Positions 1 through 64,000 of a stretch of 64,000 nucleotides of DNA are shown here, piece by piece (positions within the stretch are counted from its first letter, which is position 1; every line of letters starts with the position of its first letter). The DNA comes from Bacteroidota bacterium. Lineage in GTDB: Bacteria > Bacteroidota > Bacteroidia > UKL13-3. Location of the stretch: NCBI GenBank assembly GCA_027484685.1, contig JAIXSO010000032.1:248001-312000 (forward strand). The letters are read 5' to 3'. The position numbers were made by a program, and so were the translations under genes. A model generated the notes under the pieces. That model did no database searches and had not been told where the DNA came from. It saw only the letters and a list, made by a program, of their open reading frames with translations.

Positions 1-428
1 TTTTTACCAATTTGTGCGCAACTGCCTACAGTAGCCCAAGTATCAACCATGGTTCCTTCATCTACATAAGCACCAATATTTACATAACTTGGCATTAATA
101 TTACGCCTTTAGCCAAAAACGAACCATAACGCGAAACCGCAAGAGGAACTACACGCACGCCTAATTCAGCATAATTGCGTTTTAGTAACATTTTATCATG
201 AAACTCAAATGGACCTACTTCAATGGTTTCCATTTTTTGAATTGGGAAATACATAATTACCGCTTTTTTCACCCAATCGTTCACTTTCCAACCATTTTCA
301 GTAGGTTCGGCTGTTCTTAATTTCCCTTTATCAAGCAATTCAATTACTTCTCTAATGGCATTTTGAGTTGCTTCTTCTTTTAACAAGTCACGGTTTTCCC
401 ATGCTTGTTCTATTATATTTTGTAACAT
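1..428 (-). CDS. dapD: 2,3,4,5-tetrahydropyridine-2,6-dicarboxylate N-succinyltransferase (partial, 3' end outside window)
   Basis: DapD succinylates tetrahydrodipicolinate in the succinylase branch of lysine/meso-diaminopimelate synthesis, in the cytoplasm. I translated the minus strand from the ATG at 426-428. About 142 N-terminal residues are visible: an alpha-helical N-terminal domain starting MLQNIIEQAWENRD, then VKKAVIMYFPI, and the start of the left-handed beta-helix with glycine-rich hexapeptide turns (VNIGAYVDEGTMVDTWATVG). The rest of the gene runs off the left edge. lipA lies 25 bp upstream on the same strand, so the two may be co-transcribed. Family assignment is confident from motif recognition; nothing unusual is visible in the part present. 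Confidence 0.93.
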   Translation of the reverse strand, partial: MLQNIIEQAWENRDLLKEEATQNAIREVIELLDKGKLRTAEPTENGWKVNDWVKKAVIMYFPIQKMETIEVGPFEFHDKMLLKRNYAELGVRVVPLAVSRYGSFLAKGVILMPSYVNIGAYVDEGTMVDTWATVGSCAQIGK

Positions 429-453
429 TAAATTTTTTGTTTTTTTGTTTGAA

Positions 454-1320
454 TTAAATATGTTTTTCGGCATGGTAACTTGAGCGTACCAAAGCACCAC
501 TTTCTACATATTTAAATCCTTTAGCTAAACCAACTTGTTTGTAATAATCAAATTGCTCAGGAGTAATAAACTCTTCAACAGCTATGTGCATTTTAGTTGG
601 CTGTAAATATTGGCCTAAAGTTAATACATCGCAACCATGAGCCACTAAATCATCCATAATTTCAAAAACTTCAGCTTCGGTTTCGCCTAAACCTAACATA
701 ACACCGCTTTTGGTTCTGCGGCCACGTTCTTTAGTTAATTTAATTTGCTCCAAACTACGCTCATACTTGGCCTGAGGTCGAACTTTGCGGTATAAACGAG
801 GAACAGTTTCCATGTTATGACTTACCACTTCTGGTTTTTCGTCAATTACTTGGTATAATAAATCCCATTTGCGCAAAAAGTCAGGAATTAATGTTTCCAT
901 AGTTGTATTTGGATTCATTTCTTTCACCATTCTGATTGTATCAGCCCAAACTTTAGCCCCTTTATCAGGCAATTCATCTCTATTTACCGAAGTTAAAACT
1001 GCATGTTTTACATTCATTAATTTAATGGCTTCTGCTACACGTTTAGGTTCATCTAAATCGTATGTTTGAGCTCTACCTGTAGCTACTGCACAAAAAGAAC
1101 AACTGCGTGTACAAATATTTCCTAAAATCATAAAGGTGGCGGTTCCTTCGCCCCAACATTCGCCCATATTCGGACAATTTCCACTTTCGCAAATGGTATG
1201 TAATTTATATTCATCAACCAAGGCACGCACTTTACGATAGTTTTCGCCTGTTGGTAATTTTACTTTTAACCAGCTAGGCTTTTTTACTCTTGCCTCGCTT
1301 AATACTGGTAATTCAATCAT
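454..1320 (-). CDS. lipA: Lipoyl synthase (radical SAM)
   Basis: LipA inserts two sulfur atoms into protein-bound octanoyl groups to make lipoyl cofactors for 2-oxoacid dehydrogenases. The 288-residue length is normal. The N-terminal auxiliary cluster motif [12 protein letters not shown], the radical-SAM motif CTRSCSFC and the C-terminal RSSYHAEKH signature (RSSY serine ligand) are all present, so both 4Fe-4S clusters should assemble. The product matters for the E2 protein encoded at 54275-55492, which carries a lipoyl domain. The gene is on the same strand as dapD downstream. Confidence 0.97.
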
Positions 1321-1357
1321 TATATTTTTATAAAATTATTTCAAAAAAATTTAAAAA

Positions 1358-2107
1358 CTAGTCTTTCCAACCAAAGTTAAATGCTACATAAAAAGCAGGA
1401 AAAAACTGTATTTGTTCAGCCCTTGTAACCATTGGCAATTTATCGTTAAAAGCATCGAAAGTTACTCCTGCTTCTAATGATTTATATTCGTCAGGATATT
1501 GGCCATATTCAATATTTAAACCAGCACGTCCAAACAAACCTACTTTGGCACTCATTTCGCCAAAACCCGAAAGAAAAGGACCATTACCATAAATTCTAAA
1601 TTCGTCTTTATGAACAGCTGGATCATATTTTTCGCTTACTAAAGTACTTCCTACTCCATCTGAATCTGGTGCAAAATAATCAATATAAGCAGGCTTAAGT
1701 AAAGCTATTGTAAAGCCAACATTGTAAACAAAATTTAAACCTAAGGCATTTCTATAACTGCGTTCTGTTAACTCTATTTTTTGTCCATAACTATTGCGCC
1801 AAAAATAAACAAAATTTAGGCGCCCATAAGTGTACGAACTTGGATTATTTTGATAACCATAACGCCAAACCTCCTTTGGATGACGGATATAGGCTAATTC
1901 GGTTTCGATATAATTTTTCTTCGCTCCTGTTTTATGCCAACCATGACGATAATAAATCCCACCACCACTGTACGAGTTTAAATTAAAACCAAGGTTGTAA
2001 TCCTTGTAATACAAAAGCTCACCATCGGTAATGGGAGCATTTTGTGCTGAATTTTTATTAGTTAAAAATAACAGCATTGCAGCTAAAATTAATAATCGTT
2101 TTTGCAA
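1358..2107 (-). CDS. Predicted secreted/outer-membrane beta-barrel protein, function unknown
   Basis: I do not recognise this 249-residue protein as a named family. It starts with a Sec signal peptide (MQKRLLILAAMLLFLTNKNSAQ, cleavage probably after SAQ). The rest is rich in aromatic residues, glycine and alternating polar/hydrophobic strands (for example FNLNSYSGGGIYYRHGW) and ends in FNFGWKD. This looks like a small outer-membrane barrel of the kind common in Bacteroidota. It lies 37 bp upstream of lipA on the same strand and divergently from the OsmC gene. Envelope location is inferred and no ligand or role can be assigned. Confidence 0.7.
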   Translation of the reverse strand: MQKRLLILAAMLLFLTNKNSAQNAPITDGELLYYKDYNLGFNLNSYSGGGIYYRHGWHKTGAKKNYIETELAYIRHPKEVWRYGYQNNPSSYTYGRLNFVYFWRNSYGQKIELTERSYRNALGLNFVYNVGFTIALLKPAYIDYFAPDSDGVGSTLVSEKYDPAVHKDEFRIYGNGPFLSGFGEMSAKVGLFGRAGLNIEYGQYPDEYKSLEAGVTFDAFNDKLPMVTRAEQIQFFPAFYVAFNFGWKD

Positions 2108-2148
2108 AGTGGATTTACTTTTATTATTGTTGTCAAAAATAACAAAAA

Positions 2149-2556
2149 ATGAATACAGCAGAAGTAATTTATTTAGGTGAATTTAGATGCGAGGCAACTC
2201 ACCTACAATCAGGCAGTAAAATTATTACCGATGCACCAACCGATAACTTTGGAAAAGGAGAAGCATTTTCGCCTACCGACTTAGTTGCCAAGGCGTTAGC
2301 AAGCTGTTTGATTACTACAATTGCCATACAAACTAGGTTAATGGGCTATAATTTAATTGACTCAAAATTGACAGTAAAAAAGCACATGGCTAGCAATCCA
2401 AGAAGAATTTCGAAGATTGAAATTAATGTTTCTATTCCTAAAACTGACTTAACAGAAGAAGATAAAACTAAAATTATTGAAATTGGACTGAGCTGTCCTG
2501 TGGCGAAAAGTTTACATCCTGATTTAATTCAAGATATAAACTTTGAGTTTGTTTAA
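2149..2556 (+). CDS. OsmC family peroxiredoxin-like protein
   Basis: OsmC/Ohr proteins reduce organic hydroperoxides or related thiol-reactive compounds. The 135-residue protein has the family layout: an N-terminal beta sheet (VIYLGEFRCEATHLQSGSK), the SPTDLVAKALASCL helix carrying the first conserved cysteine, and the second cysteine in LSCPVAKSLHPD near the C-terminus. Both redox cysteines are therefore present. It is divergent from the envelope gene at 1358-2107, with 41 bp between start codons. It belongs to the general YhfA/OsmC branch rather than clearly to Ohr, so the substrate is open. Confidence 0.9.
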   Translation: MNTAEVIYLGEFRCEATHLQSGSKIITDAPTDNFGKGEAFSPTDLVAKALASCLITTIAIQTRLMGYNLIDSKLTVKKHMASNPRRISKIEINVSIPKTDLTEEDKTKIIEIGLSCPVAKSLHPDLIQDINFEFV

Positions 2557-2592
2557 ATATTAAACAGACAGGCTTTTAGGAATTTTTTAAAA

Positions 2593-2676
2593 TTAGAATT
2601 TAGGACAAGAACCTTTGCACGAAACCATTAAAATAACGATTAATGCAAATATTGCGAGAGGAGCTATTTTTTTCAT
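2593..2676 (-). CDS. 27-residue predicted mini-lipoprotein
   Basis: I read a short ORF on the minus strand from the ATG at 2674-2676. It encodes MKKIAPLAIFALIVILMV followed by SCKGSCPKF and a TAA stop. It is a complete lipoprotein signal sequence (basic n-region, 15-residue hydrophobic core, lipobox ending at the first Cys) with a mature peptide of only eight residues, KGSCPKF plus the lipidated Cys. Such tiny lipoproteins exist in Bacteroidota, but they are hard to separate from chance. In favour are the textbook signal and a position in otherwise empty sequence between two plus-strand genes. No function can be assigned. Confidence 0.5.
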   Translation of the reverse strand: MKKIAPLAIFALIVILMVSCKGSCPKF

Positions 2677-2726
2677 AACTATTTGATTTTTATAATTTTA
2701 TTATTTAACTATTAACTATTTTCTCA

Positions 2727-3941
2727 TTGCAAAAGTATAATCTTTTACCCGAACATTTAAATTATAATTTAGAAAATTTTATTGCTCAACACTTAAATGA
2801 CAATAAAAACACACTAACTTTAAAACTTAAATCTTTAGAACAAACGAATTTTTGTACTAATTTGGTATTAGATACTTTATTTAATTATAAAAAAGCACTG
2901 CACAAATTACCTACTCTAGCATTAAATTATTGTTGGTTACCTGCAAAAAGTTATGAACAAGCCAGTAGCGAATTGACTGCTTTTTACAAATCGAGTTATA
3001 TAAAAGGAAACAATATTTTAGATTTATGCGGTGGATTAGGAATTGACGATATTTATTTTTCAAAAAATTTTAAACGCGTAATTTCATTAGATACTGATAA
3101 TGAACTTAATGAAATTGTAGAAAACAACCTTGCTAAATTAAAAATTAAAAATATAGAACGTATTACAAGTTTTGCTAAAGATTTTTTGGCAAATAATAAC
3201 CAAGCTTTTGATTGGGTTTATATTGATGCAGATAGGCGACCTGAGGCAAATGCAAAAACCTTTAAATTAGAAGAATGCTCGCCAAATATTATTGAACTTT
3301 TACCAATGATAAAAACCATTACCGATAGGTTACTTATCAAATTATCTCCATTGGTTGATATAAGTTATTGCAAAACAGCTATTAATGATATAGCTGCTAT
3401 TGAAGTAGTTTCTGTAAAAAATGAGGTAAAGGAAGTTTTACTATGGCTGGATTTTAAAAATATTGATAATAAAACAGTTATCAAAGCAACAAACATCCTT
3501 GATTTTAATAAAATTCGACACTTCGATTCAAAAAACCAATACGAAAATGAACCTATAAACGACTCAAGCATTCAATATTTTTTTGAGCCAAATGCAAGTA
3601 TTATAAAAGCTCAATTGAGTAAAGATTATGCATTATTTTGTAAATTAAAAATGCTTGCCGAAAACTCTAATTTTTATGTTGGAAATGAAGTTCCTACTAA
3701 TTTTATGGGACGAAGTTTTAAAATTGTGCATCATTCTATTTTTAGTAAATCAAATTTGCAGCAATATTTAAAAAACAATAACTTACATAAAGCCAATATC
3801 AGCAAGCGTAATTTCCCAATAAATGAAGCCGAAATAGCCAAACAATTTAAGCTAAAGGAAGGCGGAGAAGACTACTTATTTTTTACCCAAAATGCAAACG
3901 GTGAAAGGCTATTTTTTCATTGTAAAAAACTGATTGATTAA
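2727..3941 (+). CDS. Class I SAM-dependent methyltransferase with THUMP-like C-terminal domain
   Basis: The 404-residue protein has an N-terminal helical region (about 1-90), a Rossmann methyltransferase core with SAM motif I ILDLCGGLGIDDIYFS (about residue 95) and the acidic motif SLDTDNE, then YIDADRR in the motif IV position. The C-terminal ~140 residues fit the THUMP-like domain found in this Bacteroidota family. The substrate is unknown, but the THUMP-like part suggests an RNA. The start is a TTG codon at 2727; no upstream ATG is in frame. The 3' end overlaps the convergent ABC ATPase gene by 4 bp. Confidence 0.82.
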   Translation: MQKYNLLPEHLNYNLENFIAQHLNDNKNTLTLKLKSLEQTNFCTNLVLDTLFNYKKALHKLPTLALNYCWLPAKSYEQASSELTAFYKSSYIKGNNILDLCGGLGIDDIYFSKNFKRVISLDTDNELNEIVENNLAKLKIKNIERITSFAKDFLANNNQAFDWVYIDADRRPEANAKTFKLEECSPNIIELLPMIKTITDRLLIKLSPLVDISYCKTAINDIAAIEVVSVKNEVKEVLLWLDFKNIDNKTVIKATNILDFNKIRHFDSKNQYENEPINDSSIQYFFEPNASIIKAQLSKDYALFCKLKMLAENSNFYVGNEVPTNFMGRSFKIVHHSIFSKSNLQQYLKNNNLHKANISKRNFPINEAEIAKQFKLKEGGEDYLFFTQNANGERLFFHCKKLID

Positions 3942-4834
3942 CTTTTATTTTCGTTTACCATTTTTATAAAAATATCTTCCATATTGGCTACTTTCGGAAA
4001 AAAGGAAATCAATTCAGCCTGATTATTAAGCTCTGAAATGACATTTTTTATGGAAGTATTTATTTTAATTAAGGCTTCTTCTTCCTTATTATTTTCAATT
4101 ATTTCATAATTGATTGATGGCAATAAATTTCCTTTAAATTGTATAACATATTCATTATTACTAAACTGTTGTTTAATAGCGTCTTTACTACCACTTAAAA
4201 CCACTTTACTTTTATGAATCATGGCTATATCATCACAAAGTTTTTCAACAGTATCCATCCTATGCGTAGAAAAAATAATAGTGCTTCCTTCTTCTCGTAA
4301 TTTTAAAATTTCTTCAATTAAAAGCTGAGCATTTTGTGGATCAAAACCACTAAAAGGCTCGTCTAAAATAATTAGTTTAGGCTGATGTAATACGCTAGCA
4401 ATGAACTGAACCTTCTGCTGCATTCCTTTCGAAAGTTCTTCTACTTTTTTTCCAAGCCAATCTTTTATTTCAAATTTATCAACCCAATATTTTACTTTTT
4501 GCCTAGCTTCTGAGGGAGAAAGGCCTTTTAATTCAGCAAAATAGAGCAATTGCTCACCAATTTTCATTTTTTTATATAAGCCGCGTTCTTCGGGCAAATA
4601 GCCAATATCGTAAATATGCTTTTCTTTTAAAGGTTCACCATCAAAAATAATAGAGCCCGAATCAGCCTGAGTTATTTGCGTTAAAATTCTAATTAAACTT
4701 GTTTTGCCTGCACCATTGGGGCCCAATAATCCAAAAATACTTTTTTTAGGTATTTGTATACTTACATCATTTAACGCTTGATGAGTGGCATATGATTTAT
4801 TTAAATTTTGAATTTCGACTAACATATTATTCAA
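3938..4834 (-). CDS. ABC transporter ATP-binding protein (NatA/DUF4162-type)
   Basis: This 298-residue ATPase powers an ABC exporter or membrane-remodelling complex. Walker A is GPNGAGKTS, the signature motif is LSKGMQQK, Walker B is LIILDEPFSGFD and the switch histidine is in FSTHRMDT. The ~80-residue C-terminal extension after the NBD matches the DUF4162-type tail of NatA/YhaQ-like ATPases. No permease gene is adjacent, so the partner must be encoded elsewhere. It is a stand-alone gene, convergent with the methyltransferase gene and divergent from the outer-membrane gene at 5026. Confidence 0.9.
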   Translation of the reverse strand: MNNMLVEIQNLNKSYATHQALNDVSIQIPKKSIFGLLGPNGAGKTSLIRILTQITQADSGSIIFDGEPLKEKHIYDIGYLPEERGLYKKMKIGEQLLYFAELKGLSPSEARQKVKYWVDKFEIKDWLGKKVEELSKGMQQKVQFIASVLHQPKLIILDEPFSGFDPQNAQLLIEEILKLREEGSTIIFSTHRMDTVEKLCDDIAMIHKSKVVLSGSKDAIKQQFSNNEYVIQFKGNLLPSINYEIIENNKEEEALIKINTSIKNVISELNNQAELISFFPKVANMEDIFIKMVNENKS

Positions 4835-5025
4835 TTATTGTTCAAATAAAAACAATAGTTTCCTATTTAGTAACCGTTATTTTATAAAAGGAAAATTTTA
4901 GTCTTAATTTATTAAATTGAAATTTATTATGTAATTCTTTAATTTTTATTATTTTGCAACAAAATCCAATCTAAAACAATATTTGGATTTTTAAGTTTAT
5001 TATACTTTGTATTGTGATAGATAGC

Positions 5026-5760
5026 ATGAAAAAAAGTTTTTTATTAGTACTAATTGGAATAATTTTTTCGAGTAAAATATTTGCGCAGTATGGCCAACGA
5101 TTTTCAGAACTTAACAAATACAAAATTTCCATTGGTGTTGGAACAGGTATTTATTGGGGTCATGGAAGATTATATTCTATTCCAAAAGCAGATAATCCAA
5201 ATGAAAGAACATTGGCTTTTTCAGCCAGTTTTTACAAAACCTTTAGTGATAGAATAGAACTTGGTGTACGTTATTCCCATACAGATTTAATTGGAACAAA
5301 AAGTGGAAAATCATGGGGAGCAACCACATTATTTAATACCACATTAGATGAATTTAGTGCTCAAGCCAATATTAGTTTAAATAGAAACCTATTTTTACGT
5401 GAAGAGTTTTATACCATAAATTTAATTTTAGGAGCAGGGGCTAATTATTTTGAAGCCGAAATGCTAGACTATGCTAGTGGTAATGTAAAGAGTTCTGTAG
5501 GAAAGGGAAGCAGTGAGACTGGAAATATTGCCAATAAACAAATAGCAGGTTTTGGAACAGTTGGATTAGGTTTACATTTTAGAATTAGTCAGTTATTAAG
5601 TATTGGAATTGATAATTATATCAATGTGACCTCAACCAAAAACTTAACGGGTTTAACTAATACTAGCGCAGTAAATCAGCCTGACTCTTATTCGCTACAT
5701 TTGTTAACAATTGGCCTAAGGTTAGGTAAAGGAAATAAACTATTTTGCCCTCGAATTTAA
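5026..5760 (+). CDS. Predicted outer-membrane beta-barrel protein
   Basis: The protein has 244 residues from the ATG at 5026; a GTG 12 bp upstream is in frame but would put charged residues ahead of the signal peptide. The signal peptide is MKKSFLLVLIGIIFSSKIFAQ. The mature part alternates hydrophobic and polar residues with repeated aromatic/glycine strands (ISIGVGTGIYWGHG, LGVRYSHTDLIG, LGLHFRISQLLSIGIDNYI). It ends in a strand LHLLTIGLRLG followed by a short tail. The fold is like the OmpW/OmpA-type beta-barrels of Bacteroidota; function is unknown. rsmG follows 18 bp later. Confidence 0.75.
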   Translation: MKKSFLLVLIGIIFSSKIFAQYGQRFSELNKYKISIGVGTGIYWGHGRLYSIPKADNPNERTLAFSASFYKTFSDRIELGVRYSHTDLIGTKSGKSWGATTLFNTTLDEFSAQANISLNRNLFLREEFYTINLILGAGANYFEAEMLDYASGNVKSSVGKGSSETGNIANKQIAGFGTVGLGLHFRISQLLSIGIDNYINVTSTKNLTGLTNTSAVNQPDSYSLHLLTIGLRLGKGNKLFCPRI

Positions 5761-5778
5761 CTTACTTAAAAAATCATT

Positions 5779-6423
5779 TTGAACTTCGATATTATACCAA
5801 AGTATTTCCCCGATTTAACAGAAATACAAACCAATCAATTTAAACAATTATATGAACTATATGCAGATTGGAATAGCAAAATAAATGTTGTGTCTCGTAA
5901 AGATATTGAATCTTTATACGAAAAACATGTTTTGCATAGTTTAGCCATAGCCAAATACATTCAGTTTGAAAATGGAACAAAAGTTTTAGATATTGGCACA
6001 GGTGGCGGTTTTCCAGGTATTCCGTTAGCTATTTTATTTCCAAATACTGAATTTACATTATGCGATTCGATAGCTAAAAAAATTAAAGTAGCCGAAGAAG
6101 TTTCGAATGCAATTGGACTAAAAAATACCGATTTTGTAGTTGGAAGAGTTGAAAATTTAAAAGAAGAATTTCATTTTATAGTTAGCAGAGCTGTAGCGCC
6201 AATGGAATCGTTATACAGATGGACACAAGATTATATTGATGACAACTGTTTTAACGCCAAACTAAATGGTTATTTACTTTTAAAAGGTGGCGATTTAAAA
6301 GAAGAAATTAAAGATTTGAAAAAAATAAATGGTAAACTAAATGTGCAAACAGCCGACCTCAATAACTTTTTTGAAAGCGAGTTTTTTGAAACCAAACAAT
6401 TGGTTTATATTTTTAAAAATTAA
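5779..6423 (+). CDS. rsmG: 16S rRNA (guanine-527-N7)-methyltransferase
   Basis: RsmG (GidB) methylates G527 of 16S rRNA. The 214-residue length is normal. Family hallmarks are YADWNSKINVVSRKD, then HVLHSLAIAKY, SAM motif VLDIGTGGGFPGIPLAILFP and FHFIVSRAVAPME, where the conserved SRA motif sits. The start is TTG at 5779, 18 bp after the preceding barrel gene, and the next in-frame ATG would remove the N-terminal family signature. A strong hairpin terminator follows immediately. Confidence 0.96.
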   Translation: MNFDIIPKYFPDLTEIQTNQFKQLYELYADWNSKINVVSRKDIESLYEKHVLHSLAIAKYIQFENGTKVLDIGTGGGFPGIPLAILFPNTEFTLCDSIAKKIKVAEEVSNAIGLKNTDFVVGRVENLKEEFHFIVSRAVAPMESLYRWTQDYIDDNCFNAKLNGYLLLKGGDLKEEIKDLKKINGKLNVQTADLNNFFESEFFETKQLVYIFKN

Positions 6424-6454
6424 CAAAAAAAGCAGCCAATGGCTGCTTTTTTGT
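6424..6454. terminator. Bidirectional hairpin terminator after rsmG
   Basis: The sequence AAAAAAGCAGCC-att-GGCTGCTTTTTT is a perfect 12-bp hairpin with a 3-nt loop, flanked by A and T tracts on the two sides. It starts one base after the rsmG stop and can also end minus-strand transcription from the lipoprotein cluster (6513-9409). A near-identical hairpin occurs after trxA at 9510-9536. Confidence 0.9.
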
Positions 6455-6512
6455 TAGTTCTGTTTCATTTTGAATTCTGATCGTTCCTCTTTCTTTAAAT
6501 AATGTTTCATTA

Positions 6513-7031
6513 TTAATTTAAGTTATTTGCTTTTCTCAATTTCTGAACTATTAAATTTATACTATCTAATACGGGTTCCAAATCTTTAGGTATATTGTTT
6601 CTAAAATTATCTAATTTAATTTCTGTTTTGGTGTTAAATTTATAAATAATAATAAAAGTACCTCCCTGGTCTACGTTATCCGGACTACCAAAATTAGAAT
6701 CTACTTTACAATAATGAAACGGGACCTAGGCTAATAAATTATTTAAAATTGTGCTATCATTAAGAGGTAATTTTACCCAATTATAATTATAAGGATTACT
6801 TGATGCTGACTTAAAATAATATGAATCTATTTTATCAACATACAACTCATTTTTTGAATATTTAAATACGGTAGAATAATTGGGAGTTGCCATACCAGCA
6901 AATACACCAAAAATAATACTATCAGTGCTTTCTTTACTAAAAGTTTTAAACGAATAAATATCGGTTTGAGTACAACTAGTTATAAAAACAATTAAAATTA
7001 AACTTAGTAAGCATTTTTTCAACTTCAACAT
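6513..7031 (-). pseudogene. Lipoprotein gene interrupted by an in-frame TAG codon
   Basis: From the ATG at 7029-7031 the protein starts with a lipoprotein signal (hydrophobic core, lipobox FITSC) and runs 101 residues to a TAG at 6726-6728. Reading on in the same frame gives a further 70 protein-like residues (VPFHYCKVDSNFGSPDNV, later EIKLDNFRNNIPKDLEPVL), ending in TAA at 6513-6515. The original protein would have been about 172 residues, so a single nonsense change or base-calling error explains the break; stop suppression is less likely. It lies 8 bp downstream of the gene at 7040-8869, in the same apparent operon. No family is recognised. Confidence 0.8.
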
Positions 7032-7039
7032 TGTTTATT

Positions 7040-8869
7040 TTATTCATCATAACGTTGATCAGTATGTTGGGGCAGAATCCCACATGGGTAAACAAAATAA
7101 TATAACCGATTCAAAAGTTCAAGTGATTCATTTAATGCTTGTTTTCTTTTTTCTTCTTTGTATAATTTATCCATAAAAACTAAATCTGCTTCTATTTTAT
7201 TTTCTTTAGCATATTGGTTATAACCGCTAATTGTTTGCTTTACTTGGCTAGCATTACTTGGCTCCATGGTTAAAGATATAACTGATTCAGAAACAGTTTC
7301 AAATTGTTTTACGGCAAGCCAAGGTACTTCATTTTTATAACCAATTGCTATTACAACCGCTGTTTTATTATTTGGCATTAGCATTTGTTTTTCGTCATTA
7401 TTACCCACATAAAACTGCTCATTATTTTGGGTATTTAACCTATACATACTTTTTATAGAAGTATAAATTACATAAGTGTAAACTCTATCTAGTTGCTTGC
7501 TGTTTGTAATATTTACCATTAATGGTTGACTGCTCCACTCCTTAGGTAAAGTACCTCTATCAATGTTTATCCAACCTGTTTCTGTATAATCAAAACCATA
7601 AGTTTCCATTCTATATTTTTCGCGTTTCCACAATAATTTTTTATAATCTGTTAAAGTTTGTTGGGCAGCCTTTTCTTTCTTAGCTTGTTCTTGTTTAAAT
7701 TTATTGGCAGTGGCTTGTAAAGCTGATTTTACTTTTGCTAATTGTGTTTTATAGTAACCTTTTAACATGTCTGCATATTTATCGGCTTCAGGTACTTTGG
7801 TAAGTTTTTGACTTGCAAAATCAATAAATGCTTGTTGATAGTTGGTATTAGCCAACATGGCAGCAGCCATTTCATCTATTTCATAAAGGTTTTTGTTTAA
7901 ATTATTTATATATAACTCCAGCACTTTATCGTTACATGTTCTAAAAATAACCTTAAGCCTTGCCTCAAAATCTTTGGTTGCTATGAGTGTATTTTGATAT
8001 TTGTCCGATTTTATGACTTGTATAATAGCAGGATTAATTCCAACAATTCCACCAGTATCCTTTAAAGATTCTGTATCATTTGTTTCTAATTTACCCTCAA
8101 CTTGCGCTTCTTGCTTTTCGTTATAATATGGCTCGTTTGGTATATCAGGCCTTACTTGAATTGCATCAGTAGTAATTCTTAATTCAGTTTCACTATTTGA
8201 ATTTAAATTGAAACCAAAAAGATAATATAAACTATCTACCAATTGCGAAGTTGCTTCTTTATATCCGTTAAATGGTATTTCTTTTTTTACTTGGTCTCTA
8301 AATCCTTCTGGTATAAAATCTAATTCAAATAAATCAACAGTGGTTAATTGTTTTGGTAATTCAATCGGTTCTATCCAGTTCATGTTGCCTTTTTCATCTC
8401 TAATTCCTTTATAAACCATCATATTGTTTTTTTTCTCACTAGTAGGAATTTCAATATGAACAGGAATATTTTTATTTATAGCAAGTTGTTCGCCATTGGC
8501 TGTAACGTTAAAATAAATCATACCATCGGTTTCTAATGGATTACCATTTGATGTAGTTGTTAAATTAGAAAGCAGCATATTTTCGGCACTTAAAGCCTCA
8601 GCTAATTCAATTCTTACTTTTGAAGTAACTAAGCCACCATTACTATTTATAAAACAACCTTTGGGACAGACTAAAATGGTTCCATCTTCACCCTCTATAA
8701 CATTATCTTGACTGGCATCAATTTCAAATAGTTGACTAGTTACCATGGTGTTTTTAAAAGGATCGTTTGGATATAATTTAACAGTAGGATTTAAAACACC
8801 ATTATTACATTTAACATACAGCATTGCTGTAGTTAATAAAAATAGAACTAAAACAATTTTACTTTTCAT
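7040..8869 (-). CDS. Large predicted lipoprotein of unknown function
   Basis: The 609-residue protein begins with a signal sequence and a Cys at residue 21 (LYVKCNN), fitting a lipoprotein. Residues ~40-170 (MVTSQLFEIDASQDNVIEGE, then TILVCPKGCFIN) form a beta-rich domain resembling those at the start of many uncharacterised Bacteroidota surface proteins. Residues ~340-430 are charged and helical (KLTKVPEADKYADMLKGYYK, then lysine/glutamine-rich coiled coil). The C-terminal part has strands typical of a sandwich domain. It sits between an integral membrane protein gene (22 bp upstream) and the interrupted lipoprotein gene (8 bp downstream), probably one operon. Function unknown. Confidence 0.75.
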   Translation of the reverse strand: MKSKIVLVLFLLTTAMLYVKCNNGVLNPTVKLYPNDPFKNTMVTSQLFEIDASQDNVIEGEDGTILVCPKGCFINSNGGLVTSKVRIELAEALSAENMLLSNLTTTSNGNPLETDGMIYFNVTANGEQLAINKNIPVHIEIPTSEKKNNMMVYKGIRDEKGNMNWIEPIELPKQLTTVDLFELDFIPEGFRDQVKKEIPFNGYKEATSQLVDSLYYLFGFNLNSNSETELRITTDAIQVRPDIPNEPYYNEKQEAQVEGKLETNDTESLKDTGGIVGINPAIIQVIKSDKYQNTLIATKDFEARLKVIFRTCNDKVLELYINNLNKNLYEIDEMAAAMLANTNYQQAFIDFASQKLTKVPEADKYADMLKGYYKTQLAKVKSALQATANKFKQEQAKKEKAAQQTLTDYKKLLWKREKYRMETYGFDYTETGWINIDRGTLPKEWSSQPLMVNITNSKQLDRVYTYVIYTSIKSMYRLNTQNNEQFYVGNNDEKQMLMPNNKTAVVIAIGYKNEVPWLAVKQFETVSESVISLTMEPSNASQVKQTISGYNQYAKENKIEADLVFMDKLYKEEKRKQALNESLELLNRLYYFVYPCGILPQHTDQRYDE

Positions 8870-8890
8870 ATATTGATTGATTAAGCCTGA

Positions 8891-9409
8891 CTAACAAAAG
8901 AATTTAATCTTAATTGCCATGATTATAAAGGAAATTATTAATACAAATAAAGCATTTATTGGTATTTTAAAAAGTTGTTTAATTAGTAATATTCTTAAAA
9001 AAAGTGCCATCATATCAAACAATACCACATCGCTAGAGGGGATGCCTCCAAAGCCAACTACATAGCCTCCCTTAATCAAAAATAATTTATATAACCAAAA
9101 CAATAACTCCACAGCTAGTACAATTATTTTGATATGTTTATTTTGTGCCAAAAAGCCAATATTTACAAATGTAAGAGCAATGCCGCTATATAACATGTTA
9201 CTATTTGAAAATATATAGCCACTGCCACCAATACAACCCCAATCTTGGTTATAATCTAATTGTGTAAAAAAGCCAAACACAATCCAAACTACCAACACAA
9301 TAAGTGTTGTTTTGGTTTGATTGATAATAGAAAATAAATTTGAATACCCATACTTCTTAATCAAAATAGGAATGGCAATAAGCAAAAGTATAAGTAGTAA
9401 AAGTGTCAT
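8891..9409 (-). CDS. Predicted integral membrane protein, unknown function
   Basis: The 172-residue protein is almost entirely hydrophobic, with about five membrane segments: residues 1-14, 31-49, 74-85, 93-115 and 135-170. A soluble loop (TQLDYNQDWGCIGGSGYIFS) contains one Cys. I do not recognise the family. It appears to be the first gene of a three-gene minus-strand operon with the lipoprotein genes at 7040 and 6513, which suggests a shared envelope role. Confidence 0.65.
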   Translation of the reverse strand: MTLLLLILLLIAIPILIKKYGYSNLFSIINQTKTTLIVLVVWIVFGFFTQLDYNQDWGCIGGSGYIFSNSNMLYSGIALTFVNIGFLAQNKHIKIIVLAVELLFWLYKLFLIKGGYVVGFGGIPSSDVVLFDMMALFLRILLIKQLFKIPINALFVLIISFIIMAIKIKFFC

Positions 9410-9509
9410 TTAATATTAATAGCAATACAATTATAGCTAAATTTTAAACGCCAAAAGAAGTATTTAAATTACGTATAATTTTTCCTACTCTATTTTACTG
9501 CATAAAACA

Positions 9510-9536
9510 AAAAAAGCAGCCGTTGGCTGCTTTTCT
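9510..9536. terminator. Hairpin terminator downstream of trxA
   Basis: AAAAAGCAGCC-gtt-GGCTGCTTTTC is an 11-bp hairpin adjoining the trxA stop codon. On the minus strand it ends in a T-rich run (TTTTTTTGTTTTA), so it terminates the trxA-containing operon. The stem is almost the same as that after rsmG, differing in the loop. Confidence 0.85.
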
Positions 9537-9836
9537 TTACTCGCTATACTGTTTAATAATTTGGGCCAATTGATGGGCTTGTACCACCCCCGATTGACGC
9601 CACTTTATTTCACCATTCTTAAATAAAATAAGAGTTGGAACCCCTTGAATTCTATAATTTTGGGCTACTTGTGGATTTTTATCTACATCTATTTTTAAAA
9701 TAGTTGCCCCCTCGCCCACCTTTGTTTTTAAATCTTCCAATACAGGTTTCATCATTTTACAAGGCCCACACCACTCGGCAAAAAAATCGACCAAAGTGGG
9801 TTTATTGCTATTTATTATTTCAGAAAAAGTTGCCAT
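9537..9836 (-). CDS. trxA: Thioredoxin
   Basis: This 99-residue thioredoxin carries the canonical active site [13 protein letters not shown], the buried Asp region LVDFF and the cis-proline loop GVPTLILF. It reduces protein disulfides and can also reduce protein persulfides. It is the last gene of the minus-strand cluster 11203-9537, 10 bp after the small Cys-rich membrane protein. It lies directly before a terminator, so it is probably driven by the operator-bearing promoter at 11221-11265. That ties this thioredoxin to sulfur handling rather than to general housekeeping. Confidence 0.95.
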
Positions 9837-9846
9837 TTTTTGTTTA

Positions 9847-10089
9847 TTATTTTACTTCTTCAAAATCTACATCTTGCACCAAATCGTCTTTAGCTTTTTT
9901 TGTGGGCACAGCACATCCATTTACACCACAGCAACCCGTATTAGTTACTGCTTGAAACAAAAAGAATAAAGCAAACGCGCCTACCATATAATCGTGAATT
10001 TGAAATGCTTGAATTAAAAATATAATACCCAAAACCAAGCGCAAACCACGCATAAAATTCCAGCCAGTTAACAATGTTTGTATATTCAT
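9847..10089 (-). CDS. Small membrane protein with a Cys-rich tail (thiol/sulfur cluster)
   Basis: The 80-residue protein has two membrane segments (about 13-27 and 34-50: [28 protein letters not shown]). They are followed by [14 protein letters not shown], with three Cys within six residues, and an acidic C-terminal tail. I recognise it as a type that often sits beside rhodaneses and thioredoxins in Bacteroidota, but know no tested function. The Cys trio could bind metal or carry persulfide; this is inference. Its start codon overlaps the stop of the rhodanese gene by 1 bp, and trxA follows 10 bp later. Confidence 0.75.
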
Positions 10090-10403
10090 TATATTTTATG
10101 TTGCAAACTGCTCCAAGCGCCTCCATTGTGCACATTGGTATATCCGTTCGATTTTAAAATTGATTTAGCTGAAGCACTGCGCATACCCGATGCACAACAA
10201 GTAATAATTGGTTTGTTTTTATCTTTAAGTTTTGCCAAATTACTGTTTAAGGTATCAACCGAAATATTTATAGAACCTTTAATATGTCCGCTAGCATACT
10301 CCCCTTTACTTCTTACATCTAATATAATAGCTCCTTGGCTAACTAATTCAGCGTAATCAACCTTGGGACCAAAACCAAGTAAGTTTTTTATTGTATTTAT
10401 CAT
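10089..10403 (-). CDS. Single-domain rhodanese
   Basis: Rhodaneses move sulfane sulfur via a Cys-persulfide. This 104-residue protein has AILDVRSKGEYASGHIKGSINI (CDC25-like loop before the catalytic Cys) and the active-site loop TCCASGMRS, with two adjacent Cys, the second in the catalytic position. The length fits a stand-alone domain. It lies between a second rhodanese gene (35 bp upstream) and the Cys-rich membrane protein gene (1-bp overlap). The two rhodaneses differ (CCASGMRS against CCASGGRS), so they may act as a relay rather than being redundant. Confidence 0.93.
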   Translation of the reverse strand: MINTIKNLLGFGPKVDYAELVSQGAIILDVRSKGEYASGHIKGSINISVDTLNSNLAKLKDKNKPIITCCASGMRSASAKSILKSNGYTNVHNGGAWSSLQHKI

Positions 10404-10438
10404 GTGTTAATTTTAGAAATCTTTTTTGTAAAAGTATG

Positions 10439-10717
10439 TTAATTATTAGCAAAGTAATTTACATCGAACCAAGAGCCACCATTGAAACATTCAATGCCTT
10501 GTTGACTTAAATAATAATGAGCTTGTCCGCTTCTTCCGCCCGATGCACAACATAAAATTAATGGCATATTTAACGCCTTAATTTCTACTAATTTTTCTGG
10601 TATTTCTTGCAAAGGAATATTAATAGACCCTGCAACATTGCCACCCATAAACTCGCCTGGAGTGCGAACATCCACTACCGTGCCTTTTTTTTCTTTTATA
10701 ATTTGTTCTAAATTCAT
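10439..10717 (-). CDS. Single-domain rhodanese
   Basis: This 92-residue rhodanese has VVDVRTPGEFMGGNVAGSIN and the active-site loop LCCASGGRSGQA. As in its neighbour, a Cys pair occupies the catalytic loop. It follows the HMA-domain gene by 4 bp and precedes the other rhodanese gene by 35 bp. Its stop (TAA) lies at 10439-10441. Role in sulfane-sulfur transfer is from family knowledge; the acceptor is unknown, with the neighbouring thioredoxin and CoA-disulfide reductase as candidates. Confidence 0.93.
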   Translation of the reverse strand: MNLEQIIKEKKGTVVDVRTPGEFMGGNVAGSINIPLQEIPEKLVEIKALNMPLILCCASGGRSGQAHYYLSQQGIECFNGGSWFDVNYFANN

Positions 10718-10721
10718 TTTA

Positions 10722-11006
10722 TTATTCTTTATGTTGTAAATTATTTATTCGTCCTACCATGCAACTAGAGTAACTTTTAAGTTGCAGTAACATTCCATTT
10801 TCTTCAGTAGCTTCTGGATAACCAAGTGAATGCAATTTTTTAACAATTACACTTCTATCAACATCATGGTAAGTTACCGTAACTTTATCTTCTTCGTTAA
10901 ATACTTCAGCGATTTTAACCCCTTCTATTTTTAACAATTCAGTTTTGATGGTATTAGCGCAGCCCGAACATTTAATATTAGCTACAATGATATCTTCTGT
11001 TTTCAT
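10722..11006 (-). CDS. Heavy-metal-associated (HMA) domain protein
   Basis: The 94-residue protein has the ferredoxin-like HMA fold. The metal site is IKCSGCANTIKTELL (CxxC with Cys13 and Cys16), followed by GVKIAEVF and VTVTYH. A C-terminal extension of about 25 residues contains a third Cys (SYSSCMVGR), which plain copper chaperones lack. It may bind Cu(I) or another soft metal. It lies 5 bp from the DUF6132 gene and 4 bp from a rhodanese gene, so it is translated from the same message. Confidence 0.9.
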   Translation of the reverse strand: MKTEDIIVANIKCSGCANTIKTELLKIEGVKIAEVFNEEDKVTVTYHDVDRSVIVKKLHSLGYPEATEENGMLLQLKSYSSCMVGRINNLQHKE

Positions 11007-11011
11007 CTTTA

Positions 11012-11203
11012 TTACTTTTTCTTTGTTAAAATATCGCCTAATAACCCACCCATGGCAGTTCCGTATAAGGTACTGTTTAAAGGCTTAGAAGTAATGGCAC
11101 AAGTACCCGTGGCGCAACCAACATAGTAATAATAAAGATAGCCGACTATAGCACCTAAAATTGCTCCAACTACTATGGTTTTATGTTTTAAAATAAACAT
11201 CAT
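11012..11203 (-). CDS. DUF6132-type small membrane protein
   Basis: I place the start at the ATG pair 11198-11203 (MMFILKHK), giving 63 residues. An upstream in-frame ATG at 11246-11248 would place the promoter and half the operator inside the gene. Two glycine-rich membrane segments (VVGAILGAIVGYLYYYYVG and STLYGTAMGGLLGDIL) flank GCATGTCAITSKP, with two Cys four residues apart. This pattern matches DUF6132, common beside rhodaneses in Bacteroidota. The function is untested; a membrane role in sulfur-compound movement is plausible. It is the first gene of the operon ending with trxA. Confidence 0.75.
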   Translation of the reverse strand: MMFILKHKTIVVGAILGAIVGYLYYYYVGCATGTCAITSKPLNSTLYGTAMGGLLGDILTKKK

Positions 11204-11220
11204 TTTTATATTTTGTTTAG

Positions 11221-11265
11221 CAAAGATAGTTACCAATTTTCGCACCATTTGCTACTTTGGTTACA
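11221..11265 (-). promoter_or_regulatory. Promoter with Crp/Fnr-type operator for the rhodanese-thioredoxin operon (site C)
   Basis: Read on the minus strand, an operator TGTAACCAAAGTAGCA (11265-11250) is followed by a 21-bp spacer and a perfect Bacteroidota -7 box TATCTTTG (11228-11221). The start codon at 11203 is 17 bp further on. The distal half-site TGTAAC is identical to that at two other promoters in this cluster, and the operator-to-box spacing is the same in all three. There is no recognisable -33 element, so activation by a bound regulator is likely. Confidence 0.72.
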
Positions 11266-11280
11266 TAACTATTTGTTTAT

Positions 11281-11874
11281 TTATTTTTTACCTACAAACT
11301 GAACTACACTTGCTAAACCATTGTGAAACTTTCCTTCGTTTAAAACTATATCGTGAGTAACTGAGTGTATTACTTTTAAAGTATCAAAATCTTGCGCAAG
11401 CATACCTTCGGTGTATAACATATTGATGTCTTTTGGCCCGCCAGAAGTGTTTTTTAATTGTGAAGGATTAAATGCTTCAAGTACTAAAGTTCCTCCCGGT
11501 TTTAGCCAATTGAACATTCGTTTATGAATACTTGCTCTAATAGCAACAGGAAAATGAGCGTATATTAATGCTATTACATCAAAAGAATTATTTTCAAAAT
11601 TAATAACCGAAGCATCACCAATTAAATAATCAATTGATACTCCATTTTGTTTGGCTAACAAATTAGCTTTATTCAAACCTTCATTACTAAAATCAAAGGC
11701 GGTAACATGCCAACCATTATTGGCAGCAAAAACAGCATTTCGGCCTTCGCCCTCGCATGGCAATAAAATACTACCCGCCTTTAATTTCAATAATTGTTCT
11801 GCTAAAAATTGATTAGGCATAGTGCCATAAACAAACTCTTTTTCAGCATACCTTTCGTCCCAAAATTGTTTCAT
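11281..11874 (-). CDS. SAM-dependent methyltransferase, TehB/thiopurine-type
   Basis: The 197-residue protein opens with FWDERYAEKEFVYGTMPNQFL, typical of the TehB/TPMT-like branch. SAM motif I is GSILLPCEGEGRNAVFAA and the acidic residue is in VTAFDFSNEGL. Related enzymes methylate tellurite, selenite, thiols or hydrogen sulfide. In this setting methylation of a toxic thiol or chalcogen is a reasonable inference, but the substrate is not readable from sequence. It follows the DUF2892 gene by 3 bp. Confidence 0.85.
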   Translation of the reverse strand: MKQFWDERYAEKEFVYGTMPNQFLAEQLLKLKAGSILLPCEGEGRNAVFAANNGWHVTAFDFSNEGLNKANLLAKQNGVSIDYLIGDASVINFENNSFDVIALIYAHFPVAIRASIHKRMFNWLKPGGTLVLEAFNPSQLKNTSGGPKDINMLYTEGMLAQDFDTLKVIHSVTHDIVLNEGKFHNGLASVVQFVGKK

Positions 11875-11877
11875 TGG

Positions 11878-12084
11878 TTAATCTTGTTTTTTCTTTGTAG
11901 AAAATCCAAATGGTAAATAAAGCGGGCAAAAACTTAAAAAACTAGTTGCAATAAAAATAACTGCTAACACCAATAATACTGTAGCTAATATGCCACTAAT
12001 TTGGCCTAGAAAATAAAGTGCAGCAATTGCTACCGCTACTAAAATTCTAACCACTTTGTCTGCTGTTCCCATGTTTGCTTTCAT
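11878..12084 (-). CDS. DUF2892 membrane protein
   Basis: The 68-residue protein has the family start MKANMGTADKVVRILVAVAI, two membrane segments and the motif SFLSFCPLYLPFGFST with one Cys after the second segment. DUF2892 is the membrane part of YgaP-type rhodaneses, so its place next to rhodanese genes fits. It is the first gene of a two-gene operon with the TehB-like methyltransferase, downstream of the operator-bearing promoter at 12118-12162. Confidence 0.9.
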   Translation of the reverse strand: MKANMGTADKVVRILVAVAIAALYFLGQISGILATVLLVLAVIFIATSFLSFCPLYLPFGFSTKKKQD

Positions 12085-12117
12085 ATCTTACTTATTTTAA
12101 AATTGTTAATTATTCAA

Positions 12118-12162
12118 CAATGTTAAGCATTTTAAATGCATACTTCTGTTACTTTTGTTACA
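12118..12162 (-). promoter_or_regulatory. Promoter with Crp/Fnr-type operator for the DUF2892-methyltransferase operon (site B)
   Basis: On the minus strand, TGTAACAAAAGTAACA (12162-12147) precedes, after a 21-bp spacer, the -7-like box TAACATTG (12125-12118; one mismatch to TAnnTTTG). The start codon is at 12084. The spacing and the TGTAAC half-site match sites A and C exactly. The proximal half-site GTAACA differs in one base from the palindrome ideal GTTACA. Confidence 0.68.
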
Positions 12163-12208
12163 TAAGGAAACCACGAATTAAAGTACTGATTATGAATTAT
12201 TTACAAAT

Positions 12209-13852
12209 CTAGTTAAAACTTTGGTATAATTTAAATCCACCAGAAAGGTTAAAAGTATTTTCAAAACCATTTTGTGTTAAAATTTGCTGTGCTAAATAAC
12301 CGCGTTGCCCACCTAAACAGTATAAATAAATGGTATTATTTTTATCTAACTCATTTAACCTAGTTCTCAAATTATCTAATGGAATATTGATGGCATTGGT
12401 TATGCGATTTTCCGCAAACTCTAACGCTGTTCTTACATCTAACAAAATAGCGTTTTCAGGTAAATTATGAATTTCATTTACATAAAAAACTTTATGCTTT
12501 TTTAGTAAAATATTTTCGGCAACAAAAGCAGCTATATTAATTGGATCTTTTGCCGATGAAAAAGGAGGCGCATAAGCATGTTCAAAATTAGTTAAATCAA
12601 AAATGGTGTTACCTTGTGTAATAGCAGCCGAAAGTACATCAATGCGTTTATCTACACCTTCAAAACCTACAATTTGAGCTCCATAAAGTTCACCATTGTT
12701 TGGAGAAAAAGCCAATTGAATAGTCATTTGTTGTGCACCAGGATAGTAGCCCGCATGCGAACCATTATGAGTGGTTGAAACTATATGTTCAATTTTATTT
12801 AAGGTTAAATGTTTTGAAGCCATTCCTGTGGCAGCTACTGTCATATCAAATACTTTAACAATAGCCGTATTTATAGCTCCTTTATATGTTTGTTTATTTC
12901 CCAAAACAATATTATTTGCACAAATTCTTCCTTGCTTATTAGCAGGACCAGCCAAATAAGTATTCATTGAATTTTTTGAAATAGGATTGGTAAATTCAAT
13001 GGCATCGCCAACAGCATATACATCAGGATTTGAGGTTTGTAAAAACTCATTTACCCAAATGCCTTTAGCTGCTCCTAATTTTAAACCTGCCATAGTAGCT
13101 AATTTGGTATCAGGTTTTACACCAATTGACATGATTACAGTATCAGTTTCTAATACTTCACCATTATTTAAAATTACTTTTAAAACTTGATTTTCTTTTT
13201 CAAAACCTGTAACCGCAGTATTTAACTTTAAACCTACTCCTTTTGATAAAATATGTTGTTGAACTATGGCAGCCAAAGGCAAATCGAGTGGTGCCAGTAT
13301 TTGATTACCCATTTCAATAATGGTTACATTTAAACCAATTTCATGCAAATTTTCAGCCATTTCAAGCCCTATAAAACCAGCACCAATAATGACAACATTT
13401 TTTACTTTTTCTTGGTTTACATAAGCTTTTATATAATCGGTATCGTTAACATTTCGTAAAGTAAATATACCATTATTTTGTATCCCCGGCAATGGTGGAC
13501 GCATGGGTTCTGCCCCTGGCGATAAAACCAATTTATCGTAACTTTCGGTATAGGTTAGTCCCGTTATTTGATTAAAAGCAGTAACTGTTTTATTTTCCAC
13601 ATCAATGGCAGTTACCTCTGTCAATGTTCTTACATCAATATTGAAACGGCTATTAAATGCCGATGCAGTTTGAACAAAAAGTTCGTTTCTATCTTTTATA
13701 ACATTGCCTATATAATATGGCAAACCACAGTTTGCATAAGAAATGTACTCGCCTTTTTCAAAAATTACAATTTCGGCCTTTTCATTTAATCTTCTTAACC
13801 TTGCAGCAGCACTTGCTCCACCAGCCACCGCGCCTATTATTACATATTTCAT
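12209..13852 (-). CDS. CoA-disulfide reductase fused to a C-terminal rhodanese domain
   Basis: The 547-residue flavoprotein starts with the FAD-binding motif VIIGAVAGGASAAARLRR and has the redox-active Cys42 in SYANCGLPYYIG, the CoADR hallmark. A second nucleotide site is VVIIGAGFIGLEMAENL, followed by AVGDAIE and a dimerisation domain. From about residue 455 there is a rhodanese domain (AILLDVRTALEFAENR, active-site loop LYCLGGQRGYLA). CoADR-Rhd enzymes reduce CoA disulfide, CoA persulfide or polysulfide with NAD(P)H. It is a single gene behind its own operator-bearing promoter and next to the crp-like operon. Confidence 0.95.
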   Translation of the reverse strand: MKYVIIGAVAGGASAAARLRRLNEKAEIVIFEKGEYISYANCGLPYYIGNVIKDRNELFVQTASAFNSRFNIDVRTLTEVTAIDVENKTVTAFNQITGLTYTESYDKLVLSPGAEPMRPPLPGIQNNGIFTLRNVNDTDYIKAYVNQEKVKNVVIIGAGFIGLEMAENLHEIGLNVTIIEMGNQILAPLDLPLAAIVQQHILSKGVGLKLNTAVTGFEKENQVLKVILNNGEVLETDTVIMSIGVKPDTKLATMAGLKLGAAKGIWVNEFLQTSNPDVYAVGDAIEFTNPISKNSMNTYLAGPANKQGRICANNIVLGNKQTYKGAINTAIVKVFDMTVAATGMASKHLTLNKIEHIVSTTHNGSHAGYYPGAQQMTIQLAFSPNNGELYGAQIVGFEGVDKRIDVLSAAITQGNTIFDLTNFEHAYAPPFSSAKDPINIAAFVAENILLKKHKVFYVNEIHNLPENAILLDVRTALEFAENRITNAINIPLDNLRTRLNELDKNNTIYLYCLGGQRGYLAQQILTQNGFENTFNLSGGFKLYQSFN

Positions 13853-13874
13853 TTTATACTTTTTAATTACAGTA

Positions 13875-13919
13875 CAAAATTACTTATTGCTTAAAAACCA
13901 AATGGTAACCTATGTTACA
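13875..13919 (-). promoter_or_regulatory. Promoter with Crp/Fnr-type operator for CoA-disulfide reductase (site A)
   Basis: On the minus strand, TGTAACATAGGTTACC (13919-13904) is the best palindrome of the three sites: GTAAC-N4-GTTAC is perfect. After a 21-bp spacer comes the -7 box TAATTTTG (13882-13875), a full match to TAnnTTTG. The start codon at 13852 follows 22 bp later. The operator centre lies about 41 bp from the expected transcription start, the place used by class II activators of the Crp/Fnr family. Confidence 0.78.
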
Positions 13920-13964
13920 AAACAATCTGTTTTAAAATAGATGTAAATACTAAATACCTACAAA

Positions 13965-14486
13965 CTATTCAATACCAGACACATGATTCCTAATAAAATC
14001 CTTCAAAATTGTAAACTCACCTTCTAACATGCTGCTTTTAAAAAAGATAAAATCTTGAGAGGCAAAAATTTCAACTGTATTTTCTTTTAATTCAACTCTT
14101 TTCACAGTTGACCATTTTTCTATTACCTCCATTTCATCGGAGAAAAAAGAAAACGCCTCATTACTTAAAATTAATTTAGAAGTGTTATGCTTTGTATTTT
14201 GTACTGCATACTCTTTAACTGATTTTTTCCATTTCAACAAAGTAAACATTTGCTTAACTAATAAAACAATGTAAATAATAAATATTATAAAAAACAATTC
14301 ACTCAGTTTTTCAATATGATTAGTAAAAATAAAAATAGTTCGAGTTAAAATTGAAATACCACCTAGTGCTATGCACGAAATGGTATATTGTTTTGTAATT
14401 GGTGAAAAAAATAATTTTTCATAACCATCTTTAAAAAAAGATGCCTCTATGTCTGAACTTGTTAAATTTATTTTTATTTCAATCAT
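13965..14486 (-). CDS. YcxB-like membrane protein
   Basis: The 173-residue protein has two central membrane segments (about 34-55 and 62-82). It ends with a soluble beta domain containing TSKLILSNEAFSFFSDEMEV and IEKWSTVKRVELKENTVEIF, the pattern of the YcxB-like family, where W and the S/T motif are conserved. The function of the family is unknown. It is the third gene of a minus-strand operon after the Crp/Fnr regulator and ICMT-like genes (9 bp spacing). Confidence 0.75.
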   Translation of the reverse strand: MIEIKINLTSSDIEASFFKDGYEKLFFSPITKQYTISCIALGGISILTRTIFIFTNHIEKLSELFFIIFIIYIVLLVKQMFTLLKWKKSVKEYAVQNTKHNTSKLILSNEAFSFFSDEMEVIEKWSTVKRVELKENTVEIFASQDFIFFKSSMLEGEFTILKDFIRNHVSGIE

Positions 14487-14495
14487 TTTTTCTAA

Positions 14496-14951
14496 TTAAA
14501 TAAACGGAAAAAACCTTCCTGTATCAAGCTTATAATCAGCGTATTTACTAAACTTGATAGAAAGCATTTTTTCTTCGTAAATTGATTTAAAATAAAACAA
14601 AATCCAAAGAAAAACACCAATACCAATGCGCCAAATATTTTGATTATAAAAACCAAACGAAATGGTGCAAACTATAATTCCCGTATAAATAGGATGACGA
14701 ATAAATTTATACAAACCAGTATTGATCAAACTTCCTTTTTGCTTAGGACTTGGAAAAGGTGTTAAATTTTTATCAAGCTGAACAATGGCTAAAATTATTA
14801 CTAAAAAACCTAAAACGGCTAAGCCTAAAAACAAGTACTTAACCACTAAATTAACAAATAAAAATTCAATGGTAATTGGCAACAGATAAGCTACAAAAAG
14901 TAGCATTTGAATAGAGATAAATAATAAATCTTTAAAAGGAGGTTTAGTCAT
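14496..14951 (-). CDS. Isoprenylcysteine carboxyl methyltransferase-type membrane protein
   Basis: The 151-residue protein has four membrane segments and the catalytic motif FIRHPIYTGIIVC, followed by YEEKMLSIKFSKYADY, which is the RHP(x)Y...EE signature of the ICMT/PEMT family. It should use SAM at the membrane, but the acceptor is unknown (bacterial members modify lipids or small molecules). It lies 5 bp after the regulator gene, suggesting translational coupling in a regulator-methyltransferase-YcxB operon. Confidence 0.87.
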   Translation of the reverse strand: MTKPPFKDLLFISIQMLLFVAYLLPITIEFLFVNLVVKYLFLGLAVLGFLVIILAIVQLDKNLTPFPSPKQKGSLINTGLYKFIRHPIYTGIIVCTISFGFYNQNIWRIGIGVFLWILFYFKSIYEEKMLSIKFSKYADYKLDTGRFFPFI

Positions 14952-14956
14952 AAATG

Positions 14957-15586
14957 CTATTCTATTTCCAATAATTGAATTTTGTTTCTTCCTAATTTAA
15001 CCAAACCTTTTTCTTCCATTTGCTTTAATAAACGCGATACCACTACCCTAGCTGTACCTAGTTCATTAGCTAAGTTTTCGTGAGTTATGTACAATGAATG
15101 ACTATTGGTTAATTGGCATTTCTTTTTTATAAAATTAAGCAATCTATCATCCATTTTGGTAAAAGCTACTGCATTTACAACCTCTAACAGTTCTTCAAAA
15201 CGTTTGTGATATAACCTAAAAATATAATCTAACCACTCAGGAAATTCTTTAATTAATAAATTAACTTTATCAATTGGAATGAATAATATTTCGGTAGGCT
15301 CTTCGGCTACTGCACTTACTTTACTGGTATCGTGATGTATGCCTCCTAAAAACGACATAATGCAACTTTCGCCAGCTTTTATGTAGTACAATAATATTTC
15401 TCTACCATCCTCGTCAGAACGCATAACCCTAATATTTCCGCGGGTAACAATAGGAATGGCATTTATATATGCATTTTCATTGAGTATAATATCGCCTTCG
15501 GCAAAATTTTTAGTAAAACCATAGTCTTTTAACTTTTCTTTTACCAAAGGCAACGCTTTAAATTCGGCCAAATTATCTAATTCCAT
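14957..15586 (-). CDS. Crp/Fnr family transcriptional regulator
   Basis: The 209-residue protein has an N-terminal cyclic-nucleotide-binding-like beta roll (about 25-115, with RGNIRVMRSDEDGREILLYY), a long dimer helix and a C-terminal winged helix (LANELGTARVVVSRLLKQME, recognition helix around TARVVVSR). It lacks the N-terminal Fe-S cysteines of Fnr. Two Cys are present, Cys75 (GESCIMSF) in the sensor domain and Cys157, so thiol-based sensing is possible. The neighbouring thiol/sulfur genes carry three operators of Crp/Fnr form, making this the natural candidate regulator. Confidence 0.93.
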   Translation of the reverse strand: MELDNLAEFKALPLVKEKLKDYGFTKNFAEGDIILNENAYINAIPIVTRGNIRVMRSDEDGREILLYYIKAGESCIMSFLGGIHHDTSKVSAVAEEPTEILFIPIDKVNLLIKEFPEWLDYIFRLYHKRFEELLEVVNAVAFTKMDDRLLNFIKKKCQLTNSHSLYITHENLANELGTARVVVSRLLKQMEEKGLVKLGRNKIQLLEIE

Positions 15587-15638
15587 TTTGCAATTATAAT
15601 TTATTAAAGCTCAAAATAAATTATAAAGCAAAATTTAA

Positions 15639-17015
15639 CTACAGTTGCTCAAAATGAGCAGTAAAATGGCGTAAAAGTTTTGGTTCTTTTATAATTTTAT
15701 AACCTTTAACATTGGCTTTATTTTTCATCAATTCATCAAAAACTTCAACTACATAATCAATGTGACTTTGGGTATAAACCCTACGCGGAATGGCTAATCT
15801 CACTAACTCCATAGCAGCAGGAATTAACTCACCATTTTCATCGTATTTGCCAAACATAACCGAACCAACTTCTACACAACGAATACCCCCAATTCTATAT
15901 AACTCGCATACCAAAGCTTGTCCGGGATATTTGTTTAAAGGAATATGGTCATATAGTTTTGCAGAATCTATATATACTGCGTGTCCTCCAATAGGATACA
16001 TAACAGGAACACCTTTTTCGCGTAATTTTTCACCTAAATATTCAGTGCTTTTTATTCTGTAATAAATGTAGTCTTTATCAAAAACTTCATTTAAACCTAT
16101 TGCTATGGCTTCCATATCGCGCCCACTTAAGCCACCATAAGTAGAAAAACCTTCTGTAATAATTAATAAATTGGTACAAGCTTCAGCTAATTTTTCATCT
16201 TTTAAAGCTAAAAATCCACCCATATTTACCAATGCATCTTTTTTAGCGCTCATTACACAACCATCGGCCAAGGCAAACATTTCTTGTGCTATTTGTCTGT
16301 AACTATGGTTTTCATAACCTTTTTCTCTATGTTTTACAAAATAACTATTCTCGGCTATTCGGCAGCAATCTAAAATATAAAGTACATGGTGTTTTTTACA
16401 AATAGCCGCTACTTCTTTGGCATTTTGCATACTTACTGGTTGCCCTCCACCGCTATTATTGGTAACAGTTAAAATAACAGCACCAATATTTTCAGCACCA
16501 TGTTCGTTTATTAAATCTTCTAGTTTATTACAATCTAAATTGCCCTTAAAAGGATGAAAAACACTGTGATTTTTAGCTTCTTCAATAGCTATATCGTAAG
16601 CGGTAGCTCCACTAAATTCTATATTAGCGCGGGTTGTATCGAAATGAGTGTTGCTAATAAAAACCTTTCCTGGACCACCTAAATGACCATATAGTATACG
16701 TTCAGCAGCCCTACCTTGATGGGTTGGTAAAACATATTCAAAACCAGTTAAATCGTTAACAGCATTGTAAAATCGTTCCCAGCTTTTTGCTCCTGCATAC
16801 GATTCATCGCCACGCATAATAGCAGCCCATTGCTCATTACTCATGGCCGAAGTGCCACTATCAGTTAAAAAATCTATAATAACTTGCTCGCTTTTAAGCA
16901 AAAAAGGGTTGAAGTGAGCCAGCTTTAAAAAGTCAACTCTTTCCTCTTCAGAACTCATGGTAATGGTTTCTACCGATTTAATTTTAAATGGTTCTATTAT
17001 TGTTTTAAAATTCAT
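15639..17015 (-). CDS. tnaA: Tryptophanase (tryptophan indole-lyase)
   Basis: This PLP enzyme cleaves tryptophan to indole, pyruvate and ammonia. I chose the ATG at 17013-17015 (MNFKTIIEPFKIK), matching the family N-terminus; a TTG eight codons upstream is less likely. That gives 458 residues. The PLP lysine lies in MSAKKDALVNMGGF. At the sites separating tryptophanase from tyrosine phenol-lyase, this protein has Asp in HFDTT, Val in VEVGS (not Arg) and His in LRHFTA (not Phe). All three favour tryptophanase. It lies 52 bp upstream of the regulator gene on the same strand. Confidence 0.92.
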   Translation of the reverse strand: MNFKTIIEPFKIKSVETITMSSEEERVDFLKLAHFNPFLLKSEQVIIDFLTDSGTSAMSNEQWAAIMRGDESYAGAKSWERFYNAVNDLTGFEYVLPTHQGRAAERILYGHLGGPGKVFISNTHFDTTRANIEFSGATAYDIAIEEAKNHSVFHPFKGNLDCNKLEDLINEHGAENIGAVILTVTNNSGGGQPVSMQNAKEVAAICKKHHVLYILDCCRIAENSYFVKHREKGYENHSYRQIAQEMFALADGCVMSAKKDALVNMGGFLALKDEKLAEACTNLLIITEGFSTYGGLSGRDMEAIAIGLNEVFDKDYIYYRIKSTEYLGEKLREKGVPVMYPIGGHAVYIDSAKLYDHIPLNKYPGQALVCELYRIGGIRCVEVGSVMFGKYDENGELIPAAMELVRLAIPRRVYTQSHIDYVVEVFDELMKNKANVKGYKIIKEPKLLRHFTAHFEQL

Positions 17016-17145
17016 GTATTTGTAAAATTTATGCAGCAAATAACATGGCTACAAACTTGCTTTTACATGATTCAGGTAAAAAGTATTATTGATTTATAAC
17101 AAAAACATTTAAAACTTAAACCCATTATTTTAAATGACTTAACTT

Positions 17146-17922
17146 TTATAAAACATCATCTAAAATTTTAAATACCTCTGTTTGATTTAAGTATTGTTTG
17201 GTATAATGATAAGCATGTAAAAATATTTCCTCGGCCTTTTGCACCTCAAACATACCGTATTTACTCATTTCAGGTGGTTCTATAAATAAATTACATAAAT
17301 GTACTTTATCGTAAACTGTTTTGCTCATAGCCAAGTGAAAACTTCTATCAAGCATGTTTTTTATTTTTAAGTTTTCAGCTTTAATACTCATTTCATTGGT
17401 ATGCACACCTATAATAAAATCGCATTTATCTAAAACAGGCTCCACAGGTAAGTTGTTTAAAATGCCACCATCTAAATATATATTATTATTAATTTTTACT
17501 GGTTCAAATACCAATGGAATGCACGAAGATGCCATCAATGCCTTTGATAAATTCCCAGTACTAAAGTACTTTATTTTACCTTTTACTATATCAGTAGCCG
17601 CTATTACAATTGGTATAGGTAATTTTTCAATCAAGTTATGTTTAAAATGCTGCTTATAAATATTTTCAAAGGTTTGCATATTAAACAAACCTGATTTTTT
17701 TAGCATTAAATTAGACATGTTAAAGAATTTTCCATGTAGTGCAATTTCTACAATTTGTTCAGGATTATAGCCAGCCGAATAAAATGCAGCAACAATGGCA
17801 CCAGCACTTGTTCCTGAAATAATTGAGGGTGTTATTTCAAATTCTTCTAGCGCTTTTATTACCCCTAAGTGTGCTATGCCACGAGCTCCACCACCTGAAA
17901 GTACCAATCCAATTTTTTTCAT
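17146..17922 (-). CDS. Patatin-like phospholipase
   Basis: The 258-residue protein has all patatin motifs: oxyanion loop SGGGARGIAHLG at the N-terminus, nucleophile serine in SGTSAGAIVA and catalytic Asp in YLDGGILNNLPVEP. No signal peptide is present, so a cytoplasmic or peripheral membrane lipid hydrolase of the RssA/YlbK type is likely. It is a single gene, with 267 bp of AT-rich sequence before the divergent PAS gene. Confidence 0.93.
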   Translation of the reverse strand: MKKIGLVLSGGGARGIAHLGVIKALEEFEITPSIISGTSAGAIVAAFYSAGYNPEQIVEIALHGKFFNMSNLMLKKSGLFNMQTFENIYKQHFKHNLIEKLPIPIVIAATDIVKGKIKYFSTGNLSKALMASSCIPLVFEPVKINNNIYLDGGILNNLPVEPVLDKCDFIIGVHTNEMSIKAENLKIKNMLDRSFHLAMSKTVYDKVHLCNLFIEPPEMSKYGMFEVQKAEEIFLHAYHYTKQYLNQTEVFKILDDVL

Positions 17923-18189
17923 AAGCCATATAAATATTGTTCTCGAAAATAATCAATTTAAATTAAAATAATTGTTATTAATAAGTAATAAATAACCTCA
18001 AAAACTGACTCTATTTTTATTTAAAAAATACTTAATTTTTTAATTTTACGTTACTAATATAAACTTTTAAAGTCATTTATAACTCTAGTATTCAGCACAT
18101 ATTTTACCTGTACAACCATTTTGACTTAAAATTTGACTTTTCAGAATAACTGTACTTAGTTTTAAAGTTATAATATTTGTAACGAAGTT

Positions 18190-19080
18190 ATGATTGGGGG
18201 GCAAAATATTTATATGGAAAATAAAAAACTTATATTTAATATCGTATTGAACATGACAAAAAGTGCAGATTTTTTATCTAACATTTTTTTGATTTGTAAC
18301 TTCTTAATTGGTTTAGCTTTTTTAGTACTTTCGTTTCAAATAACTAATCAGTTAAGAAAACGTGCAGATGTAAACTTAAATCGTAGTCATTATTTAATAA
18401 TTACATTTTTTATGCTTACAAGTCTTTCGTTTTTTGTAAATCATTATTTGTTCATTTATTCAATAAGTTATATAAATGTAATTGTAATTTCTTTTACGGC
18501 TATTTGTGCATGGATATTTGTTCACTTTTTTTCAAAAAATTTAAATATCATTTTTGGATTAAAAACGCAAGGCCAAATTAACTTAATTGTAGCAGAACGT
18601 ACTGACTACCTAAAAAAAGAAATTGAAGAGTTAAAGAAAAAAAGCCACGAATTTGAATCGATCATAAATAGCAATGATGATGTTATAACTATTATGAGCA
18701 AAGACTTTAAGTATAAATTCTTAAATAAAGCTTTTGCTAATGCCACAACTTTTGACATAATTAATTTTTTAGGTAAAACACCTAACGAAATTTTAGGCAA
18801 ACATCCGCATACTGTTATGTTCATGAATAAGCTATCGTTGGTTATTGAAACCAAAGACCACATTTATTATGAAATTAATACATATGCTGATAAACTTGGA
18901 GTTAAACACTTTTCCGTTCAAATGTCGCCTATTTTGGATGCACAAGGCAATGTAGAAAGTGTTATTACTATAACCAGAGATATTAGCTTGCTAAAGCTAA
19001 ACGAAATTAAATACCAAAACTTGTTAAATGATTATGACGACTTATCGAGGCAATTAGAAGAAACAAAAAAAGGCAGTTAA
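18190..19080 (+). CDS. Membrane-anchored PAS domain sensor without output domain
   Basis: The 296-residue protein has three to four membrane segments in residues ~25-118, a short coiled coil (LKKEIEELKKKSHEFESIINS), one PAS domain (about 140-270; KYKFLNKAFANATTF, then SVQMSPILDAQGNVESVITI, ITRDIS) and a final coiled coil. No histidine-kinase, GGDEF or HTH module follows, and a terminator overlaps the stop codon, so the protein really ends there. It may signal through partners. The start is uncertain: ATGs at 18190, 18214 and 18253 are all in frame. Confidence 0.78.
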   Translation: MIGGQNIYMENKKLIFNIVLNMTKSADFLSNIFLICNFLIGLAFLVLSFQITNQLRKRADVNLNRSHYLIITFFMLTSLSFFVNHYLFIYSISYINVIVISFTAICAWIFVHFFSKNLNIIFGLKTQGQINLIVAERTDYLKKEIEELKKKSHEFESIINSNDDVITIMSKDFKYKFLNKAFANATTFDIINFLGKTPNEILGKHPHTVMFMNKLSLVIETKDHIYYEINTYADKLGVKHFSVQMSPILDAQGNVESVITITRDISLLKLNEIKYQNLLNDYDDLSRQLEETKKGS

Positions 19081-19098
19081 CTCAAACTGCCTTTTTTA
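19070..19098. terminator. Bidirectional terminator between PAS and lipoprotein genes
   Basis: AAAAAAGGCAGTT-aactca-AACTGCCTTTTTT forms a hairpin with A and T tracts on both sides. It contains the last codons and TAA of the PAS gene and ends just before the stop of the convergent lipoprotein gene, so it can serve both. Confidence 0.88.
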
Positions 19099-19566
19099 TT
19101 ATTCAGTTTTAACTGCAGTAAATTTGTAATCAACACTGGCAGGATCAGGAAAAATTACATTTTTTATGCCGTTTAATTCCTTTTCGCCAAGTAAGTTAAT
19201 TTCGTACATGGTAAATACGTTCAAATTTTCACCTTCTACAGTTAGTTTATCTCCTGTTATTTCACCTTCAAAACGCTTTACTGTATTCCAACCTTTTGTA
19301 TTACCAGAAACAACTTTTAAAATTACCCTATTGCTTTCGTGTGAAATTTTCCATTTTTCTTTAATCAATTTTTCAGTATGTCGTTTATTATTAATTTTAT
19401 GCACCTTAAAAGTTACATCCCAATTTCCACATAGGTCAAGCATTTTTATATAAGGATCTTTAAACTGGTGAGGAACATCAGCCTTAATTTCAGTACTAGC
19501 AGTAGGTGCTTCATCGCAGCTTACTAAAAAAGCTAACATTAAAAATACAAGTAGGTGTTTTTTCAT
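19099..19566 (-). CDS. Predicted lipoprotein, unknown function
   Basis: The 155-residue protein starts MKKHLLVFLMLAFLVSCDEA, a standard lipoprotein signal with Cys17; Asp at +2 and acidic residues follow. The mature part is a single beta-rich domain (LCGNWDVTFKVHKINNKRH, later FEGEITGDKLTVEGENL) resembling lipocalin-like small Bacteroidota lipoproteins. The family is not assigned. It converges on the PAS gene and shares its terminator. Confidence 0.75.
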   Translation of the reverse strand: MKKHLLVFLMLAFLVSCDEAPTASTEIKADVPHQFKDPYIKMLDLCGNWDVTFKVHKINNKRHTEKLIKEKWKISHESNRVILKVVSGNTKGWNTVKRFEGEITGDKLTVEGENLNVFTMYEINLLGEKELNGIKNVIFPDPASVDYKFTAVKTE

Positions 19567-19659
19567 TACGAGTTGATTTTTTTATTATTTAAAGTCTGCA
19601 ATAATATAAAAAAATATAAAACCAACACATTCTTTCTGTAAATTTAATACTACAAAAAA

Positions 19660-19690
19660 ACGGCTACTTAAAAAAGTAGCCGTTTCATAT
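19660..19690 (-). terminator. Terminator after the ferredoxin gene
   Basis: ACGGCTACT-taaaaa-AGTAGCCGT is a 9-bp perfect hairpin. On the minus strand it is followed by a T-run (TTTTTTTGTA), placing it as the terminator of the ferredoxin gene whose stop lies about 20 bp upstream. Confidence 0.85.
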
Positions 19691-19709
19691 TAAATATACA
19701 TTCAATTGA

Positions 19710-20054
19710 TTATAAATGCATTCTATGTTTCTTTTCTAATAAACGTTCTTGCGTTTCTACGTTTTCAGGATCAGGTAAGCAGCAATCAACAGGGCAAACA
19801 GCAGCACATTGAGGCTCTTCATGAAAACCTACACACTCGGTACATTTACCAGTTACAATATAGTAGGTATCTTCTGATTTAGGTTCAAAACGTGCACTGG
19901 TATCAGTCATTGTACCATCAATATCTACTGTTCCACTTAAACTATTTCCATCTTTCCAAGCCCACTCAGCTCCCGATTCGTAAATTGCATTGTTTGGACA
20001 TTCAGGTTCGCATGCACCACAGTTAATGCATTCGTCAGTTATCATTATTGCCAT
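19710..20054 (-). CDS. 2[4Fe-4S] ferredoxin
   Basis: The 114-residue protein has two cluster motifs, [14 protein letters not shown] and [22 protein letters not shown]. The insert between the second and third Cys of the second motif and the long C-terminal helix ([17 protein letters not shown]) resemble the Allochromatium-type 2[4Fe-4S] ferredoxins. It carries low-potential electrons and could serve the 2-oxoacid:ferredoxin oxidoreductase encoded at 48495-52130, although other partners are possible. It is divergent from the acyl-CoA reductase gene with 100 bp between starts. Confidence 0.95.
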
Positions 20055-20154
20055 AATATGTTATAAATTAATTTTTGTTTTTTTCTATTGTATTTAACTA
20101 CTGCAAGATTAGTTTTGTTCTCTCAAATCTAAAAATAGAATCGTTCTAAATAAC

Positions 20155-21174
20155 ATGACTTTTCAACAACGTGTACAAGCTTTTATTCAACTAGGAAATT
20201 TTTTACAAGATGCTGCTAATAATGCACATAAGGCCATAGTTGAAGCCTATTTATATAACAATTGGTTTACTGAAGAAAGCCAACGACTAGCTTTACAAGC
20301 TTGGGCCGATGCTTTAAGCGAGCATAAAATTAACCAATGGATTGAAAAATATGATTTTGAAAAACCTGTAAACGAAAAAACGGTAGCCATAGTAATGGCT
20401 GGTAATATTCCTTTAGTTGGTTTACACGATTTAATTTGCGTTTTGCTTTGCGGTCATAAAGCCATAGTAAAATTAAGTAGCGATGATAAAATTTTACCTA
20501 AATTTATTGTTGCTGCCTTAATGCAAATTGAACCTGCTTTTGCAGATAAAATAAAACTACTAAAAGACGATGAAAAACTAGAAAGTAATTACGATGCAGT
20601 AATTGCCACAGGCAGCAATAATAGCAACCGTTATTTTGAATATTACTTTAGTAAATTCCCTAATATTTTGCGTAAAAATCGCAATAGTGTGGCTGTTTTA
20701 ACTGGCCATGAAACCGATGAAGAAATGAAACTTTTAGCTAAAGATATTTTTACTTATTTTGGTTTAGGTTGCCGAAACGTAAGCAAGTTATACTTACCAA
20801 AAGGTTTTGATATGGCCTTGTTTTTTGAAAACACCCACGATTACGATGAGTATTTAAAACACAATAAATATGGCAACAACTTAATGTACCATAAATCAAT
20901 TTGGTTATTGAATCAAGATGATTTTTTAGAAAATGGACTGATTAATTTAAAAGAAGATAAAGCCATGGCATCGCCTTTGGCAAGCTTATTTTACGAGTAT
21001 TATGAAAGTTTAGATGAAGTAAAAGCTACTCTTGAAACACGTAAAGATGAAATTCAATGTGTGGTTAGTAAAATAGATTTAGGTAATAATATTCCATTTG
21101 GAAAAACGCAACAACCTGAACTTTGGGATTATGCCGATAATGTAGATACTATTGCGTTTTTATTGAGTTTGTAG
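20155..21174 (+). CDS. LuxC-family acyl-CoA reductase
   Basis: The 339-residue protein matches the LuxC-like acyl-CoA reductase family of Bacteroidota. It has the nucleotide-binding region VAIVMAGNIPLVGLHDLICVLLCGHKA and the nucleophile in YFGLGCRNVSKLYLP, where the Cys sits in the aldehyde-dehydrogenase catalytic position. It should reduce a fatty acyl-CoA or acyl thioester to an aldehyde with NADPH. No luciferase or long-chain synthetase genes are near. The divergent ferredoxin neighbour is a recurring arrangement in this phylum as I remember it, not checked. Confidence 0.88.
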   Translation: MTFQQRVQAFIQLGNFLQDAANNAHKAIVEAYLYNNWFTEESQRLALQAWADALSEHKINQWIEKYDFEKPVNEKTVAIVMAGNIPLVGLHDLICVLLCGHKAIVKLSSDDKILPKFIVAALMQIEPAFADKIKLLKDDEKLESNYDAVIATGSNNSNRYFEYYFSKFPNILRKNRNSVAVLTGHETDEEMKLLAKDIFTYFGLGCRNVSKLYLPKGFDMALFFENTHDYDEYLKHNKYGNNLMYHKSIWLLNQDDFLENGLINLKEDKAMASPLASLFYEYYESLDEVKATLETRKDEIQCVVSKIDLGNNIPFGKTQQPELWDYADNVDTIAFLLSL

Positions 21175-21331
21175 CCACAGATTACACAGAAATTACTGCC
21201 GTTGTTGTGTCTCCTGACCAACAACTTTTTGCTACAGATTAAACAGATAAAAATAGAATTTTTGAAGCCGAAACAGCTCGTTGAGCTAAGCCGTAAAGCC
21301 ACTTCGGCTCCGCTCAGTGAGACCGTTTTCC
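21175..21331. repeat. Intergenic stretch with dispersed-repeat-like units
   Basis: Between the acyl-CoA reductase and DUF4139 genes lie CCACAGATTACACAGA and CTACAGATTAAACAGAT, two related units about 55 bp apart. They are followed by a GC-richer piece (CCACTTCGGCTCCGCTCAGTGAG) unlike the surrounding AT-rich DNA. These units look like intergenic dispersed repeats. No terminator or gene is evident here. Confidence 0.45.
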
Positions 21332-22987
21332 CTAATACCCTGTCAATTGTTTATCCTTTGGATGCTTAACTTCAAAGCTAAATTTGATTATTTGGCTTTT
21401 TTCAGGTGCCAAGTCTAGTTTCCAAGTTAACTTACCTGTAGCTTCATCTAAAGTAGCATTTCCTTTATCAGTTAGTTTTACTTCAATTTCTTTGTCGGTA
21501 CTTACTGGAATTTGATCTTCAATAGTTAATGTAACCGCTTCTTTACGCGTATTTTTAATGGTAATTTCCCAAGTTATACTTTCAGTTTTAGTACCTCCAA
21601 AAAACGAATTAGAGCAAAACTCTTTTAGTTTTTTTCTTTCTACCTGAATGCGTTTGTCTTTACCCAATGTTAGCAATAAAGTATCGTTTGCAGTTGGACT
21701 AATCAATGTTTTTCCGGTAAAAGTTCCATCGTAATAAACATTGGCTTCACCGCTAATTTGATTGATTAAATCATTTGCCAAAACTTGCGCAGTTACAAAC
21801 ACTTCTTTGTTCAGTTTTGGCACTACCGAATAACCATAAATAGCACTTTGTGCAAAACTAGTTAAATCCACTTGATGATTTTGGTTATCACTTGGAATGG
21901 TATAAGCTATATTGGTTTCAAATTCGGTGTTGAACATGTTTTGTGAAACCTTTGGTTTGGCAGATTTAGCTTTAATATATCCCTGTGTAGGGTCATCAGC
22001 ATCAATTAAAGGAGCAGCCTGAGCTCTACTTCGTCTATCAGCACTTATTTTAACATTTTCCGCAACAAGATTATAACTAAATTCCAACCAATTGGTTTGC
22101 AACTCAGGTTTTACACCTCCTTCAGCAGGATTAGCTGTAGTCAATTTTAGTTTTACATTGTTCCAATCTTCGCCTGTACTTTGGTAAATATTGGCCTTTA
22201 AAAAGAATTGTACATCGCTTTTATTGTCTTTAACACGAATGTCGTAATAAGGCGACCAACTTACATTTCCTACCAAATAAGATAATTCCACATGCGCATT
22301 TTGGAAATTATTTTCGGCTTTAACCGTTAAAATTACTTCATTGTTTAATGTTAATTTACCATTGTTGTAGGCTGCCAATTGTTGCTCTACATAATATTTT
22401 GCTTTGTTGTATTTATCTTCCAAGCGTGTTAACCTAAACCAATTTACTTTAAAATCATCCAATTTCTTTTTGTATAATTCCATTAAATCGTCCAACTCAT
22501 CGGCCTTTACGCCCACCTGATTACTACCCACATTTTTGTTAGCAAGCATCAAATCTTTTTGGTAAACAATGGTTTCCTTATCGGCTTTAAAATCGGCCAA
22601 CTCAGCATTTATTTTAACCAACGAATCTTCCAATAAAATAATATCAGCGGGCTTTTCGTCTTTATTTAAATAATCGTTTCTATTGCTTACCGAAAGTATG
22701 GTTAAATTGGCATCAGTTTTAGCTTCTAAGCTATTCATATTAATATATGGAGATAGCTGTGCAAAAACAATATTAAACACACCTGCCTCACCCGAAACCT
22801 TAGCCACGCGAGTAACCTGAGCCTGACTAGCAAAAATAGTAACCGCACTTACTGTACTGTTTACTTTTTTTTCAGTTTGTTTTTTACCTGTATAAATAAA
22901 ATCATCAACCACTTGTCCATTTTGAGCTGAAAGATTGAATGAAATAGCAAGTGCTAAAATGAGTGTAATTGATTTAAATTTTTTCAT
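21332..22987 (-). CDS. DUF4139 / mucoidy-inhibitor MuiA family secreted protein
   Basis: I start this gene at the ATG at 22985-22987 (MKKFKSITLILALAISFNLSAQ), a clean signal peptide; the longer in-frame ORF to 23116 would bury it behind 43 charged residues. The 551-residue protein has an N-terminal DUF4140-like part (VTIFASQAQVTRVAK, ITILSVSNRNDYL), a coiled coil (~100-200) and the DUF4139 beta domain (NVSWSPYYDIRV, later ITWEITIKNTRKEAVTLTIE). It ends KDKQLTGY. The family role is unknown; it is probably periplasmic or outer-membrane associated. Confidence 0.88.
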   Translation of the reverse strand: MKKFKSITLILALAISFNLSAQNGQVVDDFIYTGKKQTEKKVNSTVSAVTIFASQAQVTRVAKVSGEAGVFNIVFAQLSPYINMNSLEAKTDANLTILSVSNRNDYLNKDEKPADIILLEDSLVKINAELADFKADKETIVYQKDLMLANKNVGSNQVGVKADELDDLMELYKKKLDDFKVNWFRLTRLEDKYNKAKYYVEQQLAAYNNGKLTLNNEVILTVKAENNFQNAHVELSYLVGNVSWSPYYDIRVKDNKSDVQFFLKANIYQSTGEDWNNVKLKLTTANPAEGGVKPELQTNWLEFSYNLVAENVKISADRRSRAQAAPLIDADDPTQGYIKAKSAKPKVSQNMFNTEFETNIAYTIPSDNQNHQVDLTSFAQSAIYGYSVVPKLNKEVFVTAQVLANDLINQISGEANVYYDGTFTGKTLISPTANDTLLLTLGKDKRIQVERKKLKEFCSNSFFGGTKTESITWEITIKNTRKEAVTLTIEDQIPVSTDKEIEVKLTDKGNATLDEATGKLTWKLDLAPEKSQIIKFSFEVKHPKDKQLTGY

Positions 22988-23165
22988 ATCTTTATTTAAT
23001 TTATCGATTAAATGAAATGCAAATTTCTTGCCTTCGGCAAGACTTAATTTTTTTGTTAAAGTCAATTTTTTATTATCAACAGTTTGCAACACATTTTCTT
23101 TTTTTGAATTTTTCATGGTTTACTAAAAAAGTTTTAAAAGTGAAAATAGCAATACATTAAAACAA

Positions 23166-23254
23166 AGTCATGCTGTAAGCATCTTCTTGGCTATTAATGA
23201 TTACTCTCCATTAGCTAACTTAGTTACCAAATTAAGGAGATGCGCTGCATGACT
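23166..23254. repeat. Imperfect inverted-repeat element with predicted branched RNA fold
   Basis: Outer arms AGTCATGC (23166-23173) and GCATGACT (23247-23254) are perfectly complementary. Inside them GCATCTTCTT (23179-23188) pairs with AAGGAGATGC (23234-23243) with one G-U. The remaining core contains two smaller hairpins (GCTA-AATG/CATTAGC and CTTA/TAAG). The element could be a structured 5'-leader of the DUF4139 gene (ATG 179 bp away on the minus strand) or a MITE-like insertion. It matches no RNA family I know. Confidence 0.45.
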
Positions 23255-23292
23255 ACTGATGATTCGAAAATATATTGATATTTACAATTTAA

Positions 23293-23378
23293 CATTTCGA
23301 CCACACCCAACTTTATTTGTTTTATCAGATAGCAATCAGATAACTTCAACAAACGTTAACATGGTGCTTGTCGAAATG
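23293..23378. repeat. Second inverted repeat (9 bp arms) with internal direct repeat
   Basis: CATTTCGAC (23293-23301) and GTCGAAATG (23370-23378) are perfect inverted arms separated by 68 bp. The core holds TATCAGATAGCAATCAGATA, a direct repeat of ATCAGATA, and a nested GTTT...AAAC pair. It sits in the gene-free 446 bp between DUF4139 (start 22987) and pccB (stop 23434). Together with the element at 23166 it fills most of that gap; no small ORF with clear signals was seen. Confidence 0.4.
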
Positions 23379-23433
23379 ATTTTTTCATAATAAATTAGTT
23401 TACATCAAAAATCACACCTCCTAAATCACAAAT

Positions 23434-24972
23434 CTAAAGTGGAATATTTCCGTGTTTTTTTCTCGGTAAATTCACCACTTTATTTTCTAACATCTTAAAT
23501 GCTTTAATCAGCTTTTTTCGTGTTTCCTCTGGAAATATAACTTCATCTACAAATCCACGTTCCGCAGCACGGTATGGATTAGCAAATAAATCGGCATATT
23601 CTTTTTCTTTTGCAGCCAATGCAGCCACATGGTCTTCGGCCTTATCAATGTCTTTTTTGAAAATAATTTCAGCTGCACCTTTAGCTCCCATCACCGCAAT
23701 TTCGGCAGTAGGCCAAGCAAAATTCATATCAGCACCAATATGTTTTGAGTTCATTACATCGTACGCTCCACCATAAGCTTTGCGTGTAATAACGGTAATT
23801 CGTGGCACTGTTGCTTCGCAAAATGCATATAAAAGTTTGGCACCATTGGTAATAATGGCATTCCATTCTTGGTCAGTTCCTGGTAAAAATCCTGGCACAT
23901 CTTCAAACACCAATAAAGGAATATTGAAACTATCACAAAAACGTACAAATCGAGCAGCTTTTTGTGAAGAATGAATATCTAAAACTCCAGCTAAATAAGC
24001 AGGTTGATTAGCAACTATACCAATACTTCTTCCTGCTAATCTAGCAAAACCAACTACTATATTTTCAGCATAATTTTTATGAACCTCATAAAAACTTTCT
24101 TCATCTATTACCTCACTAATCACCTCGCGTATATCGTAAGGTTGGTTAGCATTTTCAGGAATAATATCGGCTAATTTTGGTCTAATTTCATCTGTTGCTT
24201 CGTAAGCAAAATCAGGTGTTTTTTCTTCGCAATTTTCAGGAATATAGCTAATCAATTTCTTTAACTGATTGATACAATCAATTTCGTTAGCAGCAGTAAA
24301 ATGAGCTACTCCACTTTTGGTTGAATGCACCGAAGCTCCACCTAAATCTTCGCTACTTACTTCTTCATGCGTTACTGTTTTTACCACATTTGGACCTGTT
24401 ACAAACATATAGCTTGTATTTTCAACCATCATAATAAAATCGGTAATAGCAGGACTGTAAACTGCTCCACCAGCGCACGGCCCCATAATTGCAGATATTT
24501 GAGGAATAACTCCACTAGCCATGGTATTTCTATAAAAAATATCGGCATAACCGCCTAACGAAACCACACCTTCTTGAATACGAGCTCCACCGCTATCGTT
24601 TAAGCCAATTAATGGTGCACCATTTTTCATGGCTAAATCCATTAATTTACAAATTTTTTCAGCATGGGTTTCAGATAACGAACCACCAAATACCGTAAAA
24701 TCTTGCGAAAAAGCATACACCAATCTACCGTTTATAGTTCCATAACCAGTAATTACACCATCTCCTAAAAACTGTTGGTTTTCCATTCCAAAATCTTTAG
24801 AACGATGCATTACAAAAGCACCAATTTCTTCAAAACTTCCTTCATCAAATAAAAAATGTAAGCGCTCTCTTGCTGTTAATTTTCCTTTTTTATGTTGAGA
24901 TGCTATTCTATCTGCTCCACCACCTAATTGTGCTTGGTCGCGTAACTCTTGTAGTTGTGTACGTTTGTTCAT
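23434..24972 (-). CDS. pccB: Acyl-CoA (propionyl/methylmalonyl) carboxylase carboxyltransferase beta subunit
   Basis: The 512-residue protein is a biotin-dependent carboxyltransferase of the propionyl-CoA carboxylase/methylmalonyl-CoA decarboxylase group. It has the N-terminal crotonase-like acyl-CoA part ([20 protein letters not shown], oxyanion glycine motifs [12 protein letters not shown] and [11 protein letters not shown]) and a C-terminal carboxybiotin half ([36 protein letters not shown]). Biotin carrier and carboxylase subunits are not in the window. It probably converts propionyl-CoA to methylmalonyl-CoA, but substrate choice cannot be read with certainty. Confidence 0.92.
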
Positions 24973-25102
24973 ATATTTTAAATCAAAGTGTGCAAATTAA
25001 CAATTTACCATTAATTGCTTTTGTGATTTTAGTTATTACAAAATTATTTTGGAGTAGCAAAGATGTTTAATTATTCGCATTATTGTAAATAACATTCTAA
25101 AA

Positions 25103-25693
25103 ATGGATAAATTAGGTAAAAGTACAATTTTGCAAATAAGAAACATGGTTAGTTCCAGGTGTATTTCTTTGGTGCAAAATGTGCTTGAAAACACCCCTAA
25201 TATTGCCATTGAAAAAGTATATTTAGGCGCAGCACAAATAAACAAAACCAATGGAAACATTGATTTTATTGCCTTGCAAAAAAAACTACAAGAACATGGT
25301 TTTGATTTAATATACGATAAAGAAATGGCCTTGCTAGAAGCCATTAAAGTTGCTGTATTAGAAATGATTTATTATGGCAATAATCTAAATACCATTATTA
25401 GAAACTCCGATTATTTAAGCGATAAATTAGAGCAACCTTACTCGTTTTTAAGTAAACTTTTTAGTGAAAAAACCAATACCACTCTTGAAAAGTACATTAT
25501 ATTGGTAAAAATAGAAAGGGTAAAGGAGTTACTTAGTTATAATGAAATGACTTTGAGCGAAATTTCATATCAAATGGGCTACAGCAGTGTTCAATACTTA
25601 AGTAACCAATTTAAACAAATTACTTCTTATTCGGTAAGCGAATACAAAGCACTTCCTATAAAACCAAGAACTCCTTTAGATCAATTAATTTAA
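25103..25693 (+). CDS. AraC-type helix-turn-helix transcriptional regulator
   Basis: The 196-residue protein has a C-terminal AraC/XylS double HTH (about 105-190; RVKELLSYNEMTLSEISYQM, YSSVQYLSNQFKQ). Its N-terminal ~85 residues lack a cupin and instead begin with VSSRCISLVQNVLENTPNI, an arrangement common in Bacteroidota where the sensor part is unrelated to AraC. It lies between pccB and accA and converges on accA (4 bp between stops). A role in carboxylase control is conceivable from position only. Confidence 0.87.
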   Translation: MDKLGKSTILQIRNMVSSRCISLVQNVLENTPNIAIEKVYLGAAQINKTNGNIDFIALQKKLQEHGFDLIYDKEMALLEAIKVAVLEMIYYGNNLNTIIRNSDYLSDKLEQPYSFLSKLFSEKTNTTLEKYIILVKIERVKELLSYNEMTLSEISYQMGYSSVQYLSNQFKQITSYSVSEYKALPIKPRTPLDQLI

Positions 25694-25697
25694 TTTT

Positions 25698-26648
25698 TTA
25701 TTCGGTAAATGCGCCCATAGCACTAAATTTTTCAATTCTTGATGTTATTAATTCATCTGATTTTTTAGCACACAATTCCGCTAACATTTTATCAATTTCT
25801 TGCTTCATAATTTGATATGCTTCAGTTGGATTTTCGTGAGCACCTCCAAGTGGTTCTTGAATAATGCCATCAATCAATTTATTTTTTAGCATATCGTTTG
25901 CTGTTAATTTTAAAGCATCGGCAGCTTTTTCTTTGTGCTCCCAACTGCGCCATAAAATAGAAGAACAACTTTCAGGAGAAATAACAGAATACCAAGTATT
26001 TTCCATCATCATCACTTTATCGCCAACACCAATTCCTAATGCTCCACCGCTAGCACCTTCACCAATAATAATGCAAATTACAGGCACTTTAAGCACACTC
26101 ATTTCTAATAAATTTTTAGCAATTGCTTCGCCTTGTCCTCTCTCCTCAGCTTCTAATCCTGGCGATGCACCGGGAGTATCAATAAAAGTAATGATTGGTT
26201 TATTTAGCTTTTCGGCTAACTTCATTAAGCGTAAAGCTTTGCGGTATCCTTCAGGATTTGGCATACCAAAATTTCTATATTGACGTTGTTTGGTATTACG
26301 TCCTTTTTGATGGCCAATAACCATAACAGTTTTGCCATTAATAGAAGCAAAACCACCAACCATAGCTTTATCGTCTTTCACGTTTCTATCACCATGCATT
26401 TCTACAAAGTTTTCAAAACAATTTTCTACATAATCTAAAGTATATGGCCTATCAGGATGACGGCTTATTTGAACGCGTTGCCATCCATTTAAATTACTAT
26501 ACAACTCTCTTTTTGTGGTAATAATTTTTTCTTCTAGTTCTTTAATAGAAGCAGTAACATCAATTTTTCCTTTATCAGCTACTTCCCTAACCTTTTTTAA
26601 TTGGTCTTCTAATTCTTGTATTGGTTTCTCAAAATCGAAATGTGCCAT
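25698..26648 (-). CDS. accA: Acetyl-CoA carboxylase carboxyltransferase subunit alpha
   Basis: AccA, with AccD, moves the carboxyl group from biotin to acetyl-CoA to give malonyl-CoA for fatty-acid synthesis. The 316-residue length is normal. Family features are the N-terminal coiled coil, [20 protein letters not shown], the catalytic region [20 protein letters not shown] and [15 protein letters not shown]. It is a single gene, 177 bp away from the tRNA operon and transcribed away from it. Confidence 0.97.
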
Positions 26649-26750
26649 ACTGCAATAATAACAAGGCTAAGCTAAGTTTTAATAAAATAATTTTATTTAG
26701 CTGTTTATCAGCGTCAATTTTATAATTATGCTTTTTTTTTCAGGTAGCAC

Positions 26751-26780
26751 TTGACAAATCAATTAATCGCCCTATATTTG
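26751..26780 (+). promoter_or_regulatory. Consensus Bacteroidota promoter for the tRNA operon
   Basis: TTG (26751-26753) and TATATTTG (26773-26780) are separated by 19 bp, which is the phylum's TTG-N19-TAnnTTTG form without mismatch. The tRNA-Asp 5' end lies 45 bp downstream, leaving a short leader for processing. Confidence 0.85.
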
Positions 26781-26825
26781 CACCACTTTAAAACGAAGCA
26801 ATGTTTTAAAAGTTCTTTAAAAAAC

Positions 26826-26899
26826 GGTGTGGTAGTTCAGTTGGTTAGAATACCTGCCTGTCACGCAGGGGGTCGCGGGTTCGAGTCCCGTCCGCACCG
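26826..26899 (+). tRNA. tRNA-Asp (GTC)
   Basis: The cloverleaf closes fully: acceptor GGTGTGG/CCGCACC (one G-U), D loop AGTTCAGTTGGTTAGA, anticodon loop CTGTCAC with anticodon GTC, and T arm CGGGTTCGAGTCCCG. Discriminator G follows; CCA is not encoded, the next bases being CAT. It is co-transcribed with tRNA-Arg, 6 bp apart. Confidence 0.97.
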
Positions 26900-26905
26900 C
26901 ATTTT

Positions 26906-26979
26906 GGTTTCGTAGCTCAATTGAATAGAGCATCTCACTACGGATGAGAAGGTTCAAGGTTTGAATCCTTGCGAGACCA
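26906..26979 (+). tRNA. tRNA-Arg (ACG)
   Basis: Acceptor GGTTTCG pairs with CGAGACC (one T-G pair), anticodon stem TCTCA/TGAGA encloses loop CTACGGA with anticodon ACG (deaminated to ICG in bacteria), and the T arm is CAAGGTTTGAATCCTTG. Discriminator A; no encoded CCA. A strong terminator follows 13 bp later. Confidence 0.96.
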
Positions 26980-26992
26980 CGCAAAGTAATTC

Positions 26993-27028
26993 AAAAGGCT
27001 TACAAATTTAAATTTGTAAGCCTTTTTT
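26993..27028. terminator. Terminator after tRNA operon (bidirectional)
   Basis: AAAAGGCTTACAAATTT joined directly to AAATTTGTAAGCCTTTTTT forms a 17-bp near-perfect hairpin with T-run. It ends the tRNA transcript and also lies 14 bp past the stop of the convergent frameshifted gene at 27043-27265. Confidence 0.93.
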
Positions 27029-27042
27029 GTTTTATTTTACTT

Positions 27043-27265
27043 CTAAATATCAAAACTATAAACATCAGATTTATTTCGGTTTATATTCCTTATTTCAAAT
27101 CCTCCAGGTTCATTTATTTCTTCTACTAAAAATATCATCAACCCAATTAGGCCATTGCTCTTTGGAAATTGAATGAACGTTATTTTTATTTCCCTTAATT
27201 TTTTTTGCTTCTGCTACTTGGTATACAAACAGTAATAACAGTACTGTGTAAATTAGTTTTTTCAT
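27043..27265 (-). pseudogene. Small secreted-protein gene with a +1 frameshift
   Basis: From the ATG at 27263-27265 the reading frame encodes a signal-peptide-like start (MKKLIYTVLLLLFVYQVAEA) and then SISKEQWPNWVDDIF. It soon hits TGA. The +1 frame carries on with VEEINEPGGFEIRNINRNKS and ends DVYSFDI-TAG at 27043. The break is at a run of five A/T (27128-27132); removing one base restores a 73-residue protein. The length 223 bp is consistent with one inserted base. It is either a recent frameshift or a homopolymer base-calling error. Function unknown. Confidence 0.7.
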
Positions 27266-27277
27266 ATTTTATGATTT

Positions 27278-27895
27278 TTAAGGTTGCATTTCGTAAAATT
27301 CTCCATTCTTTTTAATTACTTTTATTATTCCAACCCCTCTATTAAAGTATAATGAAGCAGTATCTGTATATTCATAATTATATGGAATCCTGCCAACATT
27401 GTTATATTTTAAACCATTGGCATTAAACCCATTAATATATAGATTAGAGGGGGGGGAGGGGAAAAATCCTGGGGTTAGTTCATAGTAACCATTATTAAAA
27501 TCAATTCTAAAATAATCGCCCCCGCTTCCTGAACGATACTTATAAAGCACTTTAACAAAAATGCTTGATACAGTTTGCACAGTTGGTTTAAGTTCTATTT
27601 GGTATTGCTGTAAATAATAATTGTCACCATCGCAGCTACCGCCTGTTACTGGCTTATAAAAATTAAAGTTGCTATCGGGCTTTTGGGCTATAAAGTAATA
27701 AATAGTGCCGCTATTGTGTTTTAACTTTAAGGTGTCGCCTTGTTTGTAAACATCTACTAAGCTGGTAGCAAAGGTATCAGTAAACCTAAAGTAAATATCT
27801 TTAGCAGGTGGGCAACCAGAAGAACCAGTTGGGTCTTTGGTACAAGCAGCAAAAAGGCTAAAATAAAGAATGAGGTAAATAATCTTAGTTTTCAT
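27278..27895 (-). CDS. Predicted lipoprotein, tandem copy 1 (contains a G8 homopolymer)
   Basis: The 205-residue protein has a lipoprotein signal (YLILYFSLFAACTKD) and a beta-rich mature domain (KDIYFRFTDTFATSLVDVYK, then SGTIYYFIAQKPDSNF). Its first ~100 residues are almost identical to those of the upstream neighbour (27918-28526), while the C-terminal halves differ. This suggests a recent duplication with gene conversion of the 5' half. A run of eight G followed by AGGGG (27449-27461) encodes PSPPS and is striking in AT-rich DNA; slippage there would truncate the protein. No named family. Confidence 0.78.
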   Translation of the reverse strand: MKTKIIYLILYFSLFAACTKDPTGSSGCPPAKDIYFRFTDTFATSLVDVYKQGDTLKLKHNSGTIYYFIAQKPDSNFNFYKPVTGGSCDGDNYYLQQYQIELKPTVQTVSSIFVKVLYKYRSGSGGDYFRIDFNNGYYELTPGFFPSPPSNLYINGFNANGLKYNNVGRIPYNYEYTDTASLYFNRGVGIIKVIKKNGEFYEMQP

Positions 27896-27917
27896 ATTGT
27901 TTCATCTTTTATAATTT

Positions 27918-28526
27918 TTAAGGTTCTAATTCGTAATACTCACCATTAGGTTGAGTTAATTTTATTAATCCTTTTTCCCTGTTATACAAAATATAGGCTG
28001 TTGGTGGAGAAGTAAAGGCATAGGGAGTTTTCCCAACATTAAAATACACTTTATTATTTATAAGATAGTCTTTGTAATAGAATGTTGATGGCGAAGCTGG
28101 ATAATCTGTTACAGAAGTTTGATAATAACCATAATTAAATCCTATCCTAAATCTTTGCAGCTCTTCACTTGTTATAAAAACTTTCACAAAAATACTTGTT
28201 AAATTGGAAACTGATGGTTTAAGCTCAATTTGATATTGTTGCAAATAATAATTATCTCCATCGCAGCTACCATAAGTTACAGGTTTTTCAAAATTAAAAC
28301 CGCTATCAGGTTTTTGGGCTATAAAGTAATATACAGTGCCGCTATTGTGTTTTAACTTTAAGGTGTCGCCTTGTTTGTAAACATCTACTAAGCTGGTAGC
28401 AAAGGTATCGGTAAACCTAAAGTAAATATCTTTAGCAGGTGGGCAACCAGAAGAACCAGTTGGGTCTTTGGTGCAAGCAGCAAAAAGGCTAAAATAAAGA
28501 ATGAGGTAAATAATCTTAGATTTCAT
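27918..28526 (-). CDS. Predicted lipoprotein, tandem copy 2
   Basis: I use the ATG at 28524-28526 (MKSKIIYLILYFSLFAACT); an upstream in-frame ATG adds seven residues before the signal. This gives 202 residues. It is the paralogue of the gene at 27278-27895. N-terminal halves are nearly identical (CPPAKDIYFRFTDTFATSL), and the C-terminal halves have diverged (here ITSEELQRFRIGFNYGYYQT, there a glycine-rich YRSGSGGDYFRI). The two genes are 22 bp apart and probably co-transcribed. Both end with a similar short strand before NGE(Y/F)YE. Confidence 0.78.
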   Translation of the reverse strand: MKSKIIYLILYFSLFAACTKDPTGSSGCPPAKDIYFRFTDTFATSLVDVYKQGDTLKLKHNSGTVYYFIAQKPDSGFNFEKPVTYGSCDGDNYYLQQYQIELKPSVSNLTSIFVKVFITSEELQRFRIGFNYGYYQTSVTDYPASPSTFYYKDYLINNKVYFNVGKTPYAFTSPPTAYILYNREKGLIKLTQPNGEYYELEP

Positions 28527-28663
28527 ATTGTTTGTTATAATTTTCAAATAATGGAATAAATATTAAATGATATACCTAATTTGTGGTATTTTTTAGTTAA
28601 ACAAACATTGGTTATTTTAATTGTAATTACAATAGAAAACTAATTGATGAAACTTAAACAAAA

Positions 28664-29158
28664 CTACACTTTATACTTTTCTTTCAATCCATCTACTACC
28701 ATGGCTACAGCTGGGCAAATGGTGGTATTAAGTTGGGTGATTTTTAGTTTTTGTAAAATATTTCGTTGTTGTGTATGCGGAAACTCGCGGCAAGCATTTG
28801 GTCTATCGCTGTAAACAGAACAGTATTTATCAGTACCTAAAAACGGACAAGGCATTTGCTTAAACACATAATCATTGTCTTCATCTATACGCAAATAATT
28901 TTCAGCAAAAATACTTGGCTTTTGTTTTAAACTTTTAGCCAATCTATCAATGTCTTTATTCAACAGTAATGGACCAGTAGATGCGCAGCAGTTGGCACAT
29001 TCCAAGCAATCAATTTCATCAAAAGCATCGTCATGCAATTGATTGGTGGTTTGATCTAAATCTTTAGGAGCTAATTTTTTTAGTTTTTCTAAAAACTTTT
29101 TGTTTTCGTTTTTATTTTTTTTAGCTCTATCAATAATTTTTACGTAATCAATATGCAT
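28664..29158 (-). CDS. YkgJ-family cysteine cluster protein
   Basis: The 164-residue protein carries the zinc/iron-chelating cluster: CLECANCCAST, then PCPFLGTDKYCSVYSDRPNACREFPH. This pattern defines the YkgJ/UPF0153 family. The function is untested; some members are suspected metal-dependent oxygenases or metal carriers. It forms a three-gene minus-strand string with a GT2 gene (6 bp) and bshB1 (adjacent). Confidence 0.9.
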   Translation of the reverse strand: MHIDYVKIIDRAKKNKNENKKFLEKLKKLAPKDLDQTTNQLHDDAFDEIDCLECANCCASTGPLLLNKDIDRLAKSLKQKPSIFAENYLRIDEDNDYVFKQMPCPFLGTDKYCSVYSDRPNACREFPHTQQRNILQKLKITQLNTTICPAVAMVVDGLKEKYKV

Positions 29159-29164
29159 ATAAAA

Positions 29165-30007
29165 CTAAACTTGGGTTTGATGTAATACTTTTTTGTTTTT
29201 TAAAAGTCTTTCTTTATCAAAAAACCACCCCCATTTACCAAAATAGTAAATAGCCGATTTTACATGATAAAACAGCAGTTTTTTGCTTTTGTACGATCCC
29301 TTTTCGTAGTTATGAATTATTGAAACCGAAGGTAAATAAATGGCATCAAACTCATTGCTGATTCGCCTACTTAAGTCAGTATCTTCAAGGTACATAAAAA
29401 AGTTTTCGTCAAACAAACCTACTTGCTTAAAAACTTGATGTGGTATAAGCATAAAACAACCCGAAAGGTTATTTAAATGCATGGGTTTATGGTAATCTTT
29501 GTTTTTTAACTCGTATTGCTCCAATTTATTTTTAAATAATTGAGCTAAACTTTTAGGTACAAAACGCCTAAAAATTAAATCGAAGGGAGTAGGTAAAAGT
29601 TTACATAAATGCTGAATTTGTCCATCAGGATACAATACTTTCGGCATCAATAAACCTGTGTTTGGATTTTGATTTAAATACGCAATGGCATTTTCAATAC
29701 AATCTTTATTGATAACCACATCAGGATTTACCACCAAATGATAAGGTGCTAAATTTTGAGCAAATTGAATGGCTTTGTTATGCGCTTTTCCGTATCCTAA
29801 ATTGGCATTGTTAAATATATAATGGCCATTATTTTCTTCCACAAAAAGCTGTAATTGATTGGTTTCCGAGTTATCGCTAACTATTAATTTTACAGGTACC
29901 TTTATTTGTTTTATACTATTGATTAAAGGCAATAAATCATCAGGCTTACTATGGTAAACTACTAACGAAATGGTAAGTTGATATGAAAACTGGTGGCTCA
30001 ACAACAA
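29165..30007 (-). CDS. Glycosyltransferase family 2
   Basis: The 280-residue GT-A enzyme resembles rhamnosyltransferase-like GT2 proteins: VYHSKPDDLLPLINS, VSDNSETNQLQ, NANLGYGKAHNKA, HLVVNPDVVI (DxD-like position) and ENFFMYLEDTDLSRRIS (acidic motif near the acceptor). It probably adds a sugar to a cell-surface glycan. It lies immediately downstream of bshB1 with no gap (30007/30008). BshB1 acts in bacillithiol synthesis, but this enzyme does not look like BshA, which is a GT4 enzyme. Confidence 0.92.
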   Translation of the reverse strand: MLLSHQFSYQLTISLVVYHSKPDDLLPLINSIKQIKVPVKLIVSDNSETNQLQLFVEENNGHYIFNNANLGYGKAHNKAIQFAQNLAPYHLVVNPDVVINKDCIENAIAYLNQNPNTGLLMPKVLYPDGQIQHLCKLLPTPFDLIFRRFVPKSLAQLFKNKLEQYELKNKDYHKPMHLNNLSGCFMLIPHQVFKQVGLFDENFFMYLEDTDLSRRISNEFDAIYLPSVSIIHNYEKGSYKSKKLLFYHVKSAIYYFGKWGWFFDKERLLKNKKVLHQTQV

Positions 30008-30727
30008 TTATAATTGATCCATTAAATTAGTAGAACCAATTGGGCGCTTAACGGTGTAACCCTCGCCAAAAGTAACATTGATTAATCTGCCAAATTCGCG
30101 CGCGCGACCTTCTACATATTTCATAAAATCTAAACTTGAAATAGGTGTTTCAGGTTCTGTGTTATTGGGGTCGTAAAATTGGCTACTGAAAGCTTTTATT
30201 GACTCCATTTTTTTGTCGAAATAAGGCGTAATATCTACCACAAGATCTGGTTTCATTAACCTATCTTGGATGTAATGGTAAATTTGTTTTGGGCGCCAAG
30301 CTTCTTGTTTTACACCATTATAATAGGTTTCAATTTTTATCAATCCACTTAAAAAAGCGGCTTCACTCACTAAATCTGCACCTTTACCGTGGTCGGTATG
30401 CCTATCGCTCTCGGCATTACATAATATAATTTCTGGTTGGTATTGGCGTATTTTTTCAATTACTCTTGTTAATGAATCGCGGTTTTTCTGAAAAAAACCA
30501 TCAGCTAATCGCAAATTATCGCGTGTTAAAATGCCTAAAATTTTAGCTGAGTTAGCTGCTTCGATGGCTCTTAATTCGGCTGAACCTCTGGTGCCAAGTT
30601 CGCCTTGGGTTAAATCAACTATACCTACTTTGTACCCCAAATGTATATGATGCAATATGGTTCCGCTACAAGCCAATTCTGTATCATCGGGATGGGCTGC
30701 AAAGCAAAGTAAATCGAGTTTTTCCAT
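30008..30727 (-). CDS. bshB1: Bacillithiol biosynthesis deacetylase BshB1
   Basis: BshB1 removes acetyl from GlcNAc-malate in bacillithiol synthesis. The 239-residue protein has the zinc site AAHPDDTELACSG and SDRHTDHGKG, plus LTQGELGTRGSAELRAIEA, the signature that separates BshB1 from other LmbE-like deacetylases. bshA and bshC are not in the window. Its presence shows the cell makes bacillithiol, relevant to the thiol/sulfane-sulfur cluster at 9.5-15.6 kb. Confidence 0.95.
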   Translation of the reverse strand: MEKLDLLCFAAHPDDTELACSGTILHHIHLGYKVGIVDLTQGELGTRGSAELRAIEAANSAKILGILTRDNLRLADGFFQKNRDSLTRVIEKIRQYQPEIILCNAESDRHTDHGKGADLVSEAAFLSGLIKIETYYNGVKQEAWRPKQIYHYIQDRLMKPDLVVDITPYFDKKMESIKAFSSQFYDPNNTEPETPISSLDFMKYVEGRAREFGRLINVTFGEGYTVKRPIGSTNLMDQL

Positions 30728-31414
30728 AGGGCGAAAATACTTTTATTTTTGTAATAATAAAGGTAACGATTTGCAAAAAATGCTTTCGGATTTACGTTTG
30801 GCGTAATTGTTTGTATGTTAAAGTTTAAGCCCACTTTGCGTTAGGGATAGCAGTGGAAATCCTTTTTTGTGGATTGGGTTATGAAGTTTGGCAAAAAAGA
30901 TTGGAACGAATAGCCCGCTCGAACGCCCCTTCGAAGTCTACTCATCAACTTATTCTATAATTTTATCATAGTACCTTTTTTCTTTCTTTCTTTTTCCTTA
31001 GATGAAAAAGAAACAAAAAATCAAGGCAAAAAAATGCTTCCACGCACAAGGCCAAGGCTGGCCCGCTTTTTTGCCTGCCCCACGCACATCTTTAATGGAA
31101 TAATTTCTCTTATATTTTTCTTGCAAAAATTGCGTTAGGGATAGCATTGGAAATCCTTTTTTGTGGATTGGGTTGTGAGGTTGGGCAAAAAGATTGGTTA
31201 ATGGGTTGATAGGTTAATTGAGTTGATAGGTTAATTAAGTTGATTGAGTTGATAGGTGAAAATTGCTTGGCTATTAAAATTAATATTTGTTTTAGCCTAT
31301 AATAAAAGAGCTTCGCTCAACGACCGAGGACATTGAGCGAAGCTCGAAAATATTTGAAAAATGTGCATTCCATCTAGGAAAATTCATCATTCAAAATTCA
31401 TAATTCATAATTTT
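30728..31414. repeat. Gene-free, repeat-rich intergenic region (687 bp)
   Basis: No credible gene is present. It contains: two direct repeats of ~66 bp (30838-30904 and 31132-31197) beginning GCGTTAGGGATAGCA and holding AATCC-ttttttgt-GGATT hairpins; a pyrimidine/purine block (CTTTCTTTCTTTTTC then GAAAAAGAAACAAAAA) at ~30980-31020; a GC-richer piece with GCCAAGGCTGGCC near 31045; a degenerate tandem repeat of GATAGGTTAATTGAGTT at ~31205-31258; and a 13-bp inverted repeat at 31308-31345. These look like layers of dispersed repeats. Confidence 0.7.
31308..31345. repeat. 13-bp perfect inverted repeat
   Basis: GAGCTTCGCTCAA (31308-31320) and TTGAGCGAAGCTC (31333-31345) are perfectly complementary, with a 12-bp loop. 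No T-run follows on either strand, so it is not a standard terminator. It is more likely one of the dispersed palindromes of this genome or an mRNA-end stabiliser. Confidence 0.6.
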
Positions 31415-32566
31415 TTAAAGCGTTCCTCTGCGGGCTTGTTCAGCTTCTATTGATTCGAACAGGGCTTGGAAATTGCCTTTACCAAAACTTTTGGCACCTT
31501 TGCGTTGAATAATTTCGAAAAATAAGGTAGGTCTATCTTCCACTGGTTTGGTAAAAATTTGAAGTAAGTAACCTTCTTCATCTCTATCCACCATAATTCC
31601 CCATTTTTTTAGCTCGTTTAAATCTTCGGCTATCACTCCTACTCTATCTGCTACAGTATCGTAATATGTGCCTGGAACGTATAAAAATTCCACACCACGT
31701 TTGCGCATTTCGGAAATGGTAAACACAATATCATCGGTAGCTACGGCTATATGTTGGCAACCTGGACCTCTGTAAAAATCTAAATATTCCTCTACTTGGC
31801 TTTTCTTTTTACCTAAAGCTGGCTCGTTAATTGGGAATTTGATATAACCATTGCCATTGCTCATTACTTTACTCATTAAAGCAGTATATTCAGTTGAAAT
31901 ATCTTTATCATCGAAGGTAACTAAATTGGCAAAACCCATTACATTGGCATAAAAATCAGACCAAGTGTTCATGGCGCCAAGCTCCACATTTCCTACCATG
32001 TGGTCAATGTATTTTAAACCGCAGGTTCCTGGCTCGTAGCCTGTTTCTAAAGCTTCGTAGCCTGGTAAAAAAATGCCATTATAATCCTTACGTTCAACAA
32101 AAATATGAACAGTATCGCCATAAGTATGAATTCCGCTCATGCGCACTTTCCCATTTTTATCTTCAATGGTTTGTGGCTGCATATAAGGTTTTGCACCTCT
32201 AATAGTAGTTTGTTCAAAGGCATCATATGCATCGTTAACCCATAAAGCTATTACTTTTACACCATCGCCATGTTGTTGTAAATGTTTGGCCATTTCGGTT
32301 TCAGGATCGAAAGGTGTGGTTAATACCAACCTAATTTTACCTTGTTGCAATACATAAGAAGTTCTATCGCGCAAGCCTGTTTCAAGTCCAGCATAGGCTA
32401 AATCTTTAAACCCAAAAGCAGTTTTATAATAGTGAGCGGCTTGTTTGGCATTGCCAACATAAAGTTCTACATAATCGGTTCCGTTAATGGGTAAAAAATC
32501 TTGAGCTTCAGTAAAAATTTTACTGGTTGAATAATTAAAATTTTCAACGTTAGTTAAATCATTCAT
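31415..32566 (-). CDS. hppD: 4-hydroxyphenylpyruvate dioxygenase
   Basis: HppD converts 4-hydroxyphenylpyruvate to homogentisate, the second step of tyrosine breakdown. The 383-residue length is normal, with two glyoxalase-like domains. Iron ligands are visible as His in YIDHMVGNVE, His in CQHIAVATDD and Glu in LFFEIIQRKGAKSFGKGN (the C-terminal gating helix follows). It is 36 bp downstream of hmgA, which encodes the next step, and the two form an operon. Confidence 0.96.
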   Translation of the reverse strand: MNDLTNVENFNYSTSKIFTEAQDFLPINGTDYVELYVGNAKQAAHYYKTAFGFKDLAYAGLETGLRDRTSYVLQQGKIRLVLTTPFDPETEMAKHLQQHGDGVKVIALWVNDAYDAFEQTTIRGAKPYMQPQTIEDKNGKVRMSGIHTYGDTVHIFVERKDYNGIFLPGYEALETGYEPGTCGLKYIDHMVGNVELGAMNTWSDFYANVMGFANLVTFDDKDISTEYTALMSKVMSNGNGYIKFPINEPALGKKKSQVEEYLDFYRGPGCQHIAVATDDIVFTISEMRKRGVEFLYVPGTYYDTVADRVGVIAEDLNELKKWGIMVDRDEEGYLLQIFTKPVEDRPTLFFEIIQRKGAKSFGKGNFQALFESIEAEQARRGTL

Positions 32567-32602
32567 ATAGTTTTTTGTTTTAGTTTTAAAAATAAAATGC
32601 CT

Positions 32603-33787
32603 TTAAACCGTTACAGGTTTGGTGTTATTTTGTTGAACCCAACTTTGGTAATACTCCTGAAACTCCAATTCCATGGCTTCTTTGGTAATTTTTACAGGAT
32701 TAAATGGATCAATCATTACTGCTAACTCGTTGGTAGCTGTTTTACCAATGCTGCGCTCAATAGCACCCGGATGCGGACCATGAGGCAAGCCACCTGGATG
32801 CAAAGTAATTTGTCCTTTTTGAATATTATTTCTACTCATAAAATCGCCATCTACGTAGTACAATAACTCATCGCTATCTACATTGCTATGATGGTAAGGC
32901 GCAGGAATAGCTTGCGGATGGTAATCGTAAAGGCGAGGCACAAACGAGCAAATTACAAAATTGCGACCTTGAAAAGTTTGATGAATAGGTGGCGGCATGT
33001 GAATACGGCCTGTAATTGGTTCAAAATTAAAAATAGAAAACGCGTAAGGATAGCAGCATCCATCCCAACCAACCAAATCAAAAGGATGGTTTTCGTAAAC
33101 GTAAGGATATATTAAACCACGTTTTTTTATTTTTACCAAAAACTCCCCTTCTTCATCGTGGGTTTCCATGTTAACAGGACCGCGTAAATCGCGCTCGCAA
33201 AAAGGCGAATGCTCCAAATACTGACCATATTTATTTTTATACCTATCGGGAGTTTCAATTGGCCCATGCGATTCTACAATTAAAATGCGGTTTTCATCGG
33301 TAGCAAATTCAAGTTGGTAAATGGTACCACGCGGAATAATTACATAATCGCCATAAGCAAATTCAATATTGCCATACATGGTTTTTAAAATTCCTTCGCC
33401 TTTGTGTATAAATATCATTTCATCGGCATCGGCATTTTTATAAAAATAACCTTTGGTGCCTTCAATGGGTGCGGCTACGCCAATGGTCATGTCATCGTTT
33501 ACAAACAATGTTTTGCGGCTATCTAAATAATCTAACTCAGGAGTGGCATTAAAACCCATATAACTGCGCGATTGTAAATTATCTTCAATGGCTACTTGTG
33601 GGCGAACAGAATAAGGTGCGCCTTTTTCTTTAACACGGGTAGGCGGATACAAATGGTAAACCAATGACGACATACCCGAAAAACCTTCAGTTCCAAATAG
33701 TTCTTCGTGGTATAATTTTCCGTTAGGTTGGCGAAACACCACATGGCGTTTTTCTGGAATTAATCCAACTTGTTTATATATAGGCAT
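32603..33787 (-). CDS. hmgA: Homogentisate 1,2-dioxygenase
   Basis: HmgA opens the homogentisate ring to maleylacetoacetate. The 394-residue protein has the cupin-type core: HEELFGTEGFSGMSSLVYHL, FIHKGEGILKTMYG and the iron-site region LHPGGLPHGPHPGAIE. Some bacterial members are slightly longer, but all motifs are present. It is followed by hppD, so the two tyrosine steps are coupled. Fumarylacetoacetase is not in the window. A -7 box lies 20 bp upstream of its start. Confidence 0.95.
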   Translation of the reverse strand: MPIYKQVGLIPEKRHVVFRQPNGKLYHEELFGTEGFSGMSSLVYHLYPPTRVKEKGAPYSVRPQVAIEDNLQSRSYMGFNATPELDYLDSRKTLFVNDDMTIGVAAPIEGTKGYFYKNADADEMIFIHKGEGILKTMYGNIEFAYGDYVIIPRGTIYQLEFATDENRILIVESHGPIETPDRYKNKYGQYLEHSPFCERDLRGPVNMETHDEEGEFLVKIKKRGLIYPYVYENHPFDLVGWDGCCYPYAFSIFNFEPITGRIHMPPPIHQTFQGRNFVICSFVPRLYDYHPQAIPAPYHHSNVDSDELLYYVDGDFMSRNNIQKGQITLHPGGLPHGPHPGAIERSIGKTATNELAVMIDPFNPVKITKEAMELEFQEYYQSWVQQNNTKPVTV

Positions 33788-33807
33788 ATGCTTAGTTTTA
33801 AGTTGGT

Positions 33808-33815
33808 CAAAACTA
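33808..33815 (-). promoter_or_regulatory. Probable -7 box for hmgA-hppD
   Basis: CAAAACTA on the plus strand reads TAGTTTTG on the minus strand, a full TAnnTTTG match, 20 bp upstream of the hmgA start. A clear -33 TTG at the usual distance is not seen, so an activator may be needed or the site may be by chance. Confidence 0.45.
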
Positions 33816-33878
33816 TTTTCAAAGCAGGCGTTTTAAAACGACAGCCATCAATATGCAGCATGATATTTTGAATTTAAA

Positions 33879-33980
33879 TTACTGACTTGGGTCAATTGAT
33901 GGAGATATTTTAAAAATTGTTTTTGTGCAAGAAATTAGAAAAATCAATATAATAGTTAATAGAACAATAATATTTTTCAC
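33879..33980 (-). CDS. 33-residue predicted mini-lipoprotein (GTG start)
   Basis: The minus strand from the GTG at 33978-33980 encodes KNIIVLLTIILIFLISCTKT and then IFKISPSIDPSQ before a TAA. It is a complete lipoprotein signal (lipobox LISC) with a 16-residue mature peptide. The start is GTG, there is no ATG, and conservation cannot be judged, so this may be a remnant or chance ORF. It is the only gene-like feature seen in the 350-bp gap between hmgA and hamA. Confidence 0.35.
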   Translation of the reverse strand: MKNIIVLLTIILIFLISCTKTIFKISPSIDPSQ

Positions 33981-34137
33981 GATAAAATAAATATTATTGT
34001 AAAAAAGTTTATTTGACATAAATAATAATAAAATTAACCCTATATAATATTAAATTTCACAACTTTCGGGAAACAATATACCTTTATTATTTTAAAATAG
34101 TTAAAATATAAAAACAACAATTTCAGGTACTTAAAGT

Positions 34138-34971
34138 ATGCACCAACACAAAAAAATAGATATACCAGTTCTTGATTCTTTTATCAAAAAGTTTGCTGAA
34201 ATGTATTTGAAACAGCGTGCTCAAACACAATTTGAATTCAGTAGCATTAATGAACAAGTATTATATAAAAACCTCGGATTTGGTACTGATGCATTAAAAC
34301 AAATAATTACAAAAAATATCATTCCTATTGATAAAAAAAGAGAACAAGAATTAGAGCCAAAAGTACTAAATGATATTTACCGAAGTGATTTGGGAGAATT
34401 GTTAATGACCTATTACTTTGAAGAAAAACTTCCTGAGGGTGAGCGATTCATTATACCTTTAAAAAATATCACATTTAGAGAGAGGGCTGAATTACCCGGT
34501 AGAGGGCTTGATGCTATTGGATATAAAAAGATTGGAGATACACAAGTAGAAATTTTACTAGGAGAGGCAAAAGTGTCCGCTGATAAAAAGTCCCCGCCTC
34601 CTGTTGTAGATTCAACCAAAGATTCGATATACAATTCACAACTTAATCACAAAAATGAAACTCCGATAGTTGTACAAAGATTATCTGATTATGCTCGTAG
34701 ATTAAATGCTAAAGATGCTGAAATTTTAGGCTTTGCAATCATTAGCATTGAACATCAATTGACTGATAATTATAATATTACTTACGGTTGTACACTAGTG
34801 AGGGATCATACTTGCGTTAATAGCGAAACCGATTATGGCAAAATGAAAACAAATCAGAGTGATTTTGAATCAGGGAAGGTTCATTTTTCAATACTTTCTT
34901 TCAGTGATAAAACAATAAAAGATACTGTAGACTTATTTTATAAAAAAGTACAAGAGTTGATTGCAAGCTAA
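34138..34971 (+). CDS. hamA: Hachiman anti-phage system nuclease HamA (DUF1837)
   Basis: HamA is the effector nuclease of Hachiman, a two-gene phage-defence system. The 277-residue protein has a PD-(D/E)XK-like core. Candidate catalytic residues are Glu87 in RSDLGELLMTYY, Asp125 in GRGLDAIGYK and Glu143-x-Lys145 in ILLGEAKVSAD. The DUF1837 order of these motifs is preserved. hamB follows 1 bp after the stop, which implies translational coupling. Published work shows HamA degrades DNA when HamB senses disturbed DNA; that role is inferred here from family and order. Confidence 0.88.
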   Translation: MHQHKKIDIPVLDSFIKKFAEMYLKQRAQTQFEFSSINEQVLYKNLGFGTDALKQIITKNIIPIDKKREQELEPKVLNDIYRSDLGELLMTYYFEEKLPEGERFIIPLKNITFRERAELPGRGLDAIGYKKIGDTQVEILLGEAKVSADKKSPPPVVDSTKDSIYNSQLNHKNETPIVVQRLSDYARRLNAKDAEILGFAIISIEHQLTDNYNITYGCTLVRDHTCVNSETDYGKMKTNQSDFESGKVHFSILSFSDKTIKDTVDLFYKKVQELIAS

Positions 34972-34972
34972 T

Positions 34973-37900
34973 ATGGGTAATATTATCAATAACATATTGC
35001 AAAAAGATTCCATTATTTCACTTCTAAATGAAAGTGAAAAGAAATACATATTGGGTCAACTCAAATTCCTATATACATCTGAATTAAATGATGGTGAAGT
35101 ACTTCGTCTCTCATTCTTTTTAATTAATGCTATTTTTTCTGAAACTGAATACGGATTAGATAAAGCTGTTGCTTACAAACTTTTAAAATCTATCAGTATA
35201 AATTCTGAAGATGGTACTTCTTTATTTTATGAGGTATTTGGGATAGAAGGAATTAATTCTAAAACACTCTATTATTTTTATTTAGCAAATGTTGCATTAA
35301 AAGCTGATAAACAAATAAGTATTCGAGTGGACTTAAAAGAGTATAATCCAATTACAGACGAGAATACAAATTGGAAATATAGACTACTCAATAAGGCAAT
35401 GGAAGCTTATATTTTGCTAGTCCGTAAGCAAGATGGTTTCTCAGATATTGAAAAAGCTCTTGCCGTAATCGAAACATTAAAGCAAGAACAGCAAATTTTT
35501 GAGGAAACTCATTTGAAACAATTTTCAGCTGCAAATGAAGTACAAGAAGCATATGTGTTACTTTCCTTATATCATCTTTCAAAAGCAGTAGTTGAAACAG
35601 CTAATTATTTAATCAAAGGATACGACTATAAAGAGCGATTAGATGCTGTTATCAGACAACATTTGGATATAGCAAAGAAATTAGTCAAAAGCGAACCAAG
35701 AATAATCAGTGTGTTTCAACTTTTCGAGTTTGGTTTGAACACATTGTTTAAAAATGCCATTTGGACTAATACAAAATTAGGGGACAAAGTAAGAAAACTG
35801 TGTGAGCAAAAAGCAAAATTGGGAGTATTAGAGCTTTTACCTTCTCAGAGAGAGGCTTTGACTGAAAAAAATTTGCTTGATGTTGCTGCTAATGTTACTG
35901 TTTTACAAATGCCTACGAGTGCGGGAAAAACACTATTAGCTGAATTTAATATTATCGTAACCAAAGCATTAAGAGCAGATGCAAAAATTGTTTACATAGT
36001 ACCTTCAAGAGCATTGGTAAACCAAGTTTACTTTGAATTAAAATCAGATTTGGAACCGCTCGATTTTGTAATTGAGAAAACATCATCAGCAATAGAAATT
36101 GACCCAACGGAAGATTCATTTTTAAGCGGAGACGAAAAAATAGATGTACTTGTTTCTACTCCTGAAAAACTCGATTTACTAATTAGAAGAAAGCATTCCT
36201 CAGTAGATGATGTTTCAATGTTTATTCTTGATGAAGCACACACTATTCAGAATGGAGAGCGTGGAGCTAAATTGGAATTATTATTGGCTATTTTAAGGAG
36301 GGAAAGACCTAATGCTAAGTATATGTTATTATCTCCATTTATTAAAAATGCTGATACGATAATTACAGAATGGCTTGGTGGTGGCAATTCCATTGCTATA
36401 GATTGGAAACCCTCAGAAAAGCTACTATTGGGAATAGACACCAAAATAACTTCCACATTAACAAAAAATGAAATTCATTTAGAAGTACTTCGTTCTCCTT
36501 ATGAATCTATAAAGCCTATAGGAAAAACAATTATTGAAAATCCTTATCTCCTTGAAAGTAAAGGTACAAAAGACAAAATACTTGAGTTTTCGATTAAGCA
36601 TTTTTCCGAAAAAGAAAAAACACTTTTGGTGTTGTGCTATGGAAAAGGAACTGCTAATACTAGAGCTAAATTTATTTATGATAAAGTAAATCAATTTAAC
36701 GCAAATGATGATGTCAAACTTATAAAAAAGTTTATTGAAGATGAAGTAGGAAGACAAACGACCTTATCAAGGGTCATTGAAAAGGGGATTGTTACACATC
36801 ATTCAGGAATGTCAGACGAAACAAAATTATTAGTTGAGCATTTAATTAGGGAAAAGCAAATAAACTTTGTTTGTGCAACCACTACAATAGCAGAAGGAGT
36901 AAACTTTCCTGTTTCAACTGTATTCTTTGATGACTATAGAAAAGGAAAAGACAAGAAGCTTGATTCAAATGATTTTTGGAATATTGCAGGAAGAGCTGGC
37001 AGAACATTAGTTGATAATTACGGGAAAATTATTCTTCCTTTTAATAGTGATGCAAACATAAATAGTGCAAAAAGTTTAATAAACAAAAGTGCTAATGAAT
37101 TAACCAGTGTTTTATCAGAACTTTTTGAAAATGCTGATAAAATTGAACAGAAATTGAAAGAGATTGATGGCTTAAAAGATTTATTCAGGGACTTTTCAGA
37201 CTCCCTTTCTCCATTAATTCAATATTTTGTGCATTTACTCACTGTTAGTGAAAATGAATACTTTATTTCAGAAATAGAGGATTTGTTCAAAGACTCATTA
37301 GAGTATTATTTATTAAATACACCCGAGAAAAAGGAGAAATTCATCTCAATATGCAAGTCAATATATTTACATATTCAATCAAAGTATCAAAGTCAAGGTG
37401 GCGCATTGAGTTTTGCAGATAAAACAGGATTCTCTGTTCCTTCGGTTTTAAAAGTGATGGCTGAGGCTTCACAAAATGAAGAGATTAATAATTTAAATTC
37501 TTGGAATAAAGAGCAACTATTTAACAAGCATAACATTGTCAATCTTACTGAAAAAATTAGAGTAATTTCGTCTTTGAGAGAGACAAATTTGGGTATAGAT
37601 GAAAGTTTTGCTCAATTTAATCCGGAATTATACGCAAATATTATTATTGATTGGGTGAAAGGAGATAAGTTATCTAACATTGCAAACCAACATCCTACAT
37701 TTAACATTCAAAACAAAAGTGAGGAAGAAACAGAAAAGAGGATTACAGATTTTGTAAAAAAAATGAATGATATTCGATTTAAAGCTTCATGGGGATTAAG
37801 TGCATTAGAAGGTATTGTCAGGGGAAAAGAGGAAATTAAAGATTCACATATACCATCATTGGTTTATTTTGGTGTTGATAATGAAGAAGCTTTAGCCTTC

Positions 37901-38098
37901 AGAATGATTGGAGCCCCAAGAGCATTATCATTTTCTCTACAAAACATATTGGATAAAAAATTAAATGAGTATTCTTATAAGAGTTTGAGAAGTAGAGTTA
38001 ATAGCTTAACCAATTCTGATTGGGATGGATTAAAACCTTCCAATTCTTCATTAAGTGGAATGGAATGGAAAAGAATTTCAGACATATTGATTAGGTAA
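34973..38098 (+). CDS. hamB: Hachiman anti-phage system helicase HamB
   Basis: I start at the ATG at 34973, giving 1041 residues; a TTG at 34961 inside hamA is less likely. It is a superfamily 2 helicase. Residues 1-280 form a helical N-terminal domain. Then come motif I PTSAGKT (~314-320), motif Ia VPSRALVNQV, motif Ic STPEKLDLLI, motif II LDEAH (~419-423), and in the second RecA domain CATTTIAEGVNFP and motif VI FWNIAGRAGR, close to Ski2-like enzymes. A C-terminal ~330-residue helical region follows. HamB is the DNA-sensing partner of HamA. Confidence 0.9.
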   Translation: MGNIINNILQKDSIISLLNESEKKYILGQLKFLYTSELNDGEVLRLSFFLINAIFSETEYGLDKAVAYKLLKSISINSEDGTSLFYEVFGIEGINSKTLYYFYLANVALKADKQISIRVDLKEYNPITDENTNWKYRLLNKAMEAYILLVRKQDGFSDIEKALAVIETLKQEQQIFEETHLKQFSAANEVQEAYVLLSLYHLSKAVVETANYLIKGYDYKERLDAVIRQHLDIAKKLVKSEPRIISVFQLFEFGLNTLFKNAIWTNTKLGDKVRKLCEQKAKLGVLELLPSQREALTEKNLLDVAANVTVLQMPTSAGKTLLAEFNIIVTKALRADAKIVYIVPSRALVNQVYFELKSDLEPLDFVIEKTSSAIEIDPTEDSFLSGDEKIDVLVSTPEKLDLLIRRKHSSVDDVSMFILDEAHTIQNGERGAKLELLLAILRRERPNAKYMLLSPFIKNADTIITEWLGGGNSIAIDWKPSEKLLLGIDTKITSTLTKNEIHLEVLRSPYESIKPIGKTIIENPYLLESKGTKDKILEFSIKHFSEKEKTLLVLCYGKGTANTRAKFIYDKVNQFNANDDVKLIKKFIEDEVGRQTTLSRVIEKGIVTHHSGMSDETKLLVEHLIREKQINFVCATTTIAEGVNFPVSTVFFDDYRKGKDKKLDSNDFWNIAGRAGRTLVDNYGKIILPFNSDANINSAKSLINKSANELTSVLSELFENADKIEQKLKEIDGLKDLFRDFSDSLSPLIQYFVHLLTVSENEYFISEIEDLFKDSLEYYLLNTPEKKEKFISICKSIYLHIQSKYQSQGGALSFADKTGFSVPSVLKVMAEASQNEEINNLNSWNKEQLFNKHNIVNLTEKIRVISSLRETNLGIDESFAQFNPELYANIIIDWVKGDKLSNIANQHPTFNIQNKSEEETEKRITDFVKKMNDIRFKASWGLSALEGIVRGKEEIKDSHIPSLVYFGVDNEEALAFRMIGAPRALSFSLQNILDKKLNEYSYKSLRSRVNSLTNSDWDGLKPSNSSLSGMEWKRISDILIR

Positions 38099-38251
38099 TT
38101 TATTTAATAATTAATTATAGCCATCATCATTACATAACACATACGCAAATACATGAGCCTAATTTCCAATTTGGGTGTTTCTCATCTGGTTGGATTATGG
38201 GTTGAATTTAATTTATCATTGAGCTAATACACTTACAGTTATAAAACAACT

Positions 38252-38596
38252 ATGAAATATAAACAGTTAAAAGGAAATGAAATTGAAGGCGAATTAGATA
38301 TATTTATTGCAAGAAATGAAGATGAAAATAATGGAGAGAAAATAACTTGGGATGAAGTTTTAATTCATGGCAATCCAAAAGGTTTAAAATCGTTGGCAAA
38401 ACTACTTTTGGCAATGGCAGAACTTAATCAAGATGAAGTGGAAGATAAATACCTACCCATTGGCGCAAGAGAACATTATCATTTAAGACCAGGAATTGAA
38501 TTATCAAAAAGTTCAATAAGCGCAATTGTTGGCAGACTTGATGCAAAAGGAACTGGTAAATTTTATGACAGGTATGTTCCAAAAGAAATGAAGTAA
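38252..38596 (+). CDS. Imm32-like immunity protein
   Basis: The 114-residue protein has the core GNPKGLKSLAKLLLAMAELNQDE, then HYHLRPGIELSKSSISAIVGRLD. This is close to the pattern of Imm32 immunity proteins (G-NPEGL-x2-LA-x-L then a His-rich strand). Such proteins normally neutralise a polymorphic toxin. No toxin gene is next to it; the upstream 153 bp hold no ORF. It may be an orphan immunity gene or a Hachiman accessory; both are inferences from position. The family call comes from memory of the motif. Confidence 0.6.
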   Translation: MKYKQLKGNEIEGELDIFIARNEDENNGEKITWDEVLIHGNPKGLKSLAKLLLAMAELNQDEVEDKYLPIGAREHYHLRPGIELSKSSISAIVGRLDAKGTGKFYDRYVPKEMK

Positions 38597-38665
38597 TAAA
38601 ATTTATTATTGCAGGCTTGCTCGCCTTCAAGGGAGAAAAATAGTTATGTTATAAAATAATTTGAA

Positions 38666-39130
38666 ATGAAATTTAAAAATAATAAATTATTACAATTAGG
38701 AATCTTTTTTTGTATTGCAATTATTGCATGCAAGAATAATAATCAAAAAAAAGAAGTACCAATAAAGGTTTTGCAAGAAAATGCTGGATTGGAAGAAAAA
38801 AGAAAATTAGTTCAAAAAACTAATTTTGAATTATTACAAGGAAAATGGGTGCATGAGGACGATAAAACTAATTTTTTAGTTTTTGAAAAAAACATCAGAA
38901 AAGAAATTGCAGGTGAAATGAAATGTTGGGACGAAGAAGAATTTGTACTATCTAACAGTTGTTTAAACGAGTCAAATCTTTCAGATAAGTCAACTAAAGA
39001 AAAAGATTGTTATATAAGTTGCAAAAACTCAGATTTATGTTGGTACATTATGTCAATTAGCGAAGATAGATTAACACTTCAATATCAAAGCAGAGGGAAT
39101 TTATTGAAATACATTCGAGTAAATAAATAA
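38666..39130 (+). CDS. Predicted lipoprotein, unknown function
   Basis: The 154-residue protein starts with a lipoprotein signal (FFCIAIIACKNN) and is lysine/glutamate-rich until ~residue 50. A compact domain follows (FELLQGKWVHEDDKTNFLVF ... SEDRLTLQYQSRGNLLKYIR) with several Cys that could pair (CWDEEEF, SCLNES, CYISCKNSDLCWY). The GKWVHEDD-LTLQY pattern recalls small lipocalin-like Bacteroidota lipoproteins. It is the last gene of the Hachiman segment; no defence role is evident. Confidence 0.7.
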   Translation: MKFKNNKLLQLGIFFCIAIIACKNNNQKKEVPIKVLQENAGLEEKRKLVQKTNFELLQGKWVHEDDKTNFLVFEKNIRKEIAGEMKCWDEEEFVLSNSCLNESNLSDKSTKEKDCYISCKNSDLCWYIMSISEDRLTLQYQSRGNLLKYIRVNK

Positions 39131-39171
39131 TTTATCATTGTAAGCAAGTTGTTTTGATAAAGTTCCGCAAA

Positions 39172-39327
39172 CGCTAGCATCTTGCGAGTGTTTGTTTTGA
39201 TAAGCCTCAGGCTTACTTGCTCCAATTTCAAAAAGTGGTAACTTTAATGGCCTAAATGTATTTGCATTCTTTTATTTAACTAACAGCCAGAGGCTGCTTT
39301 ATATACTCACTAGCGAGACGCTAGCGA
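39172..39327. repeat. Paired inverted dispersed repeats and palindromes
   Basis: CGCTAGCATCTTGCGAGTG (about 39172-39190) and CACTAGCGAGACGCTAGCG (about 39308-39326) are inverted copies with about 16 of 19 positions matching. Between them lie TAAGCCTCAGGCTTA and CAGCCAGAGGCTG palindromes. The gene-free 217 bp between the lipoprotein and coaE consist mainly of such elements. They could be REP-like or transcript-end elements. Confidence 0.5.
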
Positions 39328-39347
39328 ATGCGAAGAATGTAAAAATT

Positions 39348-39935
39348 TCACACAAACTGCTGATGCAATTTAACTACTTGTTCTATTAACGAGTGTTTGT
39401 CATCGTTTATAATTTCGAAGTTGGCTTTGGCTAATTTTTCTTCTTGTGTAAACTGATTATTCATTCGGGCTTGCACTTGTTCTTGTGTAATATTATCGCG
39501 GTGCATAGTGCGTTCCAAACGCAATTGCAATGGCGCAGTTACTACTATAAATTTTTCTAACCCTCTGTAACTATCGGTTTCAAACATCAATGCTGCTTCT
39601 TTTATAATATAAGGAACACCAATTTTTTTTTGCTCCAAAATCCAATTATCAAAATCGGCAAACACAATAGGATGAACTGTTTTGTTTAACTCAGTTAACA
39701 ATGCTTTATTATTAAATGCAATGCCCGAAATATGCGCTCTGTTTAAACTTCCTTCTTCAAAATAGCTTTCGTTACCAAATAAGGATTTTACAGTACTTAT
39801 AATTTCATTATTAGTAACCATGAGCAATTTTGCCCTATCATCAGCATTATAAATAGGCGCACCTAATTGTTTAAAAATGCTGCATACCAAAGATTTTCCG
39901 CTTCCTATGCTTCCTGTAACCCCAATTTTTTGCAT
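39348..39935 (-). CDS. coaE: Dephospho-CoA kinase
   Basis: CoaE phosphorylates dephospho-CoA in the last step of CoA synthesis. The start is the ATG at 39933-39935 (MQKIGVTGSIGSGKSLVC), which places the P-loop GSIGSGKS in the usual place; a longer in-frame ORF adds ten residues. It has 195 residues. Other motifs: YNADDRAK and KEAALMFETDSYRGLEKFIV. It follows the yajC terminator on the same strand. CoA supply links loosely to CoA-disulfide reductase elsewhere in the window. Confidence 0.96.
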   Translation of the reverse strand: MQKIGVTGSIGSGKSLVCSIFKQLGAPIYNADDRAKLLMVTNNEIISTVKSLFGNESYFEEGSLNRAHISGIAFNNKALLTELNKTVHPIVFADFDNWILEQKKIGVPYIIKEAALMFETDSYRGLEKFIVVTAPLQLRLERTMHRDNITQEQVQARMNNQFTQEEKLAKANFEIINDDKHSLIEQVVKLHQQFV

Positions 39936-39951
39936 ATTCAAAACTAAATAA

Positions 39952-39981
39952 AAAAAGTCAGACAAAGGTGCCTGACTTTTT
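39952..39981 (-). terminator. Hairpin terminator between yajC and coaE
   Basis: AAAAAGTCAG-acaaaggtgc-CTGACTTTTT is a 10-bp perfect stem with T tract. It is located after the yajC stop (40000) and ahead of the coaE start, so it may end or attenuate the yajC transcript. Confidence 0.82.
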
Positions 39982-39999
39982 ATAAAAATTATTTAAAAA

Positions 40000-40329
40000 C
40001 TATTTTTTAGTTTCTTCTTTTTTTACCGGATTTAAAGCTTGTGTAGCCTCTAAGCTCACTGCACTTTTGTTAATACGTAAACGAGTGCCTTCGCTTTCTA
40101 TAATTAAGTGTGCATCGTGTACTTCTACAACCTTAGCTTGAATACCACCAAGTGTTACAATTTTTGAACCTTTTTCAATTGATTCAATTAATTTTTTTTG
40201 ATCTTTTTGTTTCTTCATTTGAGGGCGAATCATAAAGAAATAAAAAATGGCAATCATTGGAACAAAAAATATCATTTGCTCCCATCCGCCACCTTTGGTA
40301 GCAGCTGCTTGTAATAAAGTTAAATTCAT
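40000..40329 (-). CDS. yajC: Preprotein translocase subunit YajC
   Basis: YajC is the small accessory subunit of the Sec translocon. The 109-residue protein has one membrane segment (~20-37, FFVPMIAIFYFFMIRPQMKKQKDQ region) followed by the typical basic stretch and the conserved IVTLGGIQAKVVEV domain. It follows the DUF1573 gene by 32 bp on the same strand and precedes a terminator. Confidence 0.96.
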   Translation of the reverse strand: MNLTLLQAAATKGGGWEQMIFFVPMIAIFYFFMIRPQMKKQKDQKKLIESIEKGSKIVTLGGIQAKVVEVHDAHLIIESEGTRLRINKSAVSLEATQALNPVKKEETKK

Positions 40330-40361
40330 GGTTTTTATGTGTGTTATTATTAGTTTTTAAA

Positions 40362-40835
40362 TTAGTGTGCTTGGCTGGTAGAACCATCTTTAGGTGTTAC
40401 CTCGCCTTTAATTAAAAGCATGGTATTGGTTGGCGTAGTATTAGCCACAACAGTAACCGTTTTTTCAGCATGGTTTGGTTTTCCTTCGCTGTTAAAAGTT
40501 ACATCAATTTCGCCACCTTGGCCTGGAGCTATTGGTTCTTTTGGCCAATTAGGAACTGTACAACCACAACTAGCAGAAGCATTGGTAATTAACAACGGGT
40601 TTTTACCTGAATTTTTAAACTTAAATTTATAGTTTACCAAATCGCCTTCTTTAATGGTTCCAAAATCGTAAATATTTTTTTCGAAAGTAATTTCGGTTGC
40701 ATTTTCATTTTCCGCAGTTGGATTTTCGGCAGTAGCTGTATTGGTAACTATTTCGGTACCAGCTTGTTTACTTGCTTCGTTATTGCCGCAGGCAATAGCC
40801 ATTAAAACTAAAGTTGAAATAAATACTTTTTTCAT
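40362..40835 (-). CDS. DUF1573 domain lipoprotein
   Basis: The 157-residue protein is a lipoprotein (MKKVFISTLVLMAIACGNN). After an acidic/Ala-Thr-Glu-rich linker, the DUF1573 immunoglobulin-like domain follows: YDFGTIKEGDLVNYKFKFKN, SCGCTVPNWPKEPIAPGQGG and HAEKTVTVVANT. The SCGCT motif holds two Cys. The family is abundant in Bacteroidota envelopes and its role is unclear. It sits between nusB and yajC. Confidence 0.9.
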   Translation of the reverse strand: MKKVFISTLVLMAIACGNNEASKQAGTEIVTNTATAENPTAENENATEITFEKNIYDFGTIKEGDLVNYKFKFKNSGKNPLLITNASASCGCTVPNWPKEPIAPGQGGEIDVTFNSEGKPNHAEKTVTVVANTTPTNTMLLIKGEVTPKDGSTSQAH

Positions 40836-40889
40836 GGTTTATATTTTAATTAATTGGGTTAACTATATAATTGTTTGTTTTTGAGAAAA

Positions 40890-41834
40890 TTACTCAACCA
40901 AACCTCTTCCGGTTTTGTTTATTTTATTTTCCTTACGCAATTCTAATTGAACTTTATCTAACACGCCATTCATAAAAGTATGGCTATTAGGACTGCTGTA
41001 AAGTTTAGCTATTTCTAAATACTCGTTAATACTTACTTTTACAGGTATTTGGTTAAAGTTAAGTATTTCGCACATGGCCATTTTCATCAGCAACATATCT
41101 ACCGTTGCAATTCTATCGGCATCCCAATTTTGGGTTTTTGAACTAATCAGTTCAATTAATGCATCTTCTTGCTCCAAAGTTTCTAAAAATAAGTCCGATA
41201 CAAAATTAGTATCTTCAAATTTATCATTATAAAAACCTGGTAAAATTTCGGCTGCTTTATTTTGCTTAATAGAAGCCAACGTTTTTTGAAATGCAGTTAA
41301 AACCATTACTTCATCGTCTTCCCAATTAATAAACTGTTCTTCCATGTAATGATTAAAAACTTCGCTATCGGCTACTAAAGTTTCAACTATTTCTAATAAA
41401 ATTTGTTTTTCGGCAAATACCGAAGTATCGCCTTCTTTGGTAGCTTCTACAATGGTATCAATAGCTTTAATTTCGTTCAAAATTTGACGAAAGAAATCGC
41501 TGCTTTTGGTCCAATCTAATTTTCGTGCTTTAATTTTTTCTTGTAAAATAATATCGTTTTCAAGCATGGCAATGGCAGCATTGTTATAAATTGCTTTTAA
41601 AAAAGCCATTTGCTCTGGTTGCGGAATATATTTAGTGCTTTGAAGTTCAATTTCTTTGCCAACAAATGATTTGAACTCAATAAGGAACGACATTAAGAAA
41701 ACATACACATCGTATGCTTTATCTAGTGATTTTACTAGATTGTTTTTAGCCACCGCCCTACTCGTTGACTGATCTTGTTTGTAAGCGTATAATGCTTGAA
41801 AGGTTTTAATTCGTAAAAAACGTCTGAATAGCAT
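40890..41834 (-). CDS. nusB: Transcription antitermination factor NusB (long Bacteroidota form)
   Basis: NusB binds boxA RNA with NusE during rRNA transcription. The protein has 314 residues, about twice the length in Proteobacteria. The RNA-binding NusB fold starts MLFRRFLRIKTFQALYAYKQ, and the C-terminal half carries NWDADRIATVDMLLMKMAMCE and EYLEIAKLYSSPNSHTFMNGVLDKV. The extra ~150 residues between are usual in this phylum. It lies 54 bp upstream of the DUF1573 gene on the same strand. Confidence 0.95.
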   Translation of the reverse strand: MLFRRFLRIKTFQALYAYKQDQSTSRAVAKNNLVKSLDKAYDVYVFLMSFLIEFKSFVGKEIELQSTKYIPQPEQMAFLKAIYNNAAIAMLENDIILQEKIKARKLDWTKSSDFFRQILNEIKAIDTIVEATKEGDTSVFAEKQILLEIVETLVADSEVFNHYMEEQFINWEDDEVMVLTAFQKTLASIKQNKAAEILPGFYNDKFEDTNFVSDLFLETLEQEDALIELISSKTQNWDADRIATVDMLLMKMAMCEILNFNQIPVKVSINEYLEIAKLYSSPNSHTFMNGVLDKVQLELRKENKINKTGRGLVE

Positions 41835-41925
41835 AGCTATTTTTTTGGGTATGTACGCTAATTTATATAAAATTCAGTAGGCCTAGCAATACATTTTTTA
41901 AATTACCTAAAGAACTATTTTGAAA

Positions 41926-41956
41926 AACTAAGCCTAGTTTTGTGCTAGGCTTAGTT
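41926..41956 (-). terminator. Terminator after the amino-acid dehydrogenase gene
   Basis: AACTAAGCCTAG and CTAGGCTTAGTT form a 12-bp perfect stem with a 7-bp loop, 18 bp after the dehydrogenase stop. On the minus strand it is followed by a T-rich tail. Confidence 0.82.
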
Positions 41957-41973
41957 AGTTTTATTATTATTTA

Positions 41974-43041
41974 CTAGTAAGTTGAACCTACACGCATCAT
42001 ATCGTGAATGCGTTTTTCGGCTAACTCGGTAGCAGCTTTTTGTGTATGTACTTTATCTTTATCCGATTTTTGGAAAATGGCTAAAGTAGTATCATAAATT
42101 TTTTCTGTATTGCTAAATGCAGTTTCGCGATTATAACCAATATGTTCTTGGTAAACATTTATTAAACCACCAGCATTAATTAAGAAATCAGGTGCATAAG
42201 CAATACCTTTTTCCATTAACATTGGGCCATGAATATTTTCGTCAGCCAATTGGTTATTAGCAGCACCAGCTACTACTTTGCATTTTAGTTTGTTAATATT
42301 AACCGAATCTAAAATAGCACCTAAAGCACAAGGAGCAAATACATCTACATCTAAACCATAAATTTCGTCACCTTTAACTACAGTTGCGCCAAAATCATTG
42401 CTATATTTTTTAAGCATTTCTTCGTTAATATCGGTAATAAAAAGTTTAGCCCCTTCTTTGTGTAAATATTCTAACAAATGGCCACCTACTTTACCAATAC
42501 CTTGTACAGCTACTTTTTTACCAGCTAAACTATCAGTTCCAAAAGCGTGTTTAACAGCAGCTTTCATACCAACGAATACGCCATAAGCAGTAACAGGACT
42601 TGGATCTCCTCCTCCACCCATGCTTTCAGGTAAACCAACTACGTGGTTAGTTTCCATGTTCACATACTCCATATCGCGAGTAGTGGTGTTCACGTCTTCA
42701 GCAGTAATGTATTTTCCGTTAAGGTTTTCTACAAAACGACCAAATTTACGCATTAAAGCTTCTGTTTTTAAGGTTTTTGCATCACCAATAATAACTGCTT
42801 TAGCGCCCCCCAAGTTTAATCCAGAAATAGATGCTTTGTAGGTCATCCCTCTGCTTAAACGCAATACATCATTCACCGCATCGGCCTCGCTGGTGTAATT
42901 CCAAACGCGCGTTCCGCCTAATCCTGGTCCTAAAACCGTGTTGTGAATGGCAATAATTGCCTTTAATCCAGTGTACTCATCTTGGCAAAATACTATTTGC
43001 TCATGATCGTGTTTTTGCAACTGAGAGAAAATATCTGACAT
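41974..43041 (-). CDS. Leucine/Glu/Phe/Val-type amino-acid dehydrogenase
   Basis: The 355-residue NAD-dependent enzyme belongs to the leucine/phenylalanine/valine dehydrogenase branch. It has the catalytic lysines in GMTYKASISGLNLGGAKAVI, the Asp in TAEDVNTTTRDMEYV and the Rossmann motif VAVQGIGKVGGHLLEYL. It deaminates a branched-chain or aromatic amino acid to the 2-oxoacid; leucine dehydrogenase is most likely. It is a single gene with a -7 box 23 bp upstream of its start. The 2-oxoacid product could feed ferredoxin-linked or lipoyl-linked oxidation. Confidence 0.92.
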   Translation of the reverse strand: MSDIFSQLQKHDHEQIVFCQDEYTGLKAIIAIHNTVLGPGLGGTRVWNYTSEADAVNDVLRLSRGMTYKASISGLNLGGAKAVIIGDAKTLKTEALMRKFGRFVENLNGKYITAEDVNTTTRDMEYVNMETNHVVGLPESMGGGGDPSPVTAYGVFVGMKAAVKHAFGTDSLAGKKVAVQGIGKVGGHLLEYLHKEGAKLFITDINEEMLKKYSNDFGATVVKGDEIYGLDVDVFAPCALGAILDSVNINKLKCKVVAGAANNQLADENIHGPMLMEKGIAYAPDFLINAGGLINVYQEHIGYNRETAFSNTEKIYDTTLAIFQKSDKDKVHTQKAATELAEKRIHDMMRVGSTY

Positions 43042-43064
43042 AATTTTTTGTTTTTAAAAGGCTG

Positions 43065-43072
43065 CAAAAGTA
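43065..43072 (-). promoter_or_regulatory. Probable -7 box for the amino-acid dehydrogenase gene
   Basis: CAAAAGTA (plus strand) reads TACTTTTG on the minus strand, a full TAnnTTTG match 23 bp upstream of the start codon. I could not find a convincing -33 TTG at 19-21 bp. Confidence 0.45.
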
Positions 43073-43210
43073 TGTTTATTTTTCACATTTCATAATGGTT
43101 TAAAACATGATTTTTTAATTCAAAATTTCCTGATTTTTAGGTATTTATTTTATTAAAAATCATAAACACAACTATTTGACTACCAAATTATTGTAATTAA
43201 ATGTTTTTGC

Positions 43211-44548
43211 CTACCTATTAAATTGTAAACGATTACCTTTTTTAGTTTCATTAAAAATACCATTTTGGTAAGTTAAATGTCCGCTCACAATGGTGGTATC
43301 TATACTAGTTTTAAAAGTATATCCCTCAAAAGGACTCCAACCACATTTGTATAAAATGTTTTCTTTGGTTACAGTTTCAGGTTTATTCATATCTACCAAA
43401 ACCAAATCAGCCCAAAAACCTTCGCGAATAAATCCACGTCTGTCTATATCGAACAAAATAGCGGGGTTATGACACATTTTTTGAACTACATTTTCTAAAG
43501 TAATTTTACCTTGTAAGCTGCATTCAATCATGGCTTGTAAACTATGCTGAATTAAAGGGCCACCACTTGGTGCATTTATATAAGTCTGTTCTTTTTCGGC
43601 AATGGTATGAGGTGCATGGTCGGTAGCTATTACATCAATTCTGCCATCATTCACCGCTTTCCAAATGGCATCTCTATCTTCAGCAGTTTTTACCGCAGGA
43701 TTCCATTTTATGTAGTTTCCTTTGGTTTCATAATCGGCATCGCTAAACCATAAGTGATGTATACAAGCTTCAGCAGTAATGCGTTTTTCGCTTAAAGGTT
43801 TATTGTTTTCAAATAAATCTAATTCTTCTTTGGTACTAATGTGTAAAACATGTAAGCGCGTATTATATTTCTTTGCCAATTGTACTGCAAAACTCGATGA
43901 TAAATAACACGCTTCTCTGCTCCTGATTAAAGGATGATGTTTTGCTTTTAAATTATCGCCAAATTCGGCTTTAAATTTGGCTGCGTTTTCTTTCACCAAT
44001 GGGTCGTATTCGCAATGAGTAGTTATAATTGTTTTTACTTGGCTAAAAATATTTTCCAATGCAATAGGATCGTCTACTAACATATCTCCAGTACTGCTTC
44101 CCATAAATATTTTTACACCGCAAACATTGGTTTCATCTACTTTTAGTAATTCATCTAAATTGGTATTAGTAGTACCCATGTAAAACGAGTAATTAGCCAA
44201 TGAAACCTCGGCAGCACGCGTGTATTTTTGTTCTAATAATTCATAATTGGTAGCACTTGGAACGGTATTTGGCATTTCCATATAAGTTGTACATCCACCG
44301 GCTACAGCTGCTTTTGCTTCAGTATAAAGTTCCCCTTTATGAGTTAGACCTGGCTCTCTGAAATGAACTTGATCGTCAATTACACCAGGCATTAAATATT
44401 TACCTGTTGCATCTATCACCACATCGGCTGGCATAGCAATGGCATTGGTATCTATTTTTTCAATAAAACCATTTTTTATCAATACATCAGCACCAAAAAT
44501 TTTGCCTTCGTTAACTAATGTAGCATTGCGTATAAGAATTGTTTGCAT
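43211..44548 (-). CDS. pyrC: Dihydroorotase
   Basis: The 445-residue amidohydrolase catalyses ring closure of carbamoyl-aspartate in pyrimidine synthesis. The metal site DDQVHFREPG, substrate loop AAVAGGCTTYMEMPNT, the likely carboxylated lysine in CGVKIFMGSSTGDML, HVLHISTKEELDLF and the catalytic Asp in DVIATDHAPHT are all visible. It belongs to the class I (multi-domain CAD-like) dihydroorotases usual in Bacteroidota. It is a single gene on the minus strand. Confidence 0.94.
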   Translation of the reverse strand: MQTILIRNATLVNEGKIFGADVLIKNGFIEKIDTNAIAMPADVVIDATGKYLMPGVIDDQVHFREPGLTHKGELYTEAKAAVAGGCTTYMEMPNTVPSATNYELLEQKYTRAAEVSLANYSFYMGTTNTNLDELLKVDETNVCGVKIFMGSSTGDMLVDDPIALENIFSQVKTIITTHCEYDPLVKENAAKFKAEFGDNLKAKHHPLIRSREACYLSSSFAVQLAKKYNTRLHVLHISTKEELDLFENNKPLSEKRITAEACIHHLWFSDADYETKGNYIKWNPAVKTAEDRDAIWKAVNDGRIDVIATDHAPHTIAEKEQTYINAPSGGPLIQHSLQAMIECSLQGKITLENVVQKMCHNPAILFDIDRRGFIREGFWADLVLVDMNKPETVTKENILYKCGWSPFEGYTFKTSIDTTIVSGHLTYQNGIFNETKKGNRLQFNR

Positions 44549-44631
44549 AGTTGTTATAGTGGTATTTATTTATAATTTCTAATATTTTTTTCTGTTAAAA
44601 AAAGCTCTACCTATTGCACTATGGAAAAAAT

Positions 44632-45678
44632 TTATTCCTCATTGTTAATTTCCAATATTTTATTTAATTCCGCTTCTAGCTTTTCCTTTTCAGGTAAATA
44701 CAGTTGATATTTACTTACAAAAAGTTGGTTACTGATATTTTCAGTAGCATACTCAATTAATACATGGTCTTTATAAGCTCCAAGTACAATACCTATGGGC
44801 TCATTATCTCCTTCTGTATTTTCTTCTTTTTTAAAATAATTGAGATACAAATTCATTTGCCCAATGTCTTGATGATCTATTTCTCCTCTTTTTAAATCAA
44901 TAAGTACAAAGCATTTTAAAATGCGATGATAAAAAACCAAATCAACAAAAAAGTGCCTACTACCTATACTTATTTTGTATTGTCTTCCAATAAAAGCAAA
45001 CCCTTTTCCTAATTCCAATAAAAAGGATTGTAAGTTTTTAATTAATTTTTCCTCTAACTCGCTTTCTAAATATTGAGATTGTTGTGGGATATTTAAAAAT
45101 TCTAATACAAAAGGGTCTTTAATAATGTCCTCAGCTTTTTGAACTTCTACTCCTTTTTGCGAAAGTTCCAACACTCCTTCTTTATCTTTACTTAGTGCCA
45201 ATCGATGAAACAGCATACTCTTCATTTGTCTTTTCAACTCTCTCACACTCCAATTTTCTTTTTCACACTGTTTTGAATAAAAGCCTATTTCGAGTTCGTT
45301 TTCTGCTTTTAGTATTTCAATATAATGACTCCAGCTCAATTTGTGAGACAAGTTTTCATTTATTGCCAATTGTCCAGACAGTGTCTGGATTTTTTGAAAC
45401 TTGATATAAAACTGTCGGATTTGAAACAAATTAGAACGGCTAAAACCTTTACCAAAACTCAAAGTCAGGTCTTTTGAAATTCTATCTAAAAGTTCACTTC
45501 CGTATTCTGATTTATCTTTTCCACCTTGTTCAAATTCAACAATATGCCTCCCAATTTGCCAATATGTTTGTACCAAAATTGTATTTACAACCTTTGCAGC
45601 TTGGTTCCTACCATTTATTAGCAATTCACCTATTTGCCCTATTAAACTTTGGTATTCGGGTGTTATCACTTTTTTCAT
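44632..45678 (-). CDS. PDDEXK nuclease of the DUF1016/YhcG family
   Basis: The 348-residue protein has the N-terminal DUF1016 helical domain (VNTILVQTYWQIGRHIVEFE, later LSWSHYIEILKAENELE) and a C-terminal PDDEXK domain (GSRHFFVDLVFYHRILKCFV, LIDLKRGEIDHQDIGQMNLY). The catalytic pattern is Asp...Asp-x-Lys with Gln. Such proteins accompany restriction and defence systems but often stand alone, as here. No methylase or partner is near. Nuclease activity is inferred from the intact motifs. Confidence 0.9.
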   Translation of the reverse strand: MKKVITPEYQSLIGQIGELLINGRNQAAKVVNTILVQTYWQIGRHIVEFEQGGKDKSEYGSELLDRISKDLTLSFGKGFSRSNLFQIRQFYIKFQKIQTLSGQLAINENLSHKLSWSHYIEILKAENELEIGFYSKQCEKENWSVRELKRQMKSMLFHRLALSKDKEGVLELSQKGVEVQKAEDIIKDPFVLEFLNIPQQSQYLESELEEKLIKNLQSFLLELGKGFAFIGRQYKISIGSRHFFVDLVFYHRILKCFVLIDLKRGEIDHQDIGQMNLYLNYFKKEENTEGDNEPIGIVLGAYKDHVLIEYATENISNQLFVSKYQLYLPEKEKLEAELNKILEINNEE

Positions 45679-45796
45679 GTTATACTTTTCGTGCAGTTAT
45701 TTCCATTGGAAAACTAAATATTCAATTTATTTGTACAAGTTTCGCTTCGCTAAAACAGCAGCAAAGACGAAACTTATCAATTATTTCACAAGGAAT

Positions 45797-45819
45797 TTGT
45801 GCCACATCTTCTGGCACAA
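45797..45819. repeat. 8-bp inverted repeat between YhcG and RidA genes
   Basis: TTGTGCCA (45797-45804) and TGGCACAA (45812-45819) form a perfect stem with a 7-bp loop. Nearby AAGTTTCG (~45739) and CGAAACTT (~45770) form another pair. Together they occupy the 159-bp space; no T-run makes them clear terminators. Confidence 0.5.
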
Positions 45820-45837
45820 TTAAAACCATACATAATA

Positions 45838-46251
45838 TTAATCAATCGTAGCTATTACTTTTAATTCAATGGCAATAGGTGTTGGTAAACATATAATTTG
45901 AATGGTGGTTCTACATGGCTGATTATCTTTAAAATACTCCGCCCAAAGTTGATTGTAGGTTTTGAAATCATCCTTCATATTTGTAAGAAACACCGTTACA
46001 TCAATTATTTTATCCCAGCTACTTCCAGCATCTTCCAAAATGTATTTTATATTTTGAAAAACAGAATGGCATTGTGTGGCTATGTCATAACTAATAATAT
46101 TTCCATTATCGTCTAACTCTACTCCCGGAATTTTTTTGGTACCTTTTTCTCTAGGACCAACGCCTGAAAGAAATAATAAATTTCCTACACGTTTAGCATG
46201 AGGATATAAACCTACTGGTTCTGGTGCTTTTGATGAATGTATATCTGCCAT
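45838..46251 (-). CDS. RidA family protein (enamine/imine deaminase-like)
   Basis: I start at the ATG at 46249-46251 (MADIHSSKAPEPVGLYPHA), giving 137 residues. The longer in-frame ORF adds 31 residues translated from a low-complexity repeat. Features are HAKRVGNLLFLSGVGP and the C-terminal PCRTTIQIICLPTPIAIELKV, with the arginine of the RidA active site in CRTT. It resembles the 2-aminomuconate deaminase-like branch. RidA proteins hydrolyse reactive enamines from amino-acid breakdown; the exact substrate is open. Confidence 0.88.
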   Translation of the reverse strand: MADIHSSKAPEPVGLYPHAKRVGNLLFLSGVGPREKGTKKIPGVELDDNGNIISYDIATQCHSVFQNIKYILEDAGSSWDKIIDVTVFLTNMKDDFKTYNQLWAEYFKDNQPCRTTIQIICLPTPIAIELKVIATID

Positions 46252-46290
46252 GATGTTTATATTGTTGGATGGTTGAATGGTTATATTGTT

Positions 46291-46326
46291 GTTCGTTATT
46301 CGTTGTTCGTTATTCGTTGTTCGTTG
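46291..46326. repeat. 14-bp tandem repeat upstream of ridA-type gene
   Basis: GTTCGTTATTCGTT occurs twice in direct succession (46291-46304, 46305-46318) and then GTTCGTTG. It continues into degenerate TTGCYTATTG units (to ~46370). The same low-complexity text gives the false N-terminal extension of the RidA ORF. Similar NNEQRxTNN-type repeats appear in other Bacteroidota genomes, from memory. Confidence 0.65.
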
Positions 46327-46416
46327 CCTATTGCTCATTGTCAATTGCTTATTGTCTATTGCTAATTACCAATTCGTTTACTTCGCACTTTTGTCACTTC
46401 GAACTCCGCACTTTTT

Positions 46417-46989
46417 TTACTTCTTCCACTCCAAAGTTTCAATTAACCTAAGCATATCTTTTTTCAAAAATGCTAAAACTGGTGCTATCGAATCTTGGTT
46501 AGTAGCTACGTTAAAGTACAACGAGCCTCTTAAAAAATGGTGTGTGCTATCGGTTATAAAAAACTGTGCATTGGTAGCGGTGCTGCCATCTAATTCGTAA
46601 AAAATTCCGCTTTTACCCGGTTTCGAAATATAGTTTTCAAAAATTTCGTCAGCTTTCATGGTGTGTTTATAAACCATTGTTCTACTATCGTTCAATAATT
46701 TAAAAAGCGTATCACGGTTAGCAATTGACTTATAACTCAAATGCAAAGTAGCATTAAATGGTTTATACTGAATATTGTACCAACAAGGCTCTGCACTTGG
46801 GTATTTATCTAATTCTACAGTAGCATATACAGGTACATCCATACTATAATTGCACGGATTTTGAGAACGATAATATTTTTTAACAGGAAAATCAATGCGC
46901 TGAAATCCACGAGGTTTTGGCACTGTAACTTCTTCGCTACAAGCGGCTAAAACCAAAATGCTTATTATTATAAAAATAGCTTTATTCAT
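46417..46989 (-). CDS. gldD: Gliding motility lipoprotein GldD
   Basis: GldD is an essential gliding-motility/T9SS-associated lipoprotein in Bacteroidota. The 190-residue protein has the lipobox (VLAACSEE) and the family motif PKPRGFQRIDFPVKKYYR, then PCWYNIQYKPFNATLHLSYK. Its start overlaps the stop of gldE by one base, the standard gldE-gldD order. It implies gliding or a T9SS-linked function, supported by sorting-tail proteins in the window. Confidence 0.95.
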   Translation of the reverse strand: MNKAIFIIISILVLAACSEEVTVPKPRGFQRIDFPVKKYYRSQNPCNYSMDVPVYATVELDKYPSAEPCWYNIQYKPFNATLHLSYKSIANRDTLFKLLNDSRTMVYKHTMKADEIFENYISKPGKSGIFYELDGSTATNAQFFITDSTHHFLRGSLYFNVATNQDSIAPVLAFLKKDMLRLIETLEWKK

Positions 46990-48320
46990 TATCTTTCAAT
47001 AATAACTTTTATTCTCTTTATTCTGCGTTTATCCACTGCTTCTATTTTAAACGTAAGCGGATGGTATTTAATTTCTTGGTTTTGTTTAGGCATATTACCA
47101 TTTAATTCCAAAATTAAACCTGCCAAAGTATCGGCTTCATTGCGTACATCATCAAAAATATCAAGCTCTAACTCCATGTATTTGCAAGCATCGTTTATAA
47201 GCATTTTGGCCTCAAACACAAAAGTGTTTTCATCTAATTTGCTGTAATAAATTTCATCCTCATCAAATTCGTCATTTATTTCGCCAAATACTTCTTCCAA
47301 AATATCTTCCATGGTTACCAAACCGCTAGTTCCGCCAAACTCATCTACCACAATGGCCATGTGAGTGCGTTTATTTTGGAAATCTTTTAGTAAATCATCA
47401 ATTTTTTTAGACTCAGGAACATAAAATGCCGGGCGAGCTAGCTCTTGCCATTTAAAATCGGCCGATTGGTGAATATGTGGTAAAATATCTTTGATAGATA
47501 AAATACCTTTTATCTCGTCTAAACTATCTTGGTAAACTGGTATGCGCGAATATCCTAATTCATCAATTAATTGAAGCAGTTCTGTAAAATTAGTTTCAAT
47601 GTCAATAGCTGAAATATCAGGCCTTTGGCACATAATTTCAGTTACATTGGTATTCACAAAATTTACAATTCCTTTCAAAATTGATTTCTCTTGTTTTGGA
47701 GCATCGCTTTCGGTTGTAATATCAATGGCGTGGCTTAATTCATCTACGCTTAAAATATGTCCACGTTTGGTAACTCGTTTATCAATAATAGAAGTTGAAT
47801 TTTCGAGCACAAAAACCAATGGTCTAAACAATTTATACATGTAAAACATAAAAACTGCTACCCATGCCGATACTTTTGAATTGTTTTGAACAGCGTAAAT
47901 TTTAGGTATTACTTCGCCAAACAATACAATCATAAAAGTTACAAAAACCACCTCTATTAAAAATCCAAAAACTGGATTGTGTTCAAAATCGAAAATAGTG
48001 GTAAGCAGAACAGTAGAAACCATTACCATGGCCACATTTATAAAAGTATTTCCAATTAAAATAGTGGCTAATAACTTTTTAGGATTGCTAATTAAATAGG
48101 TAATTGCCTTAGCTGTAGCCGATTCGTTATCAGTAAGTTCTTCTACTTGAGATTTGTTTAGTGAAAATAAGGCATTTTCGGAGCCAGAAAATAAAGCAGA
48201 TAGTAAAATAAAAATTACAATAGCTATAACACAGCCAATGATAGCAGGCCAGTCAGACGATTGTAAGTTAGCGTTAATGTATGATAATATTACAAATTGT
48301 AAATTAAGCGGGGGTTCCAT
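46989..48320 (-). CDS. gldE: Gliding motility-associated protein GldE (CNNM/CorB-like)
   Basis: The 443-residue protein has an N-terminal CNNM/DUF21 domain with membrane segments (~15-175), two CBS domains (about 205-325; CQRPDISAIDIETNFTELLQ, then HMAIVVDEFGGTSGLVTMED) and a C-terminal CorC-HlyC domain. This is the hemolysin/CorB layout; GldE is the gld-linked member. It is followed by gldD with a 1-bp overlap. It may transport a divalent cation, but its gliding role is unclear. Confidence 0.93.
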   Translation of the reverse strand: MEPPLNLQFVILSYINANLQSSDWPAIIGCVIAIVIFILLSALFSGSENALFSLNKSQVEELTDNESATAKAITYLISNPKKLLATILIGNTFINVAMVMVSTVLLTTIFDFEHNPVFGFLIEVVFVTFMIVLFGEVIPKIYAVQNNSKVSAWVAVFMFYMYKLFRPLVFVLENSTSIIDKRVTKRGHILSVDELSHAIDITTESDAPKQEKSILKGIVNFVNTNVTEIMCQRPDISAIDIETNFTELLQLIDELGYSRIPVYQDSLDEIKGILSIKDILPHIHQSADFKWQELARPAFYVPESKKIDDLLKDFQNKRTHMAIVVDEFGGTSGLVTMEDILEEVFGEINDEFDEDEIYYSKLDENTFVFEAKMLINDACKYMELELDIFDDVRNEADTLAGLILELNGNMPKQNQEIKYHPLTFKIEAVDKRRIKRIKVIIER

Positions 48321-48460
48321 TTATGTTGGTTTATTTTTGTTTGCAAGTATAAATAAAATTTCATTCCTAAATAAGCAATAATTAGGTAAGTAAAACTAAA
48401 TTTCCTAACAACTGTTAGTTTAATAAATTTCCAAATGCTATATAATATAAATTGTTTAAT

Positions 48461-48468
48461 TATTTTTG
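48461..48468 (+). promoter_or_regulatory. Probable -7 box for korA
   Basis: TATTTTTG matches TAnnTTTG and lies 26 bp upstream of the korA ATG. No good -33 TTG at the usual spacing is visible. Confidence 0.45.
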
Positions 48469-48494
48469 GACCAGATTTTTAAAAAAAATAATTC

Positions 48495-50345
48495 ATGAGT
48501 TCATCAGTTGATAAAGAATTAGAATCGGTAGTTATTCGCTTTGCAGGCGATAGCGGTGATGGTATGCAGTTAACCGGCACCCAGTTTACAAACGCTGCCG
48601 CTTTGTTTGGAAACGATTTGGCTACTTTTCCTGATTTTCCGGCCGAAATTCGCGCCCCGATAGGAACACTTGCCGGTGTTTCTGGCTTTCAAATACACTT
48701 TGGTTCTACCAAAATTAATACTCCTGGCGACATGAGCGATGTATTAGTGGTAATGAACGTGGCAGCATTAAAGGCAAACTTAAAAGGTTTGGTTAAAGGT
48801 GGCGTTATTATTGCTAATTCTGATGGTTTTGATTCGAAAAATATGCGTTTAGCTAATGTGCCCGAAGACCAAAATCCTTTAACCGATGGCTCACTAGCTG
48901 AATACGATTTAAAAGTAATTGATGTAACTAAAATTACTCGTGCAGCCTTGGCCGATAGTGGTTTAGGCACCAAAGAAATTGACCGTTGCAAAAACATGTT
49001 TGTATTGGGTTTAATTTATTGGATGTACCACAGAAGCATGGATAGTTCAATTGAATTTATTAAATCAAAATTCAAAAAGAATGAAGCTGTAATGACTGCT
49101 AACTTAAAAGTTTTACAAGCTGGCTGGAGTTATGGCGAAACCACTGAAATGTTTGCAAACCGCTACACTGTTGCTCCTGCTAAAATGAATGCTGGTGTTT
49201 ACCGTAGTATTATGGGTAACCAAGCTGCGGCTTTAGGTTTAGTTTCGGCTTCAGTAAAATCAGGATTGCCATTATTTTATGGCACCTACCCTATTACACC
49301 TGCATCAGATATTTTACACGAATTATCGCGTCATAAAAACTTTAATATTAAAACATTCCAAGCTGAAGATGAAATAGCAGCTATTTGTTCTTCAATTGGA
49401 GCTTCGTTTGGTGGAAACCTTGCTATTACTGGTTCTTCGGGTCCTGGAATTGCGTTAAAAGGAGAAGCCATTGGTTTGGCTACCATGCTTGAGTTGCCGT
49501 TAGTAATTGTAAATGTTCAACGAGCTGGACCAAGTACAGGTTTACCAACTAAAACCGAGCAAGCAGATTTAATGCAAGCTTATTTTGGTAGAAATGGCGA
49601 ATGTCCTGTGGTTATTGTAGCTGCGCAATCGCCAGTTGATTGCTTTAACATGGCTTACGAGGCTTGCAGAATAGCATTGGAACACATGATTCCTGTTTTC
49701 TTTTTAAGCGATGGTTATATAGCCAATGGTTCTGAGCCTTGGTTATTCCCACAAACAAAAGATTTGCAAGATATTAAAGTAGAGTTTGCTCCAGAAAGAG
49801 GAAATAATGACGATAAATTTATGCCATACTTACGCGATGAAAAATTATCACGTCCGTGGGCATTACCTGGAACCAAAGGTTTAGAGCATAGAATTGGTGG
49901 TTTGGAAAAACAAAATGTAACTGGTAATATCAGTTACGATCCAAATAACCACGAGCAAATGGTACTTTTACGTCAAGAAAAAGTAGATAGAGTAGCTGAT
50001 TATATTCCATTACAAACCATGGATAATGGACCAGAAACTGGCGATTTATTAATTCTTGGTTGGGGTGGAACATATGGTGCGTTAAAAACCGCAACTGCTA
50101 TTTTACGTGGTGAAGGTTTAAATGTATCTCATGCACATTTACGTTATATCAATCCTTTCCCTAAAAACTTAGGCGAAATTTTAAAAGGATTTAAAACAGT
50201 AGTGGTGCCTGAGTTAAATAACGGTCAATTGGTTAAAATAATTAGAGATAAGTATTTTATAGATGCAATTCCTTACAATAAAATTCAAGGATTACCATTT
50301 ATGAGTACCGAAGTAGTTAATAAAATTAAGGAGATACTAGCTTAG
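48495..50345 (+). CDS. korA: 2-oxoacid:ferredoxin oxidoreductase, subunit alpha (gamma-alpha fusion)
   Basis: The 616-residue subunit oxidises a 2-oxoacid (probably 2-oxoglutarate) with CoA and reduces ferredoxin. Residues ~1-195 are the gamma domain ([38 protein letters not shown]). From ~225 the alpha domain begins ([33 protein letters not shown]). The transketolase C-terminal-like part is [19 protein letters not shown]. korB follows after 762 bp occupied by a decayed toxin-antitoxin pair, instead of directly as is usual. Confidence 0.94.
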
Positions 50346-50491
50346 ATAAATGTTGGATTTTGGATATTGAATTTTGAATTAATGGTGAGTTCTGAATTCA
50401 TTAATATATTCAATAGCTATGCATACTGAAATAATATTTTTAAAATAATAGAATAAATAGAGCTAAATAAAACCAATAAACTTATCAAAAT

Positions 50492-50731
50492 ATGAATGCT
50501 TTAGAATTTTCAACAGTAATAGAACACGGACAAATAACATTGCCCGATGAGTATAAGTCTTTAGAAAATACTTTAGTTAGAATTATAATTTTATCGGAGA
50601 AAGAATTTTTAAAAACAAACCCAAAAGAAAAACTCAAGAATGCTTTTAAAGATTTAAAGAATATAAAATCATTTCATAAAATTGACAATGCCATTGATTG
50701 GCAAAAAAAAGTAAGAGATGAGTGGAAATAG
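50492..50731 (+). CDS. Antitoxin-like protein of a toxin-antitoxin pair
   Basis: The 79-residue protein begins with a MazE/AbrB-like strand pattern (FSTVIEHGQITLPDEYKSLE) and ends with a helical, basic toxin-binding tail (FHKIDNAIDWQKKVRDEWK). This type partners PIN-domain toxins in Bacteroidota. Its stop overlaps the start of the broken PIN gene by 14 bp. The gene itself is intact and may be retained after toxin loss. The whole pair lies between korA and korB, which suggests a late insertion. Confidence 0.75.
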   Translation: MNALEFSTVIEHGQITLPDEYKSLENTLVRIIILSEKEFLKTNPKEKLKNAFKDLKNIKSFHKIDNAIDWQKKVRDEWK

Positions 50732-51097
50732 AGCTTTACTTGATTCTAATATTATAATACTAGCATCAAAGGAAAAAATTGACATTGAAAAGTTATTTGA
50801 AAATTATGATACCTTTTTTGTTTCAATTATTACCTACATGGAAGTATAAGGTTATGAAAATATTACAGAAACAGAAAAATTAATTATTGATAATTTTTTT
50901 AGTAATATTGAAATAATAGAAGTTGGAAAAGAAATAGCTAAGATTGTTATTGATTATAAAACCAAAAGTTCAAAAAAATTAAATTGCCAGATGCAATTAT
51001 TTTAGCAACAGCAAAATTTGTAAGTGGCGATTTGGTAACAAGAAATGTTAGTGATTTTATCGACATTGATAATAGCATTAGTATAAAAGAAATTTAA
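50718..51097 (+). pseudogene. PIN-domain toxin (VapC-like), inactivated by nonsense and frameshift
   Basis: From the ATG at 50718 the frame gives LLDSNIIILASKEK (first PIN Asp) and SIITYMEV. Then a TAA at 50847-50849 (codon 44) stands where PIN proteins have Leu in the ISxxExLGY motif, so a TTA-to-TAA change is likely. Reading on (GYENITETEK ... IIEVGKEIAKIVIDY) a second lesion follows: seven A at 50972-50978 where eight would keep the frame. After it LPDAIILATAKFVSGDLVTR and NVSDF complete the domain. It is thus a pseudogene with two lesions. Full length would be 126 residues. Confidence 0.85.
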
Positions 51098-51107
51098 AAC
51101 AAGAAAA

Positions 51108-52130
51108 ATGGAAACAACAATAGAAAAACTGACATCAAAAGATTTTGCTTCAGACCAAGAGGTACGTTGGTGTCCGGGTTGTGGCGATTATAGTATATTA
51201 AAACAAGTACAAACGGTATTGCCTGATTTAGGCAGACCAAAAGAAGAGTTTGTATTTATTTCGGGAATTGGTTGTTCAAGCCGTTTTCCATATTACATGG
51301 ATACATTTGGTATGCACAGTATTCATGGAAGAGCTACTGCAATTGCTACTGGCTTAAAAGCTACTCGCCCTGAACTTTCAGTTTGGATTATAACTGGCGA
51401 TGGTGACTCAATGAGTATTGGTGGAAACCATTTCATACACATGTTGCGCAGGAATCCTGATGTAAATGTGTTGTTATTTAACAATCAAATTTACGGATTA
51501 ACTAAAGGCCAATATTCGCCAACAAGTGAGCAAGGTAAAGTTACCAAATCAACTCCAATGGGAAGTGTAGATTATCCGTTTAACCCTATTGCTTTGGCTT
51601 TAGGTGCCGATGCTACTTTTGTGGCTCGCACATTAGACAGAGATCCAAAACACCAACAAGCAGTTATAAAAAGAGGTTACGAACACAAAGGAACTTCCAT
51701 GGTAGAAATTTACCAAAACTGTAATGTATTTAACGATGGCGCCTTTGAAGTTTATACTGAAAAAGGGAGCAAAAAAGAAAATATTTTACTGATGGAAAAT
51801 GGCAAACCATTAATTTTTGGCGCTAACGATGACAAAGGAATAATGCTTGATGGTTTTAAACCAATCATTGTAAATTTAGCTGATGTTTCTGCCAACGATT
51901 TGTGGATTCACGATGAAACTGATTTAGTAAAAGCAACTATACTTTCACGCTTTTACGATGATCCAACGCATCCTGACCATAAACCACGTCCGTTTGGCGT
52001 ATTTTATGTTAATTCAAACAAAAACACTTTTGACGAATTATTCAATAATCAAATGGATGCAGCCATGGCTAAAGGTTTGGGCGATTTAGATAAACTAATA
52101 GCAGGTAACGAAACTTGGGTAGTTAATTAA
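51108..52130 (+). CDS. korB: 2-oxoacid:ferredoxin oxidoreductase, subunit beta
   Basis: The 340-residue beta subunit binds thiamine diphosphate. Hallmarks are RWCPGCGDYSILKQVQTVL (first Cys pair), ISGIGCSSRFPYYM, the ThDP/Mg motif ITGDGDSMSIGGNHFIHMLR with NNQIYGLTKGQYSPTS, and NCNVFNDG with the further Cys. With korA it forms the oxidoreductase that feeds low-potential electrons to ferredoxin. It starts 10 bp after the end of the PIN pseudogene and ends before a strong terminator. Confidence 0.95.
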   Translation: METTIEKLTSKDFASDQEVRWCPGCGDYSILKQVQTVLPDLGRPKEEFVFISGIGCSSRFPYYMDTFGMHSIHGRATAIATGLKATRPELSVWIITGDGDSMSIGGNHFIHMLRRNPDVNVLLFNNQIYGLTKGQYSPTSEQGKVTKSTPMGSVDYPFNPIALALGADATFVARTLDRDPKHQQAVIKRGYEHKGTSMVEIYQNCNVFNDGAFEVYTEKGSKKENILLMENGKPLIFGANDDKGIMLDGFKPIIVNLADVSANDLWIHDETDLVKATILSRFYDDPTHPDHKPRPFGVFYVNSNKNTFDELFNNQMDAAMAKGLGDLDKLIAGNETWVVN

Positions 52131-52151
52131 TAAGCTAAATATATTTTGTTT

Positions 52152-52180
52152 AAAAAGCTCAACTTTTGTTGGGCTTTTTT
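52152..52180 (+). terminator. Terminator after korB
   Basis: AAAAAGCTCAAC-tttt-GTTGGGCTTTTTT gives a 12-bp stem with one G-U pair and a T-run, 21 bp past the korB stop. It should end the kor transcript. Confidence 0.87.
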
Positions 52181-52404
52181 AATTTAAAACCAATGTATCA
52201 TAGCATTTTAGTTGATTTTTAGTACTAATAAAAATAAGCACTTGTTTATATTATTCAATTTACTATACTTGCAGTTAGAAAAAGAGTTGATAGTATTTTT
52301 ATACATCACCCAATCATCATTTTTCTTCAAATTGTTGCATTATTTGCAATATCAAAATAAAAAAATCAAAACAAAATTTATTGTAAACAACTTTACACTA
52401 CTAC

Positions 52405-54189
52405 ATGTACGAAACATCTAATTTGAATCTAATGCTGGTTTCTGAACTAAGAACATTGGCTGAAACATTGAAAATCAAGAACATTGAATCTTTGAGTAAA
52501 GAACAATTGGTTACTGCTATTTCTGAAAAATCGAATCAAGAAAAAACCACTGATGCTACAGCTCCTAAAGTACGCAAACCAAGGGTAAAAAAAGAAAAAG
52601 TAGAAACAAAAGCTACTGAAACTACAGAAGAACAAATATCAATTGAACTACCATTAGTAGTAGCAGAAGAAAAAGTAGAAACTCCAGAAGTGGAAACTCC
52701 AGTGGCTAACGCTGCTCCCACCAAAATTAGACAAGAACGTCCTGTTAGAAATAATAACGAAAACAGAGAACGTCATAACAGACCTAGAATAAACAATAAT
52801 ACTCCTGCTGCAACCGAAAATACTGAAAGTAATTTTAATAATAATAATGCGGCAAGTGAGAATACAGTTACCGAAAATACTACTGTAGAATCCAATTTAG
52901 GAGAAACAGTAAATACTGAAAATAAAACTGAAAATACTGGTTTTGAAAAACCATTGACCAATCCTGAAAACAAGGATTTACCAAGAGATAATCGCCCACC
53001 AAACCGTTGGGATAAAAACAACCGCAACGACAGACAAAACTTTAGAGAGAAAGAAAAACAAGAATATGTAGAACTTGATGGTATAGTTACCTGCGAAGGT
53101 GTACTAGAAACCATGATGGATGGCTACGGATTTTTACGTTCGAGCGATTACAACTACATGTCGAGCCCCGATGATGTATATGTTTCTCCATCTCAAATAA
53201 AATTGTTTGGTTTAAAAACTGGTGATACAGTGAAAGGAACAATTCGCCCTCCGAAAGAAGGTGAAAAGTATTTTGCTTTAATAAAAGTAGAAGCCATAAA
53301 TGGTCGCGTGCCTGCTGAGGTAAGAGATAGAATTGCATTTGAGCATTTAACTCCTCTATTCCCTGACGAGCGTTTGCGTTTGGCCGATAATGCAAGTACA
53401 TATTCGACCAGAATTATTGATATTTTAGCTCCAATTGGTAAAGGTCAGCGTGGTTTAATTGTGGCACAACCTAAAACAGGTAAAACCATTTTATTAAAAG
53501 ATATTGCTAATGCCATAGCTAAAAATCACCCTGAGGTTTATTTATTGGTTTTATTAATTGATGAACGCCCAGAAGAGGTTACTGATATGCAACGCAGTGT
53601 AAGAGCGGAAGTAGTTGCTAGTACATTTGATGAGCCTGCTGAAAAGCATGTAAAATTAGCAAACATGGTGTTGGAAAAAGCCAAACGTATGGTTGAATGC
53701 GGACATGATGTTGTTATTTTATTAGATTCAATTACACGTATGGCTCGTGCATTTAATACAGTTGCACCTTCATCGGGTAAGGTACTTTCGGGTGGTGTTG
53801 AAGCTAATGCTTTGCACAAACCAAAACGCTTTTTTGGAGCAGCCCGTAAAATTGAAAATGGTGGTTCATTAACCATTATTGCTACTGCTTTAATTGATAC
53901 AGGTTCAAAAATGGATGAGGTAATTTTTGAAGAATTTAAAGGTACTGGTAATATGGAATTACAATTAGATAGAAAACTAGCTAATAAACGCATTTATCCA
54001 GCAATTGATATTGTTTCATCGAGTACACGTAGAGATGATTTATTATTGGATAAATCAACCATTCAGCGCCTTTGGGTGCTTCGCAATCATATTGCTGATA
54101 TGAATGCAGAAGAAGCCATGAACGTAGTGTTAAACCACATGAAAGCCACCAAAACCAACGAAGAGTTTTTAGCAACTATGAATGGATAA
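52405..54189 (+). CDS. rho: Transcription termination factor Rho with long disordered N-terminal region
   Basis: Rho is the hexameric RNA helicase that ends transcription. The 594-residue protein starts with a Rho_N helix-turn ([20 protein letters not shown]). Residues ~47-210 are low-complexity, rich in Glu/Lys/Thr then Asn, with Arg patches ([17 protein letters not shown]). The cold-shock RNA-binding domain is at ~220-300 ([20 protein letters not shown]) and the ATPase core has the P-loop [17 protein letters not shown]. Long disordered inserts are known for Bacteroidota Rho and may drive RNA binding or condensation. Confidence 0.97.
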
Positions 54190-54220
54190 AACAATTGATA
54201 AAGTTTACTTTATTTAAATA

Positions 54221-54254
54221 AAAAAGGCGATTTGAAATTCAAATCGCCTTTTTT
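54221..54254. terminator. Bidirectional terminator between rho and sucB
   Basis: AAAAAGGCGATTTGAA and TTCAAATCGCCTTTTTT pair perfectly over 16 bp with a tight loop. It lies between convergent rho and sucB, with A and T tracts on each side. Confidence 0.92.
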
Positions 54255-54274
54255 ATTTGGTTATATTTTAGAAA

Positions 54275-55492
54275 TTATAATCCTAAAATCATTTTGTTTG
54301 GATCATTACCTTCGGTTAATAACATTACTGGATTTTCTAGACATTGTTTTACTTTTACTAAAAATCCTACCGACTCGCGTCCATCAATAATTCTGTGGTC
54401 GTAGCTTAATGCCAAATACATCATTGGGCGCGCTACAATTTGACCATCTTTAACAACAGGACGTTCAATAATATTATGCATTCCTAAAATAGCAGATTGA
54501 GGCGCATTGATAATTGGAGTACTCATCATACTTCCAAAAACACCACCATTGGTAATGGTAAATGTTCCACCTGTCATTTCATCTAAACTCAATTTATTTT
54601 CGCGGGCTTTACCAGCTAAACGCAATACTTCTGCTTCAATTTCGGCTAAACTCATGCTTTCTGCATTTCTAATTACAGGCACTACCAAACCTTTAGGAGC
54701 AGAAACTGCAATTGAAACATCACAGAAATCGTGGTAAATAATTTCTTCGCCATTAATGTATGCATTAACAGCAGGATATTGTTTTAAAGCCACTGTAACT
54801 GCTTTGGTAAAAAAGCTCATAAAACCAAGATTTACACCATGTTTTTCTTTAAACTGAGTTTTAAATTGGTTACGTAAATCCATAATAGGTTTCATATCTA
54901 CTTCGTTAAAAGTAGTGAGCATAGCAGTTTCGTTTTTAACGGCTACCAAACGTTTTGAAACAGTTTTACGCAATGAAGTCATTTTTTCTGTTCTTTCATT
55001 ACGTGTTTTAGCTTCGTTGGTAGTGGTTTTTAACTCGGCAGTTAATGCATCACCTTTGGTTATTCTACCATCTTTTCCGGTTCCTTTTACATCTTTAACA
55101 TCAATTCCTTTTTCAGCTAAAATTTTAGCAGCCGCAGGACTTGGAAAAGGTTTATCATTGGCTACTGGCTGTTGGCTGTTAGCCTCTGGCTTTGTTTCAG
55201 TTTTTGGAGTTTGAACCTCAGCTTTTGGAGCTTCGGTTTTAGCACCAGCAGGTTTTTCAGCACTTTCATCAATTAAACAAATAACATCACCCACTTTTAT
55301 AGTATCGCCTTCATTGCCTTTTGTAGTTAAAATACCTGCTTGTTCAGCATTTAATTCAAAGGTAGCTTTATCACTTTCTAACTCGCAAAGTAATTCGTCC
55401 ATTTCTACATAGTCACCCGTTTTTTTGTTCCAACGTGCAATAGTAACTTCACTAATTGATTCGCCAACGGTAGGTACTTTAATTTCTAGCAT
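54275..55492 (-). CDS. sucB: Dihydrolipoyllysine-residue succinyltransferase (2-oxoglutarate dehydrogenase E2)
   Basis: SucB transfers succinyl from lipoyl to CoA. The 405-residue protein has a lipoyl domain with the modified lysine in [13 protein letters not shown] (residue ~43), an Ala/Pro/Lys-rich linker, the peripheral-subunit binding domain ([20 protein letters not shown]), a second linker and the catalytic acyltransferase domain ending [20 protein letters not shown]. The linker holds NSQQPVAND, coded by a GGCTGTTGGCTGTT-type repeat, possibly an intruding repeat. E1 and E3 genes are not adjacent. LipA supplies its cofactor. Confidence 0.95.
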
Positions 55493-55612
55493 GGTAATAT
55501 ATTTTGATTGTATTGATTAAATTTTGCGCAAAATAATAAATAGAATGCGTATTAAATAAAATCCTTAACTAATTTAAGTTAGTAGTTTGGTATAGTTAGT
55601 TTTGTAAATAAA

Positions 55613-55646
55613 AAAACGACTTTTTACCTAAGCAAAAAGCCGTTTT
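55613..55646 (-). terminator. Terminator of rnpB
   Basis: AAAACGACTTTTT and AAAAAGCCGTTTT form a stem with one mismatch around an 8-nt loop; on the minus strand it ends in a T-run. It sits 3 bp past the estimated 3' end of the RNase P RNA. Confidence 0.85.
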
Positions 55647-55649
55647 ATT

Positions 55650-56036
55650 GCAAAACTATAAGCCGGGTTCTGTTTTAATTGAATTTGCATTCCATTAAAT
55701 TCTATCATTTATCTTGTTATACCATCACTGGCATAATCTATTGCAGTCTACCCATTGTATATAAAAGCGAGCCACTTTTTGAGCCAAGGCTCCATACAAC
55801 CTATTTGACCTTGCAACGCATAAGGTTTACCTTGCAATATTTGTTACCAAATACCCGGTGGTCTCTTACACCGCCTTTTCACCTTTTCCAATATTTGCAT
55901 ACTGGTAGTTTAATTTTCTTTAGCACTGTCTGTCAGTTAATAGTTAAATTAACCGCCTACCCGTTAGGTAGTATGCTGCTCTGTGTTGCCCAGACTTTCC
56001 TCATTACAACAAGTGTAACGCGATAGAACATTTTGC
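55650..56036 (-). ncRNA. rnpB: RNase P RNA, bacterial type A
   Basis: RNase P RNA is the catalytic part of the enzyme that trims tRNA 5' ends. On the minus strand I see the conserved 5' core GAGGAAAGTCTGGGCAACA, the P4 and J regions with GACAGTGCTAAAGAAA, and the 3' end AACAGAACCCGGCTTATAG. The ends GCAAAATGTTCTAT and ATAGTTTTGC pair as helix P1, which sets the limits to about 387 nt (within a few bases). A promoter directly upstream (56041-56069) and a terminator at the 3' end agree with these limits. Confidence 0.95.
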
Positions 56037-56040
56037 ATGG

Positions 56041-56069
56041 CAAATGTAATTTTATTTTTTTAAAACCAA
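56041..56069 (-). promoter_or_regulatory. Promoter of rnpB
   Basis: On the minus strand TTG (56069-56067), 18-bp spacer, TACATTTG (56048-56041), a full match to the Bacteroidota consensus. The predicted start is about 5 bp after the box and coincides with the 5' end deduced from RNA helix P1, which is an independent check on both. Confidence 0.85.
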
Positions 56070-56145
56070 CTTACTTTAATTTTATTACCAATGGCATTTG
56101 TTAGTTCCAACATTTTATTTATTTTGCATTGAAAATTAAACAATT

Positions 56146-57495
56146 ATGAGGAAATTATTTACACCTATATTTTTGATTATTAGCCAACTATCGTTTGGTC
56201 AAATTTCGATATTAAATAGTGATATGCCACGCCAAAACGATACCATGCGATTTAGCTTAGCAACCTCTGGCATTACTGCTTTGCAAGCTGCAAAAACAGG
56301 TGCCGACACTACTTGGGATTTTACCAACTTGGTTGCAAACTCGCAAGATATTGAAAAGTTTTATGCGCCTTCGGCAACTCCTTATGTTATTCAGTTTGGT
56401 TTAATCAATGCTGCAACTTATGGTATAAAAGACAATGCATTAAACAATTTAGCAAGCTTTGGTGGTGCAGCGGGTTTTACTATTGAAAATATTTATGGAT
56501 TTTATAAAAACTCAACAACTGCTAGCGTTTTAATTGGTCGTGGTGCTACAGTTTCTAATATTCCCTTAGGATTAAATTTAAACCCACGCGATACTATATT
56601 TAAATTCCCTTTAAATTATGGCGATATTGATACCACTTATTATGCAGGTTCTACCTCTATTGCTGGTTTAGGAGGAATTTCTCAACAAGGCAGACGCATT
56701 AACGTGGTAGATGGTTGGGGTTTAATAAAAACGCCTTATGGTCAATTTGATTGTATCAGAATAAAAACTACCGTTACTGGAGTAGATTCTATTGAATTAA
56801 GTACGTTTAAATTTCCAATTCCAAATAATAGAACCATTTATACTTGGTATGCAAAAGGTCAGCGCTACCCAATAATGGAAATTACTCAAACCATTGGATT
56901 AGGTGGTGGTTTAACCATTAAATATAAAGATAATTATCGCCCTGAAGCATTTTTGAATGCAGCTAGGTTTATAGCCAGTAAAACCAATGCTTCGCAATTT
57001 GATACTATCAATTTAACCAGCCAAAGTACAGGCACACCAAAGTCGTATGAATGGACCATTACTCCAAGTACTTTTAGATTTGTAGGCGGTACCAACAATA
57101 CTACCAGAAATCCTAGGGTAATGTTTGATAAATCAGGAAGCTACTCAGTTAAACTAAAAGTAATTTACGAAGGAGGCCAAGACGATACCTTAAGAACCAA
57201 TTACGTAAATGTAGTTACTACGGGTATAAATAATTTTGAAAACAATAAACCTGAAATTAGCATTTATCCAAATCCAGCAACAGATGTTTTAAATATTGAA
57301 TCGAATATGAGTTTGGCTAAATCAAAAATTGTAATAACTGATTTATTAGGAAAAGAGATTGAAAATATAAATTACAAACTTATGACTTTAAATTCATTAC
57401 AAATAAATACTAGTAATTTAAGTAAAGGCATTTATTTAGTGAATATTATAAATGAAAACAACATTGCATCAACCCATAAAATTGTAATCAACTAA
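56146..57495 (+). CDS. T9SS cargo protein with PKD-like and type A sorting domains
   Basis: The 449-residue protein has a signal peptide (MRKLFTPIFLIISQLSFGQ), an uncharacterised beta-rich N-terminal region to ~270, a PKD-like domain (~280-360; TPKSYEWTITPSTFRFVGG, then SGSYSVKLKVIYEGG) and the C-terminal type A sorting domain (ISIYPNPATDVLNIES ... KGIYLVNIINEN). It is exported across the outer membrane by the type IX system. Function of the N-terminal region is unknown. Confidence 0.9.
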   Translation: MRKLFTPIFLIISQLSFGQISILNSDMPRQNDTMRFSLATSGITALQAAKTGADTTWDFTNLVANSQDIEKFYAPSATPYVIQFGLINAATYGIKDNALNNLASFGGAAGFTIENIYGFYKNSTTASVLIGRGATVSNIPLGLNLNPRDTIFKFPLNYGDIDTTYYAGSTSIAGLGGISQQGRRINVVDGWGLIKTPYGQFDCIRIKTTVTGVDSIELSTFKFPIPNNRTIYTWYAKGQRYPIMEITQTIGLGGGLTIKYKDNYRPEAFLNAARFIASKTNASQFDTINLTSQSTGTPKSYEWTITPSTFRFVGGTNNTTRNPRVMFDKSGSYSVKLKVIYEGGQDDTLRTNYVNVVTTGINNFENNKPEISIYPNPATDVLNIESNMSLAKSKIVITDLLGKEIENINYKLMTLNSLQINTSNLSKGIYLVNIINENNIASTHKIVIN

Positions 57496-57654
57496 AAAAT
57501 AAAATCATAAATTATTATACCATTACCTATAAATAAAACGTTTTTTAAGTATATTGAAATAGACAATTAACAAAAAGCAGTTGTTTTATCATAATATATG
57601 AGTTTTTCAAAAACTCAAAATCATTTTATATTCGTAAATTATAATATATAGACC

Positions 57655-58440
57655 ATGAAATCAAAAAAATTAATAACCAATAGCATTTTAGCAGTCGCTT
57701 TTTTGGCCTTACTTTTTTTATTAATTTCATATCCACCAGCCAAGGCTGTATGTAACACCATTACCAAACGTTTAGGTATTTCATCGCCTAGTTATCCTGG
57801 TTTTGGAATTAACTTGCCGGGTAATTACGAAATTCATGGCATTGATGTAAGCCGACACCAGCGCGATATTGATTGGGAAGCTGTATCAAACATGTTTGAT
57901 GATCAAATTGGAGTTTCGTTTGCATTTATTAAAGCTACCGAAGGCCGCACTGTTGATGATGATTATTTTGAATACAACTGGAAACAATGCAAAAAACACA
58001 GCATTTTACGTGGAGCATATCACTTTTTTAGACCACATTTAACAGCAGAAGAACAAGCTAATTTCTTTTTTAGTAAAGTTACCTTAGATAGAGAAGATTT
58101 ACCACCCGTGTTAGACATTGAAATAAAAGGAAGTGCAACGCCACAAGTTTTAAAATCGAAGGTGAAACGTTGGTTGGTTTTAACTGAAAAACATTACGGA
58201 ATTACCCCCATTATTTATACCAATTATAGTTTTTATAAACACTATTTTTCAGGTAAAGAATTTGAAAAATATCCATTTTGGATTGCCCATTATGCCACTT
58301 CCGATTTAAATGAAAAAACATCTACTTGGCACTTTTGGCAGCATAACGAAAAAGGCCATGTTAATGGAATAAGAGGCGGAGTTGACTTTAACGTATTTAA
58401 AGGAAACTACGATGATTTATTAGGACTTTGTAAAAAGTAG
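57655..58440 (+). CDS. GH25 family lysozyme-like glycoside hydrolase
   Basis: The 261-residue protein has a membrane anchor or signal (LAVAFLALLFLLISY) and the GH25 barrel: HGIDVSRHQRDIDWEAV (first catalytic Asp), FAFIKATEGRTVDDDYF, RGAYHFFRPH, LPPVLDIEIKG (D-x-E catalytic pair) and VDFNVFKGNYDDLLGL. It should cleave peptidoglycan between MurNAc and GlcNAc, in the periplasm or outside. It is a single gene followed by a terminator. Confidence 0.93.
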   Translation: MKSKKLITNSILAVAFLALLFLLISYPPAKAVCNTITKRLGISSPSYPGFGINLPGNYEIHGIDVSRHQRDIDWEAVSNMFDDQIGVSFAFIKATEGRTVDDDYFEYNWKQCKKHSILRGAYHFFRPHLTAEEQANFFFSKVTLDREDLPPVLDIEIKGSATPQVLKSKVKRWLVLTEKHYGITPIIYTNYSFYKHYFSGKEFEKYPFWIAHYATSDLNEKTSTWHFWQHNEKGHVNGIRGGVDFNVFKGNYDDLLGLCKK

Positions 58441-58473
58441 TATATTTATATAACGCTATTTAAATTGATAATG

Positions 58474-58508
58474 AACCCAATGAGTTTTTAAACTTGTTGG
58501 GTTTTTAT
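58474..58508 (+). terminator. Terminator after GH25 gene
   Basis: AACCCAA-tg-AGTTT ... AAACT-tg-TTGGGTT with a following T-rich run (TTTTATTTTTTT) forms a two-part hairpin about 34 bp past the GH25 stop. Confidence 0.82.
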
Positions 58509-58794
58509 TTTTTTATGCAATAATGATACTATTATGCTAACCAATAAACTATTAATAGAAAAATAAATTTAGTAATTGTAAACTAAGATAGCGATCTGCA
58601 TTACAATTAATTTTGACTAGGACTTCAAACAACAAATGATTTAGAAAGAATAAAAACCAATCTATTAGTTACTTAATAAATTCTAAAACTGTAGTTGTTA
58701 ATACCTAACAAATGGCAAATGGAATATATATTTGTAAAAACAATGCTAACTAATGGTGGTATTGCTATTAACAAAATAATAATTAGTCATTAGT
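58509..58794. other. Gene-free region upstream of a lipoprotein gene
   Basis: No ORF with plausible signals was found here; the whole inter-stop gap is 354 bp including the terminator. TATATTTG at 58727-58734 matches the -7 consensus and lies 60 bp before the lipoprotein start. A paired -33 TTG at 19-21 bp is lacking, so the promoter is tentative. No repeat structure was noticed. Confidence 0.4.
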
Positions 58795-59787
58795 ATGAAA
58801 AACAAGTATTTATTTATTGCATTGGCTGTACTTTTAATAAGCTGTGGTAAAGAAAATACTACACAAATTGATGAAAGTTATTGTAGCCCCCAAGAAACTG
58901 GCCCAACAATACCTCCTTATGATAGAGTAGGATTTGGATATAAATATGTAAATATTTTAGAAAATAACTCGTATTACCCCTGCGTTAATCCATTAAATCC
59001 AAATGAATTTGTTTATGTTTTAAGCTATGCTGAAAGGAGTGGGTTATACAAATATGATAAGTTGAATAAAGCCAGTACCCAAATTATAAAATTTGTTCCT
59101 AATAATTATATTGCATACCCATCCGATTATATAAGATGGAGCAGGAAAGGCTGGTTAATATTTACAGATTTGTATAATAATGTATATAAAATAAAAGACA
59201 ATGGGGATAGTTTAACTCAGCTTACTTTTACAGGGAAAGATTGGAAACCTGAATGGAATAAGGAAGGAACACTATTCTTAACCGAACATTATAGCACTAC
59301 ACTAAAAAAGTATTTTAATATTATACACAATGAAAATGGAGCGGAAATAGATACCATAAAATATAACGAGAATACCGATCTTATTAGTGCACCACCAAGT
59401 TGGAATAATGATAAGTATATATTAGGCACAAATTTTAAAGGAGTAATTTTATACGATTATAAAAATAAAATTATGAAAGAAATTCCTATAGATAGAGAAT
59501 TATTTTCTCTTTATATACCAACTTGGATAAATAATAATGAATTTGTTTGTACCGGAGTAAATGGTATTTACATTTATAATATAACTAATAACAAAGTGAA
59601 ACAAATAAGAAGTAACCCAAATTCAAACCAATACTCATTTGTTAATTTATTGCCCAATAATCAAATGATTTGTGAAAGAGACTATTCTAAAATGATAGAT
59701 TCAATAAATGGAATTATTGCTACTAAACACACTATTTGTATTTTGAATCCTTGCGATACCATAGTTACAGATTTTGATTTGAGATAA
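58795..59787 (+). CDS. Predicted lipoprotein with beta-propeller-like repeats
   Basis: The 330-residue protein starts MKNKYLFIALAVLLISCGKE (lipobox LISC). The mature part has TolB-like repeats: FVYVLSYAERSGLYKYDKLN, then IRWSRKGWLIFTDLYNNVYK, KPEWNKEGTLFLTEHYS, SWNNDKYILGTNFKGVILYD and WINNNEFVCTGVNGIYIYN, each a blade with a W-near start and a YxY-like end. About six blades are visible. Function unknown; many Bacteroidota paralogues exist. A terminator follows. Confidence 0.78.
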   Translation: MKNKYLFIALAVLLISCGKENTTQIDESYCSPQETGPTIPPYDRVGFGYKYVNILENNSYYPCVNPLNPNEFVYVLSYAERSGLYKYDKLNKASTQIIKFVPNNYIAYPSDYIRWSRKGWLIFTDLYNNVYKIKDNGDSLTQLTFTGKDWKPEWNKEGTLFLTEHYSTTLKKYFNIIHNENGAEIDTIKYNENTDLISAPPSWNNDKYILGTNFKGVILYDYKNKIMKEIPIDRELFSLYIPTWINNNEFVCTGVNGIYIYNITNNKVKQIRSNPNSNQYSFVNLLPNNQMICERDYSKMIDSINGIIATKHTICILNPCDTIVTDFDLR

Positions 59788-59841
59788 GCATTTAATACTT
59801 ATTTAGAATATTATCTTTAAAGTTAACAAATTTTATATTAT

Positions 59842-59876
59842 AAAAATGCCACTCACAATAAAGTGAGTGGCATTTT
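59842..59876 (+). terminator. Terminator after propeller lipoprotein
   Basis: AAAAATGCCACTCAC-aataaa-GTGAGTGGCATTTT is a 14-bp perfect stem with flanking A/T tracts, 54 bp past the stop codon. Confidence 0.9.
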
Positions 59877-60189
59877 AGTTTGTTGAATTTAGTTTGTTAA
59901 AGCACTTAAAATTTTAAGCATTTTTACAAACATTAAATTATTATTTTTCAATTCTAAAAATATTCCATTTGCTTCTTCTATGGTATTTTGGTTTCACTTA
60001 TTTAATTATTGGTTTTCAACTTGATTTATTTAAATAATCTTTTTGAAAAATTATTATAAAAAAATAATTATACATTACAAAATTATTCCGTAATTAAGGT
60101 ATTTATTCGTTAATGGAATATTTTTATTCCTTTAGGAATTTAATTTTTAAGTGCTTACTGCTTAGTTTGTGACATAATTTTTACAATTT
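59877..60189. other. Gene-free AT-rich leader region of the M4 peptidase gene
   Basis: No ORF, RNA gene or strong promoter was recognised in these 313 bp. A pair of short overlapping hairpins (GGAATATTTTTATTCC and ATTCCTTTAGGAAT, about 60115-60145) lies 45-75 bp before the M4 start and could be a leader structure. The rest is extremely AT-rich. Confidence 0.35.
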
Positions 60190-62226
60190 ATGAAAAAAAC
60201 AACAAACACATGGAAGCTCTTAGCATTGCTTCTAGTATTATCAGGTAACAAAGTTTACTCACAAACTTTACCCAAGTTGAAGGATCCTTCAAATCAATTA
60301 ATTATAAGTAAGGGTTTTGGTATTGATTCAGCTGGAGGAATTATTTATTTTAAAAGCAACGAGTTACAACCAGGTGAATTATTTACAACTTATATTGCCA
60401 ACACTGGTCTTGGTGCTTTTGATTCAATGGCTTTGGTAAAAACAACTAGAGATGAAATATTAAGTGATGAAGATAGCCCTGCTCCAAATTTATCACATAA
60501 TATTTACAAACAATATTATAAAGGAGTAGAAGTAGAAGACGGTAATTATGTAGAACATTATTGTTCGGGTTATGTTTGTTTTACAAGTGGTGCAATTGTA
60601 GAAAATTTAAATTTAAATGTGATTCCCGAGCTTACACAGGGAGCTGCCCTAAATATAGCTAAATTATACAGTAATGTTTCAACCATTGCAAGAGATTCAT
60701 TAGGATTTACAATTCCAAGCAAATTACTTATTGTAAAATCATTAAGTAATTACATATTGGCTTATAAATTTACCATTATTGCTGACACAGCCTCTTACAA
60801 TAATAATGTGTATGTTAATGCCAATAATGGCGAAATTATAAAAGATGAATCAAATATTAGAACTGATAATTTTAACCACACCTACTATGGCAGAAGATGG
60901 GATTTAGATACTTATGAGATGGGCATATTTTGGCCTTGGGCAGATAATAATTGGTTCTTATTTGCAAATGATAATGGTAAAAATATTTATACAAATATTA
61001 AATACAATAAAGATTACAAAACACAAGCTTGGATTATTGAAGATATGGCATGGAATGATTCAGAATCTTGGCATGCACATGATCAAGAAGCTACTTCTTC
61101 TCATTATTGTGTTCAAAAAGCGTGGGATTTTTTTAAAGATTCTCCATTTAACAGAAATGGTATAAGTGGTTGGGGTAATCATTTACGTGTGAAGAGTAAT
61201 TTAGATGATAAGGTTGAAAACACCTATGAACCAGATAATCAAGAGGATTACATTTTAACAGGTTACTCGAGTAACTGGCTTACAACTTACGACTTAATGG
61301 CTCATGAATTCACTCATGGAATAATACATAGAACAAACCCTTTGCCTCGTAAATTAGTTGCTGGCGCGGTTGGCGAATCTTTAAGTGATATTTTTGGTTT
61401 TATGGTTGAACGTTATGTATTAGGATACACTGAGGACTGGACGATTGGAGAGGATGTTACCGTATTTAGAAATATGCAAGACCCCAATGCCAACGGAGAT
61501 CCATCCTATTATCAACAAAATACATTTTGGGTTGACCCTTCATTGATAACAAACCCTAACGAGAATAATGATTTTGGCCATATTCACAAAAATGCAGGTG
61601 TAATGAATAAATGGTTTTACTTATTAAGTATGGGCGGTAGCCAACCAATTTATTATAATATAAATGGTACTTTAGTACTACAACCAACTAGAGGCGTTAT
61701 TGGAATTGGCATAGACAAAGCTGCGAGGATTACCTACTATGCTATGGTAAATTTTGATAATTATCAAAACAATGATTACACATTTGAAACCATTAGGGCC
61801 AATACCATAGCAGCAGCTAAAAAATTATATGGAATATGCAGTAATGAATACCTTCAAACTTGCAAGGCATGGTATGCAGTAAATGTGGGTGTTAATTGCG
61901 AAGCTTGCACAACTTCAACGGCTTGGTGTGGTCAGGAACAAAAAGCATGGTCTTCTGTTAATGAAAAAACCAACGAAGTATTAAAAATTAAACTATATCC
62001 CAATCCTGTAAAAAATAATTTAGCCATAAACATAGAAGAAGCTAATAATGAATTTAAAGAATACGAGGTAGTAATAACTTCGGTAGATGGCAAGGCAATT
62101 TATAACAATACCTACAAAAATGTTAACTTAATCCATATTGATGTATCTGCTTTTACCAGTGGGGTTTATTTTGTAACCATCAGCACTGATAAATGGACTA
62201 AAAATAGTAAGTTTGTTAAACAATAA
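60190..62226 (+). CDS. M4 family (thermolysin-like) metallopeptidase with T9SS sorting tail
   Basis: The 678-residue secreted peptidase has a signal peptide (LLALLLVLSGNKVYSQ), a propeptide to ~215 (FTP/PepSY-like), the catalytic domain with zinc motif HEFTH at residues 372-376 and the third ligand in GAVGESLSDIFG, and AGVMNKWFYLLSMGG with later AARITYYAMVNF. The tail is a type A sorting domain (KLYPNPVKNNLAINIE ... GVYFVTISTDKWTKNSKFVKQ). The zinc motif is HEFTH rather than HELTH, which remains compatible with activity. Export by T9SS is expected. Confidence 0.93.
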   Translation: MKKTTNTWKLLALLLVLSGNKVYSQTLPKLKDPSNQLIISKGFGIDSAGGIIYFKSNELQPGELFTTYIANTGLGAFDSMALVKTTRDEILSDEDSPAPNLSHNIYKQYYKGVEVEDGNYVEHYCSGYVCFTSGAIVENLNLNVIPELTQGAALNIAKLYSNVSTIARDSLGFTIPSKLLIVKSLSNYILAYKFTIIADTASYNNNVYVNANNGEIIKDESNIRTDNFNHTYYGRRWDLDTYEMGIFWPWADNNWFLFANDNGKNIYTNIKYNKDYKTQAWIIEDMAWNDSESWHAHDQEATSSHYCVQKAWDFFKDSPFNRNGISGWGNHLRVKSNLDDKVENTYEPDNQEDYILTGYSSNWLTTYDLMAHEFTHGIIHRTNPLPRKLVAGAVGESLSDIFGFMVERYVLGYTEDWTIGEDVTVFRNMQDPNANGDPSYYQQNTFWVDPSLITNPNENNDFGHIHKNAGVMNKWFYLLSMGGSQPIYYNINGTLVLQPTRGVIGIGIDKAARITYYAMVNFDNYQNNDYTFETIRANTIAAAKKLYGICSNEYLQTCKAWYAVNVGVNCEACTTSTAWCGQEQKAWSSVNEKTNEVLKIKLYPNPVKNNLAINIEEANNEFKEYEVVITSVDGKAIYNNTYKNVNLIHIDVSAFTSGVYFVTISTDKWTKNSKFVKQ

Positions 62227-62229
62227 ATT

Positions 62230-62991
62230 TTGAGATATTCCAATTACATATTGTTATTTTTTGTTATAGCCGCTATTTTAAGGGTAAAGCCATTGCGCGC
62301 ACAACCCAAACCCAAGTTTTTACAACATCAGTTAGATTTTGGTGTAAACTATGGTTTATTTTTAGGCAATAGAAGTCAATTTACTGGCATAGGTTGGTTA
62401 CAACGTTGGGATTTTAAAAGACAAGAATTGTTATACCCTAATAGGATTTTTAGAACATTAAATTATACAAATATTTATTTGGCTTATAAACTTATTTTAC
62501 ATGAAAAACATTGTTTAAAACTAAGCAGAGAAGTATTTGGTTCAGAAATATACCCTGTATTAAATAAAATTGGAATTAACGGCTTTCATATTGAATTACT
62601 CAGTTTAGGATATGGATATAGTTTACCCTTAAAAAAAATAAAAACCACCCTTTTTGCGCAAGTTAATAAAAGAATAGGCTTGGAGGGCGCACAAATTGGT
62701 CATGATGGTTATCATGGCTTATATGCAGATTTAAAATACGATTCCTATGGTATGTCGTTAGGTACTGATTTAGAGTATTTTTTTACTAAAAACTTTGGTT
62801 TGGGTGCAAATATTTATTATTACAACTTTCCTTTTGAAACCAATAAATTAGAAGGTAATGATGTTCAATATGTAGATAAAAATATAATTGATAGTTATAG
62901 GCCAATCAATGATTTTTTCCTCATTAACTTTAAAGTAGCTTATAAATTTTCGTTACCCAAGTTTAGTAAAAAGCATAAAGATAAAGGCTAA
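62230..62991 (+). CDS. Predicted outer-membrane beta-barrel protein, duplicated copy 1
   Basis: The 253-residue protein starts at TTG 62230 (signal FFVIAAILRVKPLRAQ), 3 bp after the M4 stop, so it is probably co-transcribed. It has repeated beta strands (HQLDFGVNYGLFLGNRSQF, LSLGYGYSLPLKKIKTTLFA, YGMSLGTDLEYFFTKNFGLG) and ends in FKVAYKFSLPKFSKKHKDKG. It is nearly identical in many segments to the gene at 63108-63860. The barrel type is common in Bacteroidota; function is unknown. A TTG start in both copies suggests that this is the native start. Confidence 0.75.
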   Translation: MRYSNYILLFFVIAAILRVKPLRAQPKPKFLQHQLDFGVNYGLFLGNRSQFTGIGWLQRWDFKRQELLYPNRIFRTLNYTNIYLAYKLILHEKHCLKLSREVFGSEIYPVLNKIGINGFHIELLSLGYGYSLPLKKIKTTLFAQVNKRIGLEGAQIGHDGYHGLYADLKYDSYGMSLGTDLEYFFTKNFGLGANIYYYNFPFETNKLEGNDVQYVDKNIIDSYRPINDFFLINFKVAYKFSLPKFSKKHKDKG

Positions 62992-63011
62992 ATATTCAAT
63001 ACAACAAAAAG

Positions 63012-63042
63012 AGGCTATCATAATTTGATTTTATGGTAGCCT
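63012..63042 (+). terminator. Terminator after barrel copy 1
   Basis: AGGCTATCATAA and TTATGGTAGCCT form a 12-bp stem with one G-U pair and are followed by TTTTATTTTG. The T-run belongs to the duplicated fragment that begins at 63043. Confidence 0.78.
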
Positions 63043-63107
63043 TTTATTTTGTAACCATCAGTACCGATAAATGGACTAAAAATAGTAAGTTTGTCAAACA
63101 ATAAATT
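63043..63107 (+). repeat. Duplicated tail of the M4 peptidase gene
   Basis: The 65 bp from TTTATTTTGTAACCATCAGT to CAAACAATAAATTT repeat 62165-62229, the 3' end of the peptidase gene, with about five base differences. It would encode the remnant YFVTISTDKWTKNSKFVKQ and a stop. It marks the 5' junction of a tandem duplication (offset 878 bp) that gave barrel copy 2. It is not part of a functional gene. Confidence 0.88.
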
Positions 63108-63860
63108 TTGAAATATTCTAAATACATATTGTTGCTTTTTGTTGTAGCCGCTATTTTAAGTGGAAAGTCATTGCGCGCACAACCCAAACCCAAGTTTTTA
63201 CAACATCAGTTAGATTTTGGTGTAAACTATGGTTTATTTTTAGGTAATAGAAGTCAGTTTACTGGTATTGGAGCACTCCAACATTGGGATTTTAAACGCC
63301 AAGAATTGTTAACACCTTATCGTACATTGAATAAGTTAAACTATACCAATATTTATTGGGCTTATAAACTCATTATAAACGAAAAACATAATATTAAATT
63401 TAGCAGAGTATTATTAGTTTCAGATTGGCTAAGTCCCTCAAATAACAAAGGATTAATTGGTTTTGGGATTTATATGTACAGTTTAGGCTATGGGTATCAA
63501 TTACCCTTAAAAAAAATAAAAACTACCCTTTTTGTACAAGTTAACAAAAGAACAGGCATGGAAGGTGCTAAAATTGGTCACGATGGTTATCATGGCTTAT
63601 ATGCAGATTTAAAATACGATTCCTATGGTATGTCGTTAGGTACTGATTTAGAGTATTTTTTTACTAAAAACTTTGGTTTGGGTGCTAATATTTATTATTA
63701 CTACTTTCCTTTTGAAACCAATAAATTAGAAGGACTAGATGTTCAATATGTAGATAAAAATATTATTGATAGTTATAGGCCAATCAATGATTTTTTTCTC
63801 ATTAACTTTAAAATTGCTTATAAATTTTCGTTACCCAAGTTTGGTAAAAAGAATAAATAA
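63108..63860 (+). CDS. Predicted outer-membrane beta-barrel protein, duplicated copy 2
   Basis: The 250-residue paralogue of 62230-62991 also starts at TTG (signal LLFVVAAILSGKSLRAQ). The two share the N-terminal strands and most of the C-terminal half (YHGLYADLKYDSYGMSLGTD). They differ mainly at residues ~60-120, where one has SREVFGSEIYPVLNKIGING and the other VSDWLSPSNNKGLIGFG. Divergence of one surface segment after duplication is visible. Function is unknown; a terminator follows 22 bp later. Confidence 0.75.
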   Translation: MKYSKYILLLFVVAAILSGKSLRAQPKPKFLQHQLDFGVNYGLFLGNRSQFTGIGALQHWDFKRQELLTPYRTLNKLNYTNIYWAYKLIINEKHNIKFSRVLLVSDWLSPSNNKGLIGFGIYMYSLGYGYQLPLKKIKTTLFVQVNKRTGMEGAKIGHDGYHGLYADLKYDSYGMSLGTDLEYFFTKNFGLGANIYYYYFPFETNKLEGLDVQYVDKNIIDSYRPINDFFLINFKIAYKFSLPKFGKKNK

Positions 63861-63882
63861 CACTTTACTTTTTTTTCGATTT

Positions 63883-63913
63883 AACCCTATAAGGCATTTT
63901 ACCTTATAGGGTT
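63883..63913. terminator. Bidirectional terminator after barrel copy 2
   Basis: AACCCTATAAGG-cattttac-CCTTATAGGGTT (approximate loop) is a 12-bp perfect stem followed by TTGTTTTTTATTT. It lies between convergent genes and can end both. Confidence 0.9.
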
Positions 63914-63920
63914 TTGTTTT

Positions 63921-64000
63921 TTATTTCTTTTCCTTAGCATTAAACGCGGTGTAAGCAAATACCAAAGCACCCAAAATTAGTACAATTACAATAGTTAAGT
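63921..64000 (-). CDS. C-terminal end of a membrane protein (partial, 5' end outside window)
   Basis: The minus strand ends with TAA at 63921-63923. The 25 visible residues, LTIVIVLILGALVFAYTAF followed by NAKEKK, form one transmembrane helix with a short charged tail. The gene continues beyond the right edge. The family cannot be named from this much sequence. Confidence 0.55.
   Translation of the reverse strand, partial: LTIVIVLILGALVFAYTAFNAKEKK

Follow-up and report, generated by a model that had tools for sequence, protein, structure and literature searches.

A predicted Crp/Fnr-type activator and its putative sulfane-sulfur regulon in a Bacteroidota bacterium

RESULTS

Genes of the cluster

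The DNA analyzed was a stretch of 64 kb (the window), in which a gene for a Crp/Fnr regulator of 209 amino acids (14957 to 15586; Pfam cNMP_binding and HTH_Crp_2) lies beside a cluster of genes, all on the minus strand, as are the other features described below. The gene at 12209 to 13852 encodes a CoA-disulfide-reductase-like protein with a C-terminal rhodanese domain (CoADR-rhodanese; Pfam Pyr_redox_2 and Rhodanese), for which CoA-disulfide reductase was the best NCBIfam family at a score below its cut-off (TIGR03385, 485 bits versus 579). A second unit comprises a YgaP-like transmembrane protein (DUF2892, 11878 to 12084; PF11127, E = 1.5e-20) and a SAM-dependent methyltransferase, of the Methyltransf_25/TPMT type by Pfam and NCBIfam (11281 to 11874). 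The third operon encodes a small DUF6132 membrane protein (11012 to 11203; PF19628), an HMA-domain protein (10722 to 11006; PF00403), two single-domain rhodaneses (10439 to 10717 and 10089 to 10403; both PF00581), a small Cys-rich membrane protein (9847 to 10089) without a Pfam match but with homologues in equivalent clusters elsewhere, and a thioredoxin (9537 to 9836; NCBIfam TIGR01068, above cut-off), and it ends at an intrinsic terminator with a 13-bp stem and a T run (9509 to 9537). The usable start of the DUF6132 gene is at 11203, since an ATG at 11248 sits upstream of the -7 box. Pfam agreed with the gene assignments of a first-pass annotation of this DNA, except that its "TehB-like" label for the methyltransferase proved weak, with a Pfam score exactly at the cut-off (20.4 bits) and an NCBIfam score far below it (21.6 versus 219.5).

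Three promoters share an operator and a spacing

The pattern TGTAAC-N4-GTWRCM matched exactly three times in the window, each time at a promoter named beforehand, and dinucleotide shuffles of the window gave a mean of 0.03 exact operators, with none of 100 shuffles reaching three. These operators, TGTAACATAGGTTACC (operator 1, 13904 to 13919), TGTAACAAAAGTAACA (operator 2, 12147 to 12162), and TGTAACCAAAGTAGCA (operator 3, 11250 to 11265), are each followed after exactly 21 bp by a TAnnTTTG-like -7 box, namely TAATTTTG (13875 to 13882), TAACATTG (12118 to 12125), which keeps five of the six fixed letters, and TATCTTTG (11221 to 11228), respectively. Operator 1 contains GTA-N8-TAC, operator 2 GTA-N8-AAC, and operator 3 GTA-N8-AGC. 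In a comparison with congeners, the operators and boxes matched while the spacers and upstream DNA had diverged, and the TGTAAC of operator 1 was present in all four congeners compared. The pattern search and the shuffles thus bore out the earlier proposal of three minus-strand promoters built from one operator, a 21-bp spacer, and a common box.

The whole genome (4.5 Mb) contained seven exact operators, the window's three included. A fourth, intergenic on contig 10 (150680, minus strand), lies 21 bp from CACATTTG, which brings the genome total to four promoters with an exact operator and a box at 21 bp. The genes that follow this site encode one protein secreted by the type IX system and one of the DUF2202 family, neither with a sulfur role known to us, and the site was counted against the regulon reading. 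The other three exact operators, one of which is inside a ribosomal protein gene, were absent from the operator-plus-box search at up to three mismatches. Weak sites ahead of a TolC gene on contig 25 (three mismatches) and of a VF530 gene on contig 57 (two mismatches) were not counted as members, although exact sites were seen at RND operons in three other loci.

Conservation of the sites across Bacteroidota

At 80 named regulator loci, the 376 regions upstream of cluster genes contained TGTAAC-N4-GTNRC 76 times, versus 3 times for the 1,109 other upstream regions, and 71 of the 76 operators had a box at exactly 21 bp. A permissive scan upstream of the cluster genes at these loci found 81 sites at 21 bp and only 5 at the neighboring spacings of 19, 20, 22, and 23 bp together; 20 pooled shuffles gave 9 sites at 21 bp. 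The distal TGTAAC was kept in 74 of the 81 sites and a perfect proximal GTTACA in 1, and because the proximal half is degenerate, TGTAAC is not among the 40 commonest perfect 6-N-6 palindromes near the regulator. Against the association count 15 of the 69 loci with cluster genes, at which a 21-bp site was absent, and 23 of the 113 regulators, for which there was no site within 3.5 kb downstream.

When 296 Bacteroidia genomes were scanned, the full 45-bp pattern was found in 78 and its reversed control in 1. Of the 143 genomes that encode a regulator homologue at E ≤ 1e-40, 61 had sites, versus 17 of the 153 without one; among these 17, which speak against a simple pairing, the sites lay before hcp, an HcpR2-type target, in 2 and beside a weaker homologue in 3, and the other 12 had no such explanation. 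Within the genus (10 genomes), all seven genomes with the regulator had sites and none of the three without it did, and the sites tracked the regulator even where it is on another contig. The genus search, which allowed one mismatch, gave 28 true matches, with the reversed control producing 11 in 7 of the 10 genomes, which weakens it. Overall, the sites recur with their spacing, target genes, and regulator across Bacteroidota, so that the check set in the first-pass annotation, a loss of the sites in relatives, did not refute its proposal. Thermoflexibacter ruber DSM 9560 and Spirosoma linguale DSM 74 are named carriers of the system. The 80 further site stretches were a selection from the 296-genome scan, and some share contigs with the named loci.

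The regulator and its cysteines

The regulator belongs to the Crp/Fnr superfamily, with PF00027 and PF13545 both above cut-off, and its AlphaFold2 model (pLDDT 86) matched CRP structures at a TM score of about 0.5 to 0.6. It scored below the cut-off for the CRP equivalog (PRK11753, 49 bits versus 266). Its recognition helix, TARVVVSR, carries Arg180, Val181, and Arg185, and its only cysteines are Cys75, in the motif GESCIMSF, and Cys157, so that the four-cysteine cluster set of FNR is absent. The two residues pointed out in the first-pass annotation are thus both present, and they differ in conservation: Cys75 is invariant in all 113 regulator homologues (six duplicate sequences included; 118 different sequences among 124 rows), and Cys157 occurs in 63 of the 95 close homologues and in none of the 18 distant ones. 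Only Cys75 can therefore be a general sensor residue, and Cys157 was ruled out as a second one. The presence of one invariant Cys in the close homologues was counted against a sulfane-sulfur sensor; known persulfide sensors use two cysteines. His84 is invariant in all 95 close homologues; the 18 distant ones do not conserve it, and 17 of them have Cys81 and 14 Cys82.

Target genes in relatives

The predicted regulon in relatives includes genes for persulfide-dioxygenase-like, TauE, YeeE, SQR, SoxB-like, rhodanese, and DUF6132 proteins. Of 86 sites, 61 (63 once Pfam was applied) are followed by an operon that holds a core cluster or sulfur gene. Genes were labeled by BLAST clustering of mechanical reading frames, with Pfam run on cluster representatives only. 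This gene content elsewhere supports the sulfur reading. Among the stress roles considered earlier, sulfane-sulfur or sulfide homeostasis is favored by the predicted dioxygenase-like, TauE, YeeE, and SQR targets, and general disulfide or tellurite stress less so. In a set of 61 clusters, 5 had a CoADR, 23 a dioxygenase-like gene, and 33 neither; none, the window's included, had both, an exclusion that was not significant (p = 0.15), and TauE occurred significantly with the dioxygenase (16 of 23 versus 1 of 38 clusters). Two dioxygenase-like genes elsewhere in the genome had no operator and box in the stretch examined, and a search of the genome for type III SQR, run without a positive control, returned no match.

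DISCUSSION

We consider it probable (roughly 0.75) that the Crp/Fnr protein is a class II activator of three sulfane-sulfur units, with Cys75 as its likely sensor. This reading starts from the sites, their geometry, the target set, and the regulator-operator match as they stand in the sequence. A dimer of the regulator would bind TGTAAC-N4-GTNRC centered at -41.5, in place of the missing -33 element, and would recruit RNA polymerase to the TAnnTTTG -7 box, turning on three transcription units that are predicted to handle reactive (sulfane) sulfur. CoADR-rhodanese may carry out NAD(P)H-dependent reduction of CoA or thiol persulfides or disulfides, the second unit would supply the YgaP-type membrane protein and the methyltransferase, and the third operon (DUF6132, HMA, two rhodaneses, Cys-rich membrane protein, and thioredoxin) may shuttle and reduce sulfane sulfur. 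The inducer would act on Cys75, probably through persulfidation, at a residue in the region of the effector-binding loop of other family members.

More tentatively, and at somewhat under even odds, we envisage a subfamily of Crp/Fnr activators in at least Bacteroidota and Alphaproteobacteria that would be dedicated sulfane-sulfur sensors, forming a persulfide at Cys75 in the former cAMP pocket, with position 181 setting a TGTAAC or TGTGAC half and with interchangeable oxidative (persulfide dioxygenase plus TauE) or reductive (CoADR-rhodanese, as in the window) modules. If the proposed system is real, many Bacteroidota have a Crp/Fnr-superfamily regulator of sulfur stress with one candidate sensor Cys and a readable operator code, and the DUF6132 and small Cys-rich membrane proteins become testable sulfane-sulfur proteins.

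The same regulon and class II geometry could instead serve a gas or redox signal sensed by a heme or metal that Cys75 ligates, which we regard as unlikely, though the strongest of the alternatives. CooA is a Crp/Fnr protein with the heme ligands Cys75 and His77, and the invariant Cys75 here lies in what we take to be the region of the CooA heme Cys; His84, invariant in the close homologues, also fits such a reading. In comparison with CooA itself, the ligand His77 has no counterpart, Cys75 being followed here by Ile76-Met77-Ser78, CooA structures were weak matches to the regulator in the solved-structure search, and no CO-oxidation genes were noticed among the targets. In the available text of the respective reports, PgRsp, a Crp/Fnr protein of Bacteroidota, is described as heme binding (PMC6955866), and HcpR2 regulators have a nearly identical operator (PMC1274295). 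Most target operons, two hcp sites excepted, nevertheless hold sulfur or cluster genes rather than respiratory or NO genes, and the distant homologues have Cys81/Cys82 in place of His84, both of which count against a signal of this kind.

As for the direction of control, the accessible part of PMC9723704 places the TAnnTTTG -7 box at -12 to -5, so the operator center would fall at -41.5, the position of a class II activator, and a -33 signal was absent from the alignment of 86 sites. The predicted center strengthens the class II geometry proposed at the outset. Repression that sulfur species relieve, as with CstR or BigR, seems improbable: polymerase might likewise be obstructed by an operator spanning -49 to -34, but a fixed center at -41.5 with a missing -33 signal marks activator-dependent promoters, and a repressor would not need the exact 21-bp spacing (71/76).

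A TGTGA-type half-site accompanied seven of the eight regulators with Glu or Thr at position 181 versus 8 of the 68 with Val181 (p = 2e-5, a statistic in which related sequences are counted and are not independent). This covariation is not strict, as those 8 Val181 regulators and the one Glu/Thr181 regulator lacking the half-site count against it. Spirosoma linguale is one further case: it has Glu181 and, as judged by eye, a half-site GTCAC with TACTTTCG 21 bp away. The stop codon of the regulator gene lies inside an operator at 54 of 113 homologous loci. Because residue 181, a DNA-contact position, covaries with the operator and the stop codon often falls inside it, the linked Crp/Fnr protein (14957 to 15586) is very probably the binder of the operators. 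That the sites belong to another Crp/Fnr protein, for instance a nitrosative stress regulator of the HcpR2 type, with the linked one a bystander, is highly improbable: the operator here has as its core the HcpR2 motif GTAACnnnnGTTAC given in the available part of PMC1274295, two sites in other genomes lie upstream of hcp, and the genome encodes 13 cNMP-binding proteins, but a search positive in 5 of 14 control genomes found no hcp in this one, none of the 10 readable paralogues (of 12; one had no readable frame and one was read in a wrong frame) has Val181 or is more than 30% identical to the regulator over a reported stretch, and the sites follow the regulator across the genus, other contigs included, as well as showing the covariation and the stop-codon overlap.

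The regulator resembles NtcA, the cyanobacterial nitrogen regulator, in sequence and fold, with a recognition helix that likewise has Arg-Val and Arg. NtcA binds GTA-N8-TAC at class II promoters, an arrangement with some resemblance to the present operators; it differs in its targets, and the score of the regulator was far below the NtcA equivalog cut-off (NCBIfam, 43.3 bits versus 244.95). The genes of the putative regulon are comparable to those of the S. aureus cst (CstR), BigR/SqrR, and FisR responses. CstR, however, is of the CsoR family, BigR/SqrR of the ArsR family, and FisR sigma54-dependent, whereas here a Crp/Fnr protein with a predicted class II site is concerned. In the portion of PMC8148161 available, the cst operon encodes a sulfurtransferase, a persulfide dioxygenase, and SQR, and the A. 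baumannii sulfide genes encode a persulfide dioxygenase, SQR, and TauE.

HcpR2 of Bacteroides and Clostridium shares the operator core GTAACnnnnGTTAC and the Crp/Fnr superfamily (PMC1274295, in the part available), and the hcp genes of two Bacteroidia stand behind an identical 45-bp layout. According to the same text, most genomes have an HcpR2 with Pro181, and its main target is hcp, whereas the present regulator has Val181 (Glu in some relatives) and sulfur targets, and the hcp search of its genome gave no match. The open-access literature searched, mostly as abstracts and passages, contained no description of a Crp/Fnr sulfur regulon; the papers joining the Fnr family with sulfane sulfur looked irrelevant by their abstracts, and a word search of one review found neither "bacteroid" nor "flavobacter". 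The best sequence match among solved structures was PDB 3dv8, a Crp/Fnr protein of Eubacterium rectale, in which the same Cys is kept.

Three transcription units share one promoter layout

On the minus strand of the window, three transcription units extend from 13919 to 9509, each preceded by an operator (TGTAAC-N4-GTWRCM) that lies 21 bp from a TAnnTTTG-like −7 box. The first encodes a CoA-disulfide reductase (CoADR)-rhodanese, the second a YgaP-type membrane protein (YgaP-TM) and a methyltransferase, and the third DUF6132, HMA, two rhodaneses, a Cys-rich membrane protein and thioredoxin, with a terminator at its end. The exact operator occurs three times in the window, a number reached in 0 of 100 shuffles, confirming the three promoters described in the first-pass annotation. 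Its reading of the units as a Crp/Fnr-linked sulfur regulon is supported by the conservation of site, spacing, regulator and target genes, with a correction needed for Cys157; on these sequence comparisons, the three units would form an activator-controlled regulon whose activation and inducer are putative. No description of this Crp/Fnr sulfur system was found in the open-access literature searched, mostly at the abstract level.

The regulator's TAA stop codon forms part of TGTAAC in 54 of 113 regulator loci, and the target promoter therefore begins inside the regulator gene; in the window, two other genes, encoding 151-aa and 173-aa proteins (14496-14951 and 13965-14486), separate the Crp/Fnr regulator gene (14957-15586) from the CoADR promoter. 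The genome outside the window holds one further intergenic site of the same layout, upstream of genes for a type IX-secreted protein and a DUF2202 protein, as well as weaker operator sites. Behind the first gene of this fourth site (contig 10, stretch L038, 4347-4989), two adjoining short frames, the second matching DUF2202, may reflect a frameshift or assembly error.

Sites and spacing are conserved in relatives

A search of genome contigs with the regulator yielded 302 relatives, and the best 80 of the 302 loci (69-89% identical; mostly metagenome-assembled Bacteroidota, three labelled only "bacterium") were analyzed. Cluster genes were present in 69 of the 80 loci, and included rhodaneses, DUF6132, YgaP-TM, thioredoxin, lipoprotein-type rhodanese-thioredoxin, MBL-rhodanese, TauE, OsmC, Cys-rich membrane proteins, HMA, methyltransferases, CoADR, DUF983 and DUF302. 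TGTAAC-N4-GTNRC was found 76 times in 376 regions upstream of cluster genes (53 loci) versus 3 times in 1109 regions upstream of other genes, while eight scrambled half-sites gave 0-3 sites and a TGTGAC variant 6. The box (at least 5 of 6 letters) lay exactly 21 bp from the operator in 71 of these 76 sites, and all other spacings between 10 and 35 bp accounted for 0-3 sites each. With 3 operator mismatches allowed, cluster genes had 81 sites with the 21-bp spacing (54 loci) and 5 with spacings of 19, 20, 22 or 23 bp; other genes had 13 in total, 3 of them at 21 bp, and 20 pooled letter shuffles gave 9 at 21 bp. The invariance of the distal half seen in the window is nearly general, since TGTAAC was exact in 74 of the 81 sites versus a degenerate proximal half (exact GTTACA in 1/81, with G kept in 79/81, T in 81/81 and C in 81/81).

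Conservation also extends across the class and within the genus. Of 296 genomes of the class, 78 have the 45-bp pattern (operator, 21 bp and box) with zero mismatches (reversed control, 1/296), and 143 have a regulator homologue (E ≤ 1e-40). Sites were present in 61/143 genomes with the homologue versus 17/153 without it (Fisher p = 5e-10, an optimistic value because the genomes are related). In three of these 17 (G070, G178 and G218) the fetched stretch contains a weaker homologue, in two (G069 and G155) the site is upstream of hcp, and the other twelve are without explanation. Among 10 genomes of the genus, the same 7 have the regulator and sites (≤1 mismatch), and no such sites were found in the 3 without the regulator, one of which is 65% complete. 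Single one-mismatch sites are weak evidence, because the reversed control matched 11 times (7/10 genomes) versus 28 true matches. Regulator and operons lie on different contigs in four congeners (G298, G299, G302 and G303).

Ungapped comparison of the three promoters with four congeners that have CoADR, at sites chosen by the pattern search itself, revealed TGTAAC identical in 24/24 letters at each promoter. Box letters matched in 32/32, 29/32 and 24/32, spacer letters in 24/84, 46/84 and 32/84, and flanks in 29-35% (60 bp upstream) and 39-45% (after the box); the four congeners resemble one another, so the footprint amounts to about one comparison. The search found no CoADR homologue in two congeners (G296 and G304), one of which carries a persulfide-dioxygenase-like MBL-rhodanese in its place, together with TauE (stretch L275).

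Promoter architecture and the regulator

An operator centred at −41.5 without a −33 element is a class II activator layout. No −33 element was present in the alignment of 86 sites, and a −7 box at −12 to −5 (PMC9723704) places the operator centre at −41.5. The promoters thus have a predicted class II activator layout.

The genome encodes 13 cNMP-binding proteins, the regulator included; the best significant match of the regulator to the readable paralogues showed 25% identity, and Val181 was absent from all 10 paralogues compared. Operator sequence varies together with regulator residue 181: at loci with a site ≤3.5 kb downstream of the regulator, counting sequence-identical sites once, a half of the TGTGA type, with G at position 4 or C at position 13, occurred in 7/8 sites with Glu/Thr181 versus 8/68 with Val181 (Fisher p = 2e-5). 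Positions 180 and 181 correlate with operator bases in a published analysis (PMC1274295).

Two cysteines had been highlighted in the regulator. Cys75 stands, being present in 113/113 homologues; Cys157 does not, with 63/95 close and 0/18 distant homologues carrying it. The distant ones have Cys81 (17/18) and Cys82 (14/18), where close ones have Gly-Gly. An AlphaFold2 model (pLDDT 86, pTM 0.64) matches CRP-type structures, NtcA and 3dv8, with a large full-chain rmsd, and the two domains may therefore be oriented differently from those structures.

Target genes point to sulfane sulfur

Operons were surveyed behind 86 sites in 80 chosen stretches. A core gene (TauE, YeeE, SQR, SoxA- or SoxB-like, rhodanese, MBL-rhodanese, CoADR, DUF6132 or YgaP-TM) was found behind 61 sites, and behind 63 after a Pfam run on eight unassigned genes; DUF6132 and YgaP-TM were counted by cluster membership. 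Peroxiredoxin, RND efflux, methyltransferase, SulP or DUF302 genes followed 11 sites and hcp 2, the remainder being unassigned or without a nearby gene. One gene clears the threshold of the type III SQR model, and another is SoxB-like, under the cut-off. By gene content, the target set fits the handling of sulfide-derived sulfane sulfur. The genome studied here has the reductive CoADR-rhodanese in the place that the dioxygenase takes in many relatives, and mutual exclusion of the two is at most suggestive.

At five loci (L207, L210, L214, L219 and L234), an exact site is followed first by a peroxiredoxin gene, possibly an antioxidant arm of the regulon; the one scanned has a 1-Cys type C-terminal domain. 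The exact 45-bp pattern also precedes hcp (Prismane) in stretches L180 and L182, whose two genomes have no regulator homologue at E ≤ 1e-40. The published HcpR2 motif (PMC1274295) agrees with these sites, and HcpR2 in Bacteroidia is suggested to use the same class II layout.

Plasmid relatives

Regulator relatives were found in 31 plasmid records, and the Cys is kept in all five regions read. Spirosoma linguale pSLIN02 (L276) adds one more instance of the residue-181 covariation: the relative has Glu181, TGTAACATTTGTCACG lies 21 bp ahead of TACTTTCG, and DUF81 (TauE), beta-lactamase-fold and YeeE genes follow; Ruegeria (L277) and Paracoccus (L278) relatives precede DUF6691 and MBL genes, with YeeE annotated in Ruegeria. 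An Azospirillum plasmid has a DUF2892 gene some genes beyond the relative, and the Persicobacter region has no such cluster, just a PatB C-S lyase. The relatives on L276, L277 and L278, two of the three alphaproteobacterial, stand directly ahead of TauE/MBL, YeeE/MBL or DUF2892/MBL sets. A GTGAC-N3-GTCAC palindrome followed by TGAAG is common to the Ruegeria and Paracoccus regions, behind the regulator genes.
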